From NCBI GenBank assembly GCA_026986775.1, contig JALSNX010000027.1:1-64000 (forward strand): DNA of 64,000 bases, in the 5' to 3' direction. The notes beneath the pieces were generated by a model. The model saw only the letters and a list, made by a program, of their open reading frames with translations, was not told where the DNA came from and did not search any database. Source of the DNA: Caldifarciminota bacterium (lineage in GTDB: Bacteria > Hydrothermota > Hydrothermia > UBA1063 > CAJXJZ01). Positions 1-64,000 of this stretch are shown piece by piece. Numbering within the stretch: position 1 is the first letter of the stretch; each line of letters starts with the position of its first letter. Both the position numbers and the translations under genes were made by a program.

Positions 1-7
1 TGAAAAT

Positions 8-18
8 CCCCCCCCCCC
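8..18. repeat. C11 homopolymer run
   Basis: Eleven consecutive C residues lie at the window edge, about 40 bases before the first start codon. A TATAAT hexamer follows at 28-33, so the run would fall in the spacer/-35 area of a possible promoter whose -35 box is not recognisable. Such runs can slip during replication and are also error-prone in sequencing. Nothing else is visible in bases 1-60 except a strong ribosome binding site at 50-55. Confidence 0.6.
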
Positions 19-60
19 ATGCTGTATTATAATAGGCAATAAGAAAATAAGGAGGGTATT

Positions 61-1380
61 ATGGTCGGGTTAATTTTAAGTGTTGTAATATCATTAAGGC
101 TTGTGCCAGTTGATACGCTGAAGGGGTTTATAAAGTGGATAGACATAGACACGACCAATGACAGTATAAGATGGGCATTAACGAGTGACAACAATCATCC
201 CATTGTGTATAAAGATGGGAAGGAGTACAGAAGGTTTCCATATTCAATTATCACACCAGAAACGATTATAGTGTGGGTAGATAATGAGACAGACAGTGTG
301 TATAATGTTATGGTGCATATGGCGGATAGATATGGGAATATATATAAGGAAGTATCGCTTGCGAGTTTGTTAAGGCCATATTATGAGGATGGATACACAT
401 ATATAGGGCATATAGATTATCCATGGGGTGTTGGAGAGAAGATAGACACGATATATGGCAAATTGAGTGATGCAGGAGGAGAGGCACTTGACACCCAGTT
501 TGTAAGGATAGGATTAACTTTTTATAATGTGGAGGATACGATTTCACAGGATGAGTGGAGTAATGGGTTTGAGAAAGTCTGGTGGGTAGATATAGTTCAC
601 ATGAGAGTATATGAAGATAGCAGTTTTCCATTGAACAGAGCAGTATATGATGGGGTTAAGAGGTATGGAGATAGTTTATATGTTCTAACCCGGGATTTAC
701 ATTTACATAAATACATAGTAAATTCTGATGGCTCATTGACAGAGATATATGATGTAATAACACCTTATGCTGAGGTTGAGGAGGCTTTAAACGAGCCTGA
801 TAATATAGAAATGCGATTATCTGCCAATGGAAAATATATTGAAGTATCTACCATTATAATTCCTCCCCCCACTTTTTCTCTGTATTATGCTTCAGATGGA
901 AGCTTTATAGGATATTTTACAAGAGATAGTTTTGAATTTATAGATACCGGGTATAAAAACCAGGGGGTAATTTTTTCTTTTCCATATATGGATACAATTA
1001 GAGGAGGTATGGTATTTGGAGAGTATTCGGCATGGGGATGCCGCAGGGTTTACTATTATTGCATAGACAGTATGAAGGTGTTGAATAGTTATAAAGTGCC
1101 CGAAGATAACTTACACTGGGCAATAGCATTTGCTCATCCGCTGGATAGTTATGGAAAGGAGATGATAGTTGAAATAAATCCGATGTATAAAGAAGACCTG
1201 TCAAGTGATACCATATATATATACCATGTTGATAGCACAGGAAATGGAGAATTGATGTTTACATGGAGTAAAAAAGGATTGTTCTCTGGAGGTTATATGC
1301 AAAGCTTTTACATAAACGGTGTCCAGTATCTTTCACTTATGTACAGGACCAAAAGTATTCTTTATAGAATCGTAAGATAA
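61..1380 (+). CDS. Secreted protein of unknown function, propeller-like
   Basis: I do not recognise a family. The protein (439 aa) opens with a short hydrophobic stretch (residues 2-17) that can serve as a signal peptide, so it is probably exported. The body is rich in Tyr, Asp, Ser and Thr with alternating hydrophobic strands. Phrases such as GDSLYVLTRD and SDTIYIYHVD recur, as in beta-propeller or other all-beta surface proteins. No catalytic motif is visible. The ATG is preceded by AAGGAGGG at good spacing, which supports this start. It ends 13 bases before the large M23-like sorting-domain protein and shares its base composition, so the two are probably cotranscribed and work on the cell surface. 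Confidence 0.75.
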   Translation: MVGLILSVVISLRLVPVDTLKGFIKWIDIDTTNDSIRWALTSDNNHPIVYKDGKEYRRFPYSIITPETIIVWVDNETDSVYNVMVHMADRYGNIYKEVSLASLLRPYYEDGYTYIGHIDYPWGVGEKIDTIYGKLSDAGGEALDTQFVRIGLTFYNVEDTISQDEWSNGFEKVWWVDIVHMRVYEDSSFPLNRAVYDGVKRYGDSLYVLTRDLHLHKYIVNSDGSLTEIYDVITPYAEVEEALNEPDNIEMRLSANGKYIEVSTIIIPPPTFSLYYASDGSFIGYFTRDSFEFIDTGYKNQGVIFSFPYMDTIRGGMVFGEYSAWGCRRVYYYCIDSMKVLNSYKVPEDNLHWAIAFAHPLDSYGKEMIVEINPMYKEDLSSDTIYIYHVDSTGNGELMFTWSKKGLFSGGYMQSFYINGVQYLSLMYRTKSILYRIVR

Positions 1381-1393
1381 AAGGAGTGTTAAA

Positions 1394-4300
1394 ATGAAAG
1401 TAATACTCTTTCTTACAATTCTTACTTACAGTGGCGTAGTTGATATAAATAATCCTACTGTAACTTCTGGATTCGGGGACTACAGGCTTAGGGAAAAATA
1501 TCATTTTCATGCAGGTATAGACATTGGAGTTGAATATGGAACTAAAGTAAAATATCCCGAGGGAGAGGACCAATACTATGATGCTACGATAGTTTATATA
1601 AAGTATGGACACAATACTTGGCCAAATCAGACAGTTTCTTTTATATTAGGACGTTTTGATTTTACACATTTGCTTGATGGAACAAATTCAAAAGATCTTA
1701 AGTATAAAGGACCTGATACAACCCTATTACGTAGACTCAAGATAAGCAGTGAAAAGTGGGCTTCATTAAAAACCTGGAAATCCCTTTGGAACTATTGTAG
1801 TAAGAGCGAAAACATTGATACGACTACAGGTCAGTGTATCTGGAAAGGTGGAATGCAGGTAGGATATGTATCCAGAGGAAACCGTTCTGAAAACAACCAG
1901 CATTTACATTTTGGAGAACTTTTGATACCCAACAAACCCATATCCAGCAATCTCCTGATCAATCCCCTGTGGAAGTTTAGGGGGACGCTTGAGTTTAATG
2001 GTGGGACATATCAGAGGTATGGATATTATGAGGATGTAAGTGATACGAGAAAGCCAGTTACCACTGCTGTCCAGAATAGAGTCGACCCAACATACCCCGG
2101 ATACATGACTCTTGATTCGGTTTCCACAGGAAGATGCAGAGGGGCTGATACGATTTTTGCCGGCTTAAAGCCCGGTATATGGGACAGTGACGTATGGCTG
2201 GGTAAAAAACGTAACTATTCAAGTACATCTGACCTGATAAGTATTGACCTTATTACAAACTGGGTTCATTATTTTTATGACCGTGTTCCGGGGGAGGATT
2301 CCTCATACTGGATGGAAGATTCTGTCTGGTGTCAGGTTGTGGGAGCAAACGGACACGAAACAGAAGTTGAGATAGTTGGGAGACCGCTTGACCATATAAA
2401 TTCAAATAACAAAATTATACCTTTTGAACTCAAGGGTGCCATAACGCCATACAAAATTCAATACAGGCTCGGTTATCATTTTGATGTAATCAATGAAAAT
2501 GCGAGAAACTTCGGATATCCAGCAGGTGGAATCTATAGTAAATGGCCTGGATACGAATGGTTAGCGTTTAAATTTGATACCATCAGTGGAAACAGGTATA
2601 ATGATGAATCAAATGTGCTGAAATTTTATTATCGTACTGTGAATTTCAAAAGGTCAACTACAAATAGTGGCTTACCCGATAGGATAGGAAATGAAACATA
2701 CCATTCAAATGAAAGTGTTTTTTATACAGACATTTCACATAACTACAAAACTGATACCCATTATGTTAATATTGCAGCAAGTAAAATATGTGGAAAGTCC
2801 TATTCATCCGTCCCGTGTGCTGCAGAGGGAAGTTCTTACAAAGATTATTTCTATCCAGATGGCATATATTTTTTCTGGAAGATTGAAAAGGATGTAGAGG
2901 GTGAAGATTCGCCCAATACACATTCGGAATCGTCAAGATGTGCCGTTATTGTGGATAACTATAAACCAACATGGTTTTTAAAAATAGATGCCTCACCAAT
3001 ACATAGGAATAGTGCTGTCGGGATTATTCATGGCGAAGCAAACGAGCCACTTACTCTACCACGTTACATTCTTACAGCAAATGACACGGGTGCTCCGGAA
3101 GTAAGAGAGAGCATAATTGATTCTTTTGTTAAAATAAGAAGTGTTGATATCGTTAATAAGGGTGGCATGGTAATTTACAATATATGCACTAACTGCGTAA
3201 TTGAGAAACTTCTTCCAGGAATTCCGAGTCACCATGATTCTGTATTTTCTTCGTCTCACATAGAGATTGTGACGAAACCGTATACAGTACCACAATGGGT
3301 TATTGATCTACTGGATTCCACAGATACCATCTATTATATTAGAATGTCATTTAAGATGAAGGGGTTCAGAGACCTTGCCGAAAATTTACTTAACACTATT
3401 GATACCACGGTCCTTGATACAACTATAATTGGAGATAGAGGCTGGTATGAATATTATCATACTCCAGAAAATGTGAATATTCCTCAACCGAAATTTAAAG
3501 GAAGCCCCTCTAAACACTCTAATGGTAATTCTGATGCAGTTAATAAGACTTTTCAGAGAAATAAACAATTTGGCATATTGAACAATATTATCAAGGTATA
3601 CGACTCATATACGGGCATAGTGGGAAATCTTGACCTTGCTCACAGATATGCCGTTCAAACTGCTTTGTTCTCAGCGGACAGCCTGAAAACGGACAGTATT
3701 ATATTTCTTGGTTTTGGCTTCGCGCCAACTATTGTAAGCGATAGTGTTAATTTCTTCATTACCTATTCGTGTGACTCACTTATGATAAATCCATATGATA
3801 CGTTTATTCCAGTGGTAAAACCTGTTACTGGAAAGATATTTTTATATACGTTGGGACTTATTTCCGGTGGTGATACCTCAAATATAGGACCCCGAGTTAT
3901 ATATAGTAACGAGCACAATACCGCACACCTTGCCCTTGGTCCTGTTGCCAGTGTAATGGCAAATAAATTTATTTATGTTGTTTTTGAAGAATACTGGACG
4001 CGGTATTCTAAAGGTCGTCATATTTACGCAGATGGAACTTTATTGAGAATACTCCGATATGATCCATATCTTGACAGCATAGTCGGGCCTTTCACCATTG
4101 ATACTATCACGGAAGAATGGGTTTTTAATACACCTGATGATATAAAGAGAGCCATTGATACTCTGAAAAGCGCATCCCTGGGAGTTGTAGGTGATTCTAT
4201 TCTGTATATTGCATGGGCGGTAAATAGAAAGGATACGGGAATATTTAAGGTTTACAGGTTAAACTTAAATGATTTTGATACATTGAGTGAAATACAGCAA

Positions 4301-5545
4301 CAACCAGTATACTTCAGAACATATCCCTTAAGTTATGTATCAAATCCCCATCTTGCTGTACACAATTATGAAGTTAATGTGTTCTTCTCCCTGCAAGAAA
4401 GTGATGGCTGGAACAATCTGTATAGATGGTATACACAGGATGGTAGTGAGAATTCTGAGATTGAGGAGTTGTTCACTCTGTGGAATGTGAGGAGTTACAG
4501 GAGTGATGGAAGGGCTATTATATTGAGTGCCAACCCCTATGGATATGCAGATTTAAGATATTCCATCTATCCGTACGATACTCTGTATCTACTCAGAGAT
4601 TTTTACGATGTAGCACAGCCAGGAATTGTCTGGATGGATACAGTTTATTATGCCACGTATATAGCAACAGACGGAATCTTTGGATATAAGCCCGGGATAA
4701 GTTTGATACCTGGAGGAAACAGTAAAATAGAATACAGAATACTCTTGGGTGGAGAAGAGAAGTCGCCTTACACTATTTATAGAGAAGGACATATAAACTA
4801 TAATTCAGGAAATAATGTGTTGAAAACATTATCTCAAAAAATAGGTAATATTTTTAAGCGCAAATCTAAGTATGATACTTATGATACTCACACAAAACGT
4901 TTGAAGGGTACTTTTATTACAAGATGTAACACTGACACCCCTGATATACACCGGGTAGATTATGGTGATTCTCTCATATATGAAATAAGAGGCATATCTG
5001 CACGAAACTACAGACTTTACCTTACTGGGTACCAGAAAGAAGAAAGGAGAGTTATTGAATTTGTAACGGTTAATGATATACCCATGGGAGTACTTAATCT
5101 TAAATATGGCAAAGAAAGAACGATCAAAAGATGGATACCGAAATGGCTTGTAAGGGAAGGCAGGTTAAGAATTAGAATAAAGAAAGTGAGAGGGCAAAAG
5201 GCATATCTTGAAAAGATTGTACTTAAGAAAGCTGGGTGTGGTAAAAATGGAATCCAAACTGAAGATAAGAAATTGAACTTTGAAATATCCATGTCCCGTA
5301 ATATCATTCTGCAACGCATGCCTGCTATAATAAAACTTTCGCTTCCCCAAAAAGACAGAGTCCTTATCCGTATCTACGACATACAGGGCAGAAAAGTGGA
5401 AACAGTAGTGGATAAAGTCTTTGAAAGTGGAACGCATCTTATTAGTTTAAATACCCATAAATTGCATTCCGGTGTTTACTTCTTGCAGGTGAAGAGCAAA
5501 ACCTATTCCAGAAAAGTTGTAAAGAAATTTATGGTGTTGAAGTAA
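1394..5545 (+). CDS. Large secreted M23-like protein with T9SS-type C-terminal sorting domain
   Basis: The protein has 1383 aa. After a short signal-like N terminus, residues about 20-190 resemble a LytM/M23 metallopeptidase. FHAGID supplies H39-x3-D43 and QHLHFG supplies H170-x-H172, the usual zinc ligands. The domain carries insertions and a degenerate core, so peptidoglycan cleavage is not assured. A long all-beta middle section (about 200-1290) has no family I recognise. The last 80 residues (IRIYDIQGRKVETVVD, SGVYFLQVKS, a basic run then FMVLK) match the Por/type IX C-terminal sorting or FlgD-like Ig domain, implying export and surface attachment. AAGGAG precedes the ATG. A perfect hairpin follows the stop. 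Confidence 0.85.
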   Translation: MKVILFLTILTYSGVVDINNPTVTSGFGDYRLREKYHFHAGIDIGVEYGTKVKYPEGEDQYYDATIVYIKYGHNTWPNQTVSFILGRFDFTHLLDGTNSKDLKYKGPDTTLLRRLKISSEKWASLKTWKSLWNYCSKSENIDTTTGQCIWKGGMQVGYVSRGNRSENNQHLHFGELLIPNKPISSNLLINPLWKFRGTLEFNGGTYQRYGYYEDVSDTRKPVTTAVQNRVDPTYPGYMTLDSVSTGRCRGADTIFAGLKPGIWDSDVWLGKKRNYSSTSDLISIDLITNWVHYFYDRVPGEDSSYWMEDSVWCQVVGANGHETEVEIVGRPLDHINSNNKIIPFELKGAITPYKIQYRLGYHFDVINENARNFGYPAGGIYSKWPGYEWLAFKFDTISGNRYNDESNVLKFYYRTVNFKRSTTNSGLPDRIGNETYHSNESVFYTDISHNYKTDTHYVNIAASKICGKSYSSVPCAAEGSSYKDYFYPDGIYFFWKIEKDVEGEDSPNTHSESSRCAVIVDNYKPTWFLKIDASPIHRNSAVGIIHGEANEPLTLPRYILTANDTGAPEVRESIIDSFVKIRSVDIVNKGGMVIYNICTNCVIEKLLPGIPSHHDSVFSSSHIEIVTKPYTVPQWVIDLLDSTDTIYYIRMSFKMKGFRDLAENLLNTIDTTVLDTTIIGDRGWYEYYHTPENVNIPQPKFKGSPSKHSNGNSDAVNKTFQRNKQFGILNNIIKVYDSYTGIVGNLDLAHRYAVQTALFSADSLKTDSIIFLGFGFAPTIVSDSVNFFITYSCDSLMINPYDTFIPVVKPVTGKIFLYTLGLISGGDTSNIGPRVIYSNEHNTAHLALGPVASVMANKFIYVVFEEYWTRYSKGRHIYADGTLLRILRYDPYLDSIVGPFTIDTITEEWVFNTPDDIKRAIDTLKSASLGVVGDSILYIAWAVNRKDTGIFKVYRLNLNDFDTLSEIQQQPVYFRTYPLSYVSNPHLAVHNYEVNVFFSLQESDGWNNLYRWYTQDGSENSEIEELFTLWNVRSYRSDGRAIILSANPYGYADLRYSIYPYDTLYLLRDFYDVAQPGIVWMDTVYYATYIATDGIFGYKPGISLIPGGNSKIEYRILLGGEEKSPYTIYREGHINYNSGNNVLKTLSQKIGNIFKRKSKYDTYDTHTKRLKGTFITRCNTDTPDIHRVDYGDSLIYEIRGISARNYRLYLTGYQKEERRVIEFVTVNDIPMGVLNLKYGKERTIKRWIPKWLVREGRLRIRIKKVRGQKAYLEKIVLKKAGCGKNGIQTEDKKLNFEISMSRNIILQRMPAIIKLSLPQKDRVLIRIYDIQGRKVETVVDKVFESGTHLISLNTHKLHSGVYFLQVKSKTYSRKVVKKFMVLK

Positions 5546-5553
5546 AATATACT

Positions 5554-5583
5554 TTTCAGGGCGGTCATTGAACCGCCCTGAAA
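5554..5583 (+). terminator. Hairpin terminator after the M23-like gene
   Basis: A perfect 12-bp stem (TTTCAGGGCGGT with its complement) closes a six-base loop eight bases after the stop codon. The U-tract downstream is weak. The stem starts and ends with T and A runs, so it may work in both directions. It separates the surface-protein pair from the cobalamin operon. Bases 5584-5680 show no gene or clear signal. Confidence 0.75.
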
Positions 5584-5681
5584 CTATAATTCTTACTCAT
5601 CCTCATCTGTTTTTCATGATAATAGTCTTTCCTGTTAGTTTTTCCATATTCGGTAAATATCTGATAAGTCTACTTGTATGT

Positions 5682-5710
5682 TTGAGCAGTTGCCCCTTAT
5701 AGCGTATAAT
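5682..5710 (+). promoter_or_regulatory. Sigma-70-type promoter of the cobalamin riboswitch
   Basis: TTGAGC at 5682-5687 and a perfect TATAAT at 5705-5710 are separated by 17 bp. The expected start point, about 5717, coincides with the first base of the riboswitch P1 helix, which supports both calls. Confidence 0.75.
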
Positions 5711-5716
5711 ACTTCA

Positions 5717-5877
5717 TGTACGGATGAGGGGAACAGGGTTAAAATCCCTGGCTGCCCCCGCAACCGTGAGTGGCATAAAGGCTTCCTCCATTAAGCCACT
5801 GGCAGAATAGGTCAAAAAGGCTTATCTGCTGGGAAGGCGGAGGGAGTGCCACGAGCCGGGAGACCCGAATCCGTACA
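5717..5877 (+). ncRNA. Cobalamin (adenosylcobalamin-type) riboswitch aptamer
   Basis: A closing helix pairs TGTACGGAT (5717-5725) with ATCCGTACA (5869-5877). Between them lie the conserved core segment around 5731-5765 (GGGAACAGGG, AAAATCCC, CTGCCCCCGCAACCGTGA) and the B12 box AGCCGGGAGACCCG at 5854-5867. These are the hallmark elements of the cobalamin riboswitch class. It precedes a BtuB-like receptor, a known target of this RNA. Ligand-bound RNA normally represses the downstream genes. The coding region starts only 41 bases after P1, so control most likely acts on translation initiation. Confidence 0.95.
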
Positions 5878-5885
5878 AAGAGAAT

Positions 5886-5914
5886 CCCATCCCCCGGGGG
5901 TTGGGGAGGAGGAG
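5886..5914 (+). promoter_or_regulatory. Putative riboswitch expression platform sequestering the ribosome binding site
   Basis: Between P1 and the start codon, a C-rich run (CCCATCCCCC, 5888-5897 region) directly faces a G-rich run ending in the GGGGAGGAGGAG ribosome binding site. The two can pair with one mismatch and hide the Shine-Dalgarno sequence. No terminator with a U-tract is present, favouring translational control. Confidence 0.55.
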
Positions 5915-5917
5915 AAG

Positions 5918-7516
5918 ATGTGGATTCTGTTTCTCTTAAGTGTTTTTATTGAAGATACTGTCTATGTACGTGTACCATTTCCTTATAGTGATGAACTCTT
6001 ATTTGGCTTTCCCGCTTTTTCGCAGAATTTTGTTATTTCAGAAAATCTTGAGAGCATATTAAGTGAAAATAGTTCTATCCTGGTAAAAGATTATGGAAAT
6101 CTCTCCTCCCTAAGCATAAGGGGGACGAGAACGCAGGATGTTGATATAGAGCTTAATGGTATTCCACTAAAAACTGTCCAGAATGATTATGCTGACGTTT
6201 CAATTTTACCTTCTGCTGTTAACTTTAGGGGGATTATTATAAAACATCCCCTTTCTTCTTATGGGAGTACAGCCTCACCAGGAGGTGGAATCTTTTTAAA
6301 TTTACATTCAGACAGTAATATTGGAATCAGTGTGGTGTCGGACAGGACAGTGGAAGCTTTTTTAAGCCAGAATGTTTCGCAAAATAGAGTATTAATTTCC
6401 CTTTCACAGAGAAAAGAACATTCATCAGTTGATTTCTCAAAATTCTTTTATCTTTTTTCGGGCAGGGATATTTCAGCCATGTTTTCGGCAAGAAATGCCA
6501 GAGTTTCGGGCCCACAGGGCACATTACTGAAAGGTAAGAAACGGGAGTTTTTCGCAGGTTATTCAATTTTATTGCTGAAAAATAAACATATACATGTCAC
6601 CATGAAGGGGAATGCTTCAACTCTTTTTTATGAGGATAAATCTATATCCGACGTTCATAAAAGCTTTTATAATGGCTTACTTCTTGAGGCAGGTGCAATT
6701 GGTGTTTCTTTTACGTCTGAATATATATCATCAACAAAAACAGCCAATAGAGAGAGGCATACGTTCTCAATGGTCTTGAAGAAGAATATTATTTATGGGA
6801 GTTTATGGATAACCTTGAATGGTTCTGTATTTTATGAAGATAATTTTATAGAACCGTTCACCTCAACATTTGTAGGAGTAGCAAAGAGAGTTAAAGGTGC
6901 TGTCCTTTATGCGAATTTTTCAAAAGGGGTGCATCTTCCATCTTTCTTTGACCTCTACTGGCCAGAAGATATATTCGCCAGAGGTAATCCTGAACTTTTG
7001 CCTGAGTATATCTTTCAATGTGAGGCAGGATTGAAGTTTTTAGAGGGTAACAGCGCTTTATATCTCACATTTTTTGACAGAAGAGTGAAAAATATGATAC
7101 AGTGGATAGCGATTCAGGGTAAGTATTCGCCCTATAATACTGGAGAGCATGGTTTAAGAGGTATTGAAGGTAAACTGGAGTATCATAATGGCAGTGTAAG
7201 TGCCGGTTTTACCGGTAGTTTCAGCTTCTTTGATGAGATTCTGTATTATCCGCATACAGAGGAAGGTTTTTACCTTCAGATAGGTAGATTCAGACTTGGT
7301 GTTGCCTATACAGGAAGAAGACAGAAGAGACCTAATAGCATAAAGACTCTACCACCCATGGAAATTGTGGATATTGACTACGAAAAGAGTTTGCTGGAAA
7401 AAATTAACTTTAAAATAGGCATAAGAAATTTACTTGATGAGCCTATGGAATGGATAGCCGGCTATCCTCAAGTAGGGAGGGAATTTTACACTACTATAAA
7501 AATAAAATGGAGGTAA
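5918..7516 (+). CDS. btuB: TonB-dependent outer-membrane receptor, BtuB-like (cobalamin uptake)
   Basis: This 532-aa protein has a short signal-like N terminus, then a plug domain (about residues 30-140) with LSIRGTRTQDVDIELNGIPLK. The 22-strand-type barrel contains the signature KGVHLPSFFDLYWP...GNPELLPE and ends in FYTTIKIKWR, an aromatic outer-membrane terminus. The stretch IAGYPQVGREFY resembles the BtuB C terminus. It would import cobalamin across the outer membrane using TonB energy. I place the start at 5918, after GGAGGAGGAG. An upstream in-frame ATG at 5846 lies inside the riboswitch and is rejected. At 532 aa it is shorter than many receptors. The substrate is inferred mainly from the riboswitch. 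Confidence 0.9.
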   Translation: MWILFLLSVFIEDTVYVRVPFPYSDELLFGFPAFSQNFVISENLESILSENSSILVKDYGNLSSLSIRGTRTQDVDIELNGIPLKTVQNDYADVSILPSAVNFRGIIIKHPLSSYGSTASPGGGIFLNLHSDSNIGISVVSDRTVEAFLSQNVSQNRVLISLSQRKEHSSVDFSKFFYLFSGRDISAMFSARNARVSGPQGTLLKGKKREFFAGYSILLLKNKHIHVTMKGNASTLFYEDKSISDVHKSFYNGLLLEAGAIGVSFTSEYISSTKTANRERHTFSMVLKKNIIYGSLWITLNGSVFYEDNFIEPFTSTFVGVAKRVKGAVLYANFSKGVHLPSFFDLYWPEDIFARGNPELLPEYIFQCEAGLKFLEGNSALYLTFFDRRVKNMIQWIAIQGKYSPYNTGEHGLRGIEGKLEYHNGSVSAGFTGSFSFFDEILYYPHTEEGFYLQIGRFRLGVAYTGRRQKRPNSIKTLPPMEIVDIDYEKSLLEKINFKIGIRNLLDEPMEWIAGYPQVGREFYTTIKIKWR

Positions 7517-7519
7517 TCT

Positions 7520-8554
7520 ATGAAAAATAAGATAATTGTAGCTGTAATGGCTATAACAGGTCTCGCCCTGATAACAGGGTGTTCTAAAGAGGAGGAAGAC
7601 CACAATATACCGGAATCAACAGAGGTCGTGGTTGTGTTAAACAACCTCTCAGAAACTTACTCATACTACCTTCCAGAAACTCATGATACAGTGATTGATG
7701 TTGATACCACAGGGTCTGTTCCAAATGATATTCTTATAGACGGCAACTATGCATTTATAGTTAACTCTGGCTTTGGCGGAAAACCCACCGTGATGAAGAT
7801 AGACCTTTTGAAGGATTCTGTAATGGCATATGTTGTTTTACCGGATGGCTCCAATCCATGGGCAGTAATAAAGTCTCAGGATAATCTTTTTGTTTCCTGT
7901 TCGGGCAACGATAGGGTATATAAACTTGATTTATATACCCTTAGAATACTTGATTCTGTGAAAGTTGGAAAGGCTCCAGAGGGTATGGCAGATAAAGACG
8001 GACGAATTTATGTGGCATGTACAGGGTATAATTTTTCAGATTACACCTACAATGATGGTTTTGTTTATGTCATTGAAGAAGGACCTTCGGGGCTGTTTGT
8101 ATCAGATTCCATTTATGCAGGTTTGAACACACAGGATGTGGTAGTGGTTGGAGATACGCTGTATGCTCTTGCCACGGGCGATTATTCAAATGTTCAGGGA
8201 AAAATATATGCTTATGAGATCGGAGATTCCCTGAGTTTCCTGGACACAATTAAAGTGGGAAATAATCCTGGTTATCTTTATTATTATAATGGCGCATTGT
8301 ACCTTACTGACTGGTTTTCTGGAGTGTGCAGGGTATCGTTATCGGATAAAGAAATTGTGTGGATGCAAACAGGAACCGGAACATCTCGTTTAATTGTTGA
8401 TATGAATGGTACAGGATTTATAACACGTTTCAGCTCAAATGATGCAAATTATCTTTTAGTATTCGACCCTGAAAGAGTGCAGGTTTATGACTCCGTTTTC
8501 ATGGGTAACTCTAAAGGCATTCAGGGGCTCGGAATATGGATAAAAATCCATTGA
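7520..8554 (+). CDS. Surface lipoprotein with YncE/YVTN-type beta-propeller, BtuG-like
   Basis: The protein (344 aa) starts with a lipoprotein signal peptide ending in a lipobox (LALITGCS), followed by an acidic EEED segment typical of exported lipoproteins. The rest has repeating blades (GNYAFIVNSG, DGRIYVACTG, GDTLYALATG, NGALYLTDW) spaced about 40-50 residues, as in YVTN/YncE beta-propellers. It lies three bases after the receptor in the riboswitch operon. In Bacteroides, BtuG is a surface propeller lipoprotein that captures cobalamin and pairs with BtuB, so this is a strong candidate for the same role. That assignment rests on fold and context, not on residue-level identity. Confidence 0.85.
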   Translation: MKNKIIVAVMAITGLALITGCSKEEEDHNIPESTEVVVVLNNLSETYSYYLPETHDTVIDVDTTGSVPNDILIDGNYAFIVNSGFGGKPTVMKIDLLKDSVMAYVVLPDGSNPWAVIKSQDNLFVSCSGNDRVYKLDLYTLRILDSVKVGKAPEGMADKDGRIYVACTGYNFSDYTYNDGFVYVIEEGPSGLFVSDSIYAGLNTQDVVVVGDTLYALATGDYSNVQGKIYAYEIGDSLSFLDTIKVGNNPGYLYYYNGALYLTDWFSGVCRVSLSDKEIVWMQTGTGTSRLIVDMNGTGFITRFSSNDANYLLVFDPERVQVYDSVFMGNSKGIQGLGIWIKIH

Positions 8555-8922
8555 AGAGCTGGTTTCTTGAATTCAAAAAGAAAAGAGATGAAATAGTACA
8601 CCTTCGGGGTCTTAAGACCCCGAAGGAAATTGCATATTATTTTACCTATTCCAGGTTGAAAGTGGAACATCCCGATTTCTGTCCACTGTTTAAAACAGAT
8701 GAAAAATGTCACAACATGGAGGATGATGAGCTTGTTTGTTATTTTTGTGCCTGTCCGTTTTATGATTATGATTATTTTGACGAGGAAAAGAGGGAGTATG
8801 GAAGGTGCAGGATAAACTCTATTTATGGCAGAAGAAATGAGTGGGGTTACTGGGACTGTTCTTTCTGTTTGTTACCGCATCGTAAAAAGTTTGTTGTAAA
8901 ATATCTTTCAAAATATGAATGA
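8536..8922 (+). CDS. Cysteine-rich small-domain protein, cobalamin-associated type
   Basis: This 128-aa protein carries cysteines in DFCPLF, VCYFCACPFY, GRCRIN and the C-terminal DCSFCLLPHRK. That arrangement (CxxCxCPxY then DCSxCxLPHR) matches the cysteine-rich small domain (zf-like family), a presumed metal-binding module often found beside cobalamin genes. It overlaps the propeller gene by 19 bases and is the third gene of the riboswitch operon, so a role in corrinoid handling is plausible. Its biochemical function is not established. Residues 22-31 (HLRGLKTPKE) are encoded by a perfect 26-bp palindrome, which looks like an insertion into the N-terminal part. Confidence 0.8.
   Translation: MDKNPLKSWFLEFKKKRDEIVHLRGLKTPKEIAYYFTYSRLKVEHPDFCPLFKTDEKCHNMEDDELVCYFCACPFYDYDYFDEEKREYGRCRINSIYGRRNEWGYWDCSFCLLPHRKKFVVKYLSKYE
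8601..8626. repeat. Perfect 26-bp palindrome inside a coding region
   Basis: Each 13-base half (CCTTCGGGGTCTT) is the exact reverse complement of the other, with no spacer. It stays in frame and adds about nine residues to the cysteine-rich protein. It can form a cruciform or a transcript hairpin. Confidence 0.9.
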
Positions 8923-8930
8923 TAAGTGCA

Positions 8931-8958
8931 TTGAAGTCCATAAAGCTTGCAGTATAAT
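8931..8958 (+). promoter_or_regulatory. Promoter of the RicT-like gene, predicted leaderless
   Basis: TTGAAG (8931-8936) and TATAAT (8953-8958) are 16 bp apart. Six bases separate the -10 box from the ATG at 8965, so transcription should begin at the start codon itself. There is no ribosome binding site. Confidence 0.7.
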
Positions 8959-8964
8959 AGAATT

Positions 8965-9792
8965 ATGTTTAAGTTTAATAGAAGGAAGGACAGAAAAGAA
9001 GGGCATCACGAGGGAAAGAAAATAAGATCACTTGAAGCTTCCATAGTTGGTGGGTCTTTTGAGAGATATTCTCTTATATATCCAATAGATTTGCCACTTG
9101 GCAGTTTTATCTTTGTAAAAACAAGGGCTCATGATAAAGAAATACTGGTGAAAGTCAGGGGATATTCTGAGCGAAAAAGTACCAATATTCTTGAAGGTTA
9201 CAAAATTGCCCCACCTGAGAAAGTAAGAGTGATGATGACCAATATGGTGAAACAGTACTTTTACAATAATAGAATGCTTGATATAAGGGTGGTTGGAAGT
9301 GAAATAAATCTGAATGAGGGGCATCTCAAGATAGAATTTATAGCCGATAAAAAATACTCTCTGGCAAAGGTTGGTGCACATCTCGCTTCTATATTGCATG
9401 TTAGAGTTGATTTTAAACAGATAGGGGCGAGAGACTACGCAAGAGCCATTGGTGGAATAGGCCCCTGTGGAAGAGAACTATGTTGCTCAACATTTTTAAA
9501 AAAGATACCGTCTGTGACACTTGATATGGCAAGGGAACAGTATCTTTACAGCGCTCCTGAAAGGCTTTCAGGTGTATGTGGCAGATTGTTATGCTGTCTT
9601 CGGTATGAGCTTGACTTCTATCGTGAAATGAAGGGAAAACTGCCGGAACCAGGTCAGATGGTGAAGACAGATAAGGGAACAGGAAGGGTGCTTGAGGTTA
9701 ATGCACTTGTTGAGAGGTTTACGGTAATTTATGAGGATGGCACTCAGGATGTAATTTATTTAGGGGAAGGTCGCACCTGGCAGCCTGCATGA
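8965..9792 (+). CDS. ricT: PSP1-domain protein, RicT/YaaT-like
   Basis: The 275-aa protein contains the PSP1 C-terminal region (about 65-170) and the RicT cysteine pattern GIGPCGRELCCSTF and GVCGRLLCCLRYE. In Bacillus, RicT/YaaT works in a complex that affects mRNA processing and sporulation, and these cysteines help bind Fe-S clusters. The role in this lineage is unknown. I start it at ATG 8965. An upstream in-frame TTG at 8947 overlaps the promoter's -10 region and is unlikely. It overlaps the next gene by four bases (ATGA), so translation is probably coupled. Confidence 0.85.
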   Translation: MFKFNRRKDRKEGHHEGKKIRSLEASIVGGSFERYSLIYPIDLPLGSFIFVKTRAHDKEILVKVRGYSERKSTNILEGYKIAPPEKVRVMMTNMVKQYFYNNRMLDIRVVGSEINLNEGHLKIEFIADKKYSLAKVGAHLASILHVRVDFKQIGARDYARAIGGIGPCGRELCCSTFLKKIPSVTLDMAREQYLYSAPERLSGVCGRLLCCLRYELDFYREMKGKLPEPGQMVKTDKGTGRVLEVNALVERFTVIYEDGTQDVIYLGEGRTWQPA

Positions 9793-10124
9793 AGATTCGT
9801 TTTTTAATTAAATTTTCAAAAAAATCGTTTTTTGAGTGGTTTCTCGCTTTTTCCTTTGCGGGAATCCTTTTTTTCATAACGTTGTGGTTGGTGGTTGTTC
9901 TTTACTTACCCTATTATACCAGACATGGAAAAGAGGTTGAGGTGCCATATGTAATAGGCCTTGAAAGAGATAAGGCTGCACGGATAGTTATGGAAAATGG
10001 TCTTAGATACACTTTTCTGGGAAGAGGGCTTTACGTTATAAAGACTGTGCCGGAAGCAGGTACTGTGGTTAAAAAGGGAAGAAGGATAAAATTAACCCTT
10101 TCAGACAGGCTTTCTGAAAGATGA
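9789..10124 (+). CDS. Membrane-anchored single PASTA-domain protein
   Basis: The 111-aa protein has a basic N terminus, one transmembrane helix (about residues 18-44, FAGILFFITLWLVVVLYLPYY) and one PASTA domain (about 50-107: VEVPYVIGLERDKAARIVMENGL, then TVPEAGTVVKKGRRIKLTLS). PASTA modules usually bind muropeptides or sit on penicillin-binding proteins and kinases. Here the domain stands alone outside the membrane. The gene overlaps both neighbours by four bases, so it is part of the ricT operon. No kinase is attached, although a Ser/Thr kinase lies 9 kb away. Confidence 0.85.
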   Translation: MKIRFLIKFSKKSFFEWFLAFSFAGILFFITLWLVVVLYLPYYTRHGKEVEVPYVIGLERDKAARIVMENGLRYTFLGRGLYVIKTVPEAGTVVKKGRRIKLTLSDRLSER

Positions 10125-11338
10125 TGCTCAATCTTCTCCTCGCTTATTTTATTCTCATCCCTATGGATTCTGTCCAGACTGACCATCTAAAAGCCTATGG
10201 TGCGGTTTACAATACACTTAAAAAAGGCATAGATGTTGAATGGTTGCTTAATTATCGGGGGGGAAGTTTTCTAATAGAGGCAAATAAATTTACAGAGAAC
10301 TGGTGTGTGCTACGGGGAGTTTTTTATGAAAAAATAAATGAAGAAGACGTTGAGTCTATCTACAAAGTTATAGAGAATAACAACATGAAAGATATGTTGC
10401 TTGAGAAAGCACCTCAAATAGCCGTTTATGCACCACCTTACTATCAGCCGTGGGATGATGCTGTTTTACTTGCATTAAAGTATGCTGAAATTCCGTTTAA
10501 GCAAATATACGACGATGATGTGTTGAGTGGTACACTGGGAAAGATTGATTGGTTGCATCTTCATCATGAAGATTTTACCGGTATGTTCGGTAAATTCTAT
10601 GCACATTACGGCCATACAAAATGGTATAAAGAGAGGGTGGCTTTTAAGAAATCCATAGCGAAAAAATGGGGGTTTGCCAAGATCTCAGGTCTTGAACATG
10701 CAATTGCTGATTCCATTGCAAATTTTGTAAAAAGAGGTGGATTTCTCTTTGCCATGTGTTCTGCTCCCATCACCCTTGATGTTGCTCTTGCCACAGAAAA
10801 CACTGATATACTGGATGTGGTTTTTGATGGGGACCCTTATGACCCGGAATATCAAAAAAAACTGGATTTTTCCAGGACTTTTGCTTTTAAGGATTTCAAC
10901 ATAATTGTAAATCCATTTGTTTATGAGCACACAGATATAGATGTGTCGCAGGAAGCTTATATAAGAGGAAAGAACACGTATTTTGTTTTAAAGGAGTTTT
11001 CAGCCAAGATAGACCCTATTCCTACTTTACTAACTCAGGACCATACGAGATTCATTAAAGAGTTTTTGGGGCAGGACACGGGCTTTAGAAAGGATAAGTT
11101 GAAGAAGAATGTGATAGTACTTGCTGATGTGCCCGGTACGGATGAAGCCAAGTATATTTATGGCGATTATGGAAAAGGCTTTTTTGTATTTCTTGGCGGT
11201 CATGACCCTGAGGATTTTACCCACTATGTTGGAGACCCTCCAACTGACCTGTCACTGCATAAGCATTCTCCAGGTTACAGGTTGATATTGAACAATGTTC
11301 TTTTCCCCGCTGCTCAGAAGAGGAGGTTAAAGACGTGA
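10121..11338 (+). CDS. Conserved secreted protein of the family often labelled asparagine synthetase B
   Basis: The N terminus is a short signal peptide, followed by IPMDSVQTDHLKAYGAVYNTLKKG and VEWLLNYRGGSFL. This matches a family widespread in Bacteroidetes whose databank name is asparagine synthetase B. The name is unsupported here: the protein has neither an N-terminal catalytic cysteine nor a PP-loop. The central part (YAPPYYQPWDDAVLLALKYAEIPFKQIYDDDVL, then GGFLFAMCSA) resembles a class I glutamine-amidotransferase or flavodoxin-like fold. Function unknown. It overlaps the PASTA gene by four bases and its stop overlaps the GTG of the next gene. Confidence 0.8.
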   Translation: MMLNLLLAYFILIPMDSVQTDHLKAYGAVYNTLKKGIDVEWLLNYRGGSFLIEANKFTENWCVLRGVFYEKINEEDVESIYKVIENNNMKDMLLEKAPQIAVYAPPYYQPWDDAVLLALKYAEIPFKQIYDDDVLSGTLGKIDWLHLHHEDFTGMFGKFYAHYGHTKWYKERVAFKKSIAKKWGFAKISGLEHAIADSIANFVKRGGFLFAMCSAPITLDVALATENTDILDVVFDGDPYDPEYQKKLDFSRTFAFKDFNIIVNPFVYEHTDIDVSQEAYIRGKNTYFVLKEFSAKIDPIPTLLTQDHTRFIKEFLGQDTGFRKDKLKKNVIVLADVPGTDEAKYIYGDYGKGFFVFLGGHDPEDFTHYVGDPPTDLSLHKHSPGYRLILNNVLFPAAQKRRLKT

Positions 11339-12000
11339 GAATTACAGTTCTCTATGATAACAATGTAGTAAGAGAAAAGCTTCATCCGGCACATGGTTTC
11401 TCAGTACTAGTTGAAAATAAAAAATTCAGCCTATTATTTGATACAGGCTGGAGTGGTCCTATACTACTTGAGAATGCCCGAACTCTTGGGAAAGACCTGA
11501 AACAGGTACGGTTTATATTTTTGTCCCATCAGCACTGGGACCATATAGGTGGTCTACCTGATGTTTTAAAGGAAATTCAGAGAGAAGTTATTTTTATTGT
11601 ACCACGTTCTTTTACAAAAGGATTTAAAAGAGAGTTATCTCATTACGGTGAAGTAATGGAGGCAGATAGTTCTGTGTTTGAGTTTGCTCCTGGATTTTTC
11701 AGCACAGGTGAGATGGACTCAGATATAGGTATAAAGGAACAAGCGCTTTTTATAAAAGGGAAGAAGGATGTCCTGATTGTAGGGTGTTCCCATCCTGATG
11801 TCTACAGGATGATTAATTTGGTTGGGAAGGTTGATATACTCATGGGAGGTTTTCATGGGTTTGAAAGAATTGAACTATTGGGTGATGTTGTAGGGGAGCG
11901 TATTTTTCCGTGCCATTGTACAGTAAAAAAGGATGAAATTTTGGATATGTACACTGAAAAATCGCAAAAATGCGGTGCAGGTCTGGAGGTGGAGATATGA
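11335..12000 (+). CDS. MBL-fold metallohydrolase of the COG1237 type
   Basis: The 221-aa protein shows AHGFSVLVE, LLFDTGWSGPILLENARTLG and the metal motif SHQHWDHIGG (HxHxDH), then GCSHPDV, GGFHGF and PCHCT. This is the metallo-beta-lactamase family that includes archaeal dihydropterin-ribofuranosyl-aminobenzene-phosphate (methanopterin precursor) enzymes. Most bacterial members have unknown substrates, so only hydrolase activity with two metals is inferred. The GTG start is supported by GAGGAGG upstream and by overlap with the previous stop. Confidence 0.85.
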   Translation: MRITVLYDNNVVREKLHPAHGFSVLVENKKFSLLFDTGWSGPILLENARTLGKDLKQVRFIFLSHQHWDHIGGLPDVLKEIQREVIFIVPRSFTKGFKRELSHYGEVMEADSSVFEFAPGFFSTGEMDSDIGIKEQALFIKGKKDVLIVGCSHPDVYRMINLVGKVDILMGGFHGFERIELLGDVVGERIFPCHCTVKKDEILDMYTEKSQKCGAGLEVEI

Positions 12001-12578
12001 GTATTTGGATATTTATAATTGTGGCATTCAAGGCTATAAGTATGACACTTATAGGTGTTGAGAATAATGATACAACCTATTTCCATGTGGATATTCAAAA
12101 TCAGGACACCGTTTATTTTATACACGCTACAAATACAAAAGGATTGGATACAAGAGCCTATACAGATACATTGTGGAGACTTTTAAAACTCTCTAAAATT
12201 CAGCCTGGAAAGGTTAAAATGAAAGAGGAGTGGAGAGAAGGCTTTTACTTTGTTGAAATAAATGGAAAGGAGAAGAAATATAAAAGCAGAGAACCCCTTA
12301 TTGATAGACATATAGTAGGCTATTTCCTTGCCACTCAGAGGGACTGTTGTATCAAAAAATTCAGAATGCTTGTGCCTGAAAAAGGCATTTTCCCGTTTAA
12401 ATCAAAATGCTTTATAAAAGATGGGAAAAGATTGAGGACACTTGAAATAGGAGGACTGTATAGAGCGGTATATAGAAAAACATTTTATTTCCTCTTTGAT
12501 GAAGAAAAGCCGCTTATGTATAAATACTGGGATAATGATAATCGTGGTCTCGTGTTAAAAGATTACAGGATTGAATAG
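11997..12578 (+). CDS. Secreted or membrane-anchored protein of unknown function
   Basis: This 193-aa protein begins with a hydrophobic segment (SIWIFIIVAFKAISMTLIG) fit for export. The remainder is basic with beta-strand-like segments (EGFYFVEINGKEKKYKS, TFYFLFDEEKP). It has two adjacent cysteines (RDCCIKKF) and one later Cys. No family recognised. I start it at ATG 11997, which overlaps the stop of the MBL gene as ATGA. It is the last gene of the ricT operon and is followed by a strong terminator. Confidence 0.65.
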   Translation: MSIWIFIIVAFKAISMTLIGVENNDTTYFHVDIQNQDTVYFIHATNTKGLDTRAYTDTLWRLLKLSKIQPGKVKMKEEWREGFYFVEINGKEKKYKSREPLIDRHIVGYFLATQRDCCIKKFRMLVPEKGIFPFKSKCFIKDGKRLRTLEIGGLYRAVYRKTFYFLFDEEKPLMYKYWDNDNRGLVLKDYRIE

Positions 12579-12585
12579 AAAATAA

Positions 12586-12609
12586 AAAACGCCCCACGAG
12601 GGGCGTTTT
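12586..12609. terminator. Bidirectional terminator between convergent genes
   Basis: A ten-bp stem (AAAACGCCCC with GGGGCGTTTT) closes an ACGA tetraloop, flanked by A- and T-runs on both sides. It serves the ricT operon on the plus strand and hsp20 on the minus strand. Confidence 0.9.
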
Positions 12610-12624
12610 GACTGTAACATGGCT

Positions 12625-13068
12625 TTATTTTATTTCTATTTCAATTTCTTTCGGTTTAGATTTTTCGGATTTTGGTAATGTTATTGTAAGAATTCCGTTT
12701 TTATACTCTGCTTTGGCCTTGTCGGGTTCTATTTCTTCCGGCAGTTGAATTGTTCTTGCGAATTTGCCGTAAACCATTTCAACTCTGTGATAGGTTTTAC
12801 CCTTTTCCTCTTTTTCTTTCTTTCTCTCTCCTGATATGGTGATGCTATTTTCCCGCAGGGAGATTTTTATATCATCTTTTGAAAGACCGGGTAGCTCGGC
12901 TTTTACAATGTACTCTTTTTCAGTTTCTTCTACATCAATAGCAGGAATGAAATACCCCTCATGCTCTCCAGAAACTGCCGGGTACCTTCCGAAGAAAGAG
13001 TCAAAGACTCTGTCAATCTCATCTCTCAGGTCTTTCCATGGGTCCCACCTTGTGATATCCATTGCCAT
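12625..13068 (-). CDS. hsp20: Small heat-shock protein, Hsp20/alpha-crystallin family
   Basis: The 147-aa protein has the alpha-crystallin domain at about residues 40-135: ELPGLSKDDIKISLRENSITISGERK, then the conserved KNGILTITLPK. It begins with WDPWKDLRDEIDRVFDSFF, the usual N-terminal arm. It acts as an ATP-independent holdase that keeps denatured proteins soluble in the cytoplasm. The start has an AAGGAGGTGAG ribosome binding site. It is monocistronic, with its own promoter facing away from the tRNA-Ala promoter. No CIRCE element is visible. Confidence 0.97.
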   Translation of the reverse strand: MAMDITRWDPWKDLRDEIDRVFDSFFGRYPAVSGEHEGYFIPAIDVEETEKEYIVKAELPGLSKDDIKISLRENSITISGERKKEKEEKGKTYHRVEMVYGKFARTIQLPEEIEPDKAKAEYKNGILTITLPKSEKSKPKEIEIEIK

Positions 13069-13106
13069 CGTCTCACCTCCTTTTTTATTTTTTGTCTGTT
13101 TATATA

Positions 13107-13135
13107 TAAATATTAATTATGGAGTGAACTGTCAA
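13107..13135 (-). promoter_or_regulatory. Promoter of hsp20
   Basis: On the minus strand a perfect TTGACA (13130-13135) and TATTTA (13107-13112) are 17 bp apart, leaving a short leader before the AAGGAGG site. Confidence 0.65.
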
Positions 13136-13159
13136 GGGGTGTTTTTTGAAAAAAATAAT

Positions 13160-13188
13160 TTGCAAACTCGGAACATAGCCTTTATAAT
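13160..13188 (+). promoter_or_regulatory. Promoter of tRNA-Ala
   Basis: TTGCAA (13160-13165) and TATAAT (13183-13188) are 17 bp apart, 11 bases before the mature tRNA 5' end. Confidence 0.7.
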
Positions 13189-13199
13189 ATTAAAAACTT

Positions 13200-13275
13200 G
13201 GGGATGTAGCTCAGCTGGGAGAGCATCGGCTTTGCAAGCCGGGGGTCGGGGGTTCGAGTCCCCCCATCTCCACCA
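13200..13275 (+). tRNA. tRNA-Ala (anticodon UGC)
   Basis: The 76-base gene folds as a cloverleaf with acceptor strands GGGATG... and CATCTCC, D-arm GCTCAGCTGGGAGAGC, anticodon loop TTTGCAA and T-arm GGGTTCGAGTCCC, and it encodes CCA. A G3:U70 wobble, the alanine identity pair, is present. Numbering starts with the last G before 13201. Confidence 0.97.
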
Positions 13276-13281
13276 GAGAAA

Positions 13282-13644
13282 ATGGACCTGTTTTTGTTTT
13301 TTTTAGTGGGCTTTTTCCCCCTAAGGGTCAGGGGGATTAATGCTAATTCTGTAAAACCTGATTTCCTTTCTGTTACCTACTCCAGTGCAGGTATCTTTTC
13401 CACCACTCTTCAAAAAACACTAATCAGTAAGAAAGGATTGAATGTATCTCTGGCCATGACCTCTTTGCAAGTAAGAGGTGTGAAAAGACCCTATGTATTT
13501 TCTAATGTATCATTTATGTATGAAAAAACATTTTCAACTGGTCTAACCCTGTCTTTCAAGGGATTTTTAAATTTTCCTGTTAATCACAATAGTATGATGT
13601 TAAGGGAGGTATGGAATGAAAATAGCGATTTGCGACCCCATTGA
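13282..13644 (+). CDS. Short secreted protein of unknown function, beta-rich
   Basis: This 120-aa frame starts only six bases after the tRNA CCA end, so it would be read from the tRNA transcript. It opens with a good signal peptide (MDLFLFFLVGFFPLRVRG) and continues with amphipathic strands (LNVSLAMTSLQVRG, LTLSFKGFLNF) that resemble part of an outer-membrane barrel. It overlaps the SerA-like start by 29 bases. No strong ribosome binding site is visible and no family is recognised, so it may be a remnant or a real small envelope protein. Confidence 0.45.
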   Translation: MDLFLFFLVGFFPLRVRGINANSVKPDFLSVTYSSAGIFSTTLQKTLISKKGLNVSLAMTSLQVRGVKRPYVFSNVSFMYEKTFSTGLTLSFKGFLNFPVNHNSMMLREVWNENSDLRPH

Positions 13645-14521
13645 TAAAAAGGCACTTGAGAAATTAAGTAGTCTTGGTCTTGATGTAAAGGACCTTTCTT
13701 CTATAGATAAGACTGAACTTGTAGAACGTGTAAAGGATGCAGATATTCTTGTGGTGAGAAGTGCTACAAAGGTAAAAGGTGAATTGTTAGATGCACTGGA
13801 AAGTGCAAAGTTAATAATAAGAGGAGGAGTTGGTCTGGATAATATTGATATTGAAGGTGCAGAGAAGAAGGGTATTAAGGTGGTAAATACTCCAGAAGCA
13901 AGTTCTGTGTCTGTGGCAGAACTTGTATTCGCCCATATATTTGCAATTTATAGACATGTCGTGAGGGGAACCGTAGGTATAAAAGAGGGAAAGTGGGAGA
14001 AGAAGGCTCTTAAGGGCAACGAAATTTTTGGAAAGACAATAGGTATCATTGGCATGGGAAGAATTGGCCGTGAGGTTGCTATAAGGGCAAAGGCACTGGG
14101 AATGACTGTTCTTGGCTACGATGTTGTGGATTTTCCTGAGGAATTTGCGGAGAAAGTATCTCTTGATGAACTTTATGAAAGGTCAGACATAATTACCCTG
14201 CATGTACCTCTTATTCCTGCTACAAAGCACATGATTAATAAAGATAGCATTTCTAAAATGAAAGATGGTGTGGTCATTATTAACTGTTCACGTGGTGGGA
14301 TTGTTGATGAGGTTGCTCTTTATGAGGCCTTAAAGGATGGAAAGGTTAAGGGCGTCGGGCTGGATGTCTTTGAAAAGGAACCACCAGAAAGGTCACCTCT
14401 GTTTGAGCTTGATAATGTGACACTCACCCCTCATATAGGTGCGTCTACTAAAGAAGCTCAGGCTAAAATAGGTGTGGAAATTGTAAATAAGGTGAAGGCA
14501 TTTATAGAAGGAAAGCTCTGA
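13616..14521 (+). CDS. serA: D-3-phosphoglycerate dehydrogenase-type 2-hydroxyacid dehydrogenase
   Basis: The 301-aa protein has the split catalytic/NAD-binding layout of the D-isomer 2-hydroxyacid dehydrogenases. GIIGMGRIGREVA (about residues 140-152) is the NAD motif. SRGGIVDE, DVFEKEPP and TPHIGAST carry the catalytic Arg, Glu and His. The best match is the short phosphoglycerate dehydrogenase lacking the C-terminal ACT regulatory domain, so serine feedback through ACT is not expected. It would make 3-phosphohydroxypyruvate for serine synthesis. Close homologues act on other hydroxyacids. GGGAGG precedes the ATG. The stop overlaps the next start by one base. Confidence 0.88.
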   Translation: MKIAICDPIDKKALEKLSSLGLDVKDLSSIDKTELVERVKDADILVVRSATKVKGELLDALESAKLIIRGGVGLDNIDIEGAEKKGIKVVNTPEASSVSVAELVFAHIFAIYRHVVRGTVGIKEGKWEKKALKGNEIFGKTIGIIGMGRIGREVAIRAKALGMTVLGYDVVDFPEEFAEKVSLDELYERSDIITLHVPLIPATKHMINKDSISKMKDGVVIINCSRGGIVDEVALYEALKDGKVKGVGLDVFEKEPPERSPLFELDNVTLTPHIGASTKEAQAKIGVEIVNKVKAFIEGKL

Positions 14522-15531
14522 TGGAGGAAGATAGACTACTTGGCTCGCTGAGAGCTTTGCTTGAAATTGGGCGGGAAATAAATGCTCTCAAGCCTCTTGA
14601 TACGCTTCTGGACCTCATAGTTAAAAAGGCAGATGAACTGTTTCATGAGAGCTACACCAGTATAATTTTGTATGACCAGGAAAAAGAGATGTGGATAAAA
14701 GGCGTTTCCACAGACAAAAATCACCGATTTGATATACACAGGTTTGTAAGAAAGAATGGTGCATCTTTTACAATTGTCAGTACAAGAAAACCTCTTATAG
14801 TAGAAGATGTTGACAAAAGCCCTTATGGACAGCATCCCTTTTTGAGGATGGGGAAAATAAGGTCATTTGTAGGCGTTCCTATAATACACAATGACATAGT
14901 TAAAGGTGTGTTATATATTTACTCACGGGAATCTATGAGCTTTTCAGAGGAGGATGTGGAACTTTTGAGGATTTTTGCTGAGTATGCAGCTTTAGCACTC
15001 TACAACAATGAGCTCTATGAAGAACTCAGGAGAACGCAGATAAAGGACATACTGACAGGTCTGTATAATAACCTCTATGTTCGGTCTATACTTGAACGGG
15101 AAAGCATGAGGACAAGAGATGTTAACAATATATCTGTGATACTTATTGACATAGTTGGAATGAAAGACATAAACAGAAAGTATGGATTTGAGTTTGGAGA
15201 CATGGTTTTGAAGAAGGCTGGAAAAATAATCAGGGAGCGACTTGATAAGATACATGTGCCTGCAAGATACGCGGCTGATGAGTTTCTTGTAGTTTTGATG
15301 GGAGATGATGAAAGTAGGGCCAGAGAAAGGGCCAGGAAAATTGTGGATGAAGTTCATGCTGTGCCACTGGTTATTGATGGCAATGAGATAAAACTTGACC
15401 TCAATGTTGGAGTTGCTGAATTGAAGATGGGTATGACCTATAACACACTAATGAATGCTGTGGAGGAGGCTCTCTTTGAAGCAAAAAGAAGAGGTGTAAA
15501 TCAAATAGTTGCGTCCTCTGATGTTGAGTAG
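14521..15531 (+). CDS. GAF domain plus degenerate GGDEF domain protein
   Basis: The 336-aa soluble protein has an N-terminal GAF sensor domain (about 15-165; RSFVGVPIIHNDIVKGVLYIYS) and a C-terminal GGDEF-family domain (about 168-330; ILTGLYNNLYVRSILERE, LIDIVGMKDINRKYGFEFGD). The signature loop is AADEF at residues 251-255 instead of GGDEF. Loss of both glycines normally abolishes cyclic di-GMP synthesis, so the domain may bind GTP or a partner without making product. Coupled to serA by a one-base overlap and placed just upstream of the kinase/phosphatase operon. Confidence 0.88.
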   Translation: MEEDRLLGSLRALLEIGREINALKPLDTLLDLIVKKADELFHESYTSIILYDQEKEMWIKGVSTDKNHRFDIHRFVRKNGASFTIVSTRKPLIVEDVDKSPYGQHPFLRMGKIRSFVGVPIIHNDIVKGVLYIYSRESMSFSEEDVELLRIFAEYAALALYNNELYEELRRTQIKDILTGLYNNLYVRSILERESMRTRDVNNISVILIDIVGMKDINRKYGFEFGDMVLKKAGKIIRERLDKIHVPARYAADEFLVVLMGDDESRARERARKIVDEVHAVPLVIDGNEIKLDLNVGVAELKMGMTYNTLMNAVEEALFEAKRRGVNQIVASSDVE

Positions 15532-15556
15532 AAAGTTTAAATTGATCCTTTAAAAA

Positions 15557-15586
15557 TTGACCGTCTGTTAAAAAAAGCCTTATAAT
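15557..15586 (+). promoter_or_regulatory. Promoter of the VWA-FHA-PP2C-kinase operon, nearly leaderless
   Basis: TTGACC (15557-15562) and TATAAT (15581-15586) are 18 bp apart. Ten bases separate the -10 box from the ATG, giving a leader of about 0-4 bases and no ribosome binding site. The -10 context AGCCTTATAATA is shared with the fur-like gene and the tRNA promoter. Confidence 0.7.
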
Positions 15587-15596
15587 AATACACACT

Positions 15597-16811
15597 ATGT
15601 TTACCATAAAGTACGGTCTTAACAAACTGCCAGAAGAGGGTAAAACAGAGGTACAGCGGTTTTTCCTCATGTCACTTTTCGGTGAGAAAGTTGAAAAAAC
15701 TCCCAGATTGAACGTTGCTTTTGTACTTGATAAAAGTGGTTCAATGGATGGTGCTCCAATTGAGAGCCTAAAGGCAGGACTAAAACGTGCTCTTGATGTT
15801 TTCACGGAAAACGACAGGGTAAGCATAGTCCTTTTTGACAGTATGATAGAAGTGCTCCTTGAAAACACCCGTCTCTATGGTCCTGATAAGAAAAGGGTTA
15901 AGCATCTTATAAGTACCATTGAGGCTATGGGAGGTACCTGTATAGATGAGGGACTGGAGGCTGGAATAAAAGAATTGCAAAAAGTTAAACTTAAAGAGTA
16001 TGTTAACTGGATTATACTTTTGACAGATGGCAAAAACGAGCATGGTTCTAATGAACATGCAATTGAGGTGGCAACACAGGCCAGAGAGCTTGGGATATCT
16101 GTATTTACGATAGGTCTTGGAAAACACTGGAGCCCTTCGCTTCTTGAAAAAATAGCAGATATAACCAAGGGTGAAATGTTTTATGTGGAGGAGCCAAGAG
16201 AGCTTAAAGAAATATTCACAGAAAAATCTGCAAAAATAAGAAAAACAGTTGCCAAAAATGTTGAGATTATACTGAAATTGCATGAAGGTGTTACGTTTTC
16301 AGATATTAACCCTGCTTTTATTGTTCGTCCCCAGATTGTGGCTCTTGAACCTGTTCTGGATGTTGACCAGTATATAATTGATGTGGGAGATATATTTGAG
16401 GGTGAAAACAAGGATATTATGTTTCAATTGTTTATGAGGGGAAATCAGAAATACATTTTTGGATTTAAGGTGAATTACTACGATATTGAAGGTAATCGTA
16501 AAGAAATACCCTGGAAAGAGGGTGTTCCTGCAACTTTATACGAAGAAGCAGGAGAATTCAATACAATAATAGAGCGATTGAGTGTGTATCTGCAATCGGA
16601 GCTTGTTAATGAGCTCCTTGAGGGTGGAACACCTGAGCAGGCTCTAACCCTTCTTCAAACCATGCAGATGACAGCAACCAAGTTGGACGATGAAGAGCTT
16701 AAGACGATTATTGACCAGAATGTCACAAAGATAAAAGACGGTATTGAGCTTTCAAATGAGGATCTGATTAAAACAAAGATGTTTACAAAGACAGTGATAA
16801 AAGATGACTAA
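15597..16811 (+). CDS. VWA-domain protein (TerY-like), first gene of a signalling operon
   Basis: The 404-aa protein carries a von Willebrand factor A domain at about residues 37-215. Its MIDAS residues are intact: DKSGSMDG (D45, S47, S49), GGTCIDEG and LLTDGKNEHG. The C-terminal half is beta-rich and ends in a helical segment, without transmembrane helices, so it is cytoplasmic. VWA proteins with PP2C and kinase partners form the TerY-P type triads described from genome context. The same combination is present here. It likely serves as a metal-dependent scaffold or client of the kinase. It overlaps the FHA gene by eight bases. Confidence 0.88.
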   Translation: MFTIKYGLNKLPEEGKTEVQRFFLMSLFGEKVEKTPRLNVAFVLDKSGSMDGAPIESLKAGLKRALDVFTENDRVSIVLFDSMIEVLLENTRLYGPDKKRVKHLISTIEAMGGTCIDEGLEAGIKELQKVKLKEYVNWIILLTDGKNEHGSNEHAIEVATQARELGISVFTIGLGKHWSPSLLEKIADITKGEMFYVEEPRELKEIFTEKSAKIRKTVAKNVEIILKLHEGVTFSDINPAFIVRPQIVALEPVLDVDQYIIDVGDIFEGENKDIMFQLFMRGNQKYIFGFKVNYYDIEGNRKEIPWKEGVPATLYEEAGEFNTIIERLSVYLQSELVNELLEGGTPEQALTLLQTMQMTATKLDDEELKTIIDQNVTKIKDGIELSNEDLIKTKMFTKTVIKDD

Positions 16812-17433
16812 GATTTGTCCCATTTGTGGGTACAGGAATAGAGATAGCGCTGAGTACTGTGAAAAATGCCTCTTTGGCCTTGAAGAGGTAGGAGAACTGA
16901 ATCCTGATGCACAGGATGAAGAAGGGCTCGGGGATTTAGGTGAGGGGCTGGGTATATACTGTCCCAATGGCCACTGGAATCCACCTGATGCTAAATTCTG
17001 TCAGATATGTGGGGTTCCCCTGAAGCAGGAACAATCTTCAGATGAGTTGTTGCTGCCACCAGAGGAAGCAGGTATAGAAGAAGAAGGACGTATAATAAAG
17101 ACGTATAAACTCGTAAATCACGACAATGAATTTGTGGTTGAGCTTGCAGTACATGAAGGTAAGGTCAAGGAGATGCTTGTGGGAAGAAAAAGTGGAAGAA
17201 ATGTACCTGATATAGACCTTGCTGTAATCAAAGGTTCAGAACTCGTTTCAAGAAAACATGCGAGGTTTATTCTGGATGGAAATACAGGTGAGCTTTTTGT
17301 AGTTGATGTTGGTTCAACAAATGGAACTTTTGTCAATGGTAAAAAATTAAAGCCTGAGGAAAAAGTCAAACTTAACAGAGGAGATGAAATTATATTTGGA
17401 AAAACTCTTAAATTTATCCTGGAGGAGATTTAA
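16804..17433 (+). CDS. Zinc-ribbon and FHA-domain protein
   Basis: The 209-aa protein starts with two zinc-ribbon-like motifs (CPICG...CEKC at 5-22; CPNGH...CQIC at about 56-74), separated by an acidic linker. The FHA domain fills about residues 100-207: LVGRKSG, SRKHARF and VDVGSTNGTFVNGKKL contain the conserved Gly-Arg, Ser-Arg-x-His and Asn residues that bind phosphothreonine. It is the expected reader for the kinase encoded two genes downstream. It starts inside the end of the VWA gene, which indicates coupled translation. Confidence 0.92.
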   Translation: MTKICPICGYRNRDSAEYCEKCLFGLEEVGELNPDAQDEEGLGDLGEGLGIYCPNGHWNPPDAKFCQICGVPLKQEQSSDELLLPPEEAGIEEEGRIIKTYKLVNHDNEFVVELAVHEGKVKEMLVGRKSGRNVPDIDLAVIKGSELVSRKHARFILDGNTGELFVVDVGSTNGTFVNGKKLKPEEKVKLNRGDEIIFGKTLKFILEEI

Positions 17434-17435
17434 TT

Positions 17436-18908
17436 TTGAAGAGAAGAAAACTCTGTCCTCATTGTGGTAGAGAAGTTTTAAAGAATGCGGCATTTTGCCC
17501 CTATTGTGGCTTTGATCTTTCAAAAACAGTGTGTGAAGGTTGTCTGAAGAAAGTGGACCTTTCTCTTGAGACCTGTCCATATTGTGGCAATCAGCTCAGA
17601 AAGGAGGTAATGGTACCTGTTACTCTCAAAGACGTTGCTGATGAAAGGTACAAAATTATTGAAGTACGGCAGGATTATACCATTTTTAAAGAAGATGACA
17701 TTACTCTTGAAAAATATCGTCCCGTAAGTCTTGAAGATTTTTTCTATACGAGTCAGGGTATTTACTACGATGTTATATACCTCAATGATGATGTAAAGGT
17801 GCCTGTTCTGTTGCCCACGCATCCCGTAACCCATCTTGATGATTACTGGGAAATGTTAAAAGATGAAGAGCGCGTGAGTCTTATTTTTGATATAGTCAAT
17901 ATGTTTCTCAAGCACGAGAAGCTTTACATAGCACGTAACCCAATACTGTTTGACGCTGATGGAAGGTTGATTGTAAATGTGAGCGAGAGCGAAAAGGAAG
18001 GTTTTTTAAGCTCTATTGTCTGGTTGAAGGAATTTTTGAGGCAGCTTAAAGTAGATGGTGATTCTGTATTCCATGATGTTATTGATTCAAAGGACTTTGA
18101 AAATATACAGAGCGTAAGAGAACTTGTTAATTATCTTTATGCTTCCTTATCTGAATTTTCTAAAGTGGATATTGAAAGTTTTGCTATAACATCTCAGGGA
18201 CTTGTCAGGGGGCATAATGAAGACAATTATGTTATCGCCGAATATTCAAAGAAAGGGTTTAATGGTATAGCCCCTTACTATCTCAGAACAGGTTTGTTTA
18301 TCGTCTCTGATGGTATGGGAGGGCATAGAGGTGGTGAGGAGGCAAGCAGGCTTATAGTGAAAGTGGTTGCTGAGGAAGTCCTTTCATATCTTACAAAAGA
18401 GCATGTGTTTTTAGACATTGCTCCTGTTATAAACAGGGCTATAGGCAGAGCAAATGCAGTGGTTTACCAGAAAAACACACGGGCCTCAACAGAGAGAGAA
18501 AAAATGGGGGCTACAGTTGCGGGTGCCCTCGTTGTAGGTGAGGAACTCTGGTATTTTAACCTTGGAGATTCACCTATAATGCTTTTTGATGGTAAGAGTC
18601 TCCTTAAGGTTTCTGTAGATGATGTTATGTTAAGTAATAAAAAGGCACTTACACAGGCAGTAGGCGTTGTGCCATTTGATAGACTCGTACCCCACATTTC
18701 AAAATATAGAATTGAGAAAGAGATCAAGTTTCTGATTTGCAGTGATGGTCTCACTGACCTTGTTAAATTCTCCGAGATTGAAGATGCTTTGAGGGATTAT
18801 CCTCCAGAGCGGGCGGCAAAGTTTTTACTTTCACTTGCTCTTAAGCGGGGCGGTATAGATAATGTTACAATAATTATTGGAAAAGTGAGGAGGAATAAAC
18901 TTTTCTAA
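17436..18908 (+). CDS. Zinc-ribbon protein with PP2C-type Ser/Thr phosphatase domain
   Basis: The 490-aa protein begins with paired zinc ribbons (CPHCG, CPYCG, CEGC, CPYCG within residues 6-52). Residues about 68-240 form a separate domain (DERYKIIEVRQDYTIFKE, EERVSLIFDIVNMFLKHEKLYIARNPILFDADGRLIV) that looks like a decayed protein-kinase fold lacking the catalytic HRD and DFG. The PP2C domain runs from about 245 to 485: RGHNEDNY, VSDGMGGHRGGEEAS, CSDGLTDLV and GGIDNVTIIIG hold the metal-binding Asp/Gly residues. The start is TTG, backed by GGAGGAG. It would remove phosphates placed by the neighbouring kinase. Confidence 0.93.
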   Translation: MKRRKLCPHCGREVLKNAAFCPYCGFDLSKTVCEGCLKKVDLSLETCPYCGNQLRKEVMVPVTLKDVADERYKIIEVRQDYTIFKEDDITLEKYRPVSLEDFFYTSQGIYYDVIYLNDDVKVPVLLPTHPVTHLDDYWEMLKDEERVSLIFDIVNMFLKHEKLYIARNPILFDADGRLIVNVSESEKEGFLSSIVWLKEFLRQLKVDGDSVFHDVIDSKDFENIQSVRELVNYLYASLSEFSKVDIESFAITSQGLVRGHNEDNYVIAEYSKKGFNGIAPYYLRTGLFIVSDGMGGHRGGEEASRLIVKVVAEEVLSYLTKEHVFLDIAPVINRAIGRANAVVYQKNTRASTEREKMGATVAGALVVGEELWYFNLGDSPIMLFDGKSLLKVSVDDVMLSNKKALTQAVGVVPFDRLVPHISKYRIEKEIKFLICSDGLTDLVKFSEIEDALRDYPPERAAKFLLSLALKRGGIDNVTIIIGKVRRNKLF

Positions 18909-18918
18909 AGAATCTGTT

Positions 18919-21006
18919 ATGACAAAGATATGTTCTTTATGTGGTGCTAAAAATCCGGATAACGCGAAGTTCTGCAATAAGTGTGGGGCGCCACTTGAGC
19001 AGGGAACTGTTGTATGTAAAGTATGTGGCAGTAAAAATCCAAAAGACAGTGAGTTTTGCCGCGTATGTGGTAGTCCCCTAAAACCAATTACGAGACTTGT
19101 CAAGGGAAGATATAGATTGCTTAAGATGATAGGGGAGGGTGGATTTGGGAGGACATATCTTGCTACTGATGAGCTCTTATTTGGGCGTAAGGTGGTGTTA
19201 AAGGAGTTTACTCAAAAGAAGAAGAGTTCAGATGTTATAATGAAAGAGGGAATGATACTTGCAAAGCTCAATCATCCACTAATTCCAAAAATCCACGGAT
19301 TTTTTGAAGATAAAGGCAGAATCTATCTTGCACAGGATTATATAGAAGGTAAAAATTTGAGGGTTTTACTTGACACAAAGGGAAAGCATAGTGAAGATTT
19401 TGTATTAAAGGTTTTACAGGATGTACTTGATATTTTAGTGTATTTACAGAACTTAAATCCTCCTCTTGTTCACAGAGATATAAAGCCAGAAAACCTTATT
19501 ATATCCAATGGGAAAACTTATCTTGTGGACTTTGGTGCAGTAAAAGAACTTTCAAAGGATGCCCTTAAACACAAGACCATTATATATACCAAAGGGTATG
19601 TTTCCCCAGAACAGAGAAAAGGTGAGCCAACTCTTTCTTCAGACATCTATTCGTTAGGTGTTGTTGCTATTGAGCTTCTTACAGGTATGCATCCAGAAAA
19701 GTTTGTTGATAAACATACAAAGGAAATAAACTACAATGTACTTTCCAATTTTAGACCTGAATTGTTGGAGTTTTTAGTTAAAATGACAAACCCGGATCCA
19801 TCTCTAAGGTATCATTCTGCTGATGAGGCCCTTAAAGACCTTGAAATAGTGACAAAGATGGCCACTCTCAGGAAGTTTATGCAATCAATGGGTATAACTG
19901 CAAGTCCATCTGATGAACAGAAACAGGCTATTTTGAAGTCTGCGGAAGACCTTGGGATTCCACGTGAGAAAGCAAAGACAATAATCAATGAACTTGAAAG
20001 CAAAGCCTCTGAAGTACAGAAAACTGAGGGACATATATCATACAAAAAGAGTACCACGACTCAGAGTAAAACCTTCAGAGACAGACTCAAAAAACTGATT
20101 TCCTCGCACAGCGAGATGCCAGTGAAGCTCGTTGGGAGCCTCAAGGCTATGGGGAACAAGGTTGCGAAGATTGAATTCTCCGATGATGGAAGTCTGCTCG
20201 CCACGGGTAGCTGGGATGGTGTGGTTAAGGTATTCAGCACCAAGACTTGGCAGAGGCTTGTAGCACTAAAGGCATCAAGTGGTATATCTTCACATGTTCT
20301 TGATGTGAAACTCTCTACCAATGCCCGTAAACTTGCAGCGGCAAGTGCCACGGGTGAAATCAGAGTATGGGAGGTAGGTACATGGCTTTTAGCTAAGTCC
20401 ATAAAAGGTTCAAATTTTGAAGCAAACGCCGTAGTTTTCTCACAGGATGAGCAGTTTGTCTTTGGAGGTTTTTCAGATGGAAGTGTAAAGGCATGGGATA
20501 CTGTGACTTTTAATAAAATCTTTGATGTGTCAGACCTTGGAGGATGGGTTTTAAGACTTGAGACTATTTCAAGATACCTCTTTGCAGGCACTAACAATGG
20601 ACAGATTTTCATATGGGATATTGCCTTGCGTAAACTCAAAAAAGTTCTTAAAGAGCACGATGGATGGATAAATTACATAACTTTCAAGGTAACTACTGGA
20701 GAGATTATTTCAACCACTGAAGATGGTGAGCTTATAATATGGAGCGCCCGAAATTTAAAGTCTATATGGAAGGGCAAGTTAACAGATAAGAATATTACTG
20801 CCATTACAACAACTCCGGATAAAAGCATGTTGCTCTTTGCAACGGGTGAAGATGTACATATTTTTGATATGGAGGAAAAGAGAGAAATATCAAAGTTTTC
20901 TGCCCGGCAGCGGGTTACTGCACTCGGCTATGCACCACATAGTCTATATTTTATGACAGGAGATGAGAAAGGGACACTGAAACTATGGAAGTTCAAGAAG
21001 GACTAA
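18919..21006 (+). CDS. Zinc-ribbon Ser/Thr protein kinase with C-terminal WD40 propeller
   Basis: The 695-aa protein has two zinc ribbons (residues 5-55), a Hanks-type kinase domain (about 65-315) and seven or so WD40 blades (about 395-693). Kinase motifs are intact: GEGGFGRTY, K95 in VVLKEF, HRDIKPENL with D187, D204 in VDFGAVKEL, and YVSPEQ. Blades read SDDGSLLATGSWDGVVKVF, EIRVWEV, SVKAWDT and TLKLWKF. No transmembrane helix is present, so this is a cytosolic kinase, unlike PASTA kinases. It ends the operon. Its tail overlaps the convergent glycosyltransferase gene by 14 bases. The start lacks a clear ribosome binding site. Confidence 0.95.
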   Translation: MTKICSLCGAKNPDNAKFCNKCGAPLEQGTVVCKVCGSKNPKDSEFCRVCGSPLKPITRLVKGRYRLLKMIGEGGFGRTYLATDELLFGRKVVLKEFTQKKKSSDVIMKEGMILAKLNHPLIPKIHGFFEDKGRIYLAQDYIEGKNLRVLLDTKGKHSEDFVLKVLQDVLDILVYLQNLNPPLVHRDIKPENLIISNGKTYLVDFGAVKELSKDALKHKTIIYTKGYVSPEQRKGEPTLSSDIYSLGVVAIELLTGMHPEKFVDKHTKEINYNVLSNFRPELLEFLVKMTNPDPSLRYHSADEALKDLEIVTKMATLRKFMQSMGITASPSDEQKQAILKSAEDLGIPREKAKTIINELESKASEVQKTEGHISYKKSTTTQSKTFRDRLKKLISSHSEMPVKLVGSLKAMGNKVAKIEFSDDGSLLATGSWDGVVKVFSTKTWQRLVALKASSGISSHVLDVKLSTNARKLAAASATGEIRVWEVGTWLLAKSIKGSNFEANAVVFSQDEQFVFGGFSDGSVKAWDTVTFNKIFDVSDLGGWVLRLETISRYLFAGTNNGQIFIWDIALRKLKKVLKEHDGWINYITFKVTTGEIISTTEDGELIIWSARNLKSIWKGKLTDKNITAITTTPDKSMLLFATGEDVHIFDMEEKREISKFSARQRVTALGYAPHSLYFMTGDEKGTLKLWKFKKD

Positions 21007-21727
21007 CGGATCTCTTTTTACTACCTTTAAATCTCTCAAGCCTTAATTTCCAGACCAGCCAGAATGCTTCCCATATAATCTTCTTTGACATTTTTGAGTA
21101 TCCTGCCCGTCGGTCAATAAATATAATAGGGATTTCCTTCAACCTGAACCCATTCATATAGGCGAGAAAATTGATTTCTATCTGAAATCCGTATCCATCT
21201 GCTCTTACTCTGTCAAGGTCAATATTTTTCAGTACATCAATTTTAATACATTTAAAACCACCGGTCAGGTCCTTTATAGGTACTCCGGTTACAATTCTTG
21301 CATAAACATTTGCAAAATATGAAAGGAACAACCTTGAAAGAGGCCAGTTTACAACGCTTATTCCATCAACATATCTTGAACCAATTACAAGGTCGTATTC
21401 ACCAAGTTCTTGAAAAAGGCGTGGTATATCCTCAGGATTATGGGAGAAATCTGCATCCATTTGAACCACACAGTCATAACCTTCTTTTATCGCATACTTA
21501 AAGCCTGCCACGTATGCTGTTCCGAGACCCATCTTCTTCTCCCTCTCAAGAATATGGATTCTGTTATCAGTTTGCATAAGCTCTTTAACAATACGAGCTG
21601 TACCATCAGGTGAATTATCATCAACAATGAGTATGTGAGATTCTGGCGTTACTCTGAGTACTGCATCTATTATATCACGAATATTTTCTTTTTCGTTATA
21701 TGTTGGTATTATCACCAGTGATTTCAT
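20993..21727 (-). CDS. Dolichol-phosphate-mannose synthase-like glycosyltransferase (GT2)
   Basis: The 244-aa protein matches polyprenol-monophosphate mannose synthases: VIIPTYNEKENI, ILIVDDNSPDGTA, KMGLGTAYVAGF and QMDADFSHNPEDIP (the DxD metal site). It would transfer a sugar from a nucleotide donor to a polyprenyl phosphate at the inner membrane. It lacks the C-terminal membrane helices of some relatives, as in DPM1. The start sits four bases from a TATAAT, so it may be leaderless. Convergent overlap with the kinase gene is short. Confidence 0.93.
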   Translation of the reverse strand: MKSLVIIPTYNEKENIRDIIDAVLRVTPESHILIVDDNSPDGTARIVKELMQTDNRIHILEREKKMGLGTAYVAGFKYAIKEGYDCVVQMDADFSHNPEDIPRLFQELGEYDLVIGSRYVDGISVVNWPLSRLFLSYFANVYARIVTGVPIKDLTGGFKCIKIDVLKNIDLDRVRADGYGFQIEINFLAYMNGFRLKEIPIIFIDRRAGYSKMSKKIIWEAFWLVWKLRLERFKGSKKRSVSPS

Positions 21728-21734
21728 GAGGATT

Positions 21735-21762
21735 ATAATACTATATTTTGTCTGTTCTTCAA
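21735..21762 (-). promoter_or_regulatory. Promoter of the GT2 gene, predicted leaderless
   Basis: On the minus strand TTGAAG (21757-21762) and TATTAT (21735-21740) are 16 bp apart, followed by seven bases and the ATG. An overlapping TATAAT at 21732-21737 is also possible. No ribosome binding site is visible. Confidence 0.5.
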
Positions 21763-22499
21763 AATTTTATTCCTACCATTTTTTCCAGTTTTCCGAATAC
21801 GAAAAATGCGCTGATAAAGGGAGCAAGAGCCGCAGCTGCAAAGAGTGAGAACACTATATATATCTGGTAAAGGGCTGCCTGAATTGGGGAGGCGCCTCCT
21901 AACAGCATTCCAGTCATAGCACCGGGTATATGAATGATACCAAGAACCTTCATCCCTTCAACAGAGGGGAGTAGGATGATGAAAAATATCTCTTTAAACA
22001 GGAATTTTAAAATATCACCACGGCCTGCGCCATCTATCAATAATGCCTCCAGAATTTCCCGTTTTTCCATTATTTCCCGGTGAATAAAGGCATAAACACT
22101 ACCTATGTACTTGGTCATGTTTCCCAGTAAAATACCCGTAAGTGGTATAAATACTCGCGGGACATTTTTCATAATACCTGCTGCATATAAAAGCAAGTAG
22201 AGTATTGTATAAGAGAGCCCCATGGAGAAAAAAGATACAAAAAACACGTTTTTTCCGAATACATTTCCTCTCTCAAGTGTGATAAAGGAACCTATTATTA
22301 GCATATATACCAGAATAATGAGTGAATAGGCAAAATCAATTTTAAAAAAGTATAAGAGAACAACTCCCAGGACTGCAATTTGAATAAAGCCTCTCAAAGC
22401 AGGTATGATGAGATTTTTAAAAACATTTAGCCCGAGGTAAAGATAAAGAGACAATGGAATTAAAAGAAAAACAAACGAAAGTAAGAATTTGAGACTCAC
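21759..22499 (-). CDS. UPF0014-family membrane permease (FetB-like)
   Basis: The 246-aa protein has about seven transmembrane helices and the family signatures IPALRGFIQIAVLG, IPLTGILLGNM and PGAMTGMLLGGASPIQAALYQI. E. coli FetB is a metal-efflux ABC permease of this family, but no FetA-like ATPase is adjacent, so the substrate stays open. I place the start at GTG 22499. An upstream TTG at 22523 lies inside the terminator hairpin of the por operon, although it would be in frame. It ends 31 bases before the GT2 gene. Confidence 0.85.
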   Translation of the reverse strand: MSLKFLLSFVFLLIPLSLYLYLGLNVFKNLIIPALRGFIQIAVLGVVLLYFFKIDFAYSLIILVYMLIIGSFITLERGNVFGKNVFFVSFFSMGLSYTILYLLLYAAGIMKNVPRVFIPLTGILLGNMTKYIGSVYAFIHREIMEKREILEALLIDGAGRGDILKFLFKEIFFIILLPSVEGMKVLGIIHIPGAMTGMLLGGASPIQAALYQIYIVFSLFAAAALAPFISAFFVFGKLEKMVGIKF

Positions 22500-22513
22500 G
22501 TTAGAGGATGAAA

Positions 22514-22535
22514 CAGGGGGCAATACAGCCCCCTG
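22514..22535 (-). terminator. Terminator of the minus-strand por operon
   Basis: CAGGGGGC and GCCCCCTG form a perfect eight-bp stem with a six-base loop, seven bases after the PorB stop. It is followed on the minus strand by TTTC, a weak U-tract. Confidence 0.75.
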
Positions 22536-22541
22536 CTGGTA

Positions 22542-23489
22542 TTATTCCTCTTCTGGTTTCCTTGATTCAAGCCAGAGGAGTTCTTCCCAGTTTCTTTCTA
22601 TCTCTTCCTGCAACTGTTTTACAAGCTCCGGTCTTTTCAGAATGTGTTTAAAGCGTGCCTGTGGTTTGAGAAATTCTTCAACTGGCACAAATTTCCTTGG
22701 TTTGTAATTTACTTTCCAGTATCCATCTTCATACTCATAAAGAGGCCAGAAGCGTGTTTCAACAGCAATTTTTGTAAGTTGAATACTAAGGTCTTCTGGT
22801 GTTCCCCAGCCCGGAGGACATGTGGAAAGCACTGAAACAAACGCAGGCCCTTCAACTTCAAGACCTTTCTGGAATTTCTTCACGAGGTCGTTCCAGAAAG
22901 CGGGAGATGCCTGAGCCGCATATCTTGGCTTATGCATTGCTATTATTTTTGTAAGGTCTTTTCTTGGTTGCTGTTTACCGGGTATTACTTTTCCTGAAGG
23001 TGATGTTGTTGTATGCGCATACATGGGAGTTGCACTTGACCTCTGAATTCCTGTATTCATATAGCCTTCATTGTCATAGAGCACATAAAGAAAGTCATGT
23101 CCTCTTTCTATTGCACCTGATAGGGCCTGGAAACCTATATCGTATGTACCTCCATCTCCACCTATAGCAACGAATTTTACAGGTTTGCCAGTGCTCTTGA
23201 TTTTGCCCTTTTTAACCAGAGCTCTGTAAGCCCTTTCAATACCACTTATGGTGGCTGCTGCATTTTCAAAGGCATTATGTACCCATGGAACAGGCCATGC
23301 AGAATAGGGCATAATCGTTGTTACCACTTCCATACAGCCTGTGGCGTTTGCTATAACAAGGTCATAATCTGCACCAGCTGCAAGAAGCATTCTTATAATA
23401 GAAGGAAACGCACAACCAGCACAGGCTCTGTGGCCCGGTGCAAATCCATGTGACCTTTCGGCAAGTTGTTTTAAATTGAGCCTTTGCAT
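22542..23489 (-). CDS. porB: Pyruvate:ferredoxin oxidoreductase-type beta subunit (TPP-binding)
   Basis: The 315-aa subunit has CAGCAFPSI for Fe-S ligation, the thiamine-pyrophosphate motif GDGGTYDIGFQALSGAIERG, and the pyruvate-family NEGYMNTGIQRSSATP. It binds TPP and one 4Fe-4S cluster and works with the alpha subunit to decarboxylate a 2-oxoacid with CoA and ferredoxin. It is the last gene of the GDAB-ordered minus-strand cluster, 10 bases after porA, with a GGAGGA site. Pyruvate is the likeliest substrate from the Thr-Gly-Ile-Gln-Arg-Ser motif, but a branched-chain 2-oxoacid cannot be excluded. Confidence 0.94.
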   Translation of the reverse strand: MQRLNLKQLAERSHGFAPGHRACAGCAFPSIIRMLLAAGADYDLVIANATGCMEVVTTIMPYSAWPVPWVHNAFENAAATISGIERAYRALVKKGKIKSTGKPVKFVAIGGDGGTYDIGFQALSGAIERGHDFLYVLYDNEGYMNTGIQRSSATPMYAHTTTSPSGKVIPGKQQPRKDLTKIIAMHKPRYAAQASPAFWNDLVKKFQKGLEVEGPAFVSVLSTCPPGWGTPEDLSIQLTKIAVETRFWPLYEYEDGYWKVNYKPRKFVPVEEFLKPQARFKHILKRPELVKQLQEEIERNWEELLWLESRKPEEE

Positions 23490-23499
23490 TCTATCCTCC

Positions 23500-24687
23500 T
23501 TATTCCCTGACCCCTATAAAGGAGTAAAGGGGTAGTTCTTTTCCATCTTTCATCTCTTTTACCATTGTGAGAATTGTGTTTGCCTGCTCATCGTCAAAGT
23601 CTCTTCCACCAAGTCCGAAAACAAATCCCGTAATCCTGGGTCTATTGGCAAGGTCATAAAGCGCCGCCTTTATTTCCTGCAACATGGGACCACCCATAGT
23701 AGAGTGTGTTTCTGCCCTGTCCATTATTCCTACTGCTTTAATACCAGCAAGATATTTTCTTATTTCTTCGTAGGGGAATGGACGGGTTATTCTAAGACGC
23801 AAGAGACCCACTTTTTCGCCCTTACTCCTCCACTCATCTATGATTTCTTTCATGGTGCCTGCGGCAGAACTCATGGCAACAATAGCATATTCTGCATCTT
23901 CCAGTTTATATGGTTCCACAAAAGCAGGTATGTTTGTCCCAAATGTATCATTGTATTCTTTTGTGATTTCAGGGATAACCTTTTTAGCGTTGAACATGGC
24001 CTCCATCTGCTGCCTTTTGTGTTCAAAGTAATAATCCTGAAGATCCAGAGGTCCTACTGTTATGGGATTCTGAAAATCAAAAAGATTGTAGAGAGGTTTC
24101 CTCTCACCAATAAACTTTTTCACTTCTTCATCAGGTAATGTATTTACAACCTCCATCTCGTGACTTATTATAAAACCATCAAGCATAACCATCGCAGGAA
24201 GATTTACACTCTCAGCGATTTTGATGGCCATTATAACTGAATGATAGGCCTCGTCAGCGTTTTCAGTATATATCTGTATCCATCCAGCATCCCTTGAACC
24301 CATGGTATCAGACTGGTCACCATGAATATTGATGGGTGCTGATAGGGCACGATTGACAACTGCCATAACAATGGGTAGCCTCAAACCAGCGGCAATATAC
24401 AGAATCTCATGCATGAGAGCAAGTCCCTGTGAGGCCGTTCCAGTCATCACCCTTGCTCCCGCTACAGAGGCACCCACACATGCACTCATTGCTGAGTGCT
24501 CAGATTCAACAGGCACAAATTCTGTGTCAACGAGGCCATCGGCAACGTACTTTGAAAATATTTGCACTATCTCAGTTGCAGGTGTAATTGGATAGGCTGC
24601 CACCACATCCGGGTTAATCTGCTTCATGGCATATGCGTATGCCTCATTACCCGTTAATGCCATTTTAATGAATTTATCCTTTTCCAT
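23500..24687 (-). CDS. porA: Pyruvate:ferredoxin oxidoreductase-type alpha subunit
   Basis: The 395-aa subunit carries the alpha signature AAYPITPATEIVQ, VESEHSAMSACVGASVAGARVMTGTASQGLALMHE and a C-terminal half starting near DAEYAIVAMSSAAGT. It supplies the active-site Glu that activates TPP and binds the 2-oxoacid. Its ATG overlaps the last base of the delta subunit gene, and a GGAGGAAATATA stretch precedes it. The aligned plus-strand paralogue at 27359 shares the same blocks but differs in detail, so the two enzymes are not a recent duplicate. Confidence 0.94.
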   Translation of the reverse strand: MEKDKFIKMALTGNEAYAYAMKQINPDVVAAYPITPATEIVQIFSKYVADGLVDTEFVPVESEHSAMSACVGASVAGARVMTGTASQGLALMHEILYIAAGLRLPIVMAVVNRALSAPINIHGDQSDTMGSRDAGWIQIYTENADEAYHSVIMAIKIAESVNLPAMVMLDGFIISHEMEVVNTLPDEEVKKFIGERKPLYNLFDFQNPITVGPLDLQDYYFEHKRQQMEAMFNAKKVIPEITKEYNDTFGTNIPAFVEPYKLEDAEYAIVAMSSAAGTMKEIIDEWRSKGEKVGLLRLRITRPFPYEEIRKYLAGIKAVGIMDRAETHSTMGGPMLQEIKAALYDLANRPRITGFVFGLGGRDFDDEQANTILTMVKEMKDGKELPLYSFIGVRE

Positions 24688-24974
24688 TATATTTCCTCCT
24701 TAACCATGGTGATGGCTTTTATTCTTGGAGGACAGACCTCTGCACAGATTCCACACCCTTTACAGTGGTCATAATCAAATCCCGTAATCTTTCCATTTTT
24801 AGTAAGTACTGAGGTATCCGGACAGTAAAGCCAGCACAGATGACAGTGCGTACATTTATCAAAATCAATTACAGGTTTCTGGGTCCTCCAGTCGCCAGTT
24901 TTAAATTCACCAGAGTTTGGAGCCCCCGGTATGATTGCACCCTCTGGTAACTCTTTCCATGATTTCAGTTTCAT
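24687..24974 (-). CDS. porD: Pyruvate:ferredoxin oxidoreductase-type delta subunit (2x 4Fe-4S)
   Basis: The 95-aa ferredoxin-like subunit has two cluster motifs, CTHCHLCWLYCP and CKGCGICAEVCP. The conserved N-terminal SWKELPEGAIIPG and GDWRTQKPVID are typical of Por delta. It passes electrons from the TPP site to ferredoxin. The start overlaps the gamma subunit stop by four bases. Confidence 0.95.
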   Translation of the reverse strand: MKLKSWKELPEGAIIPGAPNSGEFKTGDWRTQKPVIDFDKCTHCHLCWLYCPDTSVLTKNGKITGFDYDHCKGCGICAEVCPPRIKAITMVKEEI

Positions 24975-25543
24975 GCTTCTTTTACCTCCTCATAGGCCTT
25001 TTTGATGGCCTCTAAATTTTTCAGTACAATGTCTTCCTTATATTTCATCCTGAGACGCTCTTCTACGCTCTTTATGAACTCGTCAAATGGAAGGGCACCC
25101 GTTGCTTTAACAAATGCCCCAAGCATAGGAGTGTTGGGGAGGTTTCGTCCGATTATGGATTCTGATATGCCAGTAGCGTTAACAACAAAGAGATTGTTCT
25201 TTATGTTGAATTTCTCCTTGAGTTCAGAAGGTTCGAGCCCTGAATTTACAATAAATACGGTATCTTCTCGTACTCCTTTCCATACGTTTTCAGTATTTAG
25301 AAGTGTTGGGTCAAGCACCATAATAACGTCAGGACTTTTAATACCGTAATGAATTCTAATAGGCTCATCTGCAATGCGATTGTATGCTGTAACCGGTGCA
25401 CCACGCCTTTCTGGCCCGTATTCGGGAAATGCCTGAATATATTTCCCCTGCTGCATCATGGCTTCACCTAACAGGAGGGCTCCTGTTTTGGCGCCCATTC
25501 CTCCTCTTCCGTGCCACCGAATTTCCAGATATTTTTTAGCCAT
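24971..25543 (-). CDS. porG: Pyruvate:ferredoxin oxidoreductase-type gamma subunit
   Basis: The 190-aa subunit begins YLEIRWHGRGGMGAKTGALLLGEA and continues with YGPERRGAPVTAYNRI, the signature of the gamma (CoA-binding) subunit. It leads the minus-strand cluster with a GGAG ribosome binding site and a good promoter 29 bases upstream. It differs from the plus-strand gamma subunit (GRGGMG versus GRGGQG), so the two clusters do not share this part. Confidence 0.95.
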   Translation of the reverse strand: MAKKYLEIRWHGRGGMGAKTGALLLGEAMMQQGKYIQAFPEYGPERRGAPVTAYNRIADEPIRIHYGIKSPDVIMVLDPTLLNTENVWKGVREDTVFIVNSGLEPSELKEKFNIKNNLFVVNATGISESIIGRNLPNTPMLGAFVKATGALPFDEFIKSVEERLRMKYKEDIVLKNLEAIKKAYEEVKEA

Positions 25544-25568
25544 TTCCTGCTCCTTTTAGGTTGATATA

Positions 25569-25597
25569 ATTATAAACTATAATGTGTGTTCTATCAA
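25569..25597 (-). promoter_or_regulatory. Promoter of the minus-strand por cluster
   Basis: TTGATA (25592-25597) and perfect TATAAT (25569-25574) are 17 bp apart on the minus strand, inside the 144-bp divergent region. Confidence 0.75.
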
Positions 25598-25625
25598 TTA
25601 AATCCTTTGTATATCAAGGCTTTTC

Positions 25626-25654
25626 TTGACCATCCTTATGGAATGATTTAACAT
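25626..25654 (+). promoter_or_regulatory. Promoter of the plus-strand por cluster
   Basis: TTGACC (25626-25631) and TAACAT (25649-25654) are 17 bp apart. The -10 is weak, so activation or a different strength from the divergent promoter is possible. The two -35 boxes are only 28 bases apart. Confidence 0.5.
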
Positions 25655-25687
25655 AAATACAATGATTTTCCTTTGAAGGAGGAGAAG

Positions 25688-26248
25688 ATGATTGAAATAA
25701 GAATGCATGGTAGGGGAGGTCAGGGAACAGTTGTAGCGTCAAAGGTTCTTGCAGACGCAGCCTTCAAAGATGGCAAGTATGCCCAGTCCTTTCCTCAGTA
25801 TGGTGTGGAAAGGCGTGGCGCGCCTGTTACTGCCTTCACGAGAATTGCGGACAGTGAAAAAGACCTTATTGTGAGGTCATTCATCTACGAACCGGATCAT
25901 GTGGTAGTTCTTGACCCAACACTGCTATCCACCCAGAATATACTTGAGGGTCTGAAAAAGGGTGGCTGGGTTGTTATAAATACCCCGGAAGCCCCGGACT
26001 CTTTTGATATACCCTCAGATTACAAGGTTGCTACTGTTGATGCTGCAAGCATAGCTGTTAAATGGAGACTCGGTACAAAGACTCAGCCAATAGTTAACAC
26101 AGCTATTCTGGGAGCCTTTTCAAAGGTTACAGGAATTGTGTCTTTACAGGCCCTTGAAAAGGCCATTCTTGAAAACGCGCCGGTGAAGCAGGAAGAGAAT
26201 GTAAATGCAGCAAAAGAGGCATTTGAAAGTGTGAAAATAAGGAGTTAG
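25688..26248 (+). CDS. 2-oxoacid:ferredoxin oxidoreductase gamma subunit, second cluster
   Basis: The 186-aa subunit has MIEIRMHGRGGQGTVVASKVLADAAF and YGVERRGAPVTAFTRI, the gamma-subunit hallmark. I start it at ATG 25688, preceded by GAAGGAGGAGAAG. An in-frame TTG 15 bases upstream lies within that ribosome binding site. It opens the plus-strand cluster, followed three bases later by an unusual delta-like fusion gene. The substrate is not resolved; pyruvate, 2-oxoisovalerate or another 2-oxoacid are possible. Confidence 0.93.
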   Translation: MIEIRMHGRGGQGTVVASKVLADAAFKDGKYAQSFPQYGVERRGAPVTAFTRIADSEKDLIVRSFIYEPDHVVVLDPTLLSTQNILEGLKKGGWVVINTPEAPDSFDIPSDYKVATVDAASIAVKWRLGTKTQPIVNTAILGAFSKVTGIVSLQALEKAILENAPVKQEENVNAAKEAFESVKIRS

Positions 26249-26251
26249 TTT

Positions 26252-27355
26252 ATGAGCAAAGAATCACTGGAATTTACTGATAAGATAGTCAGAATAGAAT
26301 CGGAGAAAGACCTGCCTGAAGCACCAATATCCCAGGGATTTACCCTGGTTAACAAGACAGGTTCATGGAGGAATGTCAGGCCACTGCTGAAAGAGCAGAA
26401 TGCTCCCTGTCAGAATGCATGTCCTTTAAAGGTGTGGATACAGTCATTCATAGACCTTCTCACGAGAGGAAAACCTGAGGATGCAGCACTTGAGATACTG
26501 AAGAATAACCCGTTTCCCTTACTGACACGCAGGTTGTGCAGGGCAAAGTGCGAGATAGCATGTAATAGAAAGAAGTATGATGCACCTATCTCCATTCGTG
26601 AACTTGAAGGATTTACAGGAAGCATTGCCTATGACAAAAACATCTATCCTGAAAGAGAAAAACCTCTTTCCAGAAAGATAGCTGTAACTGGAAATTCGGA
26701 ATCTATTATGAGTGCAGCCTATTTTGCCTATCTTTTCGGCCTGGATGTTGACCTTTATACCACATCACCTTTTGATGGTCTTGGACTTTCTGAAGAAGAG
26801 GTGGAAAGAGAAATATCAAGGCTCAGGAATATGGGAATCAACATTATTGCGGAAGGTAAAAAATTAGAGGAGTTACTGGACAAATACGATGCTGTGATAA
26901 CAGATATGGGTGAAGTTAAAGATAAACTGACATTTCAGACTGATAACGAAAAGCTTTATATTGTGGCCCCAGAGAGAAAGGACTTTTCCCGTGATCTTTA
27001 TTTCGGCAAACGCGCTGCAAAGTCTGTGTATCAATACTTGAAAGGTGAACCCATAGAGAAAGATGCGCCTCCACCTCGTTCTGTATCCTTCAATAATATA
27101 GTTACGGATTACTTTGAGCCCGAAGAAAGGATTGACACTATAAATACAATGCAAGAGGCAATACAGGAAGGAAACAGATGCTTTTCCTGTGGACACTGTA
27201 ACTCATGCGGTAATTGTTATGTTTTCTGTCCTGATGCTGCTATTTCGTGGATTAATGACCTTCCTGTTGTGGACTATGATTACTGTAAAGGTTGTGGTAT
27301 ATGTGTTGAGGAATGTCCAAGAAGTGTACTTATCCTGGTACCTGAAAGGGGGTAG
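26252..27355 (+). CDS. Delta-like ferredoxin subunit fused to a degenerate GltD-like domain
   Basis: The 367-aa protein joins three parts. Residues 1-120 are a GltD-type helical Fe-S domain with C53, C57, C96, C100 and C104. Residues about 142-300 resemble the flavin domain of glutamate-synthase small subunits, but the dinucleotide motif reads VTGNSESIMSAAYFAYLFG without the GxGxxG glycines, and the domain is shortened. Residues about 305-365 hold two 4Fe-4S motifs (CGHCNSCGNCYVFCP, CKGCGICVEECP) as in Por delta. It sits exactly where porD should be. Likely an electron-transfer subunit with extra clusters, no longer binding FAD or NADPH normally. Confidence 0.85.
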   Translation: MSKESLEFTDKIVRIESEKDLPEAPISQGFTLVNKTGSWRNVRPLLKEQNAPCQNACPLKVWIQSFIDLLTRGKPEDAALEILKNNPFPLLTRRLCRAKCEIACNRKKYDAPISIRELEGFTGSIAYDKNIYPEREKPLSRKIAVTGNSESIMSAAYFAYLFGLDVDLYTTSPFDGLGLSEEEVEREISRLRNMGINIIAEGKKLEELLDKYDAVITDMGEVKDKLTFQTDNEKLYIVAPERKDFSRDLYFGKRAAKSVYQYLKGEPIEKDAPPPRSVSFNNIVTDYFEPEERIDTINTMQEAIQEGNRCFSCGHCNSCGNCYVFCPDAAISWINDLPVVDYDYCKGCGICVEECPRSVLILVPERG

Positions 27356-27358
27356 AAA

Positions 27359-28516
27359 ATGAGTTTTAAGAAAGTTTTGACAGGAAACCACGCTGTTTCA
27401 TATGGGGCAACATCTGCAAGGGTGCAGGTTATATCTGCATACCCCATAACGCCCCAGACTACTATTGTGGAACTTTTATCTGAAATAGTGGCAGAGGGCA
27501 AGCTTGATGCCATTTTTGTAAATGTTGAATCCGAACATTCAGCTATGAGTGCGTGTATTGGGGCATCTGCTGCAGGGGCAAGAGCTTTCACTGCCACAAG
27601 TGCACAGGGGCTTGCCCTTATGCATGAGATGTTACACTGGGCAGCAGGAGCGAGGTTGCCTATTGTAATGGCCAATGTTAACAGAGCAATGGCTCCACCA
27701 TGGTCTATCTGGACGGAACAGAACGATTCACTTTCTCAGAGGGATACTGGCTGGATGCAGTTTTATGTGGAGTCCAATCAGGAGGCGTACGATTACGTTA
27801 TTCTTGCATATAAGGTGGCAGAGAAGGTTCTTCTTCCTGCCATGCTTGTTCTGGATGCCTTTGTATTGTCCCATACTTCTGAGCCGGTTGAAATTTATGA
27901 TCAGGATAAAGTGGACGAATTTTTACCTCCTTATGAGCCAAAGTACGCAATAGAGCCCGGTAAACCCATAAGCTACGGAGCGCTCTCCAAGCCAGATACA
28001 TACATGGAATTCAGATACAAGATACAAAGGTCTATGGAGGAGGCAGTAAAAGTAATAGAGGAGGAAACAGCTAAATTTAACGAAATGTTTGGAAGGAATT
28101 ACGGCATAGTAGAACCATACATGATGGATGATGCAGATTATGTGATAGTTTCGTCAGGTGCAATGACATCCACTGTAAGGGCAGCTGTTCATGAAATGAG
28201 AGAGGAGGGTAAAAAGGTAGGTCTTTTGAAAATGAAGACCTTCCGTCCATTCCCGTTTGAAAAGGTAAGGGAATACCTTTCAGGCAGAAAGAAGGTAGCA
28301 GTTCTTGACAGGAACATCTCCTTCGGGCATCATGGAATCTTTTACGAGGAAATAAAGTCAGCCATGTATAGTGTAGAACCCAGAGTGCCTATTCATGGCT
28401 ATATTCTCGGACTTGGAGGAAGAGACGTTACAAAGCAGGATATCAAGGAGATTTATGATGACCTTATTAAAAGAGAAGAAATCTCCGAAATTATCTGGAA
28501 GGGGGTAAAACTATGA
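27359..28516 (+). CDS. 2-oxoacid:ferredoxin oxidoreductase alpha subunit, second cluster
   Basis: The 385-aa subunit shows ISAYPITPQTTIVELLSEIV, VESEHSAMSACIGASAAGARAFTATSAQGLALMHE and DYVIVSSGAMTSTVRAAV. It forms the catalytic core with the beta subunit that overlaps its stop codon by four bases. Compared with the first cluster, the residues around the substrate pocket differ (NVNRAMAPPWSIWTEQNDS versus VVNRALSAPINIHGDQSDT). That suggests a different 2-oxoacid or a different direction of operation. Confidence 0.93.
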   Translation: MSFKKVLTGNHAVSYGATSARVQVISAYPITPQTTIVELLSEIVAEGKLDAIFVNVESEHSAMSACIGASAAGARAFTATSAQGLALMHEMLHWAAGARLPIVMANVNRAMAPPWSIWTEQNDSLSQRDTGWMQFYVESNQEAYDYVILAYKVAEKVLLPAMLVLDAFVLSHTSEPVEIYDQDKVDEFLPPYEPKYAIEPGKPISYGALSKPDTYMEFRYKIQRSMEEAVKVIEEETAKFNEMFGRNYGIVEPYMMDDADYVIVSSGAMTSTVRAAVHEMREEGKKVGLLKMKTFRPFPFEKVREYLSGRKKVAVLDRNISFGHHGIFYEEIKSAMYSVEPRVPIHGYILGLGGRDVTKQDIKEIYDDLIKREEISEIIWKGVKL

Positions 28517-29451
28517 TTATGAGAAACTGGACGGTTCCGATGGAGGAAAACCTCCTTGAGGGGCATGTGGCATGTCAGGGATGCCTGGGTGCGCTCGCCA
28601 TGAGATTAATGTTAAAAGGGCTTGGAACAAATGTGGCCATTGCCATTCCAGCATGTTGCTGGACAATTATTTCAGGAGATGTGCTTTACCACGCCCTTAA
28701 AGTTCCTGTATTCCATACCGCTTTTGAAACAGCGGCCATAACAGCTACGGGAATTAAGGCCGGACTCACCATGCGGGGAAAAGGTGATACGACTGTTCTT
28801 GCATGGGCAGGAGATGGCGGAACTTTTGATATAGGACTTCAGGCAATTTCGGGTGCAGCGGAGAGAAATGAAGACATAATTTATGCAGTGTATGATAATG
28901 AGGCATATATGAATACTGGAATCCAGCGTTCAAGTGCAACCCCTTATGGTGCCTGGACAACAACAACCCCTGCAAAGAGGCCTGAGGACAAGCCTAAAAA
29001 AGACCTGGTGGAAATACTTGCTGCTCACAGGATTCCTTATGTGGCAACAGTTACTCCCGCATATCCCGAGGACTTCTTAAGAAAAGTTGAAAAAGCAAAG
29101 AAAATAAAGGGATTCAGATTTTTCCACATTTTTGCCCCCTGTCCACCAGGATGGAAGATGCCGTCTGATTATTCAGTGAAAGCAGCAAGGCTTGCAGTTC
29201 AGACAAAAGTATTCCCTCTTTTTGAGATAGAAAACGGTGAGAGATATACCATTAATTATGAGTATCCGAAAGATGTTCCTGTTGAAGATTATCTCAAATT
29301 ACAGGGCAGATTCAAGCATCTGTTTAAGACACCAGAGAAGATAGAGCATATAAAGGAACAGGTCAAAAAGAGGTGGGATTACCTTGTTATGAGACACAAA
29401 CTAACACATGGAACAACAGACAACATAATAAGGAAGGTATTTTATAAGTGA
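28513..29451 (+). CDS. 2-oxoacid:ferredoxin oxidoreductase beta subunit, second cluster
   Basis: The 312-aa TPP-binding subunit has CQGCLGALAMR, GDGGTFDIGLQAISGAAERN and NEAYMNTGIQRSSATP. The shared NTGIQRSSATP motif places both beta subunits near pyruvate-type enzymes. The following loop (YGAWTTTTPAKRPEDKPKKD) differs from the other copy (MYAHTTTSPSGKVIPGKQQP). The start at 28513 has GGAAGGGGG upstream. The C-terminal 20 residues extend beyond the other copy's alignment. Confidence 0.93.
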   Translation: MIMRNWTVPMEENLLEGHVACQGCLGALAMRLMLKGLGTNVAIAIPACCWTIISGDVLYHALKVPVFHTAFETAAITATGIKAGLTMRGKGDTTVLAWAGDGGTFDIGLQAISGAAERNEDIIYAVYDNEAYMNTGIQRSSATPYGAWTTTTPAKRPEDKPKKDLVEILAAHRIPYVATVTPAYPEDFLRKVEKAKKIKGFRFFHIFAPCPPGWKMPSDYSVKAARLAVQTKVFPLFEIENGERYTINYEYPKDVPVEDYLKLQGRFKHLFKTPEKIEHIKEQVKKRWDYLVMRHKLTHGTTDNIIRKVFYK

Positions 29452-29460
29452 GGTAAAGAT

Positions 29461-30807
29461 ATGAAAAAAAGTGGATGGACCCTCCTTTCAGATAAACGTG
29501 AGGATATAGAGAGGTTTGCACGGGATTATATTGACTTTATAAGTTATGCCAAAACAGAGCGCAGGGTCGTTAAATATATACTTGAGAAGATAAAGGGTAG
29601 AGATGATCTTTTTGTGGTTCACAATAGAAGCAAGGCTCTTGCAATCTATAGAAAGGGGAAAAGAAGGTTGACGGATGGAATCAGATTTGTGGCTGCTCAC
29701 ATAGACGCGCCAAGGATTGACCTTAAACCTGTCTCTGTTTACGATGATGAACAGGCTAAAGTAGCACTCATGGAGACACACTATTACGGTGGTATCAAAA
29801 AGTATCAGTGGGTTGCAAGGCCAATTTCCATAGTTGGTACAGTGGTCAAGGAGGATGGAACACGGGTTGATATTGAAATAGGAGAAGATGAGGAAGATCC
29901 TGTGTTTACTTTTGCCGACCTTTTACCACATCTTGCACGGAAAGTTCAGTATTCCAAGAATCTTGTAGAAGCAATTCCCGGTGAAAAGCTGGACCTGCTT
30001 ATAGGAAGTTACCATGAAGAAAAAAAAGAGGATGAAAAAGAAGGATTCAGTATAAAAAAGTACATCCTTGACATCATTAAAGAAAAGTATGGAATAGATG
30101 AGGAGGACTTCGTATCTGCAGAGCTTGAAGTTGTCCCTTCTGGAAAAGCCCGTGAGGTTGGATTTGACAGGAGCATGATAGGTGCATATGGCCATGATGA
30201 CAGGATATGTGGATTTGCTTCATTCAGGGCTATTTTGGATGCGGATAAAACAGAGTGGCCATCTGTGGTTATTTTGTTTGATAAGGAGGAAATTGGTTCG
30301 GATGGCAATACCGGGGCACAGTCCTTTTTCCTTGAGTATGCAACATTGAAGATAATGGAGTATGAAGGGATAAACAGAGACCCCCTGTTGCTCAGAGATA
30401 TACTTTTTAAGTCTCAGGCCATCTCTGCTGACGTTTCTGCTGCTGTAAATCCAGAGTGGAAGGAAGTACATGAATTGAAGAATGCTCCCCTTATGGGTCA
30501 TGGCATTGCTCTTTTGAAGTATACAGGACATGGTGGTAAATATGGTGCCAATGATGCACATGCTGAATACGTAGCGTTAATAAGGAGGATATGGAACAGG
30601 AATAATGTGCCATGGCAACCTGCAGAGCTTGGCAAAGTAGATGAGGGTGGTGGAGGTACCGTGGCAAAATTTCTGTCAAGAGGTGGTATAGATACCATTG
30701 ATGCGGGGCCACCACTTTTAGGAATGCACTCCCCATTTGAAATAGTTTCCAAGGTTGACCTTTATTCCTCATACCTCGCATACAGGGTATTTTTTGAGGA
30801 AGAGTAA
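29461..30807 (+). CDS. M18-family aminopeptidase (aminopeptidase 1 type)
   Basis: The 448-aa protein matches M18 metalloaminopeptidases. Metal-ligand blocks are visible: VAAHIDAPRIDLKP near residue 80, ILFDKEEIGSDGNTGAQS near 275, DVSAAVNP and a late KYTGHGGKYGANDAHAEY. It would trim N-terminal residues from peptides in the cytoplasm, as a large tetrahedral complex in characterised relatives. It follows the second por cluster by nine bases with its own GAGG site, so it may be cotranscribed. A terminator follows. Confidence 0.93.
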   Translation: MKKSGWTLLSDKREDIERFARDYIDFISYAKTERRVVKYILEKIKGRDDLFVVHNRSKALAIYRKGKRRLTDGIRFVAAHIDAPRIDLKPVSVYDDEQAKVALMETHYYGGIKKYQWVARPISIVGTVVKEDGTRVDIEIGEDEEDPVFTFADLLPHLARKVQYSKNLVEAIPGEKLDLLIGSYHEEKKEDEKEGFSIKKYILDIIKEKYGIDEEDFVSAELEVVPSGKAREVGFDRSMIGAYGHDDRICGFASFRAILDADKTEWPSVVILFDKEEIGSDGNTGAQSFFLEYATLKIMEYEGINRDPLLLRDILFKSQAISADVSAAVNPEWKEVHELKNAPLMGHGIALLKYTGHGGKYGANDAHAEYVALIRRIWNRNNVPWQPAELGKVDEGGGGTVAKFLSRGGIDTIDAGPPLLGMHSPFEIVSKVDLYSSYLAYRVFFEEE

Positions 30808-30830
30808 CATTTTTAACTCCAGATAAATCA

Positions 30831-30853
30831 GGGTGGGCTTTTATGGCCCACCC
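30831..30853 (+). terminator. Terminator after the M18 aminopeptidase
   Basis: GGGTGGGC and GCCCACCC form a perfect eight-bp stem with a seven-base loop, then ATTTGTATTT. It ends the second por operon. Confidence 0.8.
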
Positions 30854-30869
30854 ATTTGTATTTCCGAAA

Positions 30870-30941
30870 ATGTAACATTTTATCCTGAAAATGCACCTTT
30901 ACGTTACACATGTGACACAGGAAAGTCAACTTATGTGACAC
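30870..30941 (+). promoter_or_regulatory. Repeated ATGTRACA elements upstream of a sigma-54 promoter
   Basis: ATGTGACAC occurs at 30910-30918 and 30933-30941, exactly 23 bp apart, and ATGTAACAT occurs at 30870-30878. A reverse-oriented ATGTAACA lies at 31031-31038. The 30910 copy is part of a dyad (GTTACACATGTGACAC). Distance from the promoter (115-190 bp) and helical phasing fit an enhancer for a sigma-54 activator. No protein is identified. Confidence 0.5.
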
Positions 30942-31055
30942 TTCTCAATTTTATAACTTAAAGTAACACAATGAGACAACAATTTGATTTTTTAATGTAA
31001 TGAAATAAGCCACAAATTCCCCATAATTTGTTACATTTTTCGCCTCCTGAGATTT

Positions 31056-31072
31056 TTGGCATAAGTCTTGCA
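31056..31072 (+). promoter_or_regulatory. Sigma-54 (RpoN) promoter of the small secreted peptide
   Basis: TTGGCATAAGTCTTGCA matches the -24/-12 consensus (TGGCAC-N5-TTGC) with the invariant GG and GC the required 12 bases apart. Transcription should start near 31083, 23 bases before the start codon, leaving room for AGGAGGTG. No sigma-70 promoter with proper spacing is visible. Confidence 0.8.
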
Positions 31073-31105
31073 TATATTATAGTGTACTTAAACAGGAGGT
31101 GTAAA

Positions 31106-31315
31106 ATGAAGGTCAAAAGAATAATAGCAGGTATGCTGGGTGTAATACTCTCATGGATGATGGTGTTCTGGCCAGCAAGAGTAATGGCTCAGGTGACACA
31201 TATGGGCATTCACAAGCAGGTGATAATGGGTGATGATGATGACGATGATATTCTGCCGCCGCCACCTTATACAGTTCCAAGACCTGAATCCTATACGCCT
31301 GGTACAGGTGGTTGA
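31106..31315 (+). CDS. Small secreted acidic/proline-rich peptide under sigma-54 control
   Basis: The 69-aa product has a clear signal peptide (KVKRIIAGMLGVILSWMMVF, then ARVMA before the predicted cut). The mature part of about 41 residues contains MGDDDDDDIL (six aspartates), a PPPP stretch and a tail ending in PGTGG. It has no cysteine. No family is recognised. The start at 31106 is supported by AGGAGGTG at 31094-31101. An earlier in-frame TTG at 31028 lies upstream of the predicted transcript start and is rejected. It has its own promoter and terminator. An exported signal, metal-binding or matrix peptide, or a modified-peptide precursor, are possibilities without proof. Confidence 0.75.
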   Translation: MKVKRIIAGMLGVILSWMMVFWPARVMAQVTHMGIHKQVIMGDDDDDDILPPPPYTVPRPESYTPGTGG

Positions 31316-31340
31316 TACATTAAAAAGTCAAGTTTCTGTG

Positions 31341-31361
31341 AAGGGTGGCGTTGCCACCCTT
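31341..31361. terminator. Terminator after the small secreted peptide (bidirectional)
   Basis: AAGGGTGGC and GCCACCCTT form a nine-bp stem with a GTT loop, followed by TTACTTTAT. It touches the stop of the convergent GT4 gene, so it may serve both strands. Confidence 0.85.
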
Positions 31362-32417
31362 TTACTTTATCATTGAGATTATATGGATGAGTTTTTGTGC
31401 GCCTTTCTGAATGTCATTGTGCTCACGCACGTATTCTGAAGCCCTATCTCCAATTTTTTCTATTTTTTCAGGTTCATCTATCAGTTGTTTCATATAATCT
31501 GCCAGCAGGATAGGGTTCTGCGGGGGAACGATAAAGCCGTTATAGCCGTGGAGTATCAGGTCTGTGGCAGCTCCGGTGGTAAAGGTTGAGATAGGTGCCA
31601 TTCTGGCGGCCATTCCTTCGGCAAGAGCAACACCCCAGCCATCGTATAGAGAGGGAAACAGAAAAACATCTCCTTTCGCGTATATTTCTGGTAGTTCATC
31701 ATATGAAACAAAACCGTAAAGCTGCACATCATTTGAATAATCTGAAATTCTATTTTTAACAGTCTGCATAAGCGGACCATCTCCAACAATGTGGAGGAAT
31801 ACCCTGTCTCTGTAGTCTTTTCTAATCATTTCAAAAGCCTTAAGAATATCAAAAATTCCTTTTCTCTGTATTAATTGCCCGCTATAAAGGAAGTTTATTC
31901 TATTGTTGAAGCAGTAAGTGCTTTTTTTATTAAATCTTGAGGTATCCACATGGTATGGAAACACGAAAGTGGGTACATTTGTTATTTCATAGTAAAGACG
32001 GGCAGCCAACCTTCCGATTCCAAGAATTGCTCTTGCATTTTTTAGAAGTTGAGTTATTGTAAATTTCTTTAACCATAATTTTTTTATGCGTATCTTTTCA
32101 CCCCAGAATAGCCATGTTTTTTTTCTACCTGAGAGATATACCATTGAGTAAAGGAACTCGGGAAGATTATACCCTGAGATAATAAAAAGTCTGTCCTCTT
32201 TTAAATGTTTTTCTAACTCTACAAGTCTTTTAAAAGCAGGGCCCTTTAGAAATACATGGTCATGTTTTATGTACTTTTCGTAATTCCATTTCCTGTCTGG
32301 TTCTGTCTTTTTTACGTATACTACTTTGATATCCAGTTCCCCGGCCAGTACATTGAACAGGTCCACCTGATAGGGGCTTGGCATGTTTGTGAGTACTGTA
32401 AGACCTTTGAAATTCAT
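31362..32417 (-). CDS. GT4-family glycosyltransferase
   Basis: The 351-aa protein has a GT-B layout: an N-terminal acceptor domain (MPSPYQVDLFNVLAGEL) and a C-terminal nucleotide-sugar domain with NFLYSGQLIQRKGIFDILKAF, HIVGDGPL, FLFPSLYDGWGVALAEGMAA and the E-x7-E region. It probably adds a sugar to a surface polysaccharide or glycan at the cytoplasmic face of the membrane. Donor and acceptor are not known. It is monocistronic and divergent from the Fur-family gene. No ribosome binding site is visible before the ATG. Confidence 0.92.
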   Translation of the reverse strand: MNFKGLTVLTNMPSPYQVDLFNVLAGELDIKVVYVKKTEPDRKWNYEKYIKHDHVFLKGPAFKRLVELEKHLKEDRLFIISGYNLPEFLYSMVYLSGRKKTWLFWGEKIRIKKLWLKKFTITQLLKNARAILGIGRLAARLYYEITNVPTFVFPYHVDTSRFNKKSTYCFNNRINFLYSGQLIQRKGIFDILKAFEMIRKDYRDRVFLHIVGDGPLMQTVKNRISDYSNDVQLYGFVSYDELPEIYAKGDVFLFPSLYDGWGVALAEGMAARMAPISTFTTGAATDLILHGYNGFIVPPQNPILLADYMKQLIDEPEKIEKIGDRASEYVREHNDIQKGAQKLIHIISMIK

Positions 32418-32451
32418 AATCGTTATTAAAAAATATGAGTTTTTAATCTTT

Positions 32452-32479
32452 TTGACTTTTGTGAAAATAGCCTTATAAT
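32452..32479 (+). promoter_or_regulatory. Promoter of the Fur-family gene, predicted leaderless
   Basis: TTGACT (32452-32457) and perfect TATAAT (32474-32479) are 16 bp apart, then exactly six bases to the ATG at 32486. The transcript should begin at the A of the start codon. Confidence 0.75.
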
Positions 32480-32485
32480 ATTAAC

Positions 32486-32911
32486 ATGCAAAGTGTTATT
32501 GAATCTAAAGTTCAGGAAAATGTGAAAGTGCTCAGGGAGCACCATATTCCTCTTACAACTACGAGGCTGGTGCTTCTCAGGTTTCTTGTTACAAATAGAG
32601 GCCATTATTCTGCGGAAGATATTTATCAGATACTCAAGGAAGAATATCCGTCTCTCTCCATAGCCACTGTGTATAATAACATGTCTCTTTTTGCAAAACT
32701 CGGTATTGTTCAGGAACTCAGAATAGAAAGAGACAAGGTTATTTATGATACGTATCCTGAACCCCATGACCATTTTCTCTGTCTCAAATGCGGTAGGATT
32801 TATGATATAGAGACTGCTACAAGAAGCCTTCCTAAGGAACTGGATGGCCATGTTGTACATTCTGCGCACACCTATTATTTTGGAATCTGCAAAGATTGTA
32901 GAGAGAGCTAA
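32486..32911 (+). CDS. Fur-family metal/peroxide regulator
   Basis: The 141-aa protein has a winged helix (TTTRLVLLRFLVTNRGHYSAEDIYQILK, SIATVYNNMSLFAKLGIV) and a dimerisation domain with HDHFLCLKCG and GICKDC, the four-cysteine structural zinc site. Spacing fits PerR-like or Fur-like members. The sequence alone does not tell whether it senses iron, peroxide, zinc or manganese. It has no visible leader. Its end overlaps the convergent inositol-monophosphatase gene by four bases. Confidence 0.93.
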   Translation: MQSVIESKVQENVKVLREHHIPLTTTRLVLLRFLVTNRGHYSAEDIYQILKEEYPSLSIATVYNNMSLFAKLGIVQELRIERDKVIYDTYPEPHDHFLCLKCGRIYDIETATRSLPKELDGHVVHSAHTYYFGICKDCRES

Positions 32912-33693
32912 TCTGTCCATGTAGAGTCTATTATCTTTAAAAGTACATCTACGACTTCCTGCTCACCTGCAACTATGTTCCCTGAGGAAAGGTATGTATT
33001 TTTGCCTCTGAAGTCAGCTACAGTACCACCTGCCTCTTTTACGATCAAACTTCCAGCGGCAATGTCCCATATGGAAAGTCCGAATTCAAAAAATCCTGAA
33101 AATGTGCCTTTAGCTGTATAAGCCAAGTCCAATGCAGCAGAACCTGCCCGTCTTATTCCTGAGAATTTTAAAAATACCTGTTTAAATACTTCAAGATAGG
33201 TGTCCAGTTTATTTTTTCTTTTAAAAGGAAAGCCGGTTGCAATAAGGGCATGTCTTAGTGGATATGGTTTTGTTACATGTATTTGCTCATTGTTCAGGAA
33301 TGCACCTTTGCCTGAAATTGCATAAAATATATCCTTCCTTAAGGGCTCGTAAATCACGCCCAGTACTGGATTTTCATTTTTTATAAGGGCAATGGATATT
33401 GAAAAGAAGGGAAATCCATGAAGGAAATTCTTTGTGCCATCCAGCGGGTCAACAACCCAGTATAATTCTTCTTTTAATTCACCGCCTCCTTCTTCCCCCA
33501 GAAAGCCAATATCCTTATCAAAGGACAGCAGTATATCCTTAATGGTTCCCTCAGATTTTATATCCGCTTCTGATACAAAATCATTTTTAGATTTTTCCAG
33601 AGAGTCATCAACATGAATTCTCTCAAAATATGAGGTTAACACCTCTCCACCCTTTATTGCTGCATGAATCGCTACTTTGAGAGCAGGTTCCAT
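32908..33693 (-). CDS. Inositol monophosphatase-family phosphatase (SuhB-like)
   Basis: The 261-aa enzyme shows the family motifs GEEGGGEL, WVVDPLDGTKNFLHGFPFFSISIAL and WDIAAGSLIVKEAGG, which hold the Mg-binding Glu and Asp residues. It would dephosphorylate inositol phosphate or another sugar/nucleotide monophosphate in the cytoplasm. It is the last gene of a ten-gene minus-strand run and overlaps the preceding HAD gene by 22 bases, so its start lies inside that gene. Confidence 0.93.
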   Translation of the reverse strand: MEPALKVAIHAAIKGGEVLTSYFERIHVDDSLEKSKNDFVSEADIKSEGTIKDILLSFDKDIGFLGEEGGGELKEELYWVVDPLDGTKNFLHGFPFFSISIALIKNENPVLGVIYEPLRKDIFYAISGKGAFLNNEQIHVTKPYPLRHALIATGFPFKRKNKLDTYLEVFKQVFLKFSGIRRAGSAALDLAYTAKGTFSGFFEFGLSIWDIAAGSLIVKEAGGTVADFRGKNTYLSSGNIVAGEQEVVDVLLKIIDSTWTD

Positions 33694-34445
33694 AACTCTT
33701 TGAGATTTTCAACTACAAAATCAGGTTTCTTTCTGTTTTGAATGTCACTTTTTTGTGTTGCACCTGTTAGTACAAGTGCTGTCATTAAACCAGCCCTGAA
33801 TCCTGCCAGTACATCTGTCTCGTAACGGTCTCCTATTATAATCGTCTTGCTGGCAGAGGTATTTAATATGTTAAGCGCTTCAGCCATGATGGGCATATGT
33901 GGCTTTCCTATTATATATGGCTCCCTGCCTGTTGCCTCTTTAAGAAATGCAAGCTGTGCACCATTGCCCGGGATATTGCCTTCTTCTGATGGAAGGCTTT
34001 TATCTGGATTGCATGCAATAAAGATGCCACCGTTCTGAAGTAGTAAACTCGCTTTTTTTAGCTTTTCATAGGTTAAATGCGTGTCATACCCAACGGCAAG
34101 CACTGTTGCTATCCTGTGATCGTAAGTTATTTCTATGTTGTTTTTTAAAAGTTCTGAAATAAGACCATCCTCTCCTAAGGGGTATACCACTGGATCTGAA
34201 TAGTGGGTTTTTATGTATCTTGCCGTTGATCTGGCAGAGGTAAGTATCTCCGAGTCTTTGACTTCTATACCCATTTTGTTTAATTTTCTTTTATAAAATG
34301 ATACGGTTCGCTGGGAATTATTGGTCAGAAACAGTATTTTTATCCCGTTTTTTCTGAGATTATGCACAAACTCAGAAGCAAAGGGGAGCAGTATATCTCC
34401 CCTGTAAATAGTGCCATCAAGGTCTATTATGGCGCCTTTCACCAT
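33672..34445 (-). CDS. HAD-superfamily phosphatase, NagD-like (class IIA)
   Basis: The 257-aa protein has the HAD motifs IDLDGTIYRGD (nucleophile Asp), FLTNNSQRT (motif II), and the late IIIGDRYETDVLAGFRAGL (motif IV), with a class IIA cap containing GYDTHLTYEKL. NagD-like enzymes dephosphorylate small metabolites such as nucleotides, p-nitrophenyl phosphate or 2-phosphoglycolate. The natural substrate is not evident. It overlaps fabH by seven bases. Confidence 0.93.
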   Translation of the reverse strand: MVKGAIIDLDGTIYRGDILLPFASEFVHNLRKNGIKILFLTNNSQRTVSFYKRKLNKMGIEVKDSEILTSARSTARYIKTHYSDPVVYPLGEDGLISELLKNNIEITYDHRIATVLAVGYDTHLTYEKLKKASLLLQNGGIFIACNPDKSLPSEEGNIPGNGAQLAFLKEATGREPYIIGKPHMPIMAEALNILNTSASKTIIIGDRYETDVLAGFRAGLMTALVLTGATQKSDIQNRKKPDFVVENLKELWNLLSK

Positions 34446-35413
34446 TTTATTACTAAGGCTCCATAAATAAATCCAGCGCCGAAGGCATCAAGCACAATAA
34501 TCTGCCCTCTTTTCAAAAGTCCCTTTTCATACATTTCGTTAAGTGCTATTGGAATTGATGCAGAGGATGTATTGCCGTATCTATCAATATTAATATACAC
34601 CTTTTCTTCAGGTAAACCCAGTCTTTCCCTTGTAGCATCAATAATTCTCTTGTTTGCCTGATGCGCAACAAGCCAGTCAATCTGTTCTGAAGTTATGCCA
34701 GCGTTTTCCACTGCCTTAACAGCAGCCTCCTGCATACCTACAACCGCATGTTTGAAAACCTCTCTCCCCTGCATTTTTAAATAGTGGTCTCTGTTCTTTA
34801 TTACCTCTTCTGAACATCTTTTTCTGGTGCCACAGGCAGGCAGGATTAAAAGGTCTCCTAACTTCCCGTTCCCCTTGAGATAAGACCCTAAGAAATGGTC
34901 TTCTTCACTTTTTGTTAAGACTGCGGCACCTGCGCCGTCTCCAAATAATACACATGTGCTTCTATCAGTATAATCTGTTATCTTCGTGAGTGTCTCTGCT
35001 CCTATGACGAGTACGTTTTTATAATTGGGAAGTGAGAGAAAACCTCTTCCAACTTCAAGCGCATATACAAATCCAGGACAGGCTGCCTCAATATCAAAAC
35101 AGGCCGCATTTTCGGCCCCTACATTGGCCTGAACTATACAGGCTGTGGCAGGAAACCAGTAGTCGTGGGTTGCAGATGCAACAACTATCATGTCTATATC
35201 AAGGGGTGATATGCCGGCCCTTTCTAAGGCTTTTTTAGCAGCTTCTGTAGCGAGGGTACTGGTAAATTCATTGTCTTTCGTTACGTGACGCTCCTTTATC
35301 CCGGTTCTGGTTGTTATCCACTCATCAGACGTGTCCACTATTTTCTCAAGGTCTCTGTTTGTAAGTATTTTTTCCGGTACATGTGCTGCAATTGATAGTA
35401 TTTTCGCTCCCAT
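34439..35413 (-). CDS. fabH: 3-oxoacyl-ACP synthase III (FabH)
   Basis: The 324-aa enzyme has the KAS III layout: TSDEWITTRTGIKERH, then Cys112 within EAACPGFVYALE, VAHQANKRI (catalytic His) and RYGNTSSASIPIAL (catalytic Asn). It condenses an acyl-CoA starter with malonyl-ACP to begin fatty-acid synthesis. Position 112 matches the E. coli enzyme exactly. It has an AAGGAGGTTTTTATGG start region. No other fab genes are near; it lies in an operon of mixed envelope and metabolic genes. Confidence 0.96.
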   Translation of the reverse strand: MGAKILSIAAHVPEKILTNRDLEKIVDTSDEWITTRTGIKERHVTKDNEFTSTLATEAAKKALERAGISPLDIDMIVVASATHDYWFPATACIVQANVGAENAACFDIEAACPGFVYALEVGRGFLSLPNYKNVLVIGAETLTKITDYTDRSTCVLFGDGAGAAVLTKSEEDHFLGSYLKGNGKLGDLLILPACGTRKRCSEEVIKNRDHYLKMQGREVFKHAVVGMQEAAVKAVENAGITSEQIDWLVAHQANKRIIDATRERLGLPEEKVYINIDRYGNTSSASIPIALNEMYEKGLLKRGQIIVLDAFGAGFIYGALVIKW

Positions 35414-35424
35414 AAAAACCTCCT

Positions 35425-36048
35425 TTAAAAAACAAAGGGCACCTTGCCCAGAAATATTCTAAAAGATATATTTACAAGTGGTCTTAAAATTATCCCAAGA
35501 ATATCAATTCCAATGAAGGATGGGATTAGTAAAACGGCTATAAGAAGCCACATCCCGCTTCTTTCCATTTTAAACTTAAAGTCTCTGTCCTTTATGAAGT
35601 AAGATGCAATCCGCCATCCATCAAGGGGTGGAATTGGTATTAGATTAAAGAAGCACAGTATAAAGCTTATAAAGGCGAAGTAGAGTAGCATTGTGAGAAG
35701 TATATTGGGTAAAACCGGATAAAGAAAACGTATCAGGATGGCTGCAATTCCTCCGGTTATGAAGTTTGAAAGTGGACCTGCAAGGGCAACAAGTACCATA
35801 TCTTTTTCAGGGTTTCTGAGATAATAAGGGTTAACAGGGACAGGTTTTGCCCATCCGATATGAACCATAAGCAACAATATAAGACCGAGGGGGTCAATAT
35901 GAGACAGTGGATTTAGGGTGAGTCTTCCGGCCATTTTTGCTGTGGGATCCCCTAATTTGTACGCAACATATCCATGTGCCACCTCGTGAATTGTTAATAC
36001 AAGTAAAATCACAGGTAATAACAGTAAAAAAGAAAGTAATGAACTCAT
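35425..36048 (-). CDS. Site-2 protease-family (M50) membrane metalloprotease
   Basis: The 207-aa protein has about six transmembrane helices. The zinc motif HEVAH is at residues 21-25 in the first helix and the second signature NLIPIPPLDGWRI near residue 135. It lacks a PDZ domain, so it is a compact S2P of the type that cleaves within membranes. The substrate is unknown. Its start overlaps the YuiD-like gene by four bases, and 11 bases separate it from fabH. Confidence 0.92.
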   Translation of the reverse strand: MSSLLSFLLLLPVILLVLTIHEVAHGYVAYKLGDPTAKMAGRLTLNPLSHIDPLGLILLLMVHIGWAKPVPVNPYYLRNPEKDMVLVALAGPLSNFITGGIAAILIRFLYPVLPNILLTMLLYFAFISFILCFFNLIPIPPLDGWRIASYFIKDRDFKFKMERSGMWLLIAVLLIPSFIGIDILGIILRPLVNISFRIFLGKVPFVF

Positions 36049-36482
36049 GCGAAAATCACTCCTATTATGATGCCCAAAGTGGCACCGGTTAATACTTCTA
36101 TGGGGGTGTGTCCCAGAAGTTCTTTCAGTTTTTTGTTTTCAATGCCTTTCCCTTCTCCAAATTCTTTAATAAGTGTATTGATGATTCTGGCCTGTTCACC
36201 TGCTGCGCGACGAAGACCAGCTGCATCGTACATGATTATTAGACTGAAATAAAGGGTTACACCAAAAATCAGCGAATCAAATCCTTTTCTTATACCAACC
36301 ATTGTGGAAAGACACATTACGGATGCAGAATGAGAGCTGGGCATTCCTCCTGTAGTAAATAGCCATTCCAGATTGGGCTTTCTTTCCTTTATCCAGTAAA
36401 TTACGAATTTTAATGTCTGTGCAAAGAAGCCTGAGAAGAGAGTTACCCAGAACAGGTCATTTTTCAGGATTTTCAGGAACAT
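36045..36482 (-). CDS. Divergent PAP2-family membrane protein (YuiD/DUF212-like)
   Basis: The 145-aa protein has three to four transmembrane helices and the family blocks FTTGGMPSSHSASVMCLST, YDAAGLRRAAGEQA and LGHTPIEVLTGATLG, which resemble the SxxH residues of acid phosphatase/PAP2 enzymes. It may act on a polyprenyl or lipid phosphate, which would suit its place directly downstream of the prenyl-diphosphate synthase, with a one-base overlap. Function is not proven for this family. Confidence 0.9.
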   Translation of the reverse strand: MFLKILKNDLFWVTLFSGFFAQTLKFVIYWIKERKPNLEWLFTTGGMPSSHSASVMCLSTMVGIRKGFDSLIFGVTLYFSLIIMYDAAGLRRAAGEQARIINTLIKEFGEGKGIENKKLKELLGHTPIEVLTGATLGIIIGVIFA

Positions 36483-37366
36483 CAGTAAGACCTCTTTACT
36501 ATAAATTGAGCGATTTCTTTTAAAATATCTGAGTTCTTTATGGAGTCAAGTATGCTCACTGCCTCATCTATGAGCTTTCGTGCTTCTTCCTGAGCTTTTT
36601 CAAGTCCATAGACCTTCACCCAGGTACATTTTCCGCTTGTTCTATCTTTACCGGGAGTTTTCCCGAGCTCCTCGGGGGTTGAAGTCTCATCAAGTATATC
36701 GTCTGTTATCTGAAAGGCAAGGCCCATCAATCCACCAGCCCTGGAAAGTCTTTCAAAGGTTTTGTTATCACATCCTGCAGCAATAGCCCCTATTTCTATA
36801 CAGGCCCTGATGAATGAGGCTGTTTTTCTTTCATGTATATAGTGAACTATCTCGGGATTGCACTGTCTCTTCTTTTCCGATTCAATGTCCATCACCTGTC
36901 CGCCTATAACTCCGTTAATGCCGATTTCTCGGGAGATTATTTCCATTATGGATACCAGTTTATCTGGAGGCAGTGTTGATTTAAGAAGGAGATTGAAGCT
37001 TTCTATAAACAGTGCATCCCCTGCCAGTATAGCCATTGCCTCTCCATACACTTTGTGATTTGTAGGCTTTCCTCTCCTTAAATCGTCATTATCAAGCGCC
37101 GGAAGGTCATCGTGTATCAGGGTGAAGGTGTGGATGTACTCCTGCGCAACGGCTACTGGCATTATTTCCTCTTTGTCATTCTTACCGAATATCTCGTAGG
37201 TGGTAAGCACAAGTATCGGTCTGAGCCGTTTTCCTCCAGCAAGAAGGCTATAGCGCATAGCCTCTCGCAAAATGGAAGGCCCTTCCCCATCCTGGGGAAG
37301 GTACCTTTCTATGTATTCATCAACCTCTTTTTTCCGTTCCTTTAAATATCCCTTTATATCAAACAT
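36482..37366 (-). CDS. ispA: Polyprenyl diphosphate synthase (farnesyl/geranylgeranyl type)
   Basis: The 294-aa enzyme has both aspartate-rich motifs: DDLPALD at residues 86-92 and DDILD near 230, plus GGKRLRP. The residues just before the first motif (HTFTLIHDD) set product length; exact chain length cannot be told here. It extends allylic diphosphates with isopentenyl diphosphate in the cytoplasm. Its start overlaps pckA by eight bases. Confidence 0.93.
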   Translation of the reverse strand: MFDIKGYLKERKKEVDEYIERYLPQDGEGPSILREAMRYSLLAGGKRLRPILVLTTYEIFGKNDKEEIMPVAVAQEYIHTFTLIHDDLPALDNDDLRRGKPTNHKVYGEAMAILAGDALFIESFNLLLKSTLPPDKLVSIMEIISREIGINGVIGGQVMDIESEKKRQCNPEIVHYIHERKTASFIRACIEIGAIAAGCDNKTFERLSRAGGLMGLAFQITDDILDETSTPEELGKTPGKDRTSGKCTWVKVYGLEKAQEEARKLIDEAVSILDSIKNSDILKEIAQFIVKRSY

Positions 37367-39155
37367 TCAATACCGCTTTTATGATCTCCTCCGGAATTTC
37401 ATATTTCCTGAGAAATTCCTCGCGTTCTTTCTTTATTCTTTCTACCCAGTTTCTGTATTCATCCATTCTTCCCTGCTTTTCATACAGAAGTACTGGATTA
37501 AGTATTTCGGAAGGGACAAGTTCAAGCAACTCTTTGTTTGCGGGATGGTCTACGTCAACTATGTAATATCCGAAGTCAGGGTCCTTTTTCCACACTATTT
37601 TGTCTCTTATCATAAACTCAAGCATGGATGATGAGTGTCTGATTTTTACTTTCAGTGCTTTACCACTTTTTTCATCAAGAGCATCCCCTCCCACGTATCC
37701 TGTATTCATCATCCATAAAACCATCTGGGGAAATTTTGGTAACAGTTCCACAAACCTGATGGCCTGCAATCTGTGGTGCCTCGGGAAGAATGGTTGCGTA
37801 AATGGAGAGCGGGTTTTTCCTCTTTCTTTCCCTGCAGCCGATGTTTTAGTTGTCTCTCCAAGCATGAAGTATCCAGCTGCCTGCTCTGGACTTGCAAATT
37901 TAACTATGCCTGGAGTTGCTGCATCCTTGCCCTCGTCCCTGTTGAGTATGCCAAAGAATTTTATTGGAGGAACGTTTGTGAGGTCACCAGCATCCTTTAT
38001 TGCACTCATTGGTATCACAGACCTTCCGTTCTGAGTCCATACAACGAAATCCCACCCATCTTTTGGAATACCGTATTCATCCACAACCTCTTCAAATTTT
38101 ACCTCTTTTCTAATGTATTTCTCAACGTTCTCTTCTGGGGCACCGGTAAGAATAAGGATATCCTTCATTTTAGTCACTTCTTCAGGAGTTAAGGCTTCCT
38201 TTGAGAAATCATATTCACCCGTTTCTATATCAATATAAACATTTTCAAGCCATGCATCCTTGTTGATAGTTCCTTCATAGATTACTGGTTCGGTTTCTTT
38301 TTTGAGACCGAATGTCTTGGCAAAACATCCATTTTCAGTAATAGACATGTTTCCATCTGGCCATAAAATCACCATATCATCCTGCAAAGGTTTGGTGACG
38401 TCTCCCTGTTTTGAAAATGTGGTTGTGGTTTTACCTGTTCCCGAAAGGCCAAGTACAGCAAGGGTATATTCCTTATCTCCAACTTTTACAGCCTTTGCTC
38501 CAGCATGCAGGACGAGACCTCCTTTTTGGTAAACATAGTCACATAACATTCTGAGTATTCCCTTTTTACTTTCTCCGAAATAGTCCGCTCTTAAGACGTA
38601 GGTTGTGTAAGAATCAAGATCAACAATAATAGCCTGATTTCCAGGCATTTCTGGAACTTTTAAACCAGGAAGATAAACAAGCCTGAAAAGTGGTTTAAAT
38701 GGTTTTTTGAGTTCATCTTCTGTTTCAACCATCTCTCTCGGAAATGAGAGTATCTGCTGCATTCCTGCTACATTGGCACCTTCAAGGTCATAAAGCATCT
38801 GAATCCCCACTGCGTATTTTGGGTCAAGGCCATAATACCCCTGGATTTCTATGAGAACCCCTTTTTCTTCAATGTATTTATGAGCTTTTTCTATGAGTTT
38901 TCTCGCCTTATCAGGAGATATTACATTGTGTGAGTAAAGTGGAGCATTTTTCTCATCATCAACTATATAAGTGTATTTTGCCATTCGTGCTTTGTTACGG
39001 GCTATTTTGTCTATATTACCGTACTTTCTGGATTTGAGTGTGGCCGGTGTGTGTTTGAGTGCCATCTTTCGGAGTTCAGACTGGGTAGGGTTTGTTATAT
39101 ATTTCACATTATAGGGGTACAACTCTTCGTATGGTTTTTTTAAACCTAAACTCAT
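37359..39155 (-). CDS. pckA: Phosphoenolpyruvate carboxykinase, ATP-type
   Basis: The 598-aa enzyme has the kinase-1a loop GLSGTGKTTTTF near residue 235, the kinase-2 motif PLQDDMVIL and the later metal/oxaloacetate-binding region TAGKERGKTRSPFTQPFF. It interconverts oxaloacetate and phosphoenolpyruvate with ATP. At 598 aa it is about 60 residues longer than the E. coli type; the excess is mostly N-terminal (SLGLKKPYEELYPYNVKYI). It lies 12 bases downstream of the TPR gene with a good AGGAGG site. In an anaerobe with two PORs it may run either toward gluconeogenesis or toward oxaloacetate. Confidence 0.95.
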   Translation of the reverse strand: MSLGLKKPYEELYPYNVKYITNPTQSELRKMALKHTPATLKSRKYGNIDKIARNKARMAKYTYIVDDEKNAPLYSHNVISPDKARKLIEKAHKYIEEKGVLIEIQGYYGLDPKYAVGIQMLYDLEGANVAGMQQILSFPREMVETEDELKKPFKPLFRLVYLPGLKVPEMPGNQAIIVDLDSYTTYVLRADYFGESKKGILRMLCDYVYQKGGLVLHAGAKAVKVGDKEYTLAVLGLSGTGKTTTTFSKQGDVTKPLQDDMVILWPDGNMSITENGCFAKTFGLKKETEPVIYEGTINKDAWLENVYIDIETGEYDFSKEALTPEEVTKMKDILILTGAPEENVEKYIRKEVKFEEVVDEYGIPKDGWDFVVWTQNGRSVIPMSAIKDAGDLTNVPPIKFFGILNRDEGKDAATPGIVKFASPEQAAGYFMLGETTKTSAAGKERGKTRSPFTQPFFPRHHRLQAIRFVELLPKFPQMVLWMMNTGYVGGDALDEKSGKALKVKIRHSSSMLEFMIRDKIVWKKDPDFGYYIVDVDHPANKELLELVPSEILNPVLLYEKQGRMDEYRNWVERIKKEREEFLRKYEIPEEIIKAVLNV

Positions 39156-39167
39156 GCGAAAATCCTC

Positions 39168-39428
39168 CTATTTTCCCTGTAATCGTGAAAGGTGTTCTAA
39201 AGCCCCCTCGTGATTGGGCGAAAGTTCAATCACCTTTTCGTAATACTCTCTGGCCTCTGTGAGTCTATTGAGTAGTTCATTGAGGAGCCCCATATAAAAA
39301 AGCGCCTCTATGTTCTGTGGATGTTCTTTTAAAAGTTTTTCAAGATATTTTTCTGCCTCTTCAAACCTGTTATTCAAAATATAGAATTTTGCCTCTTCAA
39401 GGAGGTGCTCTATCTCTTCCTGTTTCAT
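39168..39428 (-). CDS. Small TPR-repeat protein
   Basis: The 86-aa protein is two to three tetratricopeptide repeats (RFEEAEKYLEKLLKEHPQNIEALFYMG, NRLTEAREYYEKVIELSPNHEGALEHL). It lacks a signal peptide, so it is cytoplasmic, and likely mediates protein contacts. It overlaps trkA by four bases. The client is unknown. Confidence 0.9.
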   Translation of the reverse strand: MKQEEIEHLLEEAKFYILNNRFEEAEKYLEKLLKEHPQNIEALFYMGLLNELLNRLTEAREYYEKVIELSPNHEGALEHLSRLQGK

Positions 39429-40117
39429 CGTGTAGCTTTTTCCAGTTTTGAAATGTTTTTATTGTGTCCAAGCACAACCAGTATATCTCCCTGAAGGATT
39501 TTTTGTGATGGTTCGGGTGCCATGATGAGTTCTTCCCTGTAGTCAATATTTCCTGTTTTCTCGTCTGTATAGGGTTCTTTCCGCTTTATGGCTATGATGT
39601 TTATTCCATACCTTTTTCTGGCATCTGTTTCTCTTATGGTTTTGTCCCAGAACTCTCTGGGAGATGAGATTTCAGCAATAGAGTAATCCTCTGCAAGCTC
39701 AAGGAACTGAAAGATGGATGGTGATGAAAGTATCTCTGCAAGCCTCACCCCCATCTCGTGCTCCGGGAATACTACCTTATCAATTCCCAATTTTTTTAAA
39801 ATTTTTGCATGAAGATCCGTGGCCGCTTTTGCACATACCCTTTTTGCACCGGCGTCTTTCACAATCATTGTAGTTAGGATTGAGGCTTCAAGGTCGGAGC
39901 TCATGGCTATAATAACCCAGTCAAATTCAGAAAGCCCAAGAGACTTCATGGCCTTTTCATTGGTGGAGTCCAGAATAAAGGTCTGTGATACTCTGTCTTC
40001 AATTTCCTGAACTCGTTGTTCATCCCTGTCTATAGCAAGAACCTCATGCCCTTTGTTGGCAAGAGCAACAGCCAGTGCCTGTCCAAATCTCCCAAGTCCT
40101 ATAACGCAGAATTGCAT
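39425..40117 (-). CDS. trkA: Potassium-uptake regulatory subunit, TrkA/KtrA type
   Basis: The 230-aa cytoplasmic protein has one RCK_N domain (CVIGLGRFGQALAVALANKGHEVLAIDRDEQ, a Rossmann GxGxxG) and an RCK_C domain (LIMAPEPSQKILQGDILVVLG). A single RCK unit fits KtrA. It gates the adjacent TrkH/KtrB channel in response to nucleotide. Gap to trkH is one base. Confidence 0.95.
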   Translation of the reverse strand: MQFCVIGLGRFGQALAVALANKGHEVLAIDRDEQRVQEIEDRVSQTFILDSTNEKAMKSLGLSEFDWVIIAMSSDLEASILTTMIVKDAGAKRVCAKAATDLHAKILKKLGIDKVVFPEHEMGVRLAEILSSPSIFQFLELAEDYSIAEISSPREFWDKTIRETDARKRYGINIIAIKRKEPYTDEKTGNIDYREELIMAPEPSQKILQGDILVVLGHNKNISKLEKATR

Positions 40118-40118
40118 T

Positions 40119-41471
40119 TTATCCTACCACGTAATGTCCTTCAGGGTACTCTATTTGCTCTTTCTTTACATCAATCATAGAAAAGGCCAAAGATAACACC
40201 CCTACCTTTCCTGTCAGCATGATTAAAATGATAATCCATTTACTCAGGATGGTAAAATCATGAGACAGGCTGACAAATGGCGTATTAAAAGAACCGAATG
40301 ATAGGCCTACTGTGCCAAAGGCGGAAAAAATTTCAAAGAGATATGGGGTAAGTCCGTGTGTTTTTATGCCATTATGTTCTGTAAATGCAATAATAAGGCT
40401 TCCTGCAAGCACCGTAATACCACTCAGAACAAATACAGAAAAAGCTTTTTTTATCTGCCTTTCAGGAATTTTATAGTTTATCAGGGTGGTACTTTCTTTC
40501 CTCCTAATATAAGACAATTGCCAGAGAAGTACTGCAAGGATTGTTGTTGTCTTTATTCCTCCTGCTGTTCCTCCGGGTGAGCCGCCCACAAACATCAAAA
40601 ACATTGATAAAAGTGCTCCAAAAGGAGATAGTCTTGACTGGTCTATTGTATTAAAACCTGCTGTTCTCGTGGTAACTGACTGGAAAAAAGCCTGTAAAAT
40701 TTTGGATTTTAACGAAAGCCCCATCATTGAATCAGAATATTCTGAGACGAGGAACAATAGAGTACCACCTATAAGCAGTATGGAGGTTGTTATAAACACA
40801 CTTTTTGTATGCAGGGAAAGGCGTCTTTTATCCCGTTTGATATACCTGTGATAAATGTCAATGTAAACATAAAAGCCAATTCCACCGCTTATTATGAGAA
40901 AAGCTATCGTAAGAATGATTGCTGGATTTTCTCTGAAATTTACGAGACTTTCAGCAAATGTGGAAAAACCCGCATTGCAAAATGCAGAAACAGAGTTAAA
41001 GAAAGAGTAAAACATGGCGTGTTCTGTGGAATATATATGACGCATTGCTAAGAATAAAATAAAAGTTCCAGCAATCTCAAGGACAAATGTGATTATTATA
41101 ATGGTTTTGAAAAAAGACTTTAAAGAGGAGAAGGTTAATTCAGGGAATGATTGAAGTGCAGTTACGCGGAATTTAAGTGATGTCTTACCTTTTAATATAA
41201 ATAGCAGTAAAGTGGCCACAGTCATATAACCGATGCCGCCTATTTGCAACAGAAACAGAATGATTGCCTTACCCCATGGGGTAAAGAAATGGGCTGTGTC
41301 TTTAACTATAAGACCGGTAACGCAGACTGCTGATGTGGATGTGAAAAATGCATCTGTAAAGTTCAACTCCCCTCTGTGCGTAAAGGGCATTAAAAGGAGC
41401 AGAGCCCCGATGGTTATAAACGCAAGATAACCCAATATTAAAATTTGCAATGGGGATAGTTTTTTTATCAT
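40119..41471 (-). CDS. trkH: Potassium-uptake membrane subunit, TrkH/KtrB type
   Basis: The 450-aa protein has about eight to ten transmembrane helices and four degenerate selectivity-filter segments, including TSTSAVCVTGL, NSVSAFCNAGF, VTTRTAGFNT and SAFGTVGLSFG. It forms the K+ channel with the KtrA-like subunit. I place the start at 41471 (MIKKLSPLQILIL). An upstream in-frame ATG at 41489 lies within a terminator hairpin of the gene before it. Neither start has a good ribosome binding site. Confidence 0.92.
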   Translation of the reverse strand: MIKKLSPLQILILGYLAFITIGALLLLMPFTHRGELNFTDAFFTSTSAVCVTGLIVKDTAHFFTPWGKAIILFLLQIGGIGYMTVATLLLFILKGKTSLKFRVTALQSFPELTFSSLKSFFKTIIIITFVLEIAGTFILFLAMRHIYSTEHAMFYSFFNSVSAFCNAGFSTFAESLVNFRENPAIILTIAFLIISGGIGFYVYIDIYHRYIKRDKRRLSLHTKSVFITTSILLIGGTLLFLVSEYSDSMMGLSLKSKILQAFFQSVTTRTAGFNTIDQSRLSPFGALLSMFLMFVGGSPGGTAGGIKTTTILAVLLWQLSYIRRKESTTLINYKIPERQIKKAFSVFVLSGITVLAGSLIIAFTEHNGIKTHGLTPYLFEIFSAFGTVGLSFGSFNTPFVSLSHDFTILSKWIIILIMLTGKVGVLSLAFSMIDVKKEQIEYPEGHYVVG

Positions 41472-41479
41472 AAAAGTAA

Positions 41480-41495
41480 GGGGGCACATGCCCCC
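41480..41495 (-). terminator. Hairpin between the envelope protein and trkH genes
   Basis: GGGGGC and GCCCCC form a perfect six-bp stem with a four-base loop, followed on the minus strand by TTACTTTT. It likely terminates or attenuates transcription from the envelope gene before trkH. Confidence 0.65.
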
Positions 41496-41505
41496 ATTAT
41501 TTATC

Positions 41506-42303
41506 TTAAATTCCTGCTTTCACGCCTAAAGAAACCACGGTTTTATTTCCAATATAGGCTCCTTCAACAAAGAGTTTTATGAGCAGGAAACTAAACTTAA
41601 CTCCACCGTAGTATCTCATGTGGTTTCCATTGAAGTTTGCTATGTCCTGTTTGGTCTGGTTGCCTTCTGTCCAGTATTGCCCTTTGAGATTATAGGAATC
41701 AAACCCAATACCCACATAGGGAGAAAAGAAGAGAAGACTCTTGGATATGTCTGCATGGATGGATAGATTGGATAGAGAAAAATCTGTGTAAAGTGAATCA
41801 AACTTGAAGCCAACATTGCCGAAAGAATGATACATGAGAGAAATTGAAATGGCGGGTGTTGGTGGAACGAGCTGGTCTTTCAGGATCTGGAGTTTGATGC
41901 CACCTGCCCAATAGGTGGGATTAATGCTTGTATTGAAATAATCTTTGGTGGGCATGGCTGGCATAAATCTTCCCATAACATCTATGGCACCAACTCCATT
42001 TATAAGGGGAGTAAGAGAAATACCACTAAAAACACCAAGTTCTCCAAAGACAATTGGCATAACGCCTGGAAATACGAGTTCATCACCAGTAAGTGGATGT
42101 CTGAATTTGAAGCCTGTGAGATTCACTCCCACTCCAGCATCAAAATGTGGTATGCCACCCTGCGCACCTGCTGTACTGAGTATGCCAGCAGATATGAATG
42201 ATGCTGCTCCGTCAATAAAAGAGCTTGCGGTATTTTCCACATCCTCTTTTAAACCTGCATTCAAAAGACCTGCAGTAAGAAGGACGATAACCAGCTTTCT
42301 CAT
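41506..42303 (-). CDS. Outer-membrane/envelope protein of unknown function
   Basis: The 265-aa protein has a signal peptide (RKLVIVLLTAGLLNAG) and a glycine-rich body with alternating strands (FDAGVGVNLTGFKF, AISISLMYHSFGNVGFKF, LFFSPYVGIGFDSYNLKG) ending in a C-terminal strand (TVVSLGVKAGI). This is the look of a small outer-membrane beta-barrel. No substrate is suggested. The start has GGAGGTGTTTC. It is preceded by the small membrane-protein gene. Confidence 0.8.
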   Translation of the reverse strand: MRKLVIVLLTAGLLNAGLKEDVENTASSFIDGAASFISAGILSTAGAQGGIPHFDAGVGVNLTGFKFRHPLTGDELVFPGVMPIVFGELGVFSGISLTPLINGVGAIDVMGRFMPAMPTKDYFNTSINPTYWAGGIKLQILKDQLVPPTPAISISLMYHSFGNVGFKFDSLYTDFSLSNLSIHADISKSLLFFSPYVGIGFDSYNLKGQYWTEGNQTKQDIANFNGNHMRYYGGVKFSFLLIKLFVEGAYIGNKTVVSLGVKAGI

Positions 42304-42316
42304 AGAAACACCTCCG

Positions 42317-42592
42317 TTATTTTGCGCTTCCTGTTAGTATTTTGTAGTAATTTATTCCATCTATGAGGGACCATATCCATGCACCAAGGCTTATAATAGG
42401 GCCAATGAGAATGATTGTCAGAATCCAGCCCAGAATGTATAAAACTAACTGTATTACTCCTCTCTGGGTTTCCCCGTATATGATTGTCCCTACTCCGGGT
42501 ATCAAAATGTTCAGAATAAGCACGAGTAACGCTTTATTCTGATCAGGCTGGGCATTTACAGACCCCTTGTTCTCAGGTGTTCCTTCTGGCAT
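42317..42592 (-). CDS. Small TM2-like membrane protein
   Basis: The 91-aa protein has a polar N terminus and two transmembrane helices (KALLVLILNILIPGVGTIIYG and VIQLVLYILGWILTIILIG) with the loop GETQRG, a layout similar to the TM2/DUF5683-type small membrane proteins. Function is unknown. It has its own promoter and a GGAGGGAGTT start, and lies 13 bases upstream of the envelope-protein gene. Confidence 0.8.
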   Translation of the reverse strand: MPEGTPENKGSVNAQPDQNKALLVLILNILIPGVGTIIYGETQRGVIQLVLYILGWILTIILIGPIISLGAWIWSLIDGINYYKILTGSAK

Positions 42593-42620
42593 AACTCCCT
42601 CCTTGTTTAGGTTTTATTTA

Positions 42621-42649
42621 ATTATAGTGTCTTTTTCAGGAAAGGTCAA
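42621..42649 (-). promoter_or_regulatory. Promoter of the small membrane-protein gene
   Basis: On the minus strand TTGACC (42644-42649) and perfect TATAAT (42621-42626) are 17 bp apart. It lies back to back with the TetR promoter, whose -35 box starts eight bases away. Confidence 0.75.
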
Positions 42650-42656
42650 AAAAGTC

Positions 42657-42685
42657 TTGACAAATCGTTCCCAAAGATATATAAT
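42657..42685 (+). promoter_or_regulatory. Promoter of the TetR-RND operon
   Basis: A perfect TTGACA (42657-42662) and a perfect TATAAT (42680-42685) are 17 bp apart, which is the ideal sigma-70 arrangement. Such strength suits an operon held down by a repressor. Confidence 0.85.
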
Positions 42686-42687
42686 TT

Positions 42688-42705
42688 TGACTGAACAGTC
42701 AGTCA
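42688..42705 (+). promoter_or_regulatory. TetR-family operator
   Basis: TGACTGAACAGTCAGTCA is an inverted repeat (TGACTG and CAGTCA) placed two bases after the -10 box, over the start of transcription. This is the classic operator of self-regulating TetR-family repressors. Confidence 0.8.
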
Positions 42706-42715
42706 GGAGGAAAAA

Positions 42716-43330
42716 ATGAGGAACGAAAAACATGATAAAAGCAAAGAGGAGTTAATTCTGGATGTGGCAAAAAAGGTTATAGAGGAGAGGGGTTTTTCCA
42801 GCACAAGGATGGATGATATAGCACAGAGGGCAAATGTTGCCAAGGGCACGTTGTATCTTTACTTCAGGTCAAAAGATGATTTATTCGTAAGGCTGATGGA
42901 CAGAGAGTACGCGAAGGTGCTTTCAGGCCTTATGCGTGTTGTTGAAAAAGAAGACGATGTAATTACAAAAATAGATGCTGTTATTGAGGGTTTTTTAAGG
43001 TATATGGAAGAAAACAGAAGTTTTTTCCTCAATATCATGTTTGAAGCACCTTCAATAAAAAAGGATACCATGAAAGAAAAGATGCTTGAAAAGAACAGAA
43101 TGATTAATGAGGGGCTTGGTAAACTTATAAAAGAGGGGATCGATGAGGGTATTATAAGGGATGACATTGAGATTCCAGTGATTATAAGTTCAATAATCGG
43201 AACAGTGTCAAGGGTAATCTTTTACGCCATACATTTTGAAAGAGATAGGTCTCTTATTACTTTCAAAGATAGCATATTAAAGGTAATCTTTTCCGGGATA
43301 CTTAAGGAAAAAGGAGGCATTTTATGGTAG
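42716..43330 (+). CDS. TetR-family repressor of the RND efflux operon
   Basis: The 204-aa regulator has the N-terminal helix-turn-helix (STRMDDIAQRANVAKGTLYLYFRSKDDLF) and a variable ligand-binding C-terminal domain. It starts 10 bases after the operator, with CAGGAGGAAAAAATG. It probably represses its own operon and responds to a substrate of the pump. It overlaps the TolC-like gene by seven bases, so repressor and pump are made from one transcript. Confidence 0.95.
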   Translation: MRNEKHDKSKEELILDVAKKVIEERGFSSTRMDDIAQRANVAKGTLYLYFRSKDDLFVRLMDREYAKVLSGLMRVVEKEDDVITKIDAVIEGFLRYMEENRSFFLNIMFEAPSIKKDTMKEKMLEKNRMINEGLGKLIKEGIDEGIIRDDIEIPVIISSIIGTVSRVIFYAIHFERDRSLITFKDSILKVIFSGILKEKGGILW

Positions 43331-44730
43331 GGCTTATAATTTTTCTTGTGTTCACACAGGACACCCTGTATCTTTCTGAAAGTAAGGCCTATGAAATGGC
43401 TCTTTCGGAAAGTCCCATGGTGAAGGCTCAAAAATACAGCGTTCTTTCATCTTATTACAACAAAAAATCCATGATCTCCTCATTTTTGCCGCAGATTTCA
43501 CTTTCCGGCACATACACGAGGTTGTCTCTTACACAAACAATGAGAAGTTTTATGCTGGACAGTCTTGTTATGACGCCTTCAGGTGCTTTTGTTCCTGTGG
43601 GACACTATGTTGAAATACCATTTTCTCAAAAGGACAACTATGACCTTGGTCTTCAGGTACAGCAGGTTTTGTTTACCTTTGGCAAGCTCATTTTTTCCTA
43701 TAAAAGTGCAGACTGGAATCTTAAAAGTGAACAGTTGAAAGACTCAATAACAAGAGGGTATATGGGTATAACCATAAGGGAACTATATACGCAGGCACTT
43801 TTAGCAAAGGCTTACTATGACCTTATGATGAAAATAGATTCCGAACTTCATGAGGTTTATCTTTTGACGAAAAAGAAATACGACAGTGGTACAGCCACAG
43901 AAATAGATTATCTTCAGGCAAAACTGGCATATATGAAACAGAAAAACAATATTCTGCAGGCTGAGAATGCCTATATGCAGACAATCTCATTGCTCAAGGT
44001 AATGCTTAACATACCTACATCAAAAGAGATAGTTCTCACAGACAGCATAACTCCTCTTGAGTTAGACATTGATACCTTAAAGCCATTGATGCTGGACATA
44101 AAGCAGTTTGATTATACATTAACAAGTTTGAAATATCAGAAGAAAACCCTTGACAGACTTACATTTCCAACTATCTTTTCAGCATTTTCCTATAAATATC
44201 AAAAGCCTTTTGGTATGGAAAACGACTGGAAGGACTATTGGGCCGTGACCCTGGGGTTTACATGGAATATATTTGATGGGTTTAAAAGTACCAGTCAGGC
44301 GAAGAGTATCAATGCAAAAATAAAATCCCTTGAGGTTTTGAAAGACATGAAAATAAAACAGAGAGATGTTGATATTTTAATGAAAAAGAAGGAGGTGCTT
44401 TCAGCAGAGGAGGCGCTGAAGGTATCAATGGAAAATGCAAAATTAGCAGAGACATTGTATAACTCATCAAAAACTCAATATGAAGAGGGTTATATGACTT
44501 ATACGGATTTTTCTAATGTCATAATAAACTATCATACAAGCCTCATTGAAAAACTCAAGGCAATTGCTGACTTAAAAATAAAACAACTGGAACTCATCAA
44601 GTACATGAAAGGATATATACTTGAATCTGCATCAGGACAGAACACAGGTTTTAATATGCAGTCCGAACAGGCAAATGAAGGAAAGAAAGAATTTCAGGGA
44701 AGAAACAGTATGAAAAAAGGAGGTTTTTAA
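43324..44730 (+). CDS. TolC-family outer-membrane efflux channel
   Basis: The 468-aa protein has a signal-like N terminus and two outer-membrane efflux repeats, with long coiled-coil helices such as ELYTQALLAKAYYDLMMKIDSE and KKKYDSGTATEIDYLQAKLAYMKQKN. The second repeat has TQYEEGYMTYTDFSNVIINYHTSLI. It would form the trimeric exit duct. GGAGGC precedes the start. Confidence 0.93.
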   Translation: MVGLIIFLVFTQDTLYLSESKAYEMALSESPMVKAQKYSVLSSYYNKKSMISSFLPQISLSGTYTRLSLTQTMRSFMLDSLVMTPSGAFVPVGHYVEIPFSQKDNYDLGLQVQQVLFTFGKLIFSYKSADWNLKSEQLKDSITRGYMGITIRELYTQALLAKAYYDLMMKIDSELHEVYLLTKKKYDSGTATEIDYLQAKLAYMKQKNNILQAENAYMQTISLLKVMLNIPTSKEIVLTDSITPLELDIDTLKPLMLDIKQFDYTLTSLKYQKKTLDRLTFPTIFSAFSYKYQKPFGMENDWKDYWAVTLGFTWNIFDGFKSTSQAKSINAKIKSLEVLKDMKIKQRDVDILMKKKEVLSAEEALKVSMENAKLAETLYNSSKTQYEEGYMTYTDFSNVIINYHTSLIEKLKAIADLKIKQLELIKYMKGYILESASGQNTGFNMQSEQANEGKKEFQGRNSMKKGGF

Positions 44731-44731
44731 A

Positions 44732-45568
44732 ATGAAGAGGGCATTTATTGCAATATTACTGCTTGTGAGTGGGCTGGAGGCAGAGGGTGTAAAAAAGGCG
44801 TTTATCGTTAAAGCAGAACCACTCAGAAAGGGTAGTATTTCAGAGTATGTTCATGTTTACGGCAGGGTTATTGCAAAGAACACAGGTTATGTGATAAGTC
44901 CTATGCCAGGTAAACTAATAAAGTACACGAAAAAACAGGGAAGTTTCTTCAAAAAAGATGAACCTGTGGCCTATGTGGACAGAAATATTCCGGGTGTAAA
45001 AACAAAGCCCCTTGTGATAAAGGCTCCTTTTGATGGGATTCTTGCCATAACTTACGCTCATGAGGGTGATATGGTGGCACAGACAAAGCCCATAGCACTT
45101 TTCTATTCAAAGGATTTTTATATAGAGGCCAGTGTGAGTTCAGCACTAATAGGAAAAATAAAAGAGGGTAAAAGTTGCCTTATAGGAGCAGAAGGGAAGA
45201 AGGGTAAAGGAATTGTGGAAAGTGTTTCATTTGGCGTTGATCCGCAGATGGGAATGGGTAAAATTAGAGTACGGGTAACTGAAAAGAAAAATCTTATACC
45301 CGGTGAAATTGTTAGTCTGAGTATAGCAACAAAAACATCCAGCAACGTTTTTATCGTCCCTCTTGAGTCTGTGGTGAAGCGGGAAGGTAAAACAGTTGTC
45401 TTTGTTGAAGAAAATGGCAGAGCAAAAATGATTCCCGTAAAACCTGGCATTGTTAGTGGAGACAGGATAGAGGTTTATTCTCCTGATCTGAAAGAGAAAG
45501 ACATGGTGATTACTCTTGGAGCTTTTGGCCTTTCAGATGGCGATAAAGTGGAAGTACAGGGTAAATAA
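44732..45568 (+). CDS. RND periplasmic adaptor (membrane fusion protein), short form
   Basis: The 278-aa protein has a signal peptide and lipoyl halves (VISPMPGKLIKYTKKQGSFFKKDEPVAYVD and VIKAPFDGILAITYAHEGDMV), then beta-barrel and membrane-proximal domains (NLIPGEIVSLSIATKTSSNVFIVPLESVVKR). It lacks the long alpha-helical hairpin that other adaptors use to reach TolC; the two lipoyl halves are joined by a loop of only about 20 residues. It starts one base after the TolC-like gene with AGGAGG. Confidence 0.92.
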   Translation: MKRAFIAILLLVSGLEAEGVKKAFIVKAEPLRKGSISEYVHVYGRVIAKNTGYVISPMPGKLIKYTKKQGSFFKKDEPVAYVDRNIPGVKTKPLVIKAPFDGILAITYAHEGDMVAQTKPIALFYSKDFYIEASVSSALIGKIKEGKSCLIGAEGKKGKGIVESVSFGVDPQMGMGKIRVRVTEKKNLIPGEIVSLSIATKTSSNVFIVPLESVVKREGKTVVFVEENGRAKMIPVKPGIVSGDRIEVYSPDLKEKDMVITLGAFGLSDGDKVEVQGK

Positions 45569-45579
45569 GGAGAGGTATC

Positions 45580-48500
45580 ATGATTAGATTTTCAGTAAAG
45601 CACCCTGTTTCCATCACCATGCTCATAGGTATTCTTCTCGCCCTTGGAGCCATATCTCTCGGTAAATTGGGAGTTGATTTTTTACCCAATATTGAATATC
45701 CCTCTCTGAGTATAATAACGAATTACGGTCATGTTGCTCCTGAAGATGTGGAGGAACTTGTTACAAAGCCTATTGAGGAGGCAGTTTCTACCGTAAACAG
45801 GGTAAAAAAGGTTTCATCCTTTTCCATGGAAGGTGTTTCCTTTGTGAATGTTGAGTTTGAATGGGGGACAAATCTGGATTTTGCCGCACAGGATGTAAGG
45901 GATAAGATAGGGCTCATTGAAGGATTTTTGCCGGAGGATGCCTCAAAGCCCATTGTTTTCAAATTTGACATGTCTCAGATGCCTGTCATTGAATATCCAA
46001 TTACAAGTGATAAATACTCGGAAGTACAGTTAAAAGAAATAGCAAAAGACAATTTTAAGAATGTTCTGGAGAGAGTTGATGGCGTGGCCCAGGTGCAGGT
46101 ATTTGGAGGAAGAGAAAAAAAATACTGGGTTTTTGTGAAACTTCCGAAACTCGTGCAGTACGGATTGGACATTCAGAGCGTGGTTAACCTCCTGAGGTTC
46201 AATAATTTCAATCTTCCTGTGGGCAAAATTGATAGGGGCTCAAAAACCCTTCTTATAAGGACTATTGGAGAGTATAAGTCAAAGGATGACCTCTTAAATC
46301 AGGTAGTGGGATATACAAAGGCGGGTAATCCTGTTTATTTAAGAGATATTGCAGATGTTAAATTTTCGGTAGAAGAGCCAAAGGGATACATGAACTGGGA
46401 TGGGAAGAATGGCATAGTACTTGAAGTTTACAAACAGTCCGGCTCCAATACTCTTAATGTGGCCAGAAGGGTAAAAAAAGTAATAGAGAAACTCAGGAAA
46501 AACTATCCAGATTTAAAAATTGATGTAAGTTTTGACCAGTCAAAGTTTATAAAACTTGCAACGGGCAGGACAAAGAGCAATGCCGTAATAGGTGGTTTGC
46601 TTGCAGCATTGATGATATTTTTGTTCCTGCTTGATTTAAGGCCCACACTATCAATTGCCCTTGCCATTCCCCTTTCAATTATAATAACCTTTATTGTTCT
46701 TTATGCAGCAGGATACACCCTCAACATGATGACTCTTGGAGGTATCGCCCTCGGGGTCGGTATGCTTGTGGATGCTTCAATTGTTGTTATAGAAAACATT
46801 TTCAGACACCACGAGCAGGGAGAAAGCCCGCAGGAGGCGGCAATAAAGGGTACAGAAGAGGTATGGCTTGCTATTTCCGCTTCTACATTTACAAACCTTG
46901 TTGTTTTCCTTCCCCTTATTTATGTTGGTGGTATAGTGGGAAAGATGACAAAGCCACTTGCCATTTCAATAACATCAACACTCCTTGCCTCTCTGTTTGT
47001 GGCTGTTACTATCATGCCAATGATAACATCCCAGTTTTTAAAGATAGGTAAAAAGTTTCAGGGAGAAAAAGAGCACTGGTTTAAGTATTTTAGAGAGTGG
47101 TACAGAAACATTCTTGATAAAATCGTGCTGAGAAGAAGGGGTCTGGTTATTTTCCTGACCTTTATATTACTGGTTGCATCTTTATTGCTTGTAAAAGTGA
47201 TAGGCATTGAATTTATCCCCAATATGGACCGCACCTTTGGTATAATTACCGTGGAATTACCGCCCGGGACCAGACTCGCAGAGACAAAATCTTATGTGGA
47301 ACAAATATCAAAATTGGGAGCACAGTATCCTGAGATAGAGCACTATGCATATCAGGTGGGTTCAATGGGAGAGGAGGCTCAGGGCTTTTCCCTTATGATG
47401 GGCGGAGGCGGGGATAATTCTGGTTTTGTCTCCTTCGTTTTCAAAGACCCTGCAAAGAGAAAGAGGAGGTCTTATGAGGTTATAAATGACCTTCTTGAAA
47501 AAATACCTGAATATCATGGTGCAAAGGTAAAGGCCATGGACATGTCAAAGATGATGTTCTCTGGTGCAAATTCAAGGAGCATTGATATAAAGATTTTCGG
47601 GGACGAAATATCCACATTGAGAAAAATAGCTGAGGATATAGAAAAAAAGATAGATACCATAAAAGGTGTGGCAAATCCGGAGATAAGTCTACAGGAGGCA
47701 AAGCCCGAGTTGAGAATAAGGATAAATAGAAGTAAAGCCGCTATGTACGGCCTTGTGCCCATGCAGATACAGAACGAGCTGGATATTGCCGTGGGTGGAA
47801 AGAAGGTTACGAAAATAAGAGAAGGTGGAAAGGAATACGATCTCGTTATTAAACTTGATTCTGCCTATGTTAACAATGACCCTGAAAGAATACTTGATTA
47901 CCCCATAAAAACACCAATGGGTATGTATATACCGCTTAAGGAGGTTGCAGACTATGTTTATACGAAAGGACCTATAAGAATAGAGAGGGAAAAGCAGTCA
48001 AGGCTTGTACATGTTTATGCTGATACAAGGGGAAGGAGTACGGGAAGGGTTATGAGAGACATAGAGAAGGTTCTTTCAGGATACCATTTACCAGAAGGTT
48101 ATTCCATTGAGTATGGTGGTGAAATGGAGCAGATTAAGGACATGGTAAGGGACATGACATTCGCCGTAATAGCAGCCATATTCTTAGTTTACATGATTAT
48201 GGCAGCACAGTTTGAATCCCTCAAAGACCCATTTATTGTCATGTTCTCACTGCCTCTTGCCATAATTGGGGTTATAGTACTTTTCTTCCTAACAGGTACG
48301 ACCATTTCCGTCCCATCCCTGATAGGTGTTCTTATCTTAATGGGAGTGGCTGTTAATGAGGCCATTGTCATGATAACCCTCATAAAACAGTTAAGAGAAA
48401 AGGGAGTGGATGATTACAGGGCCATTGTTGATGGTGCCACAATAAGATTGAGACCTGTACTTATTTCAGGATTTACCACCATTATCGGTATGCTCCCCAT

Positions 48501-48654
48501 GGCGCTTGTCTCACACGGCCACGGCGCAGAAATGCGTCAGCCAATGGCCATTGCCATGATAGGAGGGCTTTTCTCATCAATGATTTTAACGCTGTTTATC
48601 ATTCCCGTTGTTTACAGTTATTTTGAAAAAATAAAACCGCCCAAAAAGGCGTAG
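45580..48654 (+). CDS. RND-family efflux pump, AcrB/HAE1 type
   Basis: The 1024-aa protein has the two-repeat RND architecture: TM1 at residues 12-30, two large periplasmic loops and 12 helices in total. Motifs include LGGIALGVGMLVDASIVVIENIF, with a single Asp where AcrB has two (DD to DA), and late LIGVLILMGVAVNEAIVMI. It exports hydrophobic compounds by proton-driven conformational cycling with the adaptor and TolC partner. It ends the operon and is followed by a strong hairpin. Confidence 0.95.
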   Translation: MIRFSVKHPVSITMLIGILLALGAISLGKLGVDFLPNIEYPSLSIITNYGHVAPEDVEELVTKPIEEAVSTVNRVKKVSSFSMEGVSFVNVEFEWGTNLDFAAQDVRDKIGLIEGFLPEDASKPIVFKFDMSQMPVIEYPITSDKYSEVQLKEIAKDNFKNVLERVDGVAQVQVFGGREKKYWVFVKLPKLVQYGLDIQSVVNLLRFNNFNLPVGKIDRGSKTLLIRTIGEYKSKDDLLNQVVGYTKAGNPVYLRDIADVKFSVEEPKGYMNWDGKNGIVLEVYKQSGSNTLNVARRVKKVIEKLRKNYPDLKIDVSFDQSKFIKLATGRTKSNAVIGGLLAALMIFLFLLDLRPTLSIALAIPLSIIITFIVLYAAGYTLNMMTLGGIALGVGMLVDASIVVIENIFRHHEQGESPQEAAIKGTEEVWLAISASTFTNLVVFLPLIYVGGIVGKMTKPLAISITSTLLASLFVAVTIMPMITSQFLKIGKKFQGEKEHWFKYFREWYRNILDKIVLRRRGLVIFLTFILLVASLLLVKVIGIEFIPNMDRTFGIITVELPPGTRLAETKSYVEQISKLGAQYPEIEHYAYQVGSMGEEAQGFSLMMGGGGDNSGFVSFVFKDPAKRKRRSYEVINDLLEKIPEYHGAKVKAMDMSKMMFSGANSRSIDIKIFGDEISTLRKIAEDIEKKIDTIKGVANPEISLQEAKPELRIRINRSKAAMYGLVPMQIQNELDIAVGGKKVTKIREGGKEYDLVIKLDSAYVNNDPERILDYPIKTPMGMYIPLKEVADYVYTKGPIRIEREKQSRLVHVYADTRGRSTGRVMRDIEKVLSGYHLPEGYSIEYGGEMEQIKDMVRDMTFAVIAAIFLVYMIMAAQFESLKDPFIVMFSLPLAIIGVIVLFFLTGTTISVPSLIGVLILMGVAVNEAIVMITLIKQLREKGVDDYRAIVDGATIRLRPVLISGFTTIIGMLPMALVSHGHGAEMRQPMAIAMIGGLFSSMILTLFIIPVVYSYFEKIKPPKKA

Positions 48655-48671
48655 CATAGGCCCGTTTAGGT

Positions 48672-48706
48672 GTTAACCCGGCGCCCTATCTGGGCGTTGG
48701 GTTAAC
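48672..48706 (+). terminator. Long hairpin after the RND operon
   Basis: GTTAACCC pairs with GGGTTAAC and CGCCC with GGGCG, joined by two G-U pairs, around a TATCT loop: 15 paired positions. No U-tract follows, so it may act as an mRNA-stabilising or factor-assisted end rather than a standard intrinsic terminator. Confidence 0.65.
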
Positions 48707-48757
48707 AATCTAATCCTTATAGTGGCATATTTACGGATAATACGTTATGCTATTTAC

Positions 48758-48785
48758 TTGACAAATCCCCTCCCTACATAATAAT
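48758..48785 (+). promoter_or_regulatory. Promoter of the unknown protein/TonB receptor pair
   Basis: Perfect TTGACA (48758-48763) and AATAAT (48780-48785) are 16 bp apart. A palindrome CACCTGCAGGTG at 48791-48802 covers the expected transcription start and could be an operator or a 5' hairpin. Confidence 0.6.
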
Positions 48786-48833
48786 TCTGTCACCTGCAGG
48801 TGGTGTAAATAATAAGAAAGTAGGAGGTGAGAA

Positions 48834-49784
48834 ATGTTGTCAAAAATAAAAAACGTAATGTATTTAATGATTTCACTAATACTAATATCTGTTGGAGAAG
48901 CAGGATGCTCCAAAATATATAATATAGACAGTACTTCAGGTGCGGAGGATATTCTGATTCAAATCACGGAAAATCTCTCTTATAATATAGATTCTCAGAA
49001 TAACAAAAGTCGTTTAATAAATTCTTTTGTGCTTACAGACATGAAACGAGTTAGAAAATTATCATTGCGAGAGGCTGAGGCTAAAGGTTTGCTTGGTGAG
49101 GGCTTGTATGGAAGTCTGAAAGAGACGTTCCCGGATGACAGCTTTGTATTGCTAATGTGGGATAAATGGTACAGAGAATGGAAATCGGGTAAGATCACAC
49201 CGTATTTTACATATGACCCTATGATTAATGAGAGTAAAATAACTTCTGTAGTTCTTTATAAAAAGGGCAAGCCTGTTAAGACAATAGATATTAAAGAATT
49301 TGACGATTATCCTGTAATAGTAGTTTCTCCGAAGTGGTGGGAGGGAGATTTTAGAAATAGCACTTCTGCGTACAATGGAGATAGAGAAAATAATTTGGGC
49401 GAAAAAACTATTTCTAAACCACATATTTTTAAAATTAAGGTTAATGGCTGGTATGATGGTAGTAAGAGCTGGCATAATCCTGGATGGAGAATGGAGATTT
49501 ACACAATCACGTATCCCATTGTCCATGATTCTCTTTCCCATAAGCATGTAGACCATAATGATTTCAATTCTGTGGATGAAGGGTATAAATGGTATTCTGT
49601 CAATGGAAATGTTCATCCTGGCTATAGCGGTTACGTTGGTTTTAGAACACAGGTATGGGAAGATGATGGTGGACTGAGATTTGGTGATGATTATGTAGGG
49701 ACGATAACTATCAATGGAAATTACTATCACTATACAAGTGGGGGACATGTGGAAGTGTACTGTGTAAATAATATTAGTTATTGA
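48834..49784 (+). CDS. Secreted protein of unknown function, coupled to a TonB receptor
   Basis: The 316-aa protein has a signal peptide with GEAGCSK near residue 25. The cysteine suggests a lipoprotein, but the -3 residue is Glu instead of Leu/Val, so lipidation is uncertain. The mature part contains SVVLYKKGKPVKTIDIKEF, a Trp-rich middle (PKWWEGDF, NGWYDGSKSWHNPGW) and an acidic end (EDDGGLRFGDDYVGTITING). I do not recognise a family. Its stop overlaps the receptor start (TGATG), so the two are translationally coupled and may act together at the outer membrane. GGAGGTGAG precedes the start. Confidence 0.8.
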   Translation: MLSKIKNVMYLMISLILISVGEAGCSKIYNIDSTSGAEDILIQITENLSYNIDSQNNKSRLINSFVLTDMKRVRKLSLREAEAKGLLGEGLYGSLKETFPDDSFVLLMWDKWYREWKSGKITPYFTYDPMINESKITSVVLYKKGKPVKTIDIKEFDDYPVIVVSPKWWEGDFRNSTSAYNGDRENNLGEKTISKPHIFKIKVNGWYDGSKSWHNPGWRMEIYTITYPIVHDSLSHKHVDHNDFNSVDEGYKWYSVNGNVHPGYSGYVGFRTQVWEDDGGLRFGDDYVGTITINGNYYHYTSGGHVEVYCVNNISY

Positions 49785-51664
49785 TGAATTTCATTGTCGC
49801 ATTGTGGCTGGTTGTTTCGGGATTTTATTTCCCGCTACAACCAGCTTTTAAGGATACAATTAAGGATTCTACTAATCGCATATTTCAGGACACTCTAAAG
49901 ACGTATATTTTTCCTGAAGTTATTTCAAAGGCTGTGCCAGAGTATGATAATACTGGAAAGCTGATTGTTACAAGAGATGTTATGATTAATACTCCTTCTT
50001 TTATAGTCCCTGATCCCTTAAGGTCACTTGCCTTATTACCTTACGTAAATGTTGACGACGAAGTATTCCCGGCTTCTATGTATGTAAAAGGTGGAAGACC
50101 GGAGGAGAATAGTTATTTTATAGAGGGGTTCCCTGTTCTGTTCCCTTTTCATTTTGCGTTTACCACTGCTGTTCCTATTAACATTATATCAAAATACGAT
50201 TTTTATACTCTGGACATTCCACCTGAATATTCCGGTACCGTCAGTGCAGCCATAAATTTTCACCTGAGAGATGAAAATTTCAGAGAATTGTTTATTGATC
50301 CTACTTCCTCTCTACATTATGCATCTTGTATGGATGGTAAATCGCTTATTTCATTTAGACTCACATCTTTTTCTTTGCCGCTATATTTTATGAAAAAGGG
50401 TAAATATTTTTATGGTTTTGGTGATTTTATATATGAAAACAAATTAGATAGAGGTTTCAAAAATTTAGTCTACTTCTCTTATGACAGATACAAAGACGCT
50501 GAAACGGATATGATAGAGGGTGAGTATGCCAATTTCACCATGGGATTATTAGATTCACATAAAAACGTCAGGATGTATTTCTCCGGAGGTTTAGCCAATT
50601 CTAAAGACCTTGCAACGCTTAATTCTATATTCACATATAAAAAAGGTATACTTGGTTTAATTTACAAAAATCAATCCATTTTGCCTATTGTGTTGCATGT
50701 TAGAGGTATTAATATATCGCTCCAAACCGAGGAAGATTCTGTTCTTGAAAATTTGGTATATAATGGACATTACGTGAATGCTAAAGGATTTATCCCTGTT
50801 AAAGTGAGCAGCAGTATTAGCCTCACTCCTGGAATTAATGTGTACTATCTTAACAGAACATTTAAGGCGAGTCCCGAATTAGATTTTTCTGGTATATTGC
50901 TTGATATTAAAAAATCATCTTTTTTCAGAATTGGAGCTGGTATTTCCGGACAATTGAGTATTTCTGCTGATTACGAGAGCGGACTTAGTTTCGTGGTAAA
51001 AAATGGAAATATTAAGCACAGTGTATATATTCAAAGCGAGTATAGGTCAAATAACAAAGTAATGGGAATTTTTTATCGGTATTACCCTGATTATTTCCTG
51101 TTCAGCCAGAGAGTACATGTTATTAACGAGGTTGATTCTGTTATAAATGATACGTTGTATAATATAGAATTGATAGATACTCTTGTTAACGCAAAGAAAA
51201 ATGTATACGGATTGTATCTATCTACTCAGGGTGGTTTGGGTAAATACAGTTATTACGGAGATTTATCATATACATATGGAAATATTATAGAGTCAACTGG
51301 TATTCGTTATCCTTTACCCTTTACTTCTGAAATATCATGTAGGTTGCTTATATCCCGCCGTTTAGGGAAATTTGTTTTAACTATTAGTTCCAGATTCAAA
51401 AGTAATACATATGATATAAGATTTTATCGTCAGAATGCATCGGGAAGGATTTATGAAATATCCTCCCCTGATATTATAAACCTTGGTCCCTATTTCAGGG
51501 TTGATGTCGGAATTAATGCTCCTTTAAGAATTTTTCACAGGGTATCTATGCTGGCATTTGGAGTTTATAATTTGGTATGGAAGAAGCCAAAGGAATCAGG
51601 TTTTATATCGGATAGATACATAAGAACTCCAGTCCCTTATATGGGGTTGAGGATTAAACTATAA
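49784..51664 (+). CDS. TonB-dependent outer-membrane receptor
   Basis: The 626-aa protein starts with a signal peptide, then a plug domain at about residues 60-170 with PASMYVKGGRPEENSYFIEGFPVLFP and YSGTVSAAINFHLRD. The remaining barrel ends in an aromatic/hydrophobic terminus (VPYMGLRIKL). No carboxypeptidase-like N-terminal repeat is present, so it differs from SusC-type receptors. Substrate is not indicated, but the coupled secreted partner might bind it. The start is at ATG 49784, one base into the previous stop. Confidence 0.87.
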   Translation: MNFIVALWLVVSGFYFPLQPAFKDTIKDSTNRIFQDTLKTYIFPEVISKAVPEYDNTGKLIVTRDVMINTPSFIVPDPLRSLALLPYVNVDDEVFPASMYVKGGRPEENSYFIEGFPVLFPFHFAFTTAVPINIISKYDFYTLDIPPEYSGTVSAAINFHLRDENFRELFIDPTSSLHYASCMDGKSLISFRLTSFSLPLYFMKKGKYFYGFGDFIYENKLDRGFKNLVYFSYDRYKDAETDMIEGEYANFTMGLLDSHKNVRMYFSGGLANSKDLATLNSIFTYKKGILGLIYKNQSILPIVLHVRGINISLQTEEDSVLENLVYNGHYVNAKGFIPVKVSSSISLTPGINVYYLNRTFKASPELDFSGILLDIKKSSFFRIGAGISGQLSISADYESGLSFVVKNGNIKHSVYIQSEYRSNNKVMGIFYRYYPDYFLFSQRVHVINEVDSVINDTLYNIELIDTLVNAKKNVYGLYLSTQGGLGKYSYYGDLSYTYGNIIESTGIRYPLPFTSEISCRLLISRRLGKFVLTISSRFKSNTYDIRFYRQNASGRIYEISSPDIINLGPYFRVDVGINAPLRIFHRVSMLAFGVYNLVWKKPKESGFISDRYIRTPVPYMGLRIKL

Positions 51665-51671
51665 TAAAATT

Positions 51672-51699
51672 TTGATTTTTATTTAATAGGCCGTATAAT
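51672..51699 (+). promoter_or_regulatory. Promoter of the DUF4097-like gene
   Basis: TTGATT (51672-51677) and TATAAT (51694-51699) are 16 bp apart, followed by a leader with GGAAGGAGGAG before the ATG. Confidence 0.65.
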
Positions 51700-51724
51700 T
51701 TAATAAACAGGAAGGAGGAGTGTA

Positions 51725-52540
51725 ATGGTATTAAATATGCTGTTATTTCTGTTTGTTGGTTATAATTCGTTACTTCACAGGCCGCTTTCTCTGGATGGTG
51801 TAAATTTTGTTAAAATCGAATCTGATAATGTGGATGTAGTGGTGCAGAATAGAGATAGTTCTCACAGTTATATGGATTTAATAGAGGAAAATTGTGGAAA
51901 GAACGTTCTTGCAAAGTATGAAATTAATTCGTCCAGCAATAATGACACACTGTATATTAAAATTAAAAGAAAAGAGCATAGGTATTTCAATAATGACATC
52001 CGCAATTTAAGATGTATTTTGAAACTCGTTATAAATATCCTTCCTGTGGATAAGGTCAGTATTGAAGTTGCAAGTGGAGATATTAAGGTTAAAGACTATG
52101 CTGTTAAGAGTTTATTTATCAAAAGTGCCTCAGGCGATGTGTCATTTTACGACTCCCGTATAAAAAATGCGAATATCCAGACAGCATCTGGAGATGTTAC
52201 CCTTGATAAAATTGAAAATACAAAAAAAATAAACATCAAGACAGCCAGTGGGGATGTTAAAATAGATAATACAGACGCCATAGAATTAGTAATTAATACA
52301 TCTTCGGGAGATGTTAATCTTGGTTTTATCTCTTTAAAAGCATTAAATAAGATAATGGTTATGACTTCTTCTGGCGATATACTGCTTAGAGTTCCGAAGA
52401 CCGCCACAAGAGTATGTGCTTCTACTTCTACTGGTGATATTTATGCGCCCGATTTTTTTCATATAGAAAAAGACAGAAAGGATTGTAATATTATGCTTGA
52501 GACAACGACAGGGGATATAAATGTAAAGGTATCTAATTAA
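51725..52540 (+). CDS. Secreted DUF4097-type beta-repeat protein
   Basis: The 271-aa protein has a signal peptide, a unique first domain (to about residue 110), then eight tandem repeats, each with an S/T-[SGT]-GD signature: SGDIKV, SGDVSF, SGDVTL, SGDVKI, SGDVNL, SGDILL, TGDIYA, TGDINV, spaced about 19-25 residues. These form a right-handed beta-helix or solenoid in the DUF4097 family of putative adhesins. The exact repeat period suggests a fibrous, surface-exposed shape. It is separate from the TonB receptor, with its own promoter and terminator. Confidence 0.88.
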   Translation: MVLNMLLFLFVGYNSLLHRPLSLDGVNFVKIESDNVDVVVQNRDSSHSYMDLIEENCGKNVLAKYEINSSSNNDTLYIKIKRKEHRYFNNDIRNLRCILKLVINILPVDKVSIEVASGDIKVKDYAVKSLFIKSASGDVSFYDSRIKNANIQTASGDVTLDKIENTKKINIKTASGDVKIDNTDAIELVINTSSGDVNLGFISLKALNKIMVMTSSGDILLRVPKTATRVCASTSTGDIYAPDFFHIEKDRKDCNIMLETTTGDINVKVSN

Positions 52541-52563
52541 TATAATCAAATTCAGGATTTAAC

Positions 52564-52583
52564 CGTAAACACTTCTTTTTACG
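52564..52583 (+). terminator. Terminator after the DUF4097-like gene
   Basis: CGTAAA and TTTACG form a six-bp stem around an eight-base loop, followed by CTTTTTTTTCTTT, a strong U-tract. Confidence 0.75.
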
Positions 52584-52607
52584 CTTTTTTTTCTTTATCA
52601 TTTTACC

Positions 52608-53381
52608 ATGCGTGTTGTTTTTATTGGCAGGAAGCCTGAAAGTATAAAGGCACTTGAGTTTTTGATGGAAAACGATTTTGAAATTGCATGTATTGTTGCA
52701 ATTCCGCCTCATGTTCCTGTCATATGGAAGAATAGGCTCTGGCAATATGCGGAGAGCAGAAAACTCCCTATTACAGACGATAAAGGTATTTACAGGTGGA
52801 TTTCCTCTGGCAAAATAGGGGACATTGATATTGTTGTGTCCTATCTTTATCCGTACAAAGTGAAAAAGCCCCTTTTAAATATCCCGAAAATAGGTGCCAT
52901 TAACTTTCACCCTGCGCCTTTGCCAGAACTCCGTGGGCTTGGAGGTTATAATATAGCCATACTTGAGGATTTTACCTATTATGGTGTCTCTGCGCATTAT
53001 ATGAGTGAAGAGATAGACGCCGGAGATATTATAAAAGTTGTGAAGTTCCGCATAAATCCTAAAAAAGAAACCGCCTTTTCCCTTGAGAAGAAAACAAGGC
53101 CGTATCTTCTAAAACTCTTTTATGAGGTGATGCTTGATATTAAAAAACATGGAAAACCCGAAGGTGTCCCGCAAAAAGGTGGAAGATACATATCCAGAAG
53201 GGAGTTTGAAAAAATGAAGGTAGTAAATTATGATGACCCACCGGAACTTATTGAGAAGAAAATAAGGGCATTTTTCTATCCACCCTATGAAGGGGCGGTA
53301 ATAGAATTGAATGACAGAAGATACACCCTCCTATCGGAAGAAATTTTGAAGGATATTGGCAAAAGGTATCACAATGATTGA
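52608..53381 (+). CDS. Formyltransferase-family protein (methionyl-tRNA formyltransferase-like fold)
   Basis: The 257-aa protein has the formyltransferase core: INFHPAPLPELRG (catalytic Asn-His) and HYMSEEIDAGDII (catalytic Asp). The N-terminal Rossmann part (RVVFIGRKPESIKALEFLMENDFEIACIVA) is typical, but the protein is about 55 residues shorter than full methionyl-tRNA formyltransferase and lacks its C-terminal tRNA domain. It may formylate a sugar nucleotide or another small molecule. A TATCAT at 52596 six bases before the ATG hints at another leaderless start, but no good -35 is present. It overlaps sfsA by eight bases. Confidence 0.88.
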   Translation: MRVVFIGRKPESIKALEFLMENDFEIACIVAIPPHVPVIWKNRLWQYAESRKLPITDDKGIYRWISSGKIGDIDIVVSYLYPYKVKKPLLNIPKIGAINFHPAPLPELRGLGGYNIAILEDFTYYGVSAHYMSEEIDAGDIIKVVKFRINPKKETAFSLEKKTRPYLLKLFYEVMLDIKKHGKPEGVPQKGGRYISRREFEKMKVVNYDDPPELIEKKIRAFFYPPYEGAVIELNDRRYTLLSEEILKDIGKRYHND

Positions 53382-54066
53382 AATCCTTCATATTCCCTAC
53401 GATAAAGAGGGAGAGTTTATTGAAAGGGTAAACAGGTTTGTGGGTAAACTCCGAGTGGACGATGAAATTGTGCTTGCCCACATCCATGATACAGGCAGGT
53501 TATCTGAATTACTCTATAGAGGTAACAGGGTTCTACTTAAAAAAGCAAAAAATCCTCATAGAAAAACACAATGGGACGTAATTGCTGCCCTTTTTGATGG
53601 CGAATGGATATTTACAAATTCGTCGTATCACTCCGAGATTTTCCACAAAACCCTCCTTAAATTGCCAGAGTTTGGGTTGCGGGGATTTAAAATTAAAAGA
53701 GAGGTAAAAGTTGGCACATCGCGTCTTGACTTTGTTCTTACAGAAAAGAACAGGAAAATCCTGGTTGAGGTAAAGGGTTGCACCCTGCGGGAAGAGGATG
53801 TGGCCATGTTTCCCGATGCTCCCACAGAGAGAGGAAAAAAACACGTTCTTGAACTGATTGAAGCCATAAAAGATGGCTATGAAGCATGGCTTGTTTTTCT
53901 TATAATGCATACGAAAGCCAGATGTTTTTCTCCCAACAGGAAAAGGGATAGAGATTTTGCTGAGGTTTTTACTCAAGCAATACAATCCGGAGTGAAGATT
54001 ATTCCTTTGAAGTATAAATACGATGGTAGAGTTCTCTGGTATGTGGATAAAGCAGGATTGTGTTGA
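53374..54066 (+). CDS. sfsA: SfsA-family nuclease-fold protein
   Basis: The 230-aa protein has the SfsA layout: an N-terminal OB-like domain (LRVDDEIVLAHIHDTGRLSELLYRGNRVLLK) and a PD-(D/E)xK nuclease-like core with SRLDFVLTE and ILVEVKGCTL. SfsA affects maltose metabolism in E. coli and is predicted to bind or cut nucleic acid; its exact role is unclear. I start it at ATG 53374. An in-frame ATG is 18 bases upstream (53356). It overlaps the formyltransferase-like gene. Confidence 0.93.
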   Translation: MIEILHIPYDKEGEFIERVNRFVGKLRVDDEIVLAHIHDTGRLSELLYRGNRVLLKKAKNPHRKTQWDVIAALFDGEWIFTNSSYHSEIFHKTLLKLPEFGLRGFKIKREVKVGTSRLDFVLTEKNRKILVEVKGCTLREEDVAMFPDAPTERGKKHVLELIEAIKDGYEAWLVFLIMHTKARCFSPNRKRDRDFAEVFTQAIQSGVKIIPLKYKYDGRVLWYVDKAGLC

Positions 54067-54157
54067 TTTGTTTCTGTCCTTTTAAAAGCGTGGTTCTTAT
54101 TTCCTTAAACGGCTCTTATGCTTTATCCTTCAATGTTATACACAGGTGGAGGTTTCC

Positions 54158-54922
54158 ATGAAAAGAGTGTTATTTTTTATCTTGGTGGCATGGGCATTTT
54201 TACATGCAGGCGAGTATTCATTTAAATCACATGGAACAGGGTATCTTTACAAATTCAGTGGCACTTTAAAAAGGCGCAGCGCAGTGGCAAAGGTATATAT
54301 ACTTTCTGAATTTTACAGGTGGCATAACGGGTATTCTCTCTGGGGTGGTGGGTATGAACTTGTATGGCTTGGTCGTGATAAAGGAATAGTTCAACTTGAC
54401 CCGCAGCAGGCTGATTATCTTTTAACCGGGGGACTTATAAAAAACTATAAGGATAAATACCTGTACATATTTTTTGACCATCCATGCTACCACGCAATTG
54501 ATGCTCCTGTGGAGCGTTCTTTATACTGGAACAAAGTGAGAATCGGGATAAAAAACAGGAATGATTTTTTCAGAGTTCCTGACAGTGGATTCTTTTATTA
54601 CGCTGAACTGGGATTTTTTATAAGACACCCGGATGTATGGTGGTTGACGACCGGTCTTGACTTTCAATATGATGTTAGGTTTAATGTGAAAAAGGCGATA
54701 AAGCACTTCAAAAACATTGTGCTATTTACTGATATTACCGGATATACAGGTATCTCAATGCATTATGCTTTTCATCCAATGCTTGAGGTGCTTTTAGGTT
54801 TAAGCAGGAGAGGAACAAGTAAAAATGAGGGTCAGTTTGTGATTGGCTACAGGCCCTTTGACAGGAAAACCTTCCGTGAAGCAGAAGGTGTAATTTATGC
54901 AGGTATAAGAACAAATTTTTGA
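54158..54922 (+). CDS. Envelope protein of unknown function
   Basis: The 254-aa protein has a signal peptide (KRVLFFILVAWAFLHAG) and a body with aromatic, strand-like segments (YSLWGGGYELVWLGRD, GFFYYAELGFFIRHPDVWWL, YAFHPMLEVLLGLSRRG) ending in an outer-membrane-like tail (VIYAGIRTNF). Probably an outer-membrane barrel, family unknown. The ATG at 54158 follows GTGGAGG. An upstream in-frame GTG at 54146 is part of the ribosome binding site. An extended -10 (TGTTATACA) lies at 54134-54142. Confidence 0.78.
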   Translation: MKRVLFFILVAWAFLHAGEYSFKSHGTGYLYKFSGTLKRRSAVAKVYILSEFYRWHNGYSLWGGGYELVWLGRDKGIVQLDPQQADYLLTGGLIKNYKDKYLYIFFDHPCYHAIDAPVERSLYWNKVRIGIKNRNDFFRVPDSGFFYYAELGFFIRHPDVWWLTTGLDFQYDVRFNVKKAIKHFKNIVLFTDITGYTGISMHYAFHPMLEVLLGLSRRGTSKNEGQFVIGYRPFDRKTFREAEGVIYAGIRTNF

Positions 54923-54937
54923 AAAAGGAGGACTTCA

Positions 54938-56080
54938 ATGGGAAGACTTTTTACCTCAGAATCAGTTACAGAGGGACATCCGGATAAACTCTGTGACCAG
55001 ATTTCAGATGCGATTCTGGACAAAATCATAGAAAAAGACCCCGAAGGCCGTGTTGCCGTGGAGACCCTTACCACAAGAGGACTTGTTTTTGTGGCAGGTG
55101 AAATAAGCACAAAAACCTATGTTGATATACCGAAAATAGCAAGGGAAGTGGTGCGTGAGGCTGGATACATTAAACCAGAGTATGGTTTTGAATATCAGTC
55201 AGTTGCTGTAATTTCTTCCATTCAGGAGCAGTCACCTGATATTGCAGTTGGAGTTGATAAGGGTGGTGCTGGTGACCAGGGCCTCATGTTCGGACTTGCC
55301 GTGGATGAGACTCCTGAACTTATGCCCATGCCCATAATGCTTGCACACAAACTTGTAAGAAGACTTGCAGAGATTCGTAAAAATGGTACGCTGCCCTATC
55401 TCAGGCCTGATGGGAAATCACAGGTGACAGTTGAGTATGACAGTGAGGGCAGGCCTTTTAGGGTTGATACAGTAATAATTTCCGCCCAGCACGATAAAGG
55501 AATAAAATACCACAAACTGGTTGAGGACATAAGAGAACTTGTTATAAACGAGGTGATACCTGAAGAAATGAGAGATGACAAAACAAACTACTATGTAAAT
55601 CCCACAGGTATATTTGAGGTGGGAGGTCCTGTTGGCGATACAGGTGTTACAGGTAGAAAGATTATGGTTGATACCTATGGAGGATATGGCAGGCACGGTG
55701 GTGGATGTTTCTCGGGAAAGGACCCATCAAAGGTTGACCGCTCGGCAACCTATATGGCAAGATATATTGCTAAAAACATAGTTGCTGCGAAACTTGCAAG
55801 GAAAGTGGAGGTGCAACTTGCCTACGCCATAGGAGTGGAGCAGCCAGTGGCTATTTATGTGGACACATTTGGAACTTCTGATATACCTGAAGAAGAACTT
55901 GTGAAAGCCATAAGAAAGAGATTTGATCTTACACCACGTGGAATTATTAAAGAACTCAATCTTCTCCGCCCCATCTATAAGAGAACTGCTGCCTATGGCC
56001 ATTTTGGAAGGGAGGAAGAGGGGTTCTGCTGGGAAAGAACAGATGCTGCAAAAGACCTTGCGGAGTTGATTCATGGCTGA
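54938..56080 (+). CDS. metK: S-adenosylmethionine synthetase
   Basis: The 380-aa enzyme has [34 protein letters not shown] and the phosphate-binding [22 protein letters not shown], all hallmark blocks. It makes S-adenosylmethionine from methionine and ATP. AAAGGAGG precedes the start. It overlaps the adenosylhomocysteinase gene by eight bases, so SAM production and by-product removal are made together. No SAM riboswitch was seen upstream. Confidence 0.98.
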
Positions 56081-57323
56081 ATATAAAGTTAAAGACCTTT
56101 CACTTAGCAGTAAAGGAAAGAAAAGAATAGAGTGGGCAGGAACCCGTATGGGGGTCCTTGCCCATCTGAAAAAAGAATTTGAAAAAACAAAGCCTTTTAA
56201 AGGCATACGCATTTCAGCCTCTTTACACGTAACAACTGAAACTGCCAATCTTATGATTGCCCTTAAAATGGGAGGTGCAGAGGTCTATCTTGCTCCATCC
56301 AATCCGCTTTCCACCCAGGACGATGTGGCAGCATCTTTGGTGAAAGACTACGGAATTTCGGTATTTGCAGTAAAAGGGGAAAGCAACGAGAGTTATTATG
56401 AAAACATAAAAGAGGTATCTTTAAAAAAGCCCCATATAATACTTGATGATGGTGGCGACCTTACGAATTATGTTCATAGTGAAGGTCTTTACAATGATAT
56501 TCTGGGGGGAACTGAGGAGACCACAACGGGTGTTATAAGATTGAGAGCAATGGAAAAGGATGGAGTTTTAAAATTCCCTGTTATAGCAGTTAATGATTCA
56601 CATACCAAGTATCTTTTTGATAACAGATACGGCACAGGTCAGTCCACCCTTGATGGCATATTGAGAGCAACCAACATCCTTGTAGCAGGTAAGACTGTGG
56701 TGGTTGCAGGTTATGGATGGTGTGGTAAGGGTGTTGTAATGCGGGCACGTGGCCTTGGGGCACGGGTCATTGTAACAGAGATTGACCCGATTAAGGCACT
56801 TGAAGCGTATATGGATGGTCATACTGTTATGAAAATGGAAGAAGCAGCACCGCTGGGTGATATTTTTATCACCGTGACAGGCAACAGGGATGTTATAACC
56901 CTTCGCCATATTAAACTCATGAAGGATGGGGCTATACTTGCCAACTCGGGGCATTTTGATGTTGAGATAGATGTAAAAGGTCTATACAGAGAGGCAGAAG
57001 AAAGGGAAGAAATACGACCTTCTCTTGAAAGAATAAAGATTTATGGTAAAAACGTTTACCTTGTAGCACAGGGCAGGTTATGCAACCTTGGGGCAGCAGA
57101 GGGGCATCCTTCAGAGGTTATGGACATGTCCTTTGCCAATCAGGCGCTTTCTGTGAAGTTTTTGCTTGAAAACAGGGAAAACTTGGAAAACAGGGTATAT
57201 ACAATTCCAGAGGAGATAGACAGGGAGATTGCATCCCTGAAACTCAAAACACTTGGCGTTAAAATAGATGAACTCACAGAAGAACAGAAAAAATACTTAA
57301 GTTCATATAAGGAGGGGACGTGA
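56073..57323 (+). CDS. ahcY: Adenosylhomocysteinase
   Basis: The 416-aa enzyme has [20 protein letters not shown], the NAD motif [41 protein letters not shown] and the C-terminal end typical of the family. It splits S-adenosylhomocysteine into adenosine and homocysteine using tightly bound NAD. It is slightly short, as in many thermophile versions. It ends four bases inside the start of the Asp-box protein gene. Confidence 0.97.
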
Positions 57324-59845
57324 GGATATTAAGGCTGGCAGGAGGATTTTTTTTCATCGTTTTTATCGTCTTTCTCTCTTTTCGCTTGATAGAAGGGAGA
57401 AATATAACAGGCAAATCCTTTAGCACAGAAGAGAAAGAAAAACCCTCATTCTGGTTTTATGCAGAGAGGGCGTATCCCCTTGGCTACATACCGGAGAAAG
57501 CAGTAAAGCGTGCAAGAAAACAGGCAGAAACACTCAGAAAAAGCCCAAAAGACACATTTTCATGGAGAAGTGAGGGACCATACAATATAGGTGGAAGAAT
57601 AACAGCAATTGCAGTAAATCCTCTGAATCCCGCTGTGTTTTACATTGGAACTGCAGATGGAGGGGTCTTTAAGACACAGGACAGTGGAAGAACCTTTGAA
57701 CATGTCTTTAATAATGCTTTAACCCTTTCAATAGGTGCACTTGCAATAGACCCAAACGATACTGCAACTTTATATGTGGGGACAGGCGAGGCCAATGCAA
57801 GTGGGGATTCCTTTGACGGTAATGGGGTTTATGTGAGTCATAATTCAGGTATGAGTTTTGAATACCTTGGCCTTGAAAACTGTGGCCGTATTGGGGATAT
57901 TGTTGTTCATCCAGAAAGTTCAAATATAGTATATGTGGCATGTATGGGGTATCTTTTTGAACCCAATCCAGACAGAGGAGTGTTCATGACACGGGACAAC
58001 GGCCAGACATGGGAAAAGGTGCTTTATGTGGACGATACCACAGGCTGTATTGACATTGAAATAAATCCCGTACATCCCGACACGTTGTTCTGCGCCATGT
58101 GGCACAGAGTAAGAACGCCCATGGAGCGCATTGTGGGTGGAGCAAGCTCTGGTATTTATCGTTCAACAGATGGTGGCATTACATGGCAAAGGCTCACCTA
58201 CAATCTGCCACAGGGAGATACAGTTGGAAGAATTGGTATTGCCATATCTAAAAGCAACCCCTCTGTGATATATGCTGTCTATGCAGATGACCCCGGTTAT
58301 TTTGTGGGGGTCTTCAAAAGCACAGATGGGGGCAATACATGGTTTGACTTGCCTACGGATGATATAAGTGATATATTCTCCTCCTATGGATGGTATTTTG
58401 GCAGGATATATGTTGACCCACAGGATGAAAATCACATATACGTTTTAGGTCTTTATGTGGCATCAACCAGTGATAATGGAAATACGTGGCAATATATTGC
58501 TTCAATTGATGATTACGTCCATGTTGACCATCATGCCTTCTATATAAACCCGCAAAACCCGGATTACATTCTTGATGGTAACGATGGAGGACTTTACAGA
58601 ACGCAGGATGGCGGCTCATCATGGTATCATTTTGAGAACCTTCCTGTTACTCAGTTTTATGATATGTGTCTTGACCCGCAAAATCCAGACAGATTATATG
58701 GAGGCACTCAGGATAATGGCACCATTAGGAGAAAAAATTATGGAACAGATAACTGGGAGAGGATTTACTATGGTGATGGCTTTCATGTGGCAGTGGACCC
58801 GCGAGATTACAGGGTTATTTACGCAGAGTATCAGTGGGGAGGGCTTGGAAAAAGCACAGATGACGGATATTCATGGCAGGATGCCACCAATGGCATTGAT
58901 TCCAATGACAGAACAAACTGGGACACCCCCTATGTTCTGGATCCGATAAATCCCGATATAATGTATCTTGGAACTTATCGTGTTTACAAGTCATATAATG
59001 GTGCACAGAACTGGACTGTAAAAAGTCCGGACCTTACAAATGGAAAAGGTAAACTCGTTTATGGAACCATAACAGTAATTCATGTAAACAAACAGGATAA
59101 CAGGTTTGTATATGTTGGAACAGATGATGGTAATGTCTGGTATTCTCCTGATTCAGGCAATACATGGATAAAAATATCAGACAGTTTGCCTGCAAGATAT
59201 GTAACAGACATTATCACCTTAGATTCTGATCCGGGTGTAATTTTTGTTACTCTATCAGGATATGCATTAAACGAGCATACACCCTATATTTTTGAAAGTC
59301 AGGATACGGGGAGAACATGGCAGGATATAACATACAATTTACCACAGGCACCCTGTAACAGGGCTGTTCTTGATAAATATAACAGAATATTTGTTGCCAC
59401 AGATGTTGGTGTTTACGTAAAAACAATTGATGATACCATATGGTATGCATATGGTCAGAATCTTCCCATTTCAGTTGTAATGGACCTTAAAATAGACAAT
59501 AGCAATGACATTCTATATGCCGCAACGCACGGACTCGGCATTTACAGCGTGTCAATTTCGCCATCTTCTATTGGAGAGGAAAATGATAAAAGTGACGTTG
59601 TATTTTTAAGAAACAGCATGGTTTCTGATAGAATAAGTATAGTTTTTGGAAAGCACGTATCAGGAGAAATAAAAATAGATCTTTACAACATGGCTGGTCT
59701 GAAAGTTGCTACACTTTATACAGGCAGAGTTACAGGGAAAAATATGAATCTATACATTCCAGAACTACCTGAAGGCATGTATTTAGTGAGAGTAAGAAGC
59801 AGAAAGTTTAGAAAAACCTTTAAGTTGTTTGTTAAAGGGAGGTGA
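57320..59845 (+). CDS. Secreted Asp-box (BNR/VPS10-like) protein with sorting domain
   Basis: The 841-aa protein starts with a single hydrophobic helix ([19 protein letters not shown]) as a signal peptide. Two beta-propellers follow, with repeating Asp boxes such as [47 protein letters not shown] and SPDSGNTW (S-x-D-x-G-x-T-W). The last 80 residues ([39 protein letters not shown]) match the Por/type IX sorting domain. Family members include sialidase-like and exo-glucanase-like proteins, but no catalytic set is evident. It begins at a GTG overlapping the ahcY stop. Confidence 0.92.
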
Positions 59846-59848
59846 GTA

Positions 59849-60079
59849 ATGGAAATAACATGGGACATTTCCATAGAGGACCTTGTTGCAAATTGTGAAG
59901 AGGCAATAAAAATCTGTCTCAAATATGGACTTTCCTGCATAGCCTGTGGGGAGCCGGTATGGGGCACACTCGGTGAAATAGCAGAGGAACAGGGTATAAA
60001 GGATAAAGATGCACTTTTACAGGAATTAAAAGAAGCCTGCGAAAAAGGAGGGAAAAAACTTTTCAAACTGGATATGTGA
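59849..60079 (+). CDS. DUF1858-domain small protein (hybrid-cluster-associated type)
   Basis: The 76-aa protein matches DUF1858: a helical domain with the conserved CIACGEPVWGTLGEIAEEQG. The Cys-x2-Cys pair is thought to form a redox or metal-binding disulfide in proteins linked to hybrid-cluster and other anaerobic enzymes. It starts four bases after the Asp-box gene with GGGAGGTG. No hybrid-cluster gene is adjacent. Confidence 0.9.
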   Translation: MEITWDISIEDLVANCEEAIKICLKYGLSCIACGEPVWGTLGEIAEEQGIKDKDALLQELKEACEKGGKKLFKLDM

Positions 60080-60129
60080 TAGCGATAATATAACGCTAAA
60101 ATTGAGAGGCATGTTTTAAAAATATAACT

Positions 60130-60158
60130 TTGACTGTCCGTTTTTGATAAGTTAAAAT
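60130..60158 (+). promoter_or_regulatory. Promoter of rpsO
   Basis: TTGACT (60130-60135) and TAAAAT (60153-60158) are 17 bp apart, about 40 bases before the rpsO start, which has AAGGAGGTACGAGG. The short gap 60080-60098 holds only a weak five-bp hairpin. Confidence 0.65.
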
Positions 60159-60199
60159 ACTAACCTGCAATATGTTAAAAAATAAGGAGGTACGAGGTA

Positions 60200-60466
60200 A
60201 TGCCACTGGATAAAGAGATAAAGCAGGAAATTATAACAAAATACAGAAAGCATGAAAAGGATACAGGCTCAGCAGAGGTTCAGATTGCGATTTTGACAAG
60301 GAGGATAAAGGATCTCACCGAGCACCTGAAAAGGCATAAGAAGGATGTCCATACACGGTATGGACTTATGAAACTTGTGGGAAGGAGAAGAAGGCTTCTC
60401 CGTTATCTTGAAAGAAAAGATTACGAGAAGTATCTCTCTCTCAAGAAAGAACTGGGGATAAGATAG
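60200..60466 (+). CDS. rpsO: 30S ribosomal protein S15
   Basis: The 88-aa protein matches bacterial S15 throughout: [34 protein letters not shown] and [21 protein letters not shown]. It binds 16S rRNA early in small-subunit assembly. It precedes pnp by one base, the classical rpsO-pnp pair. AAGGAGG precedes the ATG. Confidence 0.98.
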
Positions 60467-60467
60467 T

Positions 60468-62624
60468 ATGTCGGTCGTAAGGGAAACCATCGGATTTGCA
60501 GAGAGAACTCTAACCCTTGAAACAGGAAAACTTGCAAAACAGGCTGATGCGTCTGTCCTTGTGAGTTATGGAGATACAGTTGTTCTTGTGACAGTGGTTC
60601 ACAAAAAGGTGCTTGAAAAGAGGGATTTTCTGCCACTTCTTGTTGAATACAGAGAACACGCTTATGCTGCTGGTAAGATACCCGGTGGTTATATTAAAAG
60701 AGAAGGTAAACCGCAGGACAGAGAGATACTCTATTCAAGGGCAATAGATAGAGCAATCCGTCCAAGGTTTCCCAAAGATATGGTGGATGAGGTGGAGGTT
60801 ATTGCTTATTTGCTTTCCTATGATATGGAAAATGACCCTCTACCTTTAGGTCTCATTGGTGCCTCTGTGGCACTCATGATTTCCCCCATACCTTTTGATG
60901 GCCCGATAGGGGCCCTGAAACTCGGAAGAATAAATGGCAGTTTCAGGGTTAATCCAACAAATTCGGAGCTTCAGGAAAGTGATTTTGACCTCTTTGTTTC
61001 AGGGTCAGATGGTGAAATTAATATGATTGAGTTTGGCGGGCATGAAGTTCCTGAAGACATCGTTTATGATGCACTTGAGTATTCTCTGAAGTACATAAAA
61101 GAACTGGAGGATTTTCAAAAGCGTTTTGCTGAGAAGGTTGGACCGGTTGAAAAATATGATTATACACGTATTGATGTGCCCGAAGAGATATATGACAGGA
61201 TAGAAAAAGAGTATAAAGATGCCCTTGTTGATGCCATATTTACTGTCAAAAAGCAGGAACGCAATGAAAAGGTGCAACTTCTGGAAAGCGAGATAAAGGA
61301 AAAGCTGCTTGAGGAATATCCTGATAGTGAGCTTGAGATTTCTCAGGCAATTATGGAGATTGAAGAAAAACTTACCCGAAAGAGAATTCTTGAAACAGGT
61401 ATAAGACCTGATGGCAGAGGTGAAAAAGATATAAGACCCATAACTACGGAGGTCTCTGTACTTCCGAGAACACATGGCTCTGCTCTGTTTACCCGTGGAG
61501 AAACCCAGGCGCTTGTGGTAACCACCCTCGGTACTGGTGAGGATGTCCAGAAACTCTCTGAAATGGACCCGGAAGAAGAAAAAAGGTTTATTCTTCATTA
61601 CAATTTTCCACCATTTTCTACAGGAGAAATCAAGCCTTTAAGAGGACCATCAAGGAGGGAAATTGGTCATGGCAATCTTGCTGAAAAGGCAATAGCACCC
61701 CTTATTCCAGATGAAGCGGTCTTTCCGTATACAATAAGGGTGGTATCAGATATTCTTGAGTCAAATGGTTCGTCATCCATGGCATCTGTTTGTGGGGCCA
61801 CACTATCTTTGATGGATGCGGGTGTTCCCATTAAGAATATGGCCGCCGGTATTTCAACTGGTATGGTCAGTGATGGGGAAAATTACAGATTACTGACGGA
61901 TATACTTGGTCTTGAAGACCACTTTGGTGATATGGACTTCAAGGTTGCCGGGACAGATAAGGGTATAACAGCCATTCAACTTGATTTAAAACGCAGAGGA
62001 CTTCCTCTTTCCATTATAAAAGAAACCTTTGAAAGGGCAAGAGAGGCAAGGATGTACATTCTTGACCTCATGAAAAAGACCCTTGATAAGCCAAGGTCCT
62101 CTGTTTCAAAGTATGCTCCTAAGGTTGCTCTACTCAGGGTACCAAAAGATAAAATTGGTCTTATAATAGGCGCTGGTGGCAGAACCATAAAGAGTATTAT
62201 AGAGGAAACGGATACGAGTATTGACATTGACGACATAAAGGGTCTTGTTATTATAGCGGGTAAAAAGAAAGACGATGTGGAGAATGCAAAGGAAATTATA
62301 GAAAAACTCATTGAGGATGTGGAACTGGGTAAGGTCTATACGGGTAAAGTGGTCAGAATAGCCAATTTTGGCGCTTTTGTTGAAGTTCTGCCCGGTAAAG
62401 AGGGTCTTTTACACATCTCTGAAATATCCGATGAGAGAATAAACAACGTGGAGGATGTTTTAAAGGTGGGTCAGGAAATCCCTGTTAAGATTATTGATAT
62501 TGATGAAATGGGTAGATTTAAACTCTCCATGAAGCAGGCAGACCCCAATTATAAACCAAAGCCGGGAAAACACAACCATTCAGATAAAAAGAGATTTGGC
62601 AGGGGAAGACGGGAGCACCATTAA
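60468..62624 (+). CDS. pnp: Polynucleotide phosphorylase
   Basis: The 718-aa enzyme has two RNase PH domains (residues about 5-210 and 310-540; RPDGRGEKDIRPI, HGSALFTRGETQAL), a linker helical region, a KH domain (about 555-615; IGLIIGAGGRTIKSI) and an S1 domain (about 620-690; GKVYTGKVVRIANFGAFVEVLPGKEGLLHISEIS). It degrades RNA 3'-5' with phosphate in the RNA degradosome. Its end overlaps the DegT-type aminotransferase frame. Confidence 0.97.
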   Translation: MSVVRETIGFAERTLTLETGKLAKQADASVLVSYGDTVVLVTVVHKKVLEKRDFLPLLVEYREHAYAAGKIPGGYIKREGKPQDREILYSRAIDRAIRPRFPKDMVDEVEVIAYLLSYDMENDPLPLGLIGASVALMISPIPFDGPIGALKLGRINGSFRVNPTNSELQESDFDLFVSGSDGEINMIEFGGHEVPEDIVYDALEYSLKYIKELEDFQKRFAEKVGPVEKYDYTRIDVPEEIYDRIEKEYKDALVDAIFTVKKQERNEKVQLLESEIKEKLLEEYPDSELEISQAIMEIEEKLTRKRILETGIRPDGRGEKDIRPITTEVSVLPRTHGSALFTRGETQALVVTTLGTGEDVQKLSEMDPEEEKRFILHYNFPPFSTGEIKPLRGPSRREIGHGNLAEKAIAPLIPDEAVFPYTIRVVSDILESNGSSSMASVCGATLSLMDAGVPIKNMAAGISTGMVSDGENYRLLTDILGLEDHFGDMDFKVAGTDKGITAIQLDLKRRGLPLSIIKETFERAREARMYILDLMKKTLDKPRSSVSKYAPKVALLRVPKDKIGLIIGAGGRTIKSIIEETDTSIDIDDIKGLVIIAGKKKDDVENAKEIIEKLIEDVELGKVYTGKVVRIANFGAFVEVLPGKEGLLHISEISDERINNVEDVLKVGQEIPVKIIDIDEMGRFKLSMKQADPNYKPKPGKHNHSDKKRFGRGRREHH

Positions 62625-63738
62625 AAAATCGTGGAAGATTCCTCTCTTTGACCTTTCCTTTGGAGAGGAGGAAAAAGAAGCAGTTTCAAGGGTTTTATCT
62701 TCTGGCTGGATTACACTTGGAGAGGAGACAGAACAGTTTGAACAGGAGTTTGCCCGTTACGTTGGAACAAAATACGCTCTCTTTTTCTCAAGTGGAACAG
62801 CGGCACTTCACGTTGCATACATTTCAGCAGGTATAAAAAAAGAAAGCAGGGTTCTTGTTCCATCATACACTTTTGTATCAACAGTGACACCCCTTATATG
62901 GTGCGGTGCTCACATAATATTCGGAGAAATTTCAGGGGAGCGTAATCTCAATCTCTCACACAGGGAAATTGATGATAAGAAACCGGAGTTTGCAGTTTAT
63001 GTTCCCATTGCGGGCTTCATGGAAGGCCTTGCAGAATTTGCTGAAGAATCACGTAAGAGGAAAGTTGTACTTATTGAAGACTGTTCCCATGCACATGGAA
63101 GTATTTTAAACGGTAAAAGATGTGGCACATTTGGAAAGGTTGGGGTTTACAGCCTTTATTCCAACAAAAATATGACAACAGGTGAAGGTGGCATGCTCGT
63201 TACAGACGATATAGAGATTTATAAAAAGGCAAAACTCCTTCGTTCTCATGGTATGACCCGGCTTGCGTATGAAAGGTATAGAGGAGAATCTGAGGTTTAC
63301 GATATAGTGGAGATAGGATACAATTACAGGGCAACTGAAATGCAGGCGGCCATTGGCAGGGTGCAGCTTAAAAAACTTGACAGGATGAACGAAAAAAGAA
63401 GGGAACTTGTCAGACTATACAGAAGCCTGTTTGCTGAAGTAAATGAGATAAAAATTCCCTTTACACATTTTGGAACAGGTTCAAATTACATTTTTCCTAT
63501 ACTGGTGCCGGCAGAAAAAAGGGCTGCGATTCTGCATAAACTTACACAGGAGGGCATTCAGACGTCATGGCATTACAGGCCAGTCCATACCTTTTCAGCC
63601 ATAAAGAAGAAAGTCGGGTTATTTCATTTACCTCTTACAGAAAGCATCGCTCAGAGAGAGATTACCCTTCCCCTTTATCCAGACATGAGCCCTGAAATGG
63701 TCAGGGAGGTTGTTAATGCCACGAAAGATTCGCTCTGA
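62596..63738 (+). CDS. DegT/DnrJ/EryC1/StrS-family PLP aminotransferase
   Basis: The protein has the sugar-aminotransferase layout IPLFDLSFGEEEKEAVSRVLSSGWITLGEETEQFE, SGTAALHVAYI, LIEDCSHAHGS and SLYSNKNMTTGEGGMLVT with the PLP lysine. It would transaminate a nucleotide-linked keto-sugar for surface glycan or antibiotic-like sugar synthesis. The start is uncertain. The only usual start is TTG at 62596, overlapping pnp by 29 bases without a clear ribosome binding site (380 aa). ATT at 62620 (372 aa) overlaps the pnp stop, follows GGGAG and would give the usual short N terminus (KKSWKIPLFD). Confidence 0.9.
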   Translation: MAGEDGSTIKKSWKIPLFDLSFGEEEKEAVSRVLSSGWITLGEETEQFEQEFARYVGTKYALFFSSGTAALHVAYISAGIKKESRVLVPSYTFVSTVTPLIWCGAHIIFGEISGERNLNLSHREIDDKKPEFAVYVPIAGFMEGLAEFAEESRKRKVVLIEDCSHAHGSILNGKRCGTFGKVGVYSLYSNKNMTTGEGGMLVTDDIEIYKKAKLLRSHGMTRLAYERYRGESEVYDIVEIGYNYRATEMQAAIGRVQLKKLDRMNEKRRELVRLYRSLFAEVNEIKIPFTHFGTGSNYIFPILVPAEKRAAILHKLTQEGIQTSWHYRPVHTFSAIKKKVGLFHLPLTESIAQREITLPLYPDMSPEMVREVVNATKDSL

Positions 63739-64000
63739 GCGTGGAGAGCTTATTAAAAAGCGTATATTCGGAGAATTCGGGGTATTTACCTTTGCACTTC
63801 CCAAAATAGCGGAAGAAGTTATGCCGGGACAGTTTGTTATGCTTAAAATTAAAGATGAAAAGGACCCGCTGTTAGCACGACCCTTTTCCGTATTCTATGC
63901 AGAGGATAAAGTACTGGAACTCTTTGTAAAAAGGGTGGGTAGAACTACAACGGAACTTTTTGCTCTTAATACAGGAGAAAGGGTCAATTTCCTGGGACCG
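63716..64000 (+). CDS. pyrK: PyrK-like dihydroorotate dehydrogenase electron-transfer subunit (partial)
   Basis: An open frame runs from ATG 63716 off the window end (95 codons seen). It has AGGGAGG upstream and overlaps the aminotransferase stop. The product has a ferredoxin-reductase-like FAD domain: PGQFVMLKI, then ARPFSVFYAEDKVLELFVKRVGRTTTELF, matching the RPFS flavin motif of PyrK. It would transfer electrons to dihydroorotate dehydrogenase. The Fe-S C-terminal half lies outside the window, so the call rests on the N-terminal third. Confidence 0.85.
   Translation, partial: MPRKIRSERGELIKKRIFGEFGVFTFALPKIAEEVMPGQFVMLKIKDEKDPLLARPFSVFYAEDKVLELFVKRVGRTTTELFALNTGERVNFLGP

Follow-up and report, generated by a model that had tools for sequence, protein, structure and literature searches.

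The window, by which we mean the whole 64-kb stretch of DNA that was analysed, includes a gene for a 69-aa product containing six consecutive Asp residues, a PPPP stretch and a PGTGG tail. An earlier note on this DNA had described it as an exported peptide whose gene stands alone with its own RpoN promoter, ribosome binding site and terminator. All of these elements were recovered, and export is suggested by the N-terminus. The gene is present in single copy at a fixed chromosomal place, and gene order is common to the genome under study (G000) and to three other genomes of the same genus (G001, G002 and G003): an M18 aminopeptidase gene comes before, a convergent glycosyltransferase gene after, followed by a Fur-family gene. 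Among named genomes, the best matches of the M18 neighbour reach just 54% and 50% (Deltaproteobacteria and WOR-3 bins). The features of the locus are as follows.

30831-30853, plus strand: terminator-like hairpin of the upstream M18 aminopeptidase gene
30871-30877, plus strand: box 1, TGTAACA, kept in G002 and G003
30903-30909, plus strand: box 2, GTTACAC, partly kept (GTTACG in G002, ATTACG in G003)
30911-30917, plus strand: box 3, TGTGACA, forming an imperfect palindrome with box 2
30934-30940, plus strand: box 4, TGTGACA, 23 bp after box 3, aligning with GTTACAC in G002 and G003
30955-30986, no strand assigned: 32-bp block AACTTAAAGTAACACAATGAGACAACAATT(T), unchanged across three species and holding box 5
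30963-30969: box 5, GTAACAC, within the 32-bp block
30977-30989, minus strand: match to the IHF consensus WATCAANNNNTTR (AATCAAATTGTTG), kept in G003, not in G002
31029-31035, plus strand: box 6, TGTTACA; TTGTTAC is also found near this place in G002 and G003
31041-31049, plus strand: putative anti-Shine-Dalgarno element CGCCTCCTG, from folding and helix lengths, present in three of the four species
31056-31072, plus strand: putative sigma-54 -24/-12 promoter TTGGCATAAGTCTTGCA, from GG-N10-GC spacing and conservation in the orthologues
31094-31099, plus strand: Shine-Dalgarno sequence AGGAGG, kept in the four species
31106-31315, plus strand: 69-aa peptide gene, from the open reading frame, orthologues and codon-position differences
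31340-31362, plus strand: terminator-like hairpin of the peptide gene

When 60 related genomes were searched, the peptide had full-length matches (51-56% identity) in the rest of its genus, three genomes, and in none besides; in each of these the homologue is preceded by the promoter. A lack of conserved homologues would have counted against the earlier note. A profile built from the four sequences retrieved no further relatives, whether run against the class (40 genomes) or the phylum (147), orthologues numbered zero in 143 other genomes of the phylum, and a search of named genomes with the peptide gave no relative. Weak matches outside the genus (L006-L014) were discarded, as they appear to reflect low complexity or likeness to the signal helix and are not recovered by the profile. 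The earlier note knew of no family with this sequence, in agreement with searches of Pfam, NCBIfam and PHROGs, which gave no meaningful match (best PHROGs E values 0.12 and 0.2, both over the signal helix); Rfam returned sub-threshold matches only. By sequence comparison, the peptide family is new and confined to one genus among the genomes searched. That the gene is coding is supported by the four orthologues and by an excess of third-position changes (G003 and G002 differ at 9, 4 and 28 sites in codon positions 1, 2 and 3). As G002 and G003 are closely related, the three species sharing features with one another do not amount to three independent tests.

The N-terminus, read from the sequence alone, resembles a signal peptide that is likely cut after VMA, at residue 28, leaving a 41-aa tail; Sec export would follow from it. 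Kept across the four orthologues are W22-P23, (V/A/S)-x-A at residues 26-28, five to seven Asp residues, LPPPP and two spaced prolines, and the Ala of the expected cleavage site is the same in all four. AlphaFold2, with just four sequences as input, returned a helix at residues 2-40 followed by a tail of low confidence; mean pLDDT was 60.7, and the Asp/Pro tail is predicted to be disordered.

The promoter element matches the consensus TGGCAY-N5-TTGCW and places the predicted +1 at about 31082, which gives a 24-nt leader in which the Shine-Dalgarno sequence begins 12 nt after the start. The orthologues share TGGCAT-N5-TTG(C/T)A, the promoter being retained in all four species with GT for GC at -12 in G001. 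An rpoN gene, whose absence would have spoken against the earlier note, is present in the genome. The pattern TGGCAYNNNNNTTGCW occurs 22 times in the genome versus 0 for a reversed-pattern control; several of these sites lie inside coding sequence, so that not all are promoters, and the pattern search by which they were located misses degenerate ones. At eight of the 22 sites a start codon preceded by a Shine-Dalgarno sequence follows 41-62 nt after the start of TGGCA, and among the products of these eight are a type IV pilin, proteins with a signal peptide or lipoprotein-like features, and the 69-aa peptide. Features of the sigma-54 class are found together (GG-N10-GC spacing, rpoN, activators with AAA+, GAFTGA and HTH elements, and putative upstream sites), and comparison among the genomes makes sigma-54 regulation of the peptide gene well supported. 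Sigma-54 has been described as showing a general bias towards control of the bacterial exterior (PMC3162934). The type IV pilin and the several exported or lipoprotein-like products found here accord with that theme, while the 69-aa peptide family itself differs in being new.

Other sigma-54 sites of the genome were also inspected. The type IV pilin-like gene (MRKGFTLIELLIV...) lies downstream of the promoter TGGCATATAGATTGCT (G000:C28:19823-19838); no TGTNACA boxes were found at this promoter, and the gene was dropped as a candidate for co-regulation with the peptide. The site at G000:C1:83362-83377 precedes a 176-aa signal-peptide-bearing protein that is very rich in Met, His and Arg and whose first 150 residues match nothing in Pfam; about 5 kb from it there is a gene for a sigma-54 activator. 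The site at G000:C9:31410-31425 is the own promoter of a further small exported protein, of 79 aa and likewise without a Pfam match. At two contig ends (G000:C18:191-206 and C21:32870-32885), promoters precede signal peptides that differ from each other but continue into one shared sequence (LQENMTNFPSGWEVHGDWVKSSTRYHSGSYSAKTFSGGAYSN), so the genome has two or more copies of an exported protein family, at which the assembly breaks. Finally, the site at G000:C29:5998-6013 has one TGTTACA box 92 bp upstream and precedes an exported protein without a visible Shine-Dalgarno sequence; this gene is a possible third member of the regulon.

Upstream of the peptide promoter, the earlier note had reported an ATGTRACA repeat. 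Three of its copies stand where they had been placed (ATGTAACA at 30870 and ATGTGACA at 30910 and 30933, the last two 23 bp apart), the inverted copy lies at 31029-31036 and not at 31031, and two related boxes were added, CGTTACAC (30902) and AGTAACAC (30962). The array is above chance: TGTNACA occurs 4 times in 200 bp versus 0.18 expected, and ATGTRACA, counted in both orientations, 4 times versus 0.05 expected, neither count being reached in 5000 dinucleotide shuffles. No 200-bp stretch elsewhere in the window is as dense. G002 and G003 retain boxes at matching positions (with ATTACG at one of them in G003), and as the orthologues keep the core but not the leading A, the repeat is better written TGTNACA/GTNACAC. 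The boxes are not kept upstream of the G001 peptide gene. Two elements had escaped the earlier note, the anti-Shine-Dalgarno element and the 32-bp block. The invariance of the block contrasts with peptides that are just ~55% identical to that of the window in these three species. It was considered as a repeated element and rejected, since it is single copy, and a search of nine genomes allowing up to 3 mismatches showed its 27-bp core at no other place. The match to the IHF consensus overlaps its end.

In layout, the locus resembles the CbrB-activated Pseudomonas promoters crcZ, crcY and PP2810, where several TGTTAC/GTAACA subsites, pointing either way, flank an IHF consensus and are joined by a GG-N10-GC promoter (PMC6296734). 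The likeness consists in such subsites, an IHF-like site and a sigma-54 promoter standing in that order, and is one of layout only. CbrB is a two-component response regulator limited to pseudomonads, whereas the candidate activator described below has GAF, AAA+ and HTH_8 domains only, with no receiver domain found; membership in a CbrB regulon was accordingly rejected.

A pair of TGTNACA boxes lies upstream of one other promoter among the 22, that of an HD-GYP gene (PF13487, cyclic-di-GMP phosphodiesterase-type). This gene is directly downstream of a sigma-54 activator gene (616 aa, G000:C22:45795-47642) whose product, besides those three domains, carries a GAFTGA loop. This pairing recurs in all four species, and every one of them has the boxes and a sigma-54 promoter there. 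Because the only promoter sharing the box pair adjoins its gene, and the pair of genes is conserved in four species, we infer that this GAF-domain protein is the best candidate for the activator of the peptide gene, and with it the search for a cognate activator proposed in the earlier note has a named candidate. In all four species the first HD-GYP box forms the centre of the terminator hairpin of the activator gene. The stem of this hairpin (L140-L143) varies between species and TGTNACA is constant, which lends independent support to the box, and the terminator seems to serve as a regulatory site as well. The G001 peptide gene lacks both the boxes and a full -12 element and the HD-GYP gene still has them, which suggests that control of the peptide gene has been lost in this species.

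It is nonetheless quite possible, if less probable than control by the GAF protein, that another sigma-54 activator acts on the peptide gene; sigma-54 regulation itself would then be right, and the peptide and HD-GYP genes would have like boxes by coincidence. A search for bare TGTNACA pairs in the own genome gave no enrichment (5 versus 6 for the reversed pattern), so that the box alone is not diagnostic, pairs occur elsewhere by chance, and a case for a single activator built on two shared promoters is thin; the genome has about eight further sigma-54 activators. In addition, the 32-bp block is unique to the peptide promoter and missing from that of the HD-GYP gene. A box 15-45 nt from a sigma-54 core was found, across the four genomes, at the peptide gene in the own genome and in G003 and at three others, one inside coding sequence. 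Against coincidence stand the restriction of two or more boxes to just these two of the 22 promoters, and the conservation of the HD-GYP boxes in four species amid changing surroundings. Control by the GAF protein is the reading that we retain, and the link of the peptide to cyclic-di-GMP that it would bring is drawn from these shared promoter sequences.

The element CGCCTCCTG lies just upstream of the -24 element and of the start site and is complementary to CAGGAGGTG (31093-31101). The pairing extends over at least 12 bp in G002 and over 11 bp, including one G-U, in G003. RNA folding predicts that the Shine-Dalgarno sequence is unpaired with probabilities of 0.00, 0.01 and 0.00 in read-through RNA (own genome, G003 and G002, respectively) and of 0.82, 0.66 and 0.68 in the sigma-54 transcript. 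When the upstream sequence was shuffled, none of 200 shuffles was as closed for the own genome and for G002; for G003, 10.5% (0.105) were as closed, which is not significant. G001 has no anti-Shine-Dalgarno pairing and no closure effect, and at the 5% level no closure beyond shuffles was seen at any of ten further sigma-54 promoters, the HD-GYP promoters of all four species among them. A long RNA that is closed and a short RNA that is open are thus predicted for three of the four species, the prediction resting on three related sequences. Such a translational lock is known for the lysozyme gene e of phage T4 (PMC3014915), where it goes with a T4 late promoter and its timing; the peptide gene has a bacterial sigma-54 promoter with an activator, and its lock is predicted only.

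Sequestration of the Shine-Dalgarno sequence in an inactive long RNA, which T4 lysozyme shares (PMC3014915), is typical of type I toxins (for example, PMC6733600). Together with the single long helix modelled at residues 2-40, it raises the idea of a small membrane protein harmful to its own cell, akin to a type I toxin or a bacteriocin, silenced by sigma-54 and the anti-Shine-Dalgarno element, with its N-terminal helix uncleaved and held in the membrane. We regard this as improbable: the gene is single copy at a fixed chromosomal place, the conserved acidic proline-rich tail differs from known type I toxins, the four orthologues share the Ala where cleavage is expected, and there is no conserved antisense promoter, a sigma-70-like match on the minus strand (31105-31076) being absent in G002 and G003. 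For this last reason, assignment to the type I toxin-antitoxin class was rejected. Very improbable is a sigma-70 promoter TTGGCA-16 nt-TATAGT (31056-31083) driving the gene with the sigma-54 match incidental, since despite its 10/12 match G002 and G003 keep the sigma-54 element and have no TATAAT-like -10 or TATAGT, and start-codon spacing is consistent at other sigma-54 genes.

Taking all this into account, the locus is best read as a one-gene, genus-specific sigma-54 unit in which a small Sec-exported peptide would be made only when one activator is on. The GAF-domain enhancer-binding protein would bind the upstream TGTNACA/GTNACAC boxes, and a DNA bend, perhaps through IHF or HU, would bring it to RNA polymerase-sigma-54 at the promoter, which would be opened. 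The transcript from about 31082 would be efficiently translated. RNA entering from further upstream would carry CGCCTCCTG and fold the ribosome site shut, so that leaky transcription would yield no peptide. Taken as a whole, with activator gating, lock and HD-GYP co-control, this explanation is in our estimation somewhat better than an even proposition. The open reading frame, the orthology, the conservation of the promoter, the boxes, their sharing and the complementarity can be read directly from the sequences compared.

As for the function of the peptide, a role at the envelope or surface is in our judgement the most likely, though short of an even chance, because the boxes are shared with the HD-GYP gene and sigma-54 is biased to exterior functions. 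A signalling peptide comes second, as an unlikely but serious reading, and a self-harmful product third, being more doubtful still. The functions suggested in the earlier note (a signal, metal binding, a surface matrix or a precursor of a processed peptide) gained no support from the analysis. As the HD-GYP gene beside the activator matches the peptide gene in its boxes and type of promoter, production of the peptide probably goes together with a change in cyclic-di-GMP, with the peptide serving at the envelope or surface. More tentative is the full proposal, in which the exported Asp/Pro peptide, specific to the genus, would be a new peptide for signalling or for the surface within a cyclic-di-GMP-linked sigma-54 programme, with an anti-Shine-Dalgarno lock embedded in the promoter and translation licensed only by the sigma-54 start.

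Sigma-54 genes already depend on an activator, and we know of no translational lock of this kind described for a bacterial sigma-54 gene, within a limited search of the literature. If the lock is real, its 5' arm would lie upstream of the promoter, and the choice of transcription start would itself be a switch for translation. The peptide and HD-GYP genes would also give a named activator of an uncultured lineage two concrete targets.
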